From the IMG/VR virus record IMGVR_UViG_3300035179_000063, positions 1-23,204 of that record: DNA of 23,204 nt; one strand, 5' to 3'. Origin of the DNA: a virus. Shown here one piece after another: positions 1 to 23,204 of the stretch (the first letter of the stretch is position 1; the number at the start of each line of letters is the position of its first letter). The notes under the pieces were generated by a model. It did no database searches. It saw only the letters and a list, made by a program, of their open reading frames with translations, and had not been told where the DNA came from. Both the position numbers and the translations under genes were made by a program.

Positions 1-84
1 GAGGATCTTGTCTATCTCCTTGATCAGTTCCTCCGGGATGCTGACGGAAACGAATCTGCCTCGACCCGGGATGGCTGTCCTCAA
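1..84 (-). CDS. Ribbon-helix-helix protein, 3' part outside window
   Basis: Leftward gene cut by the window edge; 28 codons are visible from a TTG start (complement of 82-84). The residues read RFVSVSIPEELIKEIDKIL after a short basic lead, which is the beta-strand plus first helix of an RHH (CopG/Arc-type) DNA-binding domain: alternating hydrophobics in the strand, then 'IPEEL'. The same strand (RFVSVS-[IL]P) appears in the rightward gene at 568, so the two are probably paralogues. RHH proteins of this size bind operators as dimers and usually repress their own promoters. It lies downstream of, and is co-oriented with, the RHH gene at 141-305, from which it is separated by 56 bases holding a CCTAG-type motif. 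The TTG start is inferred, as no other start lies in frame before the domain. Confidence 0.6.
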   Translation of the reverse strand, partial: MRTAIPGRGRFVSVSIPEELIKEIDKIL

Positions 85-92
85 CCGGTAAC

Positions 93-103
93 GCCTAGAT
101 AGG
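93..103. promoter_or_regulatory. Candidate RHH operator (CCTAGATAGG)
   Basis: The gap between the two leftward RHH genes contains GCCTAGATAGG, an imperfect palindrome (CCTA-ga-TAGG). Its first nine bases, GCCTAGATA, recur exactly at 355-363 in the divergent promoter. A shared short palindrome in front of small RHH genes is what an RHH operator would look like. Function is inferred from position and repetition only. Confidence 0.35.
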
Positions 104-140
104 TCAAGTACGAGTAGCGGATAATAGTCTTACCGTCATG

Positions 141-305
141 TCAGCGTGCCAATGCTTTTAGTTCTTCAAGCCTCCGGCGAACCGCGTCCGTCACGAACTC
201 GTTTCGACTTCGATAGCCGTGCTGCTGCGACTCGACCATCTTGTCTATCTTCTGTATGAGCTCTTCCGGCAAGGCTATGGTCTTCCATCCTTTAGCTTGA
301 GGCAT
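141..305 (-). CDS. Small ribbon-helix-helix DNA-binding protein (54 aa)
   Basis: A 54-residue leftward gene with an ATG start at the complement of 303-305 and a TGA stop. The layout is a textbook RHH: strand WKTIALPEEL (about residues 7-16), helix A IQKIDKMVESQQHG, the turn YRSRNEF and helix B VTDAVRRRLEELKAL. The RSR-N-EFV-DA-R-RL signature is typical of archaeal and viral CopG-like regulators that dimerise through the strand and insert it in the DNA major groove. It is transcribed away from the RHH pair at 382-735 across a shared 76-base promoter region with inverted repeats, so autoregulation or cross-regulation is likely (inference). It is short and easily missed, but every codon fits the family. 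Confidence 0.8.
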   Translation of the reverse strand: MPQAKGWKTIALPEELIQKIDKMVESQQHGYRSRNEFVTDAVRRRLEELKALAR

Positions 306-381
306 TGCTCATCCATTACTAATGACTAGGTAAAAGCTTATATGGCTTGTGCTTGCCTAGATATTACCTAGTTGTAGGCAA
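306..381. promoter_or_regulatory. Divergent promoter with inverted-repeat operator and TATA-like box
   Basis: This 76-base region separates leftward and rightward RHH genes. A perfect 9-bp inverted repeat, ACTAGGTAA (325-333) and TTACCTAGT (364-372), brackets an AT-rich AGCTTATAT box at about 336-344. That box lies roughly 40 bases before the ATG at 382 and could act on both strands, as AGCTTATAT/ATATAAGCT. A third CCTAG sits at 356-360. The start at 382 has no Shine-Dalgarno-like sequence, consistent with a short-leader or leaderless archaeal transcript. The arrangement suggests that RHH dimers bind the CCTAG/CTAGG half-sites and block the TATA box. Which protein binds is unknown. Confidence 0.55.
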
Positions 382-567
382 ATGCCACCACTAAGACGGA
401 CGAAGACTCGCTGGCGAACCACAGCGATTCCTGAGGGCCTCTACCAGCACATCAAGAAACTCGTGGAGAGTCATGGCTACACGGGCATCTCCGACTTCGT
501 GAAGGACGCCTGCCGACGGAGAATCGAGCAACTTGAGCCGGTTCACCCGCGGGAGGTTCATCCCTGA
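382..567 (+). CDS. Ribbon-helix-helix DNA-binding protein (61 aa)
   Basis: First rightward gene after the divergent promoter. After a basic N-terminus (residues 1-11) come the RHH strand WRTTAIPEGL, helix A YQHIKKLVESHG, turn YTGISDF and helix B VKDACRRRIEQLE. It is a close structural match to the leftward 54-residue gene (helix A KLVESHGY versus KMVESQQHGY; helix B KDACRRRIEQLE versus TDAVRRRLEELK), so the two are probably paralogues that diverged after duplication. Its TGA stop is immediately followed by the ATG of the next RHH gene, which indicates translational coupling. Probable role: transcriptional repressor of this early region. Target and stoichiometry are unknown. Confidence 0.8.
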   Translation: MPPLRRTKTRWRTTAIPEGLYQHIKKLVESHGYTGISDFVKDACRRRIEQLEPVHPREVHP

Positions 568-735
568 ATGCGAGACCGATTCGTCTCCGTGAGCCTCCCC
601 AAAGGGCTCGCCCATCAACTCGAGCAGTTCGTGGGAAAGCGAGGGTACGCGAGCCTCACAGAGATCGTGAAGGAAGCCTCTCGCTTCCGGTTCGAGCAAC
701 TCGTTAAACACCAAAGGAGGCTAGCTCGATCATGA
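568..735 (+). CDS. Small ribbon-helix-helix protein (55 aa)
   Basis: Starts at the base after the stop of the preceding gene (TGA-ATG junction) and overlaps the next start by ATGA at 732-735. The product begins MRDRFVSVSLPKGLAHQLEQ, the RHH strand followed by helix A, then GKRGYASLTEIVKEASRFRFEQL as turn plus helix B. The strand is nearly the same as in the gene truncated at the left edge. The tandem of two rightward RHH genes, mirrored by two leftward ones, suggests duplication of an RHH pair. It could form heterodimers with its neighbour (inference). The basic tail (KHQRRLARS) may add DNA contacts. Confidence 0.75.
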   Translation: MRDRFVSVSLPKGLAHQLEQFVGKRGYASLTEIVKEASRFRFEQLVKHQRRLARS

Positions 736-857
736 AGTTCGATGATTTCCTAGCCAGCCTCCTTGCGCTCTGCGAGAAAGAAGGGATCGTACGAATCAAC
801 CGTGAATGGCTGGCGAAGCAACGCGGTCGAGCCGCGAAACCGGGGGTGACGGCATAG
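732..857 (+). CDS. Small protein of unknown function (41 aa)
   Basis: Coupled gene with an ATGA start overlap at 732-735 and a TAGTG overlap with the next gene at 855-859. The product is MKFDDFLASLLALCEKEG followed by a helix and a basic tail (WLAKQRGRAAKPGVTA). The family is not recognised. It is predicted to be mostly alpha-helical and soluble. The support is the exact stop/start coupling on both sides and the continuous coding density, not homology. Confidence 0.5.
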   Translation: MKFDDFLASLLALCEKEGIVRINREWLAKQRGRAAKPGVTA

Positions 858-982
858 TGGAGAGGAAGAGAGTTCACACGAAACGCTGCGGCATGGCGAA
901 GCGTGAGAAATGCGTCTGCATCTGCAAAGGCGCTAGGCATCAGGAACTCGTCAAGAAACCTGCACCTGAGGAGGATGAATGA
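857..982 (+). CDS. Small cysteine-rich, probable zinc-binding protein (41 aa)
   Basis: GTG start at 857 overlapping the preceding TAG, ending in TGA that overlaps the next ATG (979-982, ATGA). The sequence has a cluster of four cysteines and one histidine: RCGMAKREKCVCICKGARHQ, i.e. C-x7-C-x-C-x-C-x4-H, within residues 11-28, followed by an acidic tail. Compact Cys/His clusters of this kind are common in tiny virus-encoded zinc fingers and usually mean a structural zinc ion. No family is assigned. The alternative reading from 903 in another frame would erase this pattern and is less likely. Confidence 0.55.
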   Translation: MERKRVHTKRCGMAKREKCVCICKGARHQELVKKPAPEEDE

Positions 983-1113
983 GGTCTTGGGAAACACGCC
1001 GAGGTTCTGGCTCGATTGCGTACCTCTTCGACCTCATCAGAAATCTCGCCTCGGGCCGATGGACTGCGAACTGTCCTCAGATGATCGGCAAGCGGAGACG
1101 TGGGCTGCCATGA
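979..1113 (+). CDS. Small protein of unknown function (44 aa)
   Basis: Bounded by ATGA overlaps at both ends (979-982 and 1110-1113), the same coupling used throughout this gene train. The product starts MRSWETRRGSGSIAYLFDL and ends in a basic KRRRGLP tail, with one hydrophobic helix in the middle (SIAYLFDLIRNLASG). No recognisable domain. The competing interpretation is that the downstream gene starts at ATG 975 in the other frame and covers this stretch. The double ATGA signature favours two genes, but only comparison with relatives would settle it. Confidence 0.45.
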   Translation: MRSWETRRGSGSIAYLFDLIRNLASGRWTANCPQMIGKRRRGLP

Positions 1114-1286
1114 GAGTCGAATACAAAGTCCTTCGATGGGGCGGAATGGCAGCGGAGCGGCTAGAGAAGATCCTCAACCATCTCGGCGCAGACAGTTGGA
1201 CAGTGATGTACTGCAACGATAACACGATCATTCTAGCGCGACTCCCCGCTCCTGAACGTGAAGCTCCTGGGGAGATTCCCGCATGA
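1110..1286 (+). CDS. DUF4177-like small protein (58 aa)
   Basis: From ATG 1110 the product reads MRVEYKVLRWGG, then RLEKILNHLGADSWTVMYC, then DNTIILARLP. This is the layout of DUF4177-type proteins: a strand with EYKV, a helix ending in LN-LGA-x-W, and a closing strand ending in a basic residue. These are small alpha/beta proteins of unknown function, common in phages and archaeal viruses. The frame remains open upstream to 903, but the domain starts exactly at this ATG, which also makes an ATGA overlap with the previous gene. The stop overlaps the next start (ATGA, 1283-1286). Confidence 0.6.
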   Translation: MRVEYKVLRWGGMAAERLEKILNHLGADSWTVMYCNDNTIILARLPAPEREAPGEIPA

Positions 1287-1726
1287 CTGTCGATCCAGAC
1301 CGCTATCGGGATCAGATGACGTTCCTAGAAGCGGAGAGAACTCGGCTCAGACAAGAGAACCACCTACTCAAGCGTACAATCAAGTCCGCCATCGGCGCGA
1401 TTGAATTCGATATCCCCGTGGAAATCAGCCTTGAATTGCCTGACGAAATAACTGAGAGTTGGAGTGAAAAGAGTCACAAGTTTGCTGGCATCCGAAGTCA
1501 ACTGCTTGAGACAGCTCTCCATCTGATCAAGACGTATGGGATTGCGGTTCATCACGATCAGATTCTCAGGGCATTCAAGAACCGATTTGCAAGAACTTTC
1601 GAGTCCATAACAAATCCGGGCGAAACGATTCCTCGCCGCCTTCGTGAGCTTGCCGAGATGGGATACCTGACCCGTCCTCAACAGGGCTACTACTTCATCG
1701 GGCCGAAATCTAGGAGGACAGGCTGA
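1283..1726 (+). CDS. Coiled-coil plus winged-helix-like protein (147 aa)
   Basis: ATG overlaps the previous stop (ATGA). Residues about 8-35 (FLEAERTRLRQENHLLKRTI) form a leucine-zipper-like coiled coil. The C-terminal half (about 70-140) has the order helix (LLETALHLIKTYG), helix (HHDQILRAFKNRF), recognition-helix-like IPRRLRELAEMGYL and the strand pair QQGYYFIG, which is the shape of a winged helix: the 'RLRELAEMGYL' plus 'GYYF' wing pattern is typical. It could dimerise by the zipper and bind DNA, as an early-region regulator or replication accessory protein. The specific family is not identified. It ends three bases before the next start. Confidence 0.6.
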   Translation: MTVDPDRYRDQMTFLEAERTRLRQENHLLKRTIKSAIGAIEFDIPVEISLELPDEITESWSEKSHKFAGIRSQLLETALHLIKTYGIAVHHDQILRAFKNRFARTFESITNPGETIPRRLRELAEMGYLTRPQQGYYFIGPKSRRTG

Positions 1727-1728
1727 TC

Positions 1729-1914
1729 GTGGTCACAAGACTACTCATTTGGCTATGGCGATGTCAGCTCTGCCGTAGTCGGCTCAAGTTCAGAGACTTC
1801 ATGGAAGTCCGCGTCGGGACACGTCGGCTCTTCATCGGTCACGCCTCATGCTTCGATCAACTCCCAGAGCAAAGACAGGAGGAATTGTTCAAGCAGTGGA
1901 GAGCTATCGCATGA
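1729..1914 (+). CDS. Small zinc-finger-like protein (61 aa)
   Basis: GTG start at 1729, about 11 bases after GGAGG at 1713-1717, a good Shine-Dalgarno match. The product carries CQLC (residues 12-15) and GHASC (about 37-41), a CxxC...HxxC/C set, around a beta-hairpin (MEVRVGTRRLFIG), ending with a helix EQRQEELFKQW. This resembles small treble-clef or zinc-ribbon proteins in viruses. Role unknown, with nucleic acid or protein binding likely. The stop overlaps the next ATG (ATGA, 1911-1914). Confidence 0.6.
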   Translation: MVTRLLIWLWRCQLCRSRLKFRDFMEVRVGTRRLFIGHASCFDQLPEQRQEELFKQWRAIA

Positions 1915-2123
1915 CAGCCTACTTCTATCGCAACCACGCGGCCAAATGCCCTCGCTGCGGATGGATCCCCATGAGTCGTCTCAAGCTGAGAACTGAATCG
2001 CTTGTCGGCGGTGTGAGACGAATCAAATGCTGCCCAACTTGTGGATGTGATCTGCTCCGCATGGATAGTCATCCAAGGAGAGGGTTACGGGGGGCCGTAA
2101 GGAGACGATTGAAACATGGCTGA
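1911..2123 (+). CDS. Zinc-ribbon protein (70 aa)
   Basis: Start chosen at ATG 1911 because it makes an ATGA overlap and begins just before the domain; the open frame extends further upstream to 1848. Residues 13-16 (CPRC) and a second knuckle CCPTCGC near residues 47-53 give a CxxC...CxxC zinc ribbon about 35 residues apart. The tail is very basic (RRGLRGAVRRRLKHG), suggesting nucleic acid binding. The stop overlaps the next gene by eight bases. No named family. Confidence 0.65.
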   Translation: MTAYFYRNHAAKCPRCGWIPMSRLKLRTESLVGGVRRIKCCPTCGCDLLRMDSHPRRGLRGAVRRRLKHG

Positions 2124-2289
2124 GGGATGGGGATGGCCGGGAATCTCGCGGAGAGCCCACTACTTCGTAGACGGCCAATCCCTCTGTGGCAGATGGTTGT
2201 ACGCAGGAGAAACGTGGCAAGGCAACGACGAATCTCCCGACAACTGCCACGCTTGCATGAGAAAACTCAAGGAGCGCCGACCTCGATGA
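2116..2289 (+). CDS. Small His/Cys zinc-binding protein (57 aa)
   Basis: ATG 2116 lies inside the end of the previous gene (8-base overlap), and the stop forms ATGA with the next start at 2286. The product contains HYFVDGQSLCGRW and CHACMRKLKERR, giving the spaced set H...C...C-x2-C. The order H-x8-C-G...C-x2-C is a recurrent arrangement in very small viral and phage zinc proteins, followed by a basic helix. It is supported by coupling and by the metal-ligand pattern. Function unknown. Confidence 0.6.
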   Translation: MAEGWGWPGISRRAHYFVDGQSLCGRWLYAGETWQGNDESPDNCHACMRKLKERRPR

Positions 2290-2618
2290 GTGAAGAGAAA
2301 CAATTCGGGACAGAATGGCTAGAGTACACCCTCGTTCCTTTGGGCGGCAAATGGTACTTTGTCGTGGGCATCGTCAAGGACACTCGCTCAGGCGAGCGCA
2401 AGGTCAGAATCGCAAAGGGCCCGATGAAGGATCCTACTCAAAAGATGCCCAGCCAAGTTCAACGCCTCAACGTGAAATCGTTCGATGAATGGCAAAGGCT
2501 GACCTCGCTCGTAGAGAAGTTCTGCGCCAAGCTCCCGCCAAGAATCCCGTACAGCCAACGAATCCAGAGGGCGAAACCCAATGACGAGAAAGCCTCGGAA
2601 AGCCAAAAGACATCATGA
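2286..2618 (+). CDS. Hypothetical protein (110 aa)
   Basis: Start placed at ATG 2286, which overlaps the preceding stop (ATGA); the frame is open upstream to 2127, but that stretch is used by the previous gene. The N-terminal part alternates strands (WLEYTLVPLGGKWYFVVGIV, then RKVRIAKGP), followed by a helix FDEWQRLTSLVEKF and a polar tail. It looks like a compact beta-sheet-plus-helix fold. I do not recognise the family, though a small nucleic-acid-binding protein is possible. The last 38 bases overlap the next gene. Confidence 0.6.
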   Translation: MSEEKQFGTEWLEYTLVPLGGKWYFVVGIVKDTRSGERKVRIAKGPMKDPTQKMPSQVQRLNVKSFDEWQRLTSLVEKFCAKLPPRIPYSQRIQRAKPNDEKASESQKTS

Positions 2619-3075
2619 TGTCAGGGCACGAAGTATTACAGGTTACGAGGGTAGTCCTGTCCATACTGTTCGATGGAAGCCTAGCACTTGGAAGGCGATC
2701 TATGATCTCGTTGAAGCGCATAGCTACCATCCCAAGGCCAAAGCGAACCATGTGGCTCAGGTCGCTGTCAAGTGGGGTCTCTGCTACATCGAGGGCCTCA
2801 GCCGGACGGAGCAGCGTAGGATCCTTGGAATCGAGAAAGAGCTCACGATAGAGCAACTTGAACGGTTCCGCGCCGACCTCTCCCGGAAGCTCAGTTCTAG
2901 GGCTGGCCTCCTACGCCTAGATGATCGTCTCGGCTTCGCCTTGCCTCGCCCCATGAAAGACGACCTGAGGCAGGAGAAAGAGCACACAGGCGTCTCTATG
3001 GGCCGCCAGATCCGCCAAGCCCTCCAATCCAATCCAGCCAAAAACCGGTCAGTCAGGAGTCAGTCAGTCAGCTGA
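2581..3075 (+). CDS. Basic protein with RHH-like C-terminus (164 aa)
   Basis: Starts at ATG 2581 inside the end of the previous gene, after a weak GAGGG. The N-terminus is strongly basic (MTRKPRKAKRHHDVRAR). A middle segment reads VRWKPSTWKAIYDLVEAHSY then KANHVAQVAVKWGLCYI, which has the strand-helix-turn-helix order of an RHH-like domain. A second such stretch near the C-terminus reads FALPRPMKDDLRQEKEHTG then VSMGRQIRQAL. The protein may therefore hold two RHH-like units (about residues 28-72 and 118-148), which would make a single-chain pseudo-dimer. Its stop falls inside an inverted repeat at 3045-3079. Assignment is from pattern only. Confidence 0.6.
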   Translation: MTRKPRKAKRHHDVRARSITGYEGSPVHTVRWKPSTWKAIYDLVEAHSYHPKAKANHVAQVAVKWGLCYIEGLSRTEQRRILGIEKELTIEQLERFRADLSRKLSSRAGLLRLDDRLGFALPRPMKDDLRQEKEHTGVSMGRQIRQALQSNPAKNRSVRSQSVS

Positions 3076-3079
3076 CCGG
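3045..3079. repeat. Inverted repeat spanning a stop codon
   Basis: CCGGTCAG (3045-3052) and CTGACCGG (3072-3079) form a perfect 8-bp stem with a 19-base loop made largely of GTCA repeats (GGAGTCAGTCAGTCAG). It covers the end of the gene at 2581-3075. It could be a transcript-processing or attenuation hairpin at the boundary of the early gene train. No T-run follows, so a classical terminator is not supported. Confidence 0.5.
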
Positions 3080-3105
3080 CAGAAACCGCGTATCAGTGAG
3101 AGCGT

Positions 3106-3123
3106 GAGAGAGAGAGAGAGAGA
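3106..3123. repeat. (GA)9 dinucleotide repeat in the leader of the next gene
   Basis: Nine GA units in an intergenic purine-rich tract (3091-3141) that continues with GAGGGTGAGAGAG up to the ATG at 3142. The tract probably supplies the ribosome-binding site (GAGGGTGA). Slippage in it could change leader length but not the protein. Confidence 0.6.
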
Positions 3124-3141
3124 CGGTGAGGGTGAGAGAGT

Positions 3142-3552
3142 ATGAGTAGAGTGGCGAAGTGGTTCAAGCTAGATAAGAGCGTCAAGGAAGAATTCGAGCG
3201 CCTCTGCCGAGCTCTAGTCTTACAGCAAAGCCAAGTCCTCGAGAAGATCCTATCCGACTGGTGTAAGGAGCAGAGAGATCAGGTTCGAATAGACGTCTAC
3301 ATTCCTAGCTCAGGCAACATCATCATCAATCAGCCGAGACAGGTCAACATCGCGGTCAAAGCGGAGCTCACCTACGTCAAACTCGAGCTCGCCCGGATCC
3401 TTGACGTTCTGAAGACAGCAGAGGCGAATAGCGTCCCTGAGTTCCTGAAACAACTCGCTAAGCTCGCAATTAAGGCGAATCGAGTTCAAACGCTCACACA
3501 GGATAATGAGCTTGCTCAGCTACTTGCAGAAGCGGAGCAGAGATTTGGCTGA
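3142..3552 (+). CDS. RHH-like DNA-binding protein with C-terminal coiled coil (136 aa)
   Basis: ATG 3142 follows a purine-rich leader with GAGGGTGA. Residues about 4-45 have the RHH order: strand AKWFKLDKSV, helix KEEFERLCRALV, turn LQQSQ, helix VLEKILSDWCKEQ. Then comes a beta segment (VRIDVYIPSSGNIIINQ) and a long helical region (about 70-135) rich in Leu/Ala/Glu that could oligomerise. Likely a sequence-specific regulator or partition/packaging-site binding factor (inference). The end overlaps the zinc-ribbon gene that follows. Confidence 0.6.
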   Translation: MSRVAKWFKLDKSVKEEFERLCRALVLQQSQVLEKILSDWCKEQRDQVRIDVYIPSSGNIIINQPRQVNIAVKAELTYVKLELARILDVLKTAEANSVPEFLKQLAKLAIKANRVQTLTQDNELAQLLAEAEQRFG

Positions 3553-3814
3553 CGACAATCTTGTGAGATTCATTCCTGCCGCCTGCATGATCAAACCCGA
3601 AGTCGAAAAGCAACAGAGCTCGCGCCGAATGATTGGAGACATCAGCCCAGAGGAAGCGCAGGCTCTCCCGAAATGTGGAATCTGCGAGCATCACGTCAAG
3701 ATCTCGAGTCCCGCCGCATGCTACGATGATCAAGGCAGAATCATGGATCCACACTGTCCATGCGACTGCGGAGTTTGGTTCAGCAAACATCAGGCTTGCC
3801 CGAATTGCGACTGA
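3545..3814 (+). CDS. Zinc-ribbon protein (89 aa from the TTG start)
   Basis: The C-terminal two-thirds hold eight cysteines in pairs: CGIC, AACYDD, CPCDC and CPNC (last residues), consistent with one or two zinc sites. The start is uncertain. The frame is open from ATG 3506, but TTG 3545 gives an 8-base overlap with the previous gene, like others in this region, and lies after a GGAGCAGAGA stretch; GTG 3563 and ATG 3587 are also possible. Helix DISPEEAQALPK precedes the first knuckle. Role unknown; probably protein or nucleic acid contacts. Confidence 0.55.
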   Translation: MADDNLVRFIPAACMIKPEVEKQQSSRRMIGDISPEEAQALPKCGICEHHVKISSPAACYDDQGRIMDPHCPCDCGVWFSKHQACPNCD

Positions 3815-3827
3815 GGAATCTTAAGCT

Positions 3828-4025
3828 CTAGCTTTGAATTCCTAGAGCCTTCTTCTCTTCCGCGTCGAGATAGCTCTGTCTCGCAAATAGTTCTCTGAGA
3901 GCTCTTCTGAGTACATCGGTCACATTGCAGCCCCACGCCTTCGCTATCTTCTTCGCTCGCGCCGAATCCTCTCGCGTTAACCGAACTGTATGATTCTCAC
4001 TAAATTTCTCGCGATCTGTACTCAA
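3828..4025 (-). CDS. Ribbon-helix-helix regulator (65 aa)
   Basis: Leftward gene, opposite to its neighbours. The product has strand ENHTVRLTREDS (about 9-20), helix A ARAKKIAKAWG, turn CNVTDV and helix B LRRALRELFARQ, then a short acidic/basic tail. This is a complete RHH domain. It is transcribed divergently from the protease/terminase side, with 143 bases between, so it may repress the rightward late genes or itself (inference). ATG start and TAG stop are clear. The reverse strand of this interval contains no better candidate. Confidence 0.75.
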   Translation of the reverse strand: MSTDREKFSENHTVRLTREDSARAKKIAKAWGCNVTDVLRRALRELFARQSYLDAEEKKALGIQS

Positions 4026-4168
4026 ATAGAATCAATCCGCTTGCATTTGCCTCGATTTAACTCGTGCAGACTCGTAACGAACTGGTATGAGTCTATTAGC
4101 TCGCACAGTGTCTTAAGAAAGTTTGCCTCTGAAGATTCTCAAGGAATTCGAAGCATCAGGGAATTCGT
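4026..4168. promoter_or_regulatory. Divergent intergenic region before the protease/late block
   Basis: 143 bases between the leftward RHH gene and the next rightward gene. Contains an inverted repeat AGACTC (4068-4073) / GAGTCT (4089-4094) and two copies of GGAATTCG about 16 bases apart near its right end (around 4143-4166). A promoter and an RHH operator are expected here, but no convincing TATA box can be singled out by eye. Confidence 0.3.
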
Positions 4169-4600
4169 TTGCCGATCCGTAAGGGTCAGGAATCGCCTAG
4201 ACGTCTCTGGGCCTATCATCGTCGTGATCGCAACATCTCCGCCAGCCAGAAGCCATGCCGCCCAGACTCGCTCGATGATCTCGAGATCAAGAGGGAGAGC
4301 GAGCGCAGAGGCCACAAGCGCCCTTCGAAGATCTTCTATGATCTCTTCCGATGGGAGCTCTACAAAATCAAGGAGATCATGGCGGAGATTCGCAGGCAAC
4401 AGCTCGAAGCTGTTTCTCTGGGAACCTACGATCCGCTCGCGATGGAGACAATCGCGTATGATGATGCGCTCCTTTCTGACGTCCATGATGGCGATGTCCT
4501 GAGAGACCCGAAGATTCGGCCAAGCGGATACCTCCATCCTGTGCTTCGAACGCCTTTAGTTGTTGAAATAGTTGGCAGAAAACGAAGTAACAAGAGCTAG
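4169..4600 (+). CDS. Hypothetical protein (143 aa)
   Basis: Rightward reading from TTG 4169 to TAG, ending 29 bases inside the protease gene. The middle (KIFYDLFRWELYKIKEIM then AEIRRQQLEAVSLG) is clearly helical and amphipathic, followed by an acidic strip (YDDALLSDVHDGDVL) and a strand-rich end (HPVLRTPLVVEIVGRK). The N-terminal 45 residues are polar and Arg-rich and may be wrongly included. No family recognised. A reverse-strand reading of 132 residues covers much of the same interval; I prefer the rightward one because it matches the strand and overlap style of its neighbours, but the evidence is not strong. Confidence 0.5.
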   Translation: MPIRKGQESPRRLWAYHRRDRNISASQKPCRPDSLDDLEIKRESERRGHKRPSKIFYDLFRWELYKIKEIMAEIRRQQLEAVSLGTYDPLAMETIAYDDALLSDVHDGDVLRDPKIRPSGYLHPVLRTPLVVEIVGRKRSNKS

Positions 4601-5720
4601 AGAAGCAACTCGCAAACACAGCAAGGATCTTCTCAAGATCCCGGGAGTTCAGCTAGTCTACACGCGCACGAAGATCAAAGCAGGACTCGATACGAAGCAG
4701 CCTGCAACCGTGGTCTGTGTCGAAAAGAAGCTGCCGCCTAGTGCGCTCAAAGCTCTCAGCATTCCAATGATTCCCGCTGAGCTCAACGGAACCGTAACCG
4801 ACGTCATCGAGATCGGCAAACTCACAGCCCCTCCGCCGACGTCGAAAGTCAAACTACTCGGCGCAGCGGATCATCAGAAGAGATACCGCCCGAAAGTCCC
4901 CGGCGGAGTCACCGCGATTGAATACTGCTCCACAGCCTGCACTCTAACCGCGTGGCCTTGGAGTGATAAAGTCGGGGAACCTGTCGCCTTACAATGTTGG
5001 CATTGTTGCCGAATGCAGAAATGCGCTGAAGGCTGGATCCTTCAGCCCTCACCAATGGATCTCGGCATCTATCCCGCAGACGTGATCGCGCAGTTCATGG
5101 CAGGAGATATTGAGAATCCGAAGACCGACAGCGGAATCAGCCGCCAAGTTCAGCCCGGCGGATTCGCAACGATGAACATCTTCGGCCTGGGCTCCTTCAA
5201 AGGCTACATCGTCCCAGAAGTGGATGATCAGTTCATCAAGTCAGGTCGAACGACAGCCATCACACAGAGCACAGTCTACGCGCTTGACGGAGTAGGCAAC
5301 ATCAGTTATCCCGACAAGACTCGCCAGAAAGAAGATCTGATCGTAACTGGTAAGATGCTTGAAGGCGGAGACTCATCGAGCCCCGCCAAAGTGATTCGAG
5401 ACGGAGTAATTCAGCGGCCACTTGCAGGGCAAGGATTCGCAGGCAGCGACGTTATCTCATGCTTCATCAAGATCCCCAACATCATCAAGGATCCTGCGCT
5501 CGCTCCTTGGAGACTCAACTTCGACTATGAGTATGAAGAGCCGACGCCTCCACCGGGGCCGCCAGAGGATCCTTGGCAAGAATTCCTGAAATGCGCTCAG
5601 AAAGCTGACGGCGATTTCTTCGGAGTCTGGAAGTGTTTCCTTGACTACTTGCGTAAGGTGTGGCCGTTTAGAGCGAGGGTCGAAATTCGCAACGGCGAGG
5701 TCATCATTCGAATCAAATGA
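4572..5720 (+). CDS. Trypsin-like (chymotrypsin-fold) serine protease (382 aa)
   Basis: TTG start at 4572. Residues about 22-85 form an N-terminal alpha/beta domain (IPGVQLVYTRTKIKAGLD, VVCVEKKLP, TVTDVIEIGKLTA) like the one preceding the catalytic domain in a family of bacterial/archaeal S1-type peptidases with a PGGV-TAGT...NNHV layout. The catalytic residues can be placed: His144 in QCWHCCR (NNHV position), Asp186 in KTDSGI (VDAAI position) and Ser268 in GGDSSSP (GDSGS position), helped by KSGRTTAITQSTV (about 223-235) and GQGFAGSD near the end. The cysteines flanking the His (CWHCC) are unusual. No signal peptide is seen. A proline-rich hinge (about 327-335) leads to a basic C-terminal tail. 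Coupled by ATGA to the membrane-protein reading that follows; it may act in lysis or virion maturation. Confidence 0.75.
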   Translation: MAENEVTRAREATRKHSKDLLKIPGVQLVYTRTKIKAGLDTKQPATVVCVEKKLPPSALKALSIPMIPAELNGTVTDVIEIGKLTAPPPTSKVKLLGAADHQKRYRPKVPGGVTAIEYCSTACTLTAWPWSDKVGEPVALQCWHCCRMQKCAEGWILQPSPMDLGIYPADVIAQFMAGDIENPKTDSGISRQVQPGGFATMNIFGLGSFKGYIVPEVDDQFIKSGRTTAITQSTVYALDGVGNISYPDKTRQKEDLIVTGKMLEGGDSSSPAKVIRDGVIQRPLAGQGFAGSDVISCFIKIPNIIKDPALAPWRLNFDYEYEEPTPPPGPPEDPWQEFLKCAQKADGDFFGVWKCFLDYLRKVWPFRARVEIRNGEVIIRIK

Positions 5721-5734
5721 CAGGAGGGATGCCG

Positions 5735-6001
5735 ATGTACGAACAAATCATCATCGCGATTGCGGCAGCCATCATCTACGGGCTTGCTGGATACTTCAAG
5801 AGCTCAGGGGAGACTTTCGATAAGGAGAAGTTTCTCACGACAGTCGTGATCGGTCTCGTTGTGGGAATCATTCAGGTCTATGTGGGCGTCAGCTATGGAG
5901 CGGCCTACACCCTCGCGCTCTCCGTAGGCATCATCGCGATGGTCGAGAATATCATGAAAGCGATCTATCGCCACATCTTCGTTCAGTCAGTCGCAAGATA
6001 G
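5735..6001 (+). CDS. Holin-like small membrane protein (88 aa)
   Basis: The frame opens at ATG 5717 (ATGA with the protease stop), but GGAGG at 5723-5727 is ideally spaced for ATG 5735, so I start there. Three hydrophobic segments are visible: IIIAIAAAIIYGLAGYF (about 5-21), FLTTVVIGLVVGIIQVYVG (about 34-52) and YGAAYTLALSVGIIAMVE (about 55-72), followed by a basic tail. Size, three TM spans and the position between a protease and an XhlA-like protein fit a class-I-like holin, though a general inner-membrane protein is equally compatible. After its TAG stop (5999-6001) the same frame stays open for 31 more sense codons to a second TAG at 6095-6097. Confidence 0.65.
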   Translation: MYEQIIIAIAAAIIYGLAGYFKSSGETFDKEKFLTTVVIGLVVGIIQVYVGVSYGAAYTLALSVGIIAMVENIMKAIYRHIFVQSVAR

Positions 6002-6099
6002 GGAAGCACGATCAGAATAGACCGTGACATCAGAAATATCTCACGGCGAACTTTCAACGCATGGGACTGTGAGCTCATCCTAGTCGTAGATGAATAGCC

Positions 6100-6315
6100 T
6101 TGAACCACAACCTCCCCGCGGAAGTGAAAGAACTCTTGAGCGACCCCAAAGAGGATCCTGCGCCCTTCATGACTCGAGTAGACTGCCTCCAAGTCCAGCT
6201 CTCGCTAGAGAAACGACTGACAAAGCTCGAATCACTCAACACAATCAACATACTCATCAGCCTCAGCGCACTCGCCGGGCTACTCGCAGCCCTATGGAAA
6301 CTCTTCGGCGGATAG
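6100..6315 (+). CDS. XhlA-like coiled-coil/TM protein (71 aa)
   Basis: TTG start at 6100. A soluble helical N-terminus (residues 1-25) is followed by a heptad-like stretch CLQVQLSLEKRLTKLESL (about 29-46) and a single C-terminal TM segment NILISLSALAGLLAALWKLF (about 50-69). A short coiled coil plus a C-terminal membrane span is the plan of phage haemolysin XhlA-type proteins, which act with holins and lytic enzymes. With the preceding three-TM protein and protease it could form a lysis/envelope cassette in a host bounded by an S-layer (inference). Confidence 0.55.
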   Translation: MNHNLPAEVKELLSDPKEDPAPFMTRVDCLQVQLSLEKRLTKLESLNTINILISLSALAGLLAALWKLFGG

Positions 6316-6340
6316 GGATCCACACAGGAAGGATCCACAC

Positions 6341-6751
6341 ATGGGGCCACGTACACGTCGGGAGCGTGGTCTGTTGCCGGGTAAGACCTCCCCCCCTTCC
6401 CTCCCGCCTCGTCTGAAGAGGAAGTTCGTTGAGATTCAGATGAAGCGGATGGAGAAGAATCTCAAGCCGATTGATGAACACTTCGACCTCAGCACGATCT
6501 CAGGAATCAAGAACCTGAACGAGCTTATTGTGAAACTTGTCTTTGAACGTCGGCTCGCATCCACAGACGCTCGCTCCATCAATGAGGTTGTGAGGAATCA
6601 TCTGACGATTCTGATGCCGAGCGCATTGGAGGCTAAGGTAGATGAGCTCTTACGCCAAGTCAAGGATACAAGAGAAACTGTCAACCGCATTAAGCGAGCT
6701 CGCGCAGACGAAGACGGAAGTGGAGAGTCTAGCGAAACCGAAGCTGACTGA
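6341..6751 (+). CDS. Candidate small terminase subunit (136 aa)
   Basis: ATG 6341 follows AGGAAGG at 6326-6332. The protein is basic at the N-terminus, helical in the middle (SGIKNLNELIVKLVFERRL, then ARSINEVVRNHLTIL) and ends with a coiled coil (LEAKVDELLRQVKDTRETV) and an acidic tail. Directly upstream of, and overlapping, the large terminase, a helical DNA-binding/oligomerising protein of about 140 residues is what a small terminase looks like. There is no sequence motif that proves it, as small terminases are poorly conserved, so position carries the assignment. Confidence 0.5.
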   Translation: MGPRTRRERGLLPGKTSPPSLPPRLKRKFVEIQMKRMEKNLKPIDEHFDLSTISGIKNLNELIVKLVFERRLASTDARSINEVVRNHLTILMPSALEAKVDELLRQVKDTRETVNRIKRARADEDGSGESSETEAD

Positions 6752-8258
6752 TCCTGTCCAATGGACTCGCAAGATGCGAATCCTGAAAGGGCAGCCTTTC
6801 AGCTTCCGATCTCGAGACTATCTGCTACCGCTCTACCGCGACAACTCGCACCGAGTCATCATTGTGAAAGCTCGACAAATGGAGATGACTGAGTGGATCG
6901 TCAACTGGATCCTACACAAGCTCATCACCTATCCCTTCTCAACCGCAATCTACACAGCGCCACGAATGGATCAGGTCTCAAGATTCAGCCACGACCGATT
7001 CAGACGCGCACTCCTTGACAGCCCAGAGCTCCGCGACTTCATCAGCAAGGCAAGAGAGGCAGAGCTTGGAGAAACCGCGATCGGCAGAATCCCCTTCTCG
7101 AATGGCTCAATCTGCTATCTGATCTCTGCATGGGGAGACTTCGGCGCTCTCAGAAACATTCCCGCAGACTTCGCAGCCATAGATGAAATGCAAGACGTTC
7201 AGCAAGAAGCCATTCCCGTCATTGAAGAGACCATGAGTCACAGCCCATTCGGAACTATGATCATGGTCGGAACCGCAAGCGATGAAGGCAGCGAATTCTG
7301 TCGAGTTTGGAAACAATCAGACATGAAGGAATGGGATCCAGAGTCAGGCGCATGGATTCCTCAGAAGCCCGAGAACAAGTTCTACTCAGGCTATCACATC
7401 AACCAACAAATCGCTCCGTGGATCATCAGCCTCCCGCCCACTCATCCCAACAGCATCGAAGCCAAACGCATCCGCTACCGAAGCGAGCGCAGATTCCTCA
7501 ACGAAGTTCTCGGCCAATTCTATCGCGGCCTCGCCAAGCCTCTCATCTCTGAGGATCTCTTGGCTTGCAGAGACTTCCGATGGGGCCTGCTCGACCATCT
7601 TGATCCGCCTCACTCTTCATTCATGGGCGTGGATTGGGGAGGCGGCGAGTTCGCTTTCACCGTCGCCTGGATCATGGGCAAAGACGAATCTGACCGCTGG
7701 CGGCTCATCTACGTTCGCAAATTCGATGAGAAGGACCCAATGAAGCAGGTCCAGATCATCGGCAACCTCATCCCGCTTTTCAACGTCAAGCAAGCCGTGG
7801 CAGACATCGGCTATGGCGCTGTCCAGGTCTCAGAGCTCCAAAAGAAGTTCGCTGATCGTGTCCTTGCCTGTCAATACACTCGCAGACCCGAGATCCCTCT
7901 CGAGCGTCGAACCTCAGACGAGTATGGCAAGCGAGTCGCGCAGATGCTTCTCCTTGCAGACCGCTCATTCTGGATCGAGACCGCGATTGAGCATATCAAG
8001 CACAAGGATCCAACTGGCGCAGCAAATCCGATGCTTGTCCTCCCGTGGAAAGAGCCGCTCGAAGTCGAATGGCTCATTGATCACTTCACCTGCATCGAGA
8101 TGGAAGAACAGGAGACAGTGAGCGGCAAGAAATATCATCACTACACGCATTCAGAAGGCGAGCCTGATGATGCGCTTCATTCATTCATCTACGCATTGAT
8201 CGCTGACGCCTATGGGCGCATGGCTCCGCCTCTCGTGATTCAGGATTTGTTCTCATGA
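6642..8258 (+). CDS. terL: Terminase large subunit, ATPase and nuclease (538 aa)
   Basis: The motor that cuts and pumps viral DNA into the prohead. N-terminal ATPase: a Walker-A-type segment VKARQMEMTEW near residues 75-85 (the usual glycine is Glu81), Walker B AAIDEMQDV with Asp181-Glu182, and coupling motif MVGTASDEG near 207. C-terminal RNase H-like nuclease: acidic residues at Asp331 (GVDWGGGEF), Asp388 (AVADIGYG) and Asp509/510 (EPDDALHSF), in the expected order and spacing. Length fits the family. The ATG at 6642 overlaps the previous gene by 110 bases; GTG 6720 would shorten the overlap and keep all motifs, so the true start is open. The stop overlaps the following zinc-ribbon gene (ATGA). 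Confidence 0.93.
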   Translation: MSSYAKSRIQEKLSTALSELAQTKTEVESLAKPKLTDPVQWTRKMRILKGQPFSFRSRDYLLPLYRDNSHRVIIVKARQMEMTEWIVNWILHKLITYPFSTAIYTAPRMDQVSRFSHDRFRRALLDSPELRDFISKAREAELGETAIGRIPFSNGSICYLISAWGDFGALRNIPADFAAIDEMQDVQQEAIPVIEETMSHSPFGTMIMVGTASDEGSEFCRVWKQSDMKEWDPESGAWIPQKPENKFYSGYHINQQIAPWIISLPPTHPNSIEAKRIRYRSERRFLNEVLGQFYRGLAKPLISEDLLACRDFRWGLLDHLDPPHSSFMGVDWGGGEFAFTVAWIMGKDESDRWRLIYVRKFDEKDPMKQVQIIGNLIPLFNVKQAVADIGYGAVQVSELQKKFADRVLACQYTRRPEIPLERRTSDEYGKRVAQMLLLADRSFWIETAIEHIKHKDPTGAANPMLVLPWKEPLEVEWLIDHFTCIEMEEQETVSGKKYHHYTHSEGEPDDALHSFIYALIADAYGRMAPPLVIQDLFS

Positions 8259-8482
8259 GCGAGCCTGAAGAGAAGCCTGAGAAGATTGCTCGCCCCGGAA
8301 CCTTCTGCCACTCATGCGGCGAACGAGGCCACATCTTCGAGATCCCTGAAACCGTTCAGATGAGTCAGGGAGATCTTGACCTGCCTTTCTTTCGCTGCGA
8401 GAACTGCGGAGCCAAATGGTACGACGCTTCCGACGTCATTCCTATCGTCGTGATCTATCGCCTCGAATTCGAGAAGAAGTAG
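8255..8482 (+). CDS. Zinc-ribbon protein (75 aa)
   Basis: ATGA-coupled to the large terminase. FCHSCGERGH (about residues 18-27) and FRCENCGAKWYD (about 46-57) supply two CxxC knuckles of a classic zinc ribbon, joined by a beta-rich linker, and the C-terminus forms another strand (IPIVVIYRLEFEKK). Co-translation with the terminase suggests a packaging accessory or head-assembly role (inference). It ends six bases before the TTG of the small gene broken by the mobile element. Confidence 0.7.
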   Translation: MSEPEEKPEKIARPGTFCHSCGERGHIFEIPETVQMSQGDLDLPFFRCENCGAKWYDASDVIPIVVIYRLEFEKK

Positions 8483-8560
8483 GACACTTTGGTTTCAGCC
8501 ATTCGATCCCTCTGGCTTCGGCTCAAGTATCGAATAGCTTCCTTTCTGTGGAGTCACGGT

Positions 8561-8569
8561 CTAGTTTGG
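8561..8569. repeat. Target-site duplication, left copy (CTAGTTTGG)
   Basis: Nine bases identical to 10093-10101 and directly abutting the left inverted repeat of the element. Two exact copies immediately outside a pair of inverted termini are the footprint of transposition. Confidence 0.7.
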
Positions 8570-8593
8570 TACACTGGTAACTTGTCGGGTGGT
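8570..8593 (+). repeat. Left terminal inverted repeat
   Basis: Pairs with 10069-10092 (reverse complement) at 19 of 24 positions; mismatches are at positions 4, 5, 8, 15 and 19. A related 14-base sequence (12 of 14 identical to 8569-8582) occurs internally at 9619-9632, at the end of the transposase remnant. Confidence 0.7.
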
Positions 8594-8621
8594 TGGCTTG
8601 AGCCTCCAACCATGTTACCAG
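8574..8621. repeat. Nested hairpin at the left end of the element
   Basis: CTGGTAAC (8574-8581) pairs with GTTACCAG (8614-8621), and within it GGTTGG (8591-8596) pairs with CCAACC (8606-8611). The outer arm coincides with part of the terminal repeat. This could be a transposase binding palindrome or a structured RNA. It lacks the T-arm consensus of a tRNA. Confidence 0.5.
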
Positions 8622-8819
8622 AACCAACCGAACAGCTAATCCGCATCAGATAGAATCGCTTGGATATACATGATTGTGCCTAAATCTAAGCGTGGCGCAT
8701 CTGCCGCAAAGCCAATATATGTAAACATACGTATCTATTTTGGGCAAAGTAGAGTCCTAGTTGACTCGCGGGGCTGCCCCAGTGGTAGTCCCACTTTCCC
8801 TCTTACATCGGTTCTTTTA

Positions 8820-9566
8820 TCAGGGCCACACCTTAGAACCATATACGACCCCACCGGAGTTGTCGAGTAGTCCCGAGATCTGATCGTAGCGAAGTTTCAT
8901 ACCTCTTTCGTAGTACTTCCAGATCGCATGGCTACAAAAATCTGCCAACTGTATGCCTGGTGAATCTTGTGACTGTACGAACAGCACACTCTCGATTATG
9001 CGTGGTAACCGAGTGTTGCTGAGGAAAGGATTGAAACTGCTCCTAAGGACGATCCCATGCTGCTTGGCGTTCTTGATCAATTCCTTTAGTTTGGCATCAT
9101 GCTTGGTCTCTTCGGGATCCATTACGAAAATACCTAATCCATCCACTCGGTCTAGGTACTTGTGAAAGCGTGGGCAAATCAGCTGAAACGCCCAGACATG
9201 CGGGGAATAGGCGTTTGCACCGTATTTCGCATAGTGCTTCGCCTTATCGATGGCAGAATAGAACAAGACTGGCTTCAAGGTCGTAACCAAGTTAAAGATG
9301 TCATCGACCAAAGCTCGGCGATTTCCTATACCAAGAGTTTCGAATGGATGAGCCCCTGCAAGAATTGTTGACAATCTCAATTCCCTAAAATCCGTGAGCC
9401 AATTGAGATTATGCCTACTGAGAATGCCTCTTACGCTCTCGTCAGCTTTCTTCCACAGCTTCTCTTCAAGCGAAAATCCAGCTAGGACATACCATTTCGT
9501 TCGGCTCCTTCCCTGTGGCGGACACCAACCAGGGTCCCCACTCGCGTCGAGATATAGGAGATGCAA
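8820..9566 (-). CDS. DUF3800 family protein (248 aa), cargo of the mobile element
   Basis: Leftward gene, TTG start (complement of 9564-9566), TGA stop. N-terminal YLDASGDPG (residues 5-13), followed by KWYVLAGFSL, is the DUF3800 opening: an acidic residue plus Ser-Gly in a first beta-strand, as in RNase H-like folds. An acidic patch MDPEETKHDAK lies in the middle, and the C-terminal signature SPGIQLADFCSHAIWKYYERG holds the conserved QLAD. The full length fits the family. DUF3800 proteins are predicted nucleases of unknown substrate, often found near mobile elements and defence loci. Here it sits inside an element with inverted repeats, so it is either passenger DNA or part of the transposition or maintenance machinery. 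Codon use and GATC density look slightly different from the viral genes, in keeping with separate origin. Confidence 0.8.
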   Translation of the reverse strand: MHLLYLDASGDPGWCPPQGRSRTKWYVLAGFSLEEKLWKKADESVRGILSRHNLNWLTDFRELRLSTILAGAHPFETLGIGNRRALVDDIFNLVTTLKPVLFYSAIDKAKHYAKYGANAYSPHVWAFQLICPRFHKYLDRVDGLGIFVMDPEETKHDAKLKELIKNAKQHGIVLRSSFNPFLSNTRLPRIIESVLFVQSQDSPGIQLADFCSHAIWKYYERGMKLRYDQISGLLDNSGGVVYGSKVWP

Positions 9567-9623
9567 AAGACATCTCTTCCTAGCAAGAATGTCAGTGTAT
9601 GCACATATGGCTTTCCCAGTACA

Positions 9624-10013
9624 CTAGTTACTGTATCGTGCAGCTTGTCTGATTAGGTCGAGCCATCGGTTTGTGCCTAGTTCTATTGGGATTGCGGCCA
9701 TCTCTGCGGGTGTATGGTTCTCTAGCGCCATGTGTGGCCTTACGAAGTTGTAGTATGCTCGGAAGCCTTTCAGAATCTTCTCGGCTGATTGTGCCCGTTT
9801 GAGGTGTCGCATGACTTTCTCACGTTCGCGCATGGTGTTGTGTAGGCGTTCGACGCGGTTGTTGTTGATGCGGCTCTGGATTCCTACGCCTGCTATGTGA
9901 ACCACTTGCTCGCGACCTTGGTTTCGAGGTTCTTCAGCGGCTACAAAGACAGATCGGCGCATATGGGCTGACAGATTGCGAGGCGCGAGCTTGGCTTTCA
10001 CAGGAACCAACAT
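9624..10013 (-). pseudogene. Truncated IS6/IS240-like DDE transposase
   Basis: The C-terminal part is clear: NNRVERLHNTMREREKVM contains the catalytic Glu context of DDE transposases (N-N-x-[VIM]-E-R-x-[NH]), then YYNFVRPHMAL and HTPAEMAAI, the usual ending. Upstream of that the sequence is poorly conserved, and only about 80 bases remain before the right inverted repeat, so the first catalytic Asp, and probably the second, cannot be present; full-length enzymes of this type are around 200 residues or more. It is most likely an internally deleted, inactive copy. Its TAG stop lies inside a 14-base sequence resembling the element's left terminus. Confidence 0.75.
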
Positions 10014-10068
10014 TCAGCAAAGCCATCGTAAGACGCTGCGAAAGGCCATCTACGCCTAGTCTGAGGCC

Positions 10069-10092
10069 ACCACGCGATAAGTTAGCACCGTA
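10069..10092 (-). repeat. Right terminal inverted repeat
   Basis: Reverse complement begins TACGGTGCTAACTTATCG and matches the left terminus at 19 of 24 positions. Immediately followed by the second copy of CTAGTTTGG. Confidence 0.7.
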
Positions 10093-10101
10093 CTAGTTTG
10101 G
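10093..10101. repeat. Target-site duplication, right copy (CTAGTTTGG)
   Basis: Identical to 8561-8569. It begins at the base after the right inverted repeat. In the reconstructed small gene it encodes Leu-Val-Trp in the same phase as the left copy. Confidence 0.7.
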
Positions 10102-10132
10102 GGATACAACGCTCGCTGGCAGATTCCTGAAC

Positions 10133-13100
10133 TTGACGGCTGCGAACATTACGGTCTTGCATCTGTCTCAATCAGATGGAGAGAGTGAGCAGCAGTTGGT
10201 CTCAGCCATCCGCCTCTTCGGGGGCACAAGCTCTGATCGAGCGAGAGCTCTCGAACAGATCCCCGTCACCAAAGGCGTCATGGACACAATCTATCCGTGG
10301 TGGTGGGACGAGAGAGAATTCCCAAGACGTGCCGTGATGACGGAGTGGTTCTACAATCCACTCAAGGGACAACCGCGCTACGTGGACATCTATCGTCTCC
10401 GCTCGCTCGCTGCCTCAGAATGGGTCTTCATGTGCACGAGCACAATCATCGAAGAGATAGCTCAAGTTCCCTGGGAGGTCGTGCCCAAGGATCCTAAGCT
10501 GCAAGAGGCTCCGCCTGAGCAGATCCTCAACGAGATTGATGAAGTCAACTACTTCCTGAACAACCCGAACGATAACAAAGGCGAGACAATCAACACCATC
10601 TTTCGAGCCATGCTCAGAGATTCGCTTGAGCTCGATGCAGGCTGCATCGTGAAAGGCTTCTCAGAGAGCAGCTATGACAGGCATCCAGCAGGAGGCTTCG
10701 AGCTGAGACCTCAAGGCGAACGAATGCTCCTAGAACTCTTCGCTCGAGACGGCGGCTCATTCCTGAAAGAAACTGACGTCAACGGAATCGAATACCGACT
10801 CTGGCAATATTCCTATCTGCATCCCGCAGTCGCACCCATCGAGTTCGACGTCAACGAAGTCGTTTATGCGATGCGATATCCGCGCAGCTACGGAGTCTAT
10901 GGATGGTCTGAGATTCAGAGCCTGGAGACTATTCTGAATATTCTGATCAACTCAGCTTTCACCAATGCGACCATGTTCCAAGAGTACGCTGTCCCGTCAG
11001 GCGTGGTCTCGTTCACAGGCTCCAAGGAAGATGAGGATCGCTTACGGGAATACTTCCGAACGGAGATCAAAGGCCGATTCCACAAGGTCGCAGTCCTCAA
11101 CAGAGAAGCCAAATTCGTGCCCCTAGCCTACACGAATCGAGATATGGAATTCCTCAAAGGGCAGGAATGGTTCGCTAAGCTGGTTTGGGCTGTCTACAAG
11201 CTGACGCCGACCGAGATGGGATTCCAAGATGAGATCCGCGAAACAGGCAAAGCGATGGCCGCGCAAGGTCGCATTCAGAAACGGAAATCTGTCTTTCCTC
11301 TGCTCCGCCTCATTGAGCAGGTCATGAACAATCAGATCATCAACGAATTCTCTCCGCGCATCAAGTTCCAATTCAACTTCGTGGATAAGGAAGAGGAATA
11401 CGCTGACACTCAGCTCGAGATCCAAGAGCTCTCTCAGGCCATGATGACGATCAATGAGTGGCGCAAGAAACGCAAGATCGGCGGGCCTGTCCCGTGGGGA
11501 GATCAACCACTCGCGATCACACTCGCAGAACTGCGAGGGCCATCAGGATTCGGCGGAGCTCCAAGCCCTCCCAAGCCTCCATCTGTGCCAAGCCCCGGCC
11601 AAGACGCTCTCAGACAATTCACGGCTGATGAGAAAGCAGGCATAGAAGCGACAAAGGCTTGGGGAGCTCGTGGAAATCCAAGCTACGACTTCGAAGACAA
11701 AGCAGACCGAGCAGCGCCAGTCTACACTTGGGATCAGACTGGCAAGCGGATCCTTCGGCTCGCAGACACAACGATCGCCTCCTCTGCTTTCGACAAGCAA
11801 TATCGCAGACCAACTCGCCCCGCGAGAGGCCCATACGCGGGACATGGCAAGCCTCCTGTTGCTCTCCCGACTGCGATGGGAGGTCGGCCAGACGAATCAT
11901 TCCGAGCAGGAGAACTAGCCCCCGGCCAGAATCCCGAAGAGATTCAACGCGCTCGCGATGCCATGAAGGATGAGATGGCTCTCGGCCCCATGACAAGAAT
12001 CGGGCCGCATAGGACAGGGCCTCATGATGAATTCCGTGGCGGAATGGGAGCTCACCGATGGGAGCGTGATGAGACGGGCCGAATCGCTATGGGAACTCAG
12101 GTCTCAAGGATTGCTCGCGATCGGCTTGCGCCTCCAAGAAGAGTAACGGATCCAGTCACAGATCCAGAGAGCCGAATCGTTCCAACACCGCCAATCAGAG
12201 CAGGCCCAATCAAGTATCCGCGAAACGTGCCGCCCGTAGAAATGGCGACAGCGCCCGGCGGAGTCGGCCCTCAACGTGAATCGCTCGGATTCTTGGAGGC
12301 TCCGAGGAAAGGCCGATTCATGAACAAGCAAGCCCCAGAGCATACGCATACAATCGCATTCCGTGGCCCCGTCAAAGCTGAGCTATCGCTCGCTCGCAAG
12401 CTGACATCAGTTCTCAGAAAGTTCCGAAAAGGTCTGCTATCTCGCGATCAGATTCTCCTTGAAGGCCGCAAAGCCATAGACGCGAATCAACTGCGAATCC
12501 TAGAGATCGCTCGGAAACGAGCAAGCCGAGTAATCGGCAAAGAAGTCCTAGAGCTCGCGCCAGAAGTCACGAATCGCCTAGAAGGAATTCGAACCCAAGC
12601 CTTGAGCGACTTTCAACGGATCATTGATGATGCGCGAGAGCTAGAGCCAACCCTCAAGATGTCTCCGCCTATTCCTTCGAAGGCAGGTGGCAAGCGAAGG
12701 GAAGCATCATTCCTGAAGACTCTGCTTCCTCCGCATGATCTGTATGTTGAACCCTTCGCAGGAGGAGCCGCTCTGTTCTACATGCTCGATCAGCCAGGCA
12801 AAGCGGTACTCAACGATGTGAATCCACGGTTCACGAAGATTTGGAACTGGATTAAGAGAGCCACACCGAAAGATGTCAAAGATCTGCAGAATAGAGATTG
12901 GGTGAACAATCGTCAGACATTCTTCAATCTCAAAAATAGTTTCGGACCTAAAACGGTCAACGATGATATCTGGAGAGAACTCTATCTCGCACGACACAGC
13001 TTCATGTCTCGAGGCGAAACATGGCGAGGAGACATCTCAGATCCAAAGTCTCGAGCAACATGGAATAGCCCTCCTTCATGGCTGAATAGGCTGGATCAAT

Positions 13101-13474
13101 ACAAGCAGCAGCTTACGAACACGCGAATCGAACAGAAAGACTGGAAAGAGATCCTCCGCACCTACGATGCGCCTGGCACGTTCTTCTACCTGGATCCTCC
13201 CTACGAGGACAAGTTTGTTCCCGACTTGGTTCGGCTGCTGCCACGGTTGAAGGGCAAGTGGCTTCTCAGCTTCAGTGACAACAAGGCGCTCATGCAGGGC
13301 CTCAAAAACGCAGGAGCCCACACCTTCATCGTGCCCGTCACGAACACGATCAACAAACCGACAGGGAAGACCAGAACACTCAGACAGGAATTAATCGCAA
13401 CGAATTATCCGATCCGGGTCCCCAAGGATCTCGTGTTCAAGGAGTTTCAGAGGATCCTAGACGATGCCAGATGA
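10133..13474 (+). CDS. Portal protein fused to a D12-class DNA adenine methyltransferase (1113 aa)
   Basis: One uninterrupted frame. Residues about 50-470 are a portal: WWWDEREFPRR, YRLRSLAASEWVFMCTSTI, YAMRYPRSYGVYGWSEIQS, then AKLVWAVYKLTPTEMGF and a C-terminal helix QLEIQELSQAMMTINEWR, typical of HK97-type portals that form the DNA gateway of the head. Residues about 470-740 are a Pro/Gly/Arg-rich linker. About 745-835 is a helical stretch like the N-terminal half of MuF head proteins. About 845-1100 is a full-length D12 methyltransferase: SKAGGKRREASFL (motif X, about 849), YVEPFAGGAALFY (motif I, about 871-883), catalytic DPPY at 1021-1024, then LLSFSDNKAL. The tail FQRILDDAR repeats FQRIIDDAR at 827-835. 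The start is uncertain: TTG 10133 lacks a ribosome site, and TTG 10196, just after the broken small gene ends, is an attractive alternative (1092 aa). Confidence 0.88.
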   Translation: MTAANITVLHLSQSDGESEQQLVSAIRLFGGTSSDRARALEQIPVTKGVMDTIYPWWWDEREFPRRAVMTEWFYNPLKGQPRYVDIYRLRSLAASEWVFMCTSTIIEEIAQVPWEVVPKDPKLQEAPPEQILNEIDEVNYFLNNPNDNKGETINTIFRAMLRDSLELDAGCIVKGFSESSYDRHPAGGFELRPQGERMLLELFARDGGSFLKETDVNGIEYRLWQYSYLHPAVAPIEFDVNEVVYAMRYPRSYGVYGWSEIQSLETILNILINSAFTNATMFQEYAVPSGVVSFTGSKEDEDRLREYFRTEIKGRFHKVAVLNREAKFVPLAYTNRDMEFLKGQEWFAKLVWAVYKLTPTEMGFQDEIRETGKAMAAQGRIQKRKSVFPLLRLIEQVMNNQIINEFSPRIKFQFNFVDKEEEYADTQLEIQELSQAMMTINEWRKKRKIGGPVPWGDQPLAITLAELRGPSGFGGAPSPPKPPSVPSPGQDALRQFTADEKAGIEATKAWGARGNPSYDFEDKADRAAPVYTWDQTGKRILRLADTTIASSAFDKQYRRPTRPARGPYAGHGKPPVALPTAMGGRPDESFRAGELAPGQNPEEIQRARDAMKDEMALGPMTRIGPHRTGPHDEFRGGMGAHRWERDETGRIAMGTQVSRIARDRLAPPRRVTDPVTDPESRIVPTPPIRAGPIKYPRNVPPVEMATAPGGVGPQRESLGFLEAPRKGRFMNKQAPEHTHTIAFRGPVKAELSLARKLTSVLRKFRKGLLSRDQILLEGRKAIDANQLRILEIARKRASRVIGKEVLELAPEVTNRLEGIRTQALSDFQRIIDDARELEPTLKMSPPIPSKAGGKRREASFLKTLLPPHDLYVEPFAGGAALFYMLDQPGKAVLNDVNPRFTKIWNWIKRATPKDVKDLQNRDWVNNRQTFFNLKNSFGPKTVNDDIWRELYLARHSFMSRGETWRGDISDPKSRATWNSPPSWLNRLDQYKQQLTNTRIEQKDWKEILRTYDAPGTFFYLDPPYEDKFVPDLVRLLPRLKGKWLLSFSDNKALMQGLKNAGAHTFIVPVTNTINKPTGKTRTLRQELIATNYPIRVPKDLVFKEFQRILDDAR
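12608..12637 (+). repeat. Coding repeat bordering the methyltransferase, left copy
   Basis: Encodes DFQRIIDDAR. Compared with 13442-13471 (EFQRILDDAR), 8 of 10 residues are identical (the others conservative) and about 22 of 30 bases match, with differences mainly at third positions. The two copies bracket the methyltransferase module exactly. Confidence 0.6.
13442..13471 (+). repeat. Coding repeat bordering the methyltransferase, right copy
   Basis: Encodes EFQRILDDAR, the last ten residues of the portal-methyltransferase protein. It is the partner of 12608-12637. Base divergence says the duplication, if that is what it is, is old or has been kept by selection on the protein. Confidence 0.6.
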
Positions 13475-13580
13475 GATTCGAGTCTGCCTCGCAATCAAGC
13501 GAGTTGGCTTATGGTCTATCCTCACTCAAGAGCAGAGCCGCATTTGGGTTCTGATGGAGATCGTCCAATCCGAAGGCTGA
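13464..13580 (+). CDS. Small protein of unknown function (38 aa)
   Basis: ATG 13464 overlaps the end of the portal-methyltransferase gene by 11 bases, and the TGA ends six bases before the MuF-like gene. The product (MPDEIRVCLAIKRVGLWSIL then EQSRIWVLMEIVQSEG) alternates hydrophobic and polar residues as two beta-strand pairs. No family recognised. Supported by position and coupling only. Confidence 0.45.
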   Translation: MPDEIRVCLAIKRVGLWSILTQEQSRIWVLMEIVQSEG

Positions 13581-13586
13581 GCTCCG

Positions 13587-13883
13587 ATGAGCGAGACGCC
13601 CGACTATTGGAAAACGCTGAAAGGCTTGATCGCTCGCCTCGCTGATATCGCGCATCATCTCACATGGAGCTCCCTGAATACAGGCGTCAAGGAGACAGTC
13701 GCAGTTCTCGAGCCGATTGATCCTGAGACCATTGAGCCGCACAAACTGATCTGGATGACGATGGAGGATGAGAAGGTCTGCCCATTCTGCGAAGAGAACG
13801 CGGGAGAATACGACATGGATGAGGAATTTCTGCCCATCATTCCCGGGCATGTGATGTGCCGCTGCTGGTGGAACATTGAATAG
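13587..13883 (+). CDS. MuF-like minor head protein, C-terminal type (98 aa)
   Basis: The C-terminal half carries DEKVCPFCEENAGEY, then PIIPGHVMCRCWWNIE: a CxxC pair, a Gly, a Pro/His step and a final CRC. This is the zinc-binding end of phage MuF head morphogenesis proteins (pattern D-x-CxxC...G...P-x-H-x-x-CRC). Full MuF proteins are normally 200-300 residues with a helical N-terminus. Here the gene is only 98 residues, and a helical MuF-like stretch is instead found in the portal fusion just upstream. The head protein may thus have been split between two genes. MuF proteins sit in the head near the portal. Confidence 0.75.
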   Translation: MSETPDYWKTLKGLIARLADIAHHLTWSSLNTGVKETVAVLEPIDPETIEPHKLIWMTMEDEKVCPFCEENAGEYDMDEEFLPIIPGHVMCRCWWNIE

Positions 13884-14025
13884 CATCGAGTTCGAATGCG
13901 AGTGGACTCAATACATCATGCCTAATCCTGCCGATCAAGGGTTCAAGGGTTGGGCCTTCCACCACGAAATGACAATCAAGAGCGCGGCTCTTCGCTACGA
14001 TCTATGGCCTTACGGAGCTTGTTGA
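13876..14025 (+). CDS. Small protein of unknown function (49 aa)
   Basis: TTG 13876 overlaps the end of the MuF-like gene by eight bases, and the frame runs to TGA at 14025. The product (starts MNSIEFECEWTQYIMPNPAD, ends RYDLWPYGAC) is rich in aromatic residues and has a plausible beta-hairpin. No family recognised. It fills the gap between the MuF-like gene and the next zinc-finger gene in the coding style of the region, but it has no independent evidence. Confidence 0.4.
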   Translation: MNSIEFECEWTQYIMPNPADQGFKGWAFHHEMTIKSAALRYDLWPYGAC

Positions 14026-14047
14026 TCTCGTCCCAATAGATGGGCGC

Positions 14048-14527
14048 TTGGAGCCTTTGCCAAATTTTGACAAGATCGCAGACGAGAATCGCGGCCTGGC
14101 GATCATGGATCTGAAAGGCGCATGGGGAGCCAAGGCTCAAGGCGAATCTGCGGCCTACCGACCTGAATGCTACTCATGCGAGTTCTATCGAGTTCACACT
14201 CTTGGCGGCATGAAGATTGACGGAATCACCGAACCTCGATGGCATTGTGTCCTCATGCACGAGCGCCGAGAACCCTGCCGATTCGAACGACAAGATCAGA
14301 GTGCAGCTCCCACAACGCGACCGACGCCGCAAACTCTCGACTCGAGATTACCTCTTAATCCATCTGGCGAGTCCAGACCACAGCCTGAGCGAACTCGCGA
14401 AGATCTTTCGAGTTCACCGCCACACAATACGCCGAATCCTCGAAAACCCGAACCTCCGCTGCCCGATCTGCCGAAAGTGGAAGCCCCGCAAGGAAGGAGC
14501 CGTGTTTCGAAACGTCGGAGACGCTAA
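14048..14527 (+). CDS. Zinc-binding protein with doubtful C-terminus (up to 159 aa)
   Basis: TTG start at 14048. Residues about 30-78 are convincing: AYRPECYSCEFYRV, then RWHCVLMHERREPCRFERQ, a CxxC plus C...C set for one zinc. After about residue 83 the protein becomes a Pro/Arg/Ser-rich string with no structure, and the same DNA in the other frame encodes a clear HTH/zinc protein. Either the two genes overlap by over 200 bases, or the real product switches frame near 14290-14300 and continues in the other frame. The coding region is given as the open frame; the tail should be treated with caution. Confidence 0.5.
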   Translation: MEPLPNFDKIADENRGLAIMDLKGAWGAKAQGESAAYRPECYSCEFYRVHTLGGMKIDGITEPRWHCVLMHERREPCRFERQDQSAAPTTRPTPQTLDSRLPLNPSGESRPQPERTREDLSSSPPHNTPNPRKPEPPLPDLPKVEAPQGRSRVSKRRRR

Positions 14528-14576
14528 ACAGTTCATTTGGGTCTGTGGAGACTGCCGCGCCCTCGAATGCTCCTGA
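14301..14576 (+). CDS. HTH plus zinc-ribbon protein (91 aa from GTG)
   Basis: The frame is open from TTG 14217; I start at GTG 14301, where protein-like sequence begins. Residues form a helix-turn-helix of the Hin/resolvase type: LSELAKIFRVHRHTIRRIL, followed by CPICRKWKPRKEG and VCGDCRALECS, a CxxC...CxxC zinc ribbon. HTH plus ribbon suggests DNA binding, for example late-gene regulation or an accessory to packaging. The gene overlaps the preceding open frame extensively. It may be the second half of a frameshifted single protein, giving three CxxC-type sites in one chain. Confidence 0.6.
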   Translation: MQLPQRDRRRKLSTRDYLLIHLASPDHSLSELAKIFRVHRHTIRRILENPNLRCPICRKWKPRKEGAVFRNVGDAKQFIWVCGDCRALECS

Positions 14577-14652
14577 CTCAGGAAAATAGCGTACATAAGC
14601 AGACTTCCGCGCATCGAATTCTCATTCCCGAAGTCCAGAGGTAGACGCATCT

Positions 14653-16665
14653 TTGCCTGAACGCCCTCCGAAGCGATGGTTCAACGAGAAGTACCGCGAG
14701 GTACGAGCGGGGCTTAGGAAGGCTCATCCTGAATGGAAGAAAGAGCGCCTAGACGAAGCCACGCGGGGAACAGTCGGCCAAATCTGGCATCATGAAATGA
14801 CTCCCGCCCAACGGGTGTCTCGAACTCGCAAGGCTGAGAAAGCCGTCAAGTCTCTGATCGCGGCCTGCAAGGAAGTCGGCCTAACCGATACGCTCGCGAA
14901 GTATCTCGCTAGGAAGATTCTGAAAGACTTCGGAGGCTGGACAAGTCACAATCTCGATTGGGAACGCGGATACAGGGAAGGCGAGCGGAAAGCCGAAGAC
15001 CGCCAGAGAGGGCTCAGAGTTCAGCGCACTCGCGAACCTCAGCTTGTCGGAAAGCCCTGCCCATTCGCAGGGAAGCAATCGCAGCAGCTCACGTATGCGA
15101 CGGAAGAGGACAATCCTGTTCGAGAAGAGCAGGAGAAGCAGAAGCGACACGCCCTCAGATATCGTGCTGGCGAACAGAAGGAGCAGCATCAAGGAGTCGG
15201 AGAATTCCCGATAGCGCCTGGATCCTCGACAAAGCCGAAACCGCCTCCCGCATTCAAACCGAAGAGCGTCAAGAGGATCAAGAGATTCAGCATCTTCGTT
15301 CCGATTGACGTCAAACTCGCAACGAAATCCTACGCAGGCGGAGTTCAACGCGGAGACCTCATCGTTGAAGGATTCGTTTCCATGCCAGTCAAGGATCTTC
15401 AAGGAGACATTCTCGAGCTCCCTGCGCTCGTGAAAGCCAAGAATGAGATGGTGCGAGCGCCACACAACCTAGTCTGGCTGGATCATGAATCGCCCTATGC
15501 TCGCCCGACTGAGAATCAGTCTACGCCTCCAATCGGCAAATTCGTAGCCTCGAAGATCATGCGATATCAAGGATTCCCCGCTCTCTGGGTTCGGATGCTA
15601 GTCAACAAAGCTCATCCCAAATTCGGGGAAGTCGGATACGAGCTCAAGAACGGATTCTACAACGCCTTCTCAATGGAATTCGTGCCCGTTCGGGAAGGCG
15701 TGAAATGGGTTCGCGGGAAACTGGCGAACGCCATCAGCGACATCAAATATTTCGCAACGTCGCTGGTGCGAGCTCCCGCGAATGAAGGCGCAACCATCAC
15801 TAGCGTCTACCAGAAAGCGTTCGCCAATTCATCCCAGTTCTATCCAGTTCAGGTCGCAGGACCCGGCTGGATTGGACAATCTGTAAGAATGAAAGGAGTT
15901 GAAAGAAAATTGCCAAAGTACACACTTCGCAAAGAAGCGGAACCCGAAGTCGAGCCAGAAGAAGAACCTGAAGCAGAACCAGAACTCGAGCCTGAAGAGG
16001 AACCGGGAGCAGAGCCCGCAGAGGAACGAGAGGAAGAGCCTGACCCTCTAAAAATGCAGTACCCATACTCTCGCAAGGACTACGATCGTGAAACTGGATC
16101 AACAGCGCCAGAACGAGCGAGTACCGCGATTGGAGAATGGGGAGATCCTGCTTTAGAGAAGGCGAGGGCTGTTCTGAAGGATCACGCTCAACGACTCGGC
16201 AAACTCGAGAAGTATGCCGCAGCGTCAGGGCGAATGCTCAAGGCCGTCATGGGCAACACCAGCATGATCGCTAAGGCCCTTGGCGTCGAAGTCAAGGGAA
16301 TTGACGAAGACACACCTGAAGCCGTGGAATGGGAAGACATTGGGCCAGGCAGCTCTGATCTTGAAGAGCAAGTACCGCCCGAAGTCAAGCCTGGCAAGCT
16401 CAAGCCTGACCGCCAGCGCATCATATCCTCCATCGAAGCCGGAGACGAAGACGTTGAGGACACAGAAACCCAGAAGGTCAAGGGTCTTCAACGAGCCATC
16501 GTCGGCTTGGTGAGGAAGGAAGTTGACCGCGCAGTTGCCAGAAAGATTGTAGTTCGGAAAGGCTTCGCAGAGTACGCGGGAGCAATATCCGAATCAGTCG
16601 AACGGCAACGAGCCATGCAGAACGACGACGGCAGCATCGAATCTCAACTCGGAGTCGTAGGATAG
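14653..16665 (+). CDS. Prohead protease (XkdF/S78-like) fused to scaffold (670 aa)
   Basis: TTG start at 14653. Residues 1-115 are helical and basic; about 116-215 is a polar linker. The protease domain spans about 220-400: VEGFVSMPVKDLQGDIL, LVWLDHESPYAR with His278, IGKFVASKIM, and FYNAFSMEFVPV with Ser340, the His/Ser layout of XkdF-type and herpes-like (S78) prohead proteases. An acidic Glu-Pro hinge (about 428-465) leads to a coiled coil (about 500-535) and an acidic helical tail, as expected for a scaffolding/delta region digested during maturation. The capsid gene follows 13 bases later, the usual order. It processes the scaffold and perhaps the capsid N-terminus, then is lost from the head (family knowledge). 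Confidence 0.8.
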   Translation: MPERPPKRWFNEKYREVRAGLRKAHPEWKKERLDEATRGTVGQIWHHEMTPAQRVSRTRKAEKAVKSLIAACKEVGLTDTLAKYLARKILKDFGGWTSHNLDWERGYREGERKAEDRQRGLRVQRTREPQLVGKPCPFAGKQSQQLTYATEEDNPVREEQEKQKRHALRYRAGEQKEQHQGVGEFPIAPGSSTKPKPPPAFKPKSVKRIKRFSIFVPIDVKLATKSYAGGVQRGDLIVEGFVSMPVKDLQGDILELPALVKAKNEMVRAPHNLVWLDHESPYARPTENQSTPPIGKFVASKIMRYQGFPALWVRMLVNKAHPKFGEVGYELKNGFYNAFSMEFVPVREGVKWVRGKLANAISDIKYFATSLVRAPANEGATITSVYQKAFANSSQFYPVQVAGPGWIGQSVRMKGVERKLPKYTLRKEAEPEVEPEEEPEAEPELEPEEEPGAEPAEEREEEPDPLKMQYPYSRKDYDRETGSTAPERASTAIGEWGDPALEKARAVLKDHAQRLGKLEKYAAASGRMLKAVMGNTSMIAKALGVEVKGIDEDTPEAVEWEDIGPGSSDLEEQVPPEVKPGKLKPDRQRIISSIEAGDEDVEDTETQKVKGLQRAIVGLVRKEVDRAVARKIVVRKGFAEYAGAISESVERQRAMQNDDGSIESQLGVVG

Positions 16666-16678
16666 GAGGAAGAGAGAG

Positions 16679-17842
16679 ATGTCTCAGAAACTTGAAGGAA
16701 TGCCACAGTTCGGAGATTCCCCGATTGGAACTCCTGCTGATCTCCTAGCCAACATGGTCGGCCTCGCAGCCTTCCCAGAAGGCACAGTGATCTACGAAGG
16801 TCTGAAGCCCAACGGCGAACTCGGCAAAGACTTTCGACAGATGTACCTCGGATGGATTCGCAAGAAGATCTGGGGCAACGCTATCAAGACGAAAGGCGTC
16901 TTGGACTCCACAGCGGCAATCATCCACACCACGACTGACCAAGAGATCATAGACACCACGCGGAAGGAATGCCCTCTGATGGAGCTTCTTCCGCAGGAGA
17001 CGGCACGCGGCAAAGTCGCATCGTATGACGTGCTGACCGCTAGAGGCGGGGCAGCCTTCGTGACTGAAACCGTAGCCGCTCAAACGCCACCCAGCGACAC
17101 CTACGCGAACGCAACGAAAGCCCTCTCCATTGCGACGTCATGGGGCGGATGGACTGACTTCGCCCTAGCTGCACTCGCAAGCCAATACCCGACAAGAGAC
17201 GCCCGAGCTCTCGAGATCCGAAACAAGACTTGGAGCCTGAACGAGCTCTGGGAGAACGAGCTGATCAACGGCTCATCTCCTGCGGGCGCGGCAGCGTCAG
17301 GTTTTGTCGGAATCAGAGCTGAGATCAAGACCAGCCAGACCGCGAACTCTCTGAACTTCGACCTCGCCGGGGCTGATGTCACAGACGCGGACATTGACAA
17401 TGCCATAGCCGCATCGGTTCAGCTCAACGTCAAGCCCAACTTGGCTTTGACTGACCTAGTGACATGGCAGAAGATCAAGCAACTGATAATGTCGCTTGTC
17501 CGATACGTGAACCCTGAGACCGAAATCGCGTGGGGTCTCAAGGCTCTCGCATGGGCGACACCATACGGAGTCATGCCAATAGTCGCGAGCAAATTCATGA
17601 ACTACGCAGCAGCAGCACGCGAGATCCTGCTGATTGACACCAAGTTCCTCGCTCAGAGGCTACTCTTGGACAGCACAATGGAGATGCTCGCGAAGGTAAC
17701 CCTACAACAGCCCTTCGTGATCAAGAAGTTCTCAGTCGGAATTGACAAGACGCAAGCGGTCGCCCAGACCTACAATAACAACGCTTGGCCCGCAACCACG
17801 ACCGGAACGTCGAAGATGGCGAGACTCTACAACCTAGCCTAG
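16679..17842 (+). CDS. Major capsid protein, HK97 fold (387 aa)
   Basis: ATG 16679 follows GGAGGAAGAGAG, the best ribosome-binding site in the head block, as expected for the most abundant protein. The predicted order suits an HK97-type capsid: an N-terminal arm, an E-loop/spine region (KECPLMELLPQETARGKVA, then YDVLTARGGAAFVTET), an A-domain with long helix and Ala-rich strands (ATSWGGWTDFALAALASQY), and the C-terminal part (PYGVMPIVASKFM, LLIDTKFLAQRLLLD). Its position straight after the protease-scaffold gene supports the call. No long delta domain is present, in line with a separate scaffold. Confidence 0.8.
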   Translation: MSQKLEGMPQFGDSPIGTPADLLANMVGLAAFPEGTVIYEGLKPNGELGKDFRQMYLGWIRKKIWGNAIKTKGVLDSTAAIIHTTTDQEIIDTTRKECPLMELLPQETARGKVASYDVLTARGGAAFVTETVAAQTPPSDTYANATKALSIATSWGGWTDFALAALASQYPTRDARALEIRNKTWSLNELWENELINGSSPAGAAASGFVGIRAEIKTSQTANSLNFDLAGADVTDADIDNAIAASVQLNVKPNLALTDLVTWQKIKQLIMSLVRYVNPETEIAWGLKALAWATPYGVMPIVASKFMNYAAAAREILLIDTKFLAQRLLLDSTMEMLAKVTLQQPFVIKKFSVGIDKTQAVAQTYNNNAWPATTTGTSKMARLYNLA

Positions 17843-17858
17843 AGGAGAGCGATAACAA

Positions 17859-18359
17859 ATGCCCGGTTTCCCGCGTGGTGCAAGATTCTACATTCATCCC
17901 GTGGCCGGGGTCTACGTCACGGGAACATGGACAGATGCGATCGTGTCGAACGTTGCCGTCAAACAGAAGGCGGCAGCAGCAGAGACTCCCACGATACTCT
18001 ATCCGCTTGAGATGCAGTTCAGAATCAGGCCCGGAGCGAAGATCAAGATCAACAGGATCAAGATCTTCTATGAGATCGCGACGGCAGCTTGCACGGCGGT
18101 CGCTGTGCGACTCCGCAAAGGAACTCTCCCACCTGATGCAACTGCTATGTCAAGCACAGCAGTCACCTTCACCAAAGACATCTCCGATGCGAACATGCTC
18201 ACAGCCGCCCATCACACAGTCATGATCACGCCAAGCGTAGACCTGTTCATTGACGACAATTCATGGGTGCACTTAGAGCTCGATCTGACAGCCGCAGCGA
18301 CAACGGTTCTCCGCATGAAAGGCGCTCTGGTCGAATACAAAGAGCCGCCTGAATACTAG
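17859..18359 (+). CDS. Probable virion structural/decoration protein (166 aa)
   Basis: ATG 17859 with GGAGAG upstream, directly after the capsid gene. The sequence is almost all beta-strand, e.g. ARFYIHPVAGVYVTGTW, FRIRPGAKIKINRIKIFYE and SWVHLELDLTAAATTVLRM, with little charge clustering. The position next to the capsid gene and the jelly-roll-like composition suggest a capsid decoration or head-stabilising protein. No family recognised; could also be a spike component. Confidence 0.55.
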   Translation: MPGFPRGARFYIHPVAGVYVTGTWTDAIVSNVAVKQKAAAAETPTILYPLEMQFRIRPGAKIKINRIKIFYEIATAACTAVAVRLRKGTLPPDATAMSSTAVTFTKDISDANMLTAAHHTVMITPSVDLFIDDNSWVHLELDLTAAATTVLRMKGALVEYKEPPEY

Positions 18360-18379
18360 GCGTAAAACCCCCCATTGTT

Positions 18380-18420
18380 TCCCGCTTTCGGGATCCCGTT
18401 TCAACGTAGGTAGGTAGGTG
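18380..18420. repeat. Intergenic hairpin and GTAG tandem repeat
   Basis: TCCCG-CTTT-CGGGA (18380-18393) is a short perfect hairpin, and GTAG repeats three times at 18406-18417 just before the next ATG (18426), partly serving as a weak ribosome site (GGTGAG). It may space or attenuate expression after the abundant capsid transcript. Function unproven. Confidence 0.35.
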
Positions 18421-18425
18421 AGAAG

Positions 18426-18905
18426 ATGCCGAAGAGTCTGATCGTGAGATCTCGTAGCGAAGCATGTGTAGACGCAGGGAAAGGCTTCGTCAGCCACACA
18501 GGCCCGCGGACTATGAGCGCGGGAGATAACCGACTCGCCAAATTCGGCACAGGATCCTCGAAGGTCATTCGAATCACACGGATCATCTGCTCCGCAGACT
18601 CCACGCTTCGATTCAGAATCACTCAAGCTCCCACGACAACCGCTGACGGAACCGCGCAAGGCGTCAGGAACCGACGCATGGGTAAAGGCCAATCGAATGA
18701 GGCTGTGCTCTACTATGGCCCCACAGTCACCGCAGAAGGCGATCTAGTCTACGACTGCTGGGTGAATCCCGCGACTCCCCTGATCCTAGACCTCACAGAT
18801 TCGCCTTGGGTGATGGATCCGGGCAACAGCATACTCATAACCGTGGCCGCAAGCGCGGGAAACAACGCTTCGTTGGGGATCGAGTGGGACGAAGAGCCCC
18901 GCTGA
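18426..18905 (+). CDS. Probable virion structural protein (159 aa)
   Basis: ATG 18426 after a GGTGAG sequence. A second beta-rich protein following the capsid block: VIRITRIICSADSTLRFRIT, YYGPTVTAEGDLVYDCW and ILITVAASAGNNASLGIEW form alternating strands, with Gly/Thr/Asp turns. Its architecture resembles the preceding 166-residue protein in strand content and size but not obviously in sequence. A capsid-surface or head-completion role is inferred from location. Followed by 55 bases and a strong GGAGG for the large surface protein. Confidence 0.5.
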   Translation: MPKSLIVRSRSEACVDAGKGFVSHTGPRTMSAGDNRLAKFGTGSSKVIRITRIICSADSTLRFRITQAPTTTADGTAQGVRNRRMGKGQSNEAVLYYGPTVTAEGDLVYDCWVNPATPLILDLTDSPWVMDPGNSILITVAASAGNNASLGIEWDEEPR

Positions 18906-18960
18906 AACTGCTAAATAGGTTCACGTACCACTCCGTTACTGGTAGGAGGTCGCTCAGGGA

Positions 18961-21858
18961 GTGAGGCGAATGAAGCTAACCGGGATCCTAGCCCTGACGA
19001 TGCTGATTCTTCTAGCTTCAGGTTTCAATTCAGCCGAGGCAGCTCTCCCAAGTTCGACGTCGAACTCGTTTCTCTCGAATGCTGCCGCAACCGCAGTCTC
19101 GAATCTCTGGGATTCGAGCAGAGGCGCTTTCAAAGCCTCGCCTCTCACTGAGCCGTACAACTATTGGGTTGACGATCAAGGCAAGATGCTTGAGCTTCTT
19201 GCTGCAAGTCCGAACTATTGGAGTTATGGCTCTCAGGTTCGCTCATTCATCTCGAACCATGTCACGGGCGCGGGAAGCGCAATTAGGCGAGACATCATTC
19301 AGAAGCCCACGATCGAAAGCCCGAATCCGCTGGCTTTCGTGGTTCAGAATCGCCTCATAGAAGCCTATGGAGATCTGAGCAAAGCTAAGGATCGCAGTTT
19401 CAAGATCCTCTATCTCCCGCAAGGAACTCTGATGAGCGTCATTCAGGGTCATGTGGTTTGGAACGGCACAGCAGACCTAGACCTGAGCTATGTCTATCCT
19501 CCAACTGCATACTTGATCACGTCAGGGACAAGCGGCGGACTAGAATACGCTCGACTGACTCAGATCTGGGATCTCACAGGATTCAAGATGACGATAGACT
19601 ACACGTTCTGGGAGCATCGCGCATACCTTGAAGTCGGATACAGTTTCTATGCGAAGGCGAACATGACTGACGTGAAAGTTGTCGTTCCACTGGATCAGCT
19701 CGATTGGTTTGGCTCCACAATGTTCGCGGGAGGGCCGCATTTAGGCTATCAATGGGTTTGGATCCCCGGCTATGCAGATCAGAAGAGCAACGACACGCCG
19801 AATCAGCACTTTCTCCCGAATCCCGCTCAATGGAATGCGACGTGGTTCATGGTTCACATGCACGACAAGCCTGACGGAGTGAGCTCGAGCCTCGCAATCG
19901 TGGCCGATTGGGGAGCCAACAAGACTGCTCTCGGAGCCGTAGATAACGCGCTCACAGGATCCGAGCTGCCGCCTCTGCGAAACTCTCCGAACCTTCATTG
20001 GCTCAAACAGTACGCCTTTCTCGGAGCGATGACGCTAGGGCAGACGAAGACTTTCAGCCTCAAATACTATTTCTTGGACGGACATGACTGGACGAATCTC
20101 TCTCCGACATACAGCGAGATCTTCAATCTCTGGAATCTAGCTGACAAGGATCCAAGCCAAAACTATCAGTATGGAGCTCTCGTCTACGGCCTCACGAAAA
20201 TGTATCAGGCCACAGGAGATTCCAACTATCTAACCTTGGCCGTGAGGATCTGGGCGAATTGGGATCGAATGTTCCGAAGTGCTGGCACATATCCCCATGT
20301 CGCAGGAACCTACTTGCAGAGCCTCCCCTTCATGCTTCGCGGAGAGCTCCTTCTCTATTCCTTCTCAAGCGATCCTGGATTCCAAGTTCAAATGAATCAG
20401 GCGATACAACGCGCCCTAGACAAGCTGCTTGAGACGCAGCAACTCAACGGTGCGATGCCCAACTATGGAGGCTTCCAAGAATGGCGCTGGTACAACGAGA
20501 CATCAGGAATCCAGTATTGGGGGAACAGCTATCTCGACTTCACCGCTCCCGCGATTCGGGCGCTCGCAGATTACTACAACGCACGAGGAAACTCGACAGT
20601 TCTCTCTCGAATCACGACTGCGACAAATCACTTCAAGGTCGCGGATGGAACGAGCAACTATCAATATGTCGAATGGGATATCATCGGGCAAGTCGAGCGA
20701 TATCACATTGTTCCCGCCGGGATCATCGTGGGCGGCCAGAATACGACCGCCACAATCTACGATTGGGCTTGGCCGTCCTACAAGTCTGCGATGATCTCTC
20801 AAGCCTACGCGAGCACTCTTGACAGTCTCGGATACAGTCAGCCGATTGCTATGCGAGCGATCTCTCAGCTTTGGTGGAAAGCCACTCTGAATTCGACGCG
20901 AACCGTCGTTTACATCTTCCCTGACAAATACGAGACGAACAGTGAAACGCAGCCTTGGGGAGCTATCGGTTGGAAGGAATGGATGGATGCAGCGACCGCT
21001 CTCACAGGATCCGCGCAGATGGCTCCTGCCGCGATTCTCTCAAGCCTCCGCGTCAACATGACCGCGACATCGTGGGGCGCGAGCATTCTCAGCGTTCAGA
21101 TGTCAGGCGCGTCGGGAGAGACGATCAAGGTCTCAGTGGCAAGCGGCAAAGAGATCGCGGGAGTCTATGTCTCAGGAGCGTCAAGCTATTCGTACACTTG
21201 GGATCCATCTCGAGACGTGGCAGACGTCTCAATCGCGGTGCCTTCCACGGGCACGTACACGCTTCAAATCTACTATCCGACCAACTATGATTTCCATCTC
21301 GAATATCCATACTTCAGGATCACATGGACAGGTTCGGGAGGCACGAAGAATTTCACGGGCTTCATGGTTGCGAATGAGCGCCTTGGAATCGTGAACTCTT
21401 CGAGGACAGGATTCAATGTCGGATGGGCATATCCCTCGTGGTGGATCTTCCTCAATGACACAGCATCAGGCCAGAATGAGATCTGGGTTGTCTACAACAA
21501 GCCTCTTGGATGGGTCTTATCGAACAGCCCTATGCCTTCAAGCAGCTATGGTCAGCAGACCTTGATGGGGAACTTCACTCTCAACGGGATCCTGCATGTG
21601 AAAGCTGATTCAGGAGTCTTCGGTTACGGTCCGAGAATGGCGCAGATCAACGGTCTCACAGCGCCCTACGGAAACGGGACATGGAGCGGATACCGCTATG
21701 AGCTCACAGTTCTACCGATCCCCGGCTACGCATACGGGCAGATCTACATCACTTGGGAGCAAGCTGGCCCCGGCACAGCCACGATCATCGTGGTCGCAGT
21801 TGTCGCGGTGACTGCTGGCGGAGTAGTCTATGTCGCAAGGAAGAGGATTAAGAAATGA
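18961..21858 (+). CDS. Large secreted, membrane-anchored protein with glycosidase-like helical region (965 aa)
   Basis: GTG 18961 lies 10 bases after GGAGGT (ATG 18970 is possible but further away). Residues 1-27 form a signal peptide (KLTGILALTMLILLASG, cleavage near AEA). The last 30 residues hold a TM helix (ATIIVVAVVAVTAGGVVYV) and a basic stop (ARKRIKK). The ectodomain has many Asn-x-Ser/Thr sites. A beta-sandwich-like part (about 130-370) precedes a helical region (about 380-690) with repeated helix pairs and aromatic/acidic clusters (FQEWRWYNETSG, IQYWGNSYLDF), resembling alpha/alpha-toroid glycoside-active proteins, then Ig-like beta domains. Lying between capsid and connector genes, it may be a membrane-displayed spike, receptor-binding or glycan-degrading protein, or a cargo gene. 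No catalytic pair can be assigned with confidence. Confidence 0.7.
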   Translation: MRRMKLTGILALTMLILLASGFNSAEAALPSSTSNSFLSNAAATAVSNLWDSSRGAFKASPLTEPYNYWVDDQGKMLELLAASPNYWSYGSQVRSFISNHVTGAGSAIRRDIIQKPTIESPNPLAFVVQNRLIEAYGDLSKAKDRSFKILYLPQGTLMSVIQGHVVWNGTADLDLSYVYPPTAYLITSGTSGGLEYARLTQIWDLTGFKMTIDYTFWEHRAYLEVGYSFYAKANMTDVKVVVPLDQLDWFGSTMFAGGPHLGYQWVWIPGYADQKSNDTPNQHFLPNPAQWNATWFMVHMHDKPDGVSSSLAIVADWGANKTALGAVDNALTGSELPPLRNSPNLHWLKQYAFLGAMTLGQTKTFSLKYYFLDGHDWTNLSPTYSEIFNLWNLADKDPSQNYQYGALVYGLTKMYQATGDSNYLTLAVRIWANWDRMFRSAGTYPHVAGTYLQSLPFMLRGELLLYSFSSDPGFQVQMNQAIQRALDKLLETQQLNGAMPNYGGFQEWRWYNETSGIQYWGNSYLDFTAPAIRALADYYNARGNSTVLSRITTATNHFKVADGTSNYQYVEWDIIGQVERYHIVPAGIIVGGQNTTATIYDWAWPSYKSAMISQAYASTLDSLGYSQPIAMRAISQLWWKATLNSTRTVVYIFPDKYETNSETQPWGAIGWKEWMDAATALTGSAQMAPAAILSSLRVNMTATSWGASILSVQMSGASGETIKVSVASGKEIAGVYVSGASSYSYTWDPSRDVADVSIAVPSTGTYTLQIYYPTNYDFHLEYPYFRITWTGSGGTKNFTGFMVANERLGIVNSSRTGFNVGWAYPSWWIFLNDTASGQNEIWVVYNKPLGWVLSNSPMPSSSYGQQTLMGNFTLNGILHVKADSGVFGYGPRMAQINGLTAPYGNGTWSGYRYELTVLPIPGYAYGQIYITWEQAGPGTATIIVVAVVAVTAGGVVYVARKRIKK

Positions 21859-23204
21859 GTCTAGCTTTCCAAGACGTCAACGGTCTCTCATTGGAGGCTC
21901 TTCGCCTTGACGAATTGCAGCCGACCTACCGAATCTTCCGACTCAAGAACACAGGATCGTCAAAGGTTGAGAATGTCAAGGTTCGCCTAGAAGAAGTCGG
22001 CCATGCAGTCGCAGACGCTTCGCAACTCGCGCAGCGAGCCGTTCTCGAGATGGATTACACTCGACATAGCAGCGGAGCGCCAGAGCAGCAGTTTCTCGGC
22101 GTCGGCCCGATCTCAGTCATGACGGAGGATCCTGAAGAGCTCGAGGCCGTTCTCATGACAGGTTGGCTTCAACTGAGCGCAGACACTTTCCGATGGGGCA
22201 GCCTTCTCGAGATCGGCATGTTGGATATAGGGGAGCTCGTGGATCTCTACGCGAGATATCAGAAGCCAATCTATGCAGCCACGCTGACTCTCCAATTCTC
22301 AATCCGCAACATTGGAACCGACACGCTTGAGAGCATGGTTCTGACAGGGCAGGGCTCCGACACTCTCAGCCTTGACGGTTCGCTCTTCTCGAGCTCGATC
22401 AACCTTGGAGTCATGGCTCCGGGCACCGTCAAGACTGTCTGGATCAAGACCTCAAGCATCTCTCCGCGAGCCGTCAACGGCAAGATTGAAGCTCTCTCAG
22501 GAACCGTCTCGAGCGGAAGCATCCGTTTCGACGTGGCGGGAAGCCGAGCGTACTGTTCTATTCATCAGGTTCGCAGCTATCTCCAAACGATCAACGTCGA
22601 AGTGATCACGAAAGATGAGGAACTTCTGGATCTGATCTATCGCTCTGCTGATGAGATTGATCGCGCAACGAAAAGGCGCTTCGATCTAGTCGCTGTTACT
22701 GAACGCTATGATGGTGTCGGACAGCAGAAGCTCGTTCTCGACAACTATCCGATCGTAGCTGTTCATGAGGTCAAGATCTTCAACTTCAACAACCAACTGA
22801 TCCGCGATATCAAGGAGACTGATTCAGACTTCGCAAGCAATCTCATCACAGATTCGGAGCGCGGATTCATCACGCTGCCTCCGAACGTGGTGATCATCTT
22901 CCCTGTCCCGCTCGCAGCGATGTTCTACTGGCCCTATTCGAGCTACGGCAGCCACACTCTCAGAGGCACAGACTATGACTACGTGAACCGATTCGGGAGA
23001 GGCGTGGCGAACATTGAAGTCATCTACACCTACGGCTTCGCGACTCCGCCTCCCGGAATTCGAGACGTCTGCATGAAGATGGTCGTAATTGAGATGCTCA
23101 AGAAGAAAGGAGCATCCGACACACAAGGATCCTCAGTCGTCTCAATCGCGGGAATGTCTGAGACTTACACTCAGCAAGGCGGCCAGCAAGCAGGATCCGG
23201 GCCC
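21855..23204 (+). CDS. Head-tail connector with N-terminal extension, partial at window end
   Basis: ATG 21855 overlaps the previous stop (ATGA), and the frame remains open for 450 codons to the last base, so the end is missing. Residues about 1-230 form a beta-rich domain (TYRIFRLKNTGSSKVENVKV; LTLQFSIRNIGTDTLESMVL) like Ig/CARDB-type modules. From about 232 the sequence matches the gp6-type connector plan: CSIHQVRSYLQTIN, EELLDLIYRSADEIDRATKR, RYDGVGQQKLVLDNYPIVAV, VNRFGRGVANIEVIYTYGF and IRDVCMKMVVIEML. gp6-like proteins are usually about 100-200 residues and form the ring under the portal, so the N-terminal addition is unusual and may be surface-exposed on the neck. Confidence 0.7.
   Translation, partial: MSLAFQDVNGLSLEALRLDELQPTYRIFRLKNTGSSKVENVKVRLEEVGHAVADASQLAQRAVLEMDYTRHSSGAPEQQFLGVGPISVMTEDPEELEAVLMTGWLQLSADTFRWGSLLEIGMLDIGELVDLYARYQKPIYAATLTLQFSIRNIGTDTLESMVLTGQGSDTLSLDGSLFSSSINLGVMAPGTVKTVWIKTSSISPRAVNGKIEALSGTVSSGSIRFDVAGSRAYCSIHQVRSYLQTINVEVITKDEELLDLIYRSADEIDRATKRRFDLVAVTERYDGVGQQKLVLDNYPIVAVHEVKIFNFNNQLIRDIKETDSDFASNLITDSERGFITLPPNVVIIFPVPLAAMFYWPYSSYGSHTLRGTDYDYVNRFGRGVANIEVIYTYGFATPPPGIRDVCMKMVVIEMLKKKGASDTQGSSVVSIAGMSETYTQQGGQQAGSGP

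Follow-up and report, generated by a model that had tools for sequence, protein, structure and literature searches.

A VP4-like, predicted membrane-anchored surface protein encoded between the head genes and the head-tail adaptor gene in a tailed virus that probably infects sediment archaea

The window analysed here is the whole 23,204-nucleotide stretch of IMG/VR virus record IMGVR_UViG_3300035179_000063, a 23.2-kb record carrying a gpA-type terminase, a portal and an SU10/HK97-type major capsid protein gene (16679–17842, + strand; PF17236, E = 1e-10). The SU10-type capsid gene is followed by a 166-aa ORF, by a 159-aa phrog_5335-like head-region ORF (18426–18905, +) and by an intact ORF at 18961–21858 (+), which starts with GTG and encodes 965 aa with no internal stop. 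The next gene (21855–23204, +) shares an ATGA overlap with the 965-aa gene and ends at the window edge; its full-length relative in contig L001 matches the head-tail adaptor phrog_442 (E = 2e-14), and further downstream L001 has a Neck1-like gene together with a baseplate gene weakly resembling Mu gpP. The window adaptor begins with an N-terminal extension of about 230 aa. A previous sequence-only reading had located the 965-aa gene between head genes and a connector with ATGA coupling, and this arrangement is borne out, the downstream relative being an adaptor. Since the genome encodes a terminase large subunit, a portal, an HK97-type major capsid protein and head-tail connectors, the characters by which Caudoviricetes are recognised, it is, judged by gene content, a tailed virus of that class. 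Fuselloviridae was rejected as an assignment for the genome, which has the terminase, portal, SU10-type capsid and adaptor genes in place of a spindle-virus genome.

A Shine-Dalgarno-like GGAGGT (18945–18950, +) can be read directly 10 bases 5' of the GTG start. Signal peptide and transmembrane calls were made by hydropathy and by conservation among relatives, and they place a signal peptide at residues 1–27 (19041 being its last position, from 18961, +), where RRMK is followed by a hydrophobic stretch (residues 4–22) and a cleavage-like AEA/A site, and a C-terminal transmembrane segment at about residues 935–958, hydrophobic over 935–953 and followed by the basic tail ARKRIKK (21763–21855, +). 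By hydropathy, this export and anchor layout is unique to the 965-aa protein among the window proteins. N-x-S/T sequons are also enriched, with 16 observed in the mature part against 7.9 ± 2.5 expected from same-composition shuffles (P = 0.002), just 6 occurrences of the reversed motif, and a density of 3.0 sequons per 1000 aa in the other window genes. The signal peptide, C-terminal anchor with basic stop and numerous N-glycosylation sites of the sequence-only reading therefore hold, and its proposal of action at the host surface is supported as likely.

Close relatives were found in five other virus contigs (L001–L005), four of them full-length with 72–91% identity and one partial, as the L005 contig ends within the gene. 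The 159-aa ORF lies 5' of the gene in 5/5 of these contigs and the adaptor lies 3' in L001–L004. Wider relatives, gathered by a terminase search, included genome G009 (contig L038), in which the same place is taken by a protein of 862 aa that has this layout yet is just 24% identical to the window protein, and the L044/L050 contig, whose copy is 92% identical to the L038 protein and likewise sits 5' of an adaptor. The family in this analysis comprises the window protein, five close members and two far members. The window protein runs in the order signal peptide, dyad hairpin, beta-rich insertion, predicted helical toroid region, beta-rich domains and C-terminal transmembrane segment. The signal peptide and C-terminal transmembrane layout is kept in each complete homologue, including 4/4 full-length close relatives and the far relative; the sequon excess of the far branch (L038/L050 type) is not significant (P 0.15–0.35). 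Genome G010 (L039) retains the neighbouring genes and a major capsid protein 66% identical to that of the window, and has only a 68-aa ORF in the slot. No homologue of the protein was found in GenBank phages, plasmids or GTDB genomes, where the genome scans used short exact patterns that miss distant relatives; tblastn with the window protein matched no record of the phage collection, and the motif NYWxDDxGK recovered no additional family member from viral contigs.

The same slot before the adaptor in G011, a more distant relative, holds another carbohydrate-type protein, a 1215-aa LamG/DUF2341/GH43-like product (L040:2251-5898) with no predicted transmembrane segment. The N-terminal adaptor extension is missing from the short adaptors of G011–G013.

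Residues 385–700 (20113–21060, +) are predicted to form an alpha/alpha toroid, although the model of this region is weak (pLDDT 47, pTM 0.56), and the AlphaFold model of the full-length protein was unusable (pLDDT 31). Structural matches of this low-confidence model were to GH76 and AGE-type toroids, and a comparison to the SSV19 tail (7xdi_F) gave Z 10.1 and 2.5 A over 140 residues with 24% identity, the highest identity among the structural matches listed; the viral library also listed a betafusellovirus end-filament protein. These matches are on their own a weak lead, because toroids resemble each other and the model is poor, and the lead was therefore checked by sequence. Matches from the sequence libraries were no more than hints and all aligned on repeated helical hairpins. 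In the PDB they were to six-hairpin glycosidases and epimerases. Pfam GH127 scored E = 2e-4 and 20.8 bits in the window protein against a cut-off of 24.9, and 25.4 bits, above the cut-off, in L004. Enzymes of GH127 possess catalytic and metal-binding cysteines, and GH127 membership was rejected as the window protein has zero cysteines. The likeness to toroid carbohydrate-active proteins that had been noted from the sequence is thus supported in a qualified form, by a weak GH127 match and by GH76/AGE-type matches of a low-confidence model.

Profile comparison gave a firmer identification. A profile of seven tailed-virus proteins matched the VP4 proteins of ASV1 (1.1e-6), SSV6 (2.2e-6) and SSV19 (1.9e-4), where the best of 800 shuffles reached 0.62 and E-values refer to a small test set. 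Alignment by hhalign to VP4 over residues 2–110 gave P = 1.9e-6, and BLASTP identified a second collinear block between residues 500–676 of the window protein and 872–1043 of VP4. This block contains NSETQPWG (residues 660–667; 20938–20961, +), which is identical in the VP4 of SSV6, ASV1 and SSV19 and whose Trp666 corresponds to VP4 Trp1033. As a DNA pattern searched across 2.9 million viral contigs, NSETQPWG occurred only in this group, SSV6, ASV1, L068 and L066, of which L068 is one more VP4-bearing contig and L066 was discarded as a chance match. We conclude from these sequence comparisons that the window protein is shown to be homologous to the VP4 tailspike of the betafuselloviruses SSV6, ASV1 and SSV19, and this identity of a tailed-virus protein as a VP4 relative is a new result. 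No relation to the SSV1-type VP4 (C792) was found. The SSV6 record names Saci1002 of Sulfolobus acidocaldarius as a similar sequence.

Betafusellovirus VP4 proteins (SSV19 VP4, SSV6 B1232, ASV1 A1231) share with it the signal peptide, a YW/FWxDD dyad hairpin near the N-terminus, a large insertion, a predicted helical toroid region containing TYxxSL and NSETQPWG, a beta-rich part and a C-terminal membrane segment. The window protein is about 250 residues shorter, with one C-terminal transmembrane segment in comparison to two within the longer C-terminal hydrophobic part of VP4, and its gene lies beside a head-tail adaptor in a tailed virus whereas VP4 is encoded among spindle-virus genes. The VP4 homology, the sequon enrichment and haloarchaeal-virus matches of some other genes would together point to an archaeal host, and the virus is probably a tailed virus of sediment archaea; many bacterial phages are also among the matches of the terminase and portal, and a host search by terminase match in genome contigs with short exact patterns found none. 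Published VP4 homologues have been reported mainly from hot springs (PMC12042106).

Virions of SSV19 cut the N-glycan of their host, with release of mannose, an activity that the authors of the study credit to VP4, for which Phe66, Asp69, Asp70, Tyr640 and Trp1033 are key residues (PMC12042106). All five positions align with residues in the window protein (Tyr68, Asp71, Asp72, Tyr451 and Trp666), and four of the five are identical, the exception being F to Y at position 68; the toroid part of this alignment depends on distantly related sequences and a poor model. The first three positions belong to YNYWVDDQGK (residues 66–75; 19156–19185, +), in which D71/D72, equivalent by alignment to SSV19 VP4 D69/D70, form a catalytic-type dyad, and Tyr451 (20311–20313, +) aligns to Tyr640. 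An adjacent catalytic-type Asp pair is also found in GH76 endo-alpha-1,6-mannanases, whose toroid resembles the predicted fold of the window protein and whose inactive variants in PDB titles carry D136N/D137N, a pair like D71/D72 in the alignment made via VP4. The window protein differs from GH76 in that its dyad is split from the main toroid by the beta-rich insertion and in being viral and membrane-anchored, and the Pfam GH76 profile gave no match listed against it at E up to 10.

In the L038/L050 branch the aromatic residue and the dyad are kept, the Tyr640 equivalent is unaligned and the Trp1033 equivalent is Leu or Val, and specificity or activity may therefore differ in this branch. The missing equivalents and the lack of a Pfam GH76 match count, as sequence comparisons, against the hydrolase reading preferred below, as does the non-significant sequon excess of the far branch. 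Glycosidase descendants that only bind are common, and the family could be an enzymatically dead descendant that binds or masks host glycans and excludes superinfecting viruses by masking, a reading to which the far branch lends some weight by lacking two of the five key residues. The Asp dyad is nevertheless invariant in both branches, the window branch has the identical residue at 4/5 of the key positions, and we regard this reading as improbable. The sequence-only reading had listed superinfection exclusion, glycan remodelling, biofilm release and a displayed spike as possible roles and missed the VP4 relationship; because the homology comes together with the VP4 key residues, the choice narrows to glycan hydrolysis.

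Comparison of L003 and L004 showed that the ectodomain has a history separate from that of its neighbours. The adaptors of these contigs are 98.6% identical (dS 0.04) and their upstream ORFs 91% identical, whereas their VP4-like proteins are merely 73% identical (dS 1.43). The L003 protein instead shares 88–92% identity (dS 0.25–0.37) with its window and L001 counterparts, although the adaptors of the window and L001 are saturated relative to that of L003 (dS above 2). Site by site, L003 is L004-type until just past the signal peptide (about 19,060–19,100 in the window), window-type to about 21,600 (residue 880) and L004-type from there through the transmembrane segment and adaptor, so that the stretch common to L003 and the window type within an L004-type background corresponds to 19060–21600 (+). 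These crossovers are seen in one metagenomic contig, for which a chimeric assembly is conceivable. The capsid proteins of the window and of the L004 type share 24% identity, while the ectodomain of L003, of the same background as L004, is 88% identical to that of the window, and conversely the window and L038 share capsid proteins at 70% identity and VP4-like proteins at 24%. Taken as sequence comparisons, these values are considered to show that ectodomain similarity is uncoupled from capsid similarity and that related viruses exchange the ectodomain by recombination, like a cassette. The description of the gene as an unusual moron in this position can be retained in part: the ectodomain is swapped and G010 lacks the gene, but a homologue lies at the same place, wherever flanks are present, in seven other contigs, as a comparison of related viruses had been expected to clarify.

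Our preferred reading, to which we give a probability of about 0.52, is that the gene encodes a GH76-like glycan hydrolase of the kind represented by betafusellovirus VP4, which is exported, anchored in the membrane and trims host-surface glycans late in infection. Fuselloviruses bud, so VP4 can be taken along with the particle. Archaeal head-tailed viruses contain no membrane lipids and exit by lysis (PMC10384203), and for this reason the transmembrane-anchored protein of a tailed virus most likely belongs to the cell. The decoupling from the capsid and the absence from the related G010 suit a protein adapted to its host and not to the particle. The hydrolase would be made together with the late genes and held in the host membrane with its enzyme part outside the cell, where it would trim surface glycans, most likely the S-layer N-glycans that may serve viruses as receptor; S-layer proteins are potential receptors of several archaeal tailed viruses (PMC10384203). 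Removal of a receptor surface glycan may be called the most economical role, as it could make progeny less prone to re-adsorb to the cell that produced them and to its debris and could exclude superinfecting viruses, while glycan trimming could loosen the envelope and ease release, and ectodomain alleles would be exchanged to suit the host glycan and not the virion.

An alternative is that the protein is displayed on the virion as in SSV19, for example at the neck via the extended adaptor, and cuts surface glycans at entry. In SSV19 the tailspike is formed by VP4 (PMC12042106), the known relative, which functions on the virion at entry, and the gene lies directly 5' of the head-tail adaptor. 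Between the window and L001/L002, a block of high similarity extends from near the gene start to roughly 700–800 bases inside the adaptor and includes its N-terminal extension (21855–22650), as might be expected for a virion partner, and the G011 slot protein looks like a virion fibre. Set against this, the signal peptide and transmembrane segment are conserved even though tailed virions assemble in the cytoplasm without a membrane, ectodomains vary independently of the capsid, and G010 has the extended adaptor with no VP4-like gene, and we consider virion display unlikely, though it is the strongest of the alternatives. The spike relative that was found carries export signals, and the proposal of surface action stands.

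The late-operon position would also suit an envelope-breaching lysis factor, an enzyme breaking down S-layer or glycocalyx from the cell exterior as part of host lysis. The ORF26 glycosyl hydrolase of HRTV-DL1, likewise an archaeal tailed virus, is proposed to degrade host surface glycans, and a surface-glycan hydrolase with a holin-like protein has been suggested for HRTV-DL1 lysis (PMC10384203). No holin-like partner was identified beside the gene in the window, and absence from G010 and swapping with host-type specificity suit recognition better than lysis, making this reading quite unlikely, if a little less so than a purely binding descendant.

Within the preferred reading of a cell-surface glycan hydrolase, its placement as a receptor-destroying enzyme of archaeal tailed viruses, in which the spindle-virus spike-enzyme family is anchored in the host membrane rather than on the particle and forms an exchangeable cassette matched to the host glycan, is held more tentatively, at somewhat below even odds. 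The homology links two unrelated archaeal virus groups, tailed and spindle-shaped, through one putative host-surface glycan enzyme. Action on the cell surface would make the protein an archaeal equivalent of receptor-destroying enzymes and would open to direct test the part that surface glycans play when viruses infect archaea. The two viruses with near-identical adaptor genes and different ectodomains provide a natural swap experiment.

Further features were observed elsewhere in the window and its relatives. A single 1113-aa ORF (10133–13474) joins a portal protein (residues 98–446) to a D12-class DNA methyltransferase (residues 851–1025); a portal relative in L007 matches residues 1–835 only and is immediately followed by the next gene, and the methyltransferase part therefore looks, from this comparison, inserted or fused in the window. 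An antisense DUF3800 gene (8820–9566) lies between terminase and portal, and the same interval in L013 holds an antisense OGG-like gene (4711–5859), and this interval appears to be a site of gene exchange. In the related genome G001, L014:58-921 and L014:3296-5395 code for a radical SAM protein similar to spore photoproduct lyase and for a large N6 methylase, the latter resembling type IIG enzymes that haloarchaeal tailed viruses carry. A head-region ORF with a long initial (DP)n repeat was also found (L041:5408-6148, L042:10017-10769), and the length of this repeat is unequal in these two near-identical contigs.
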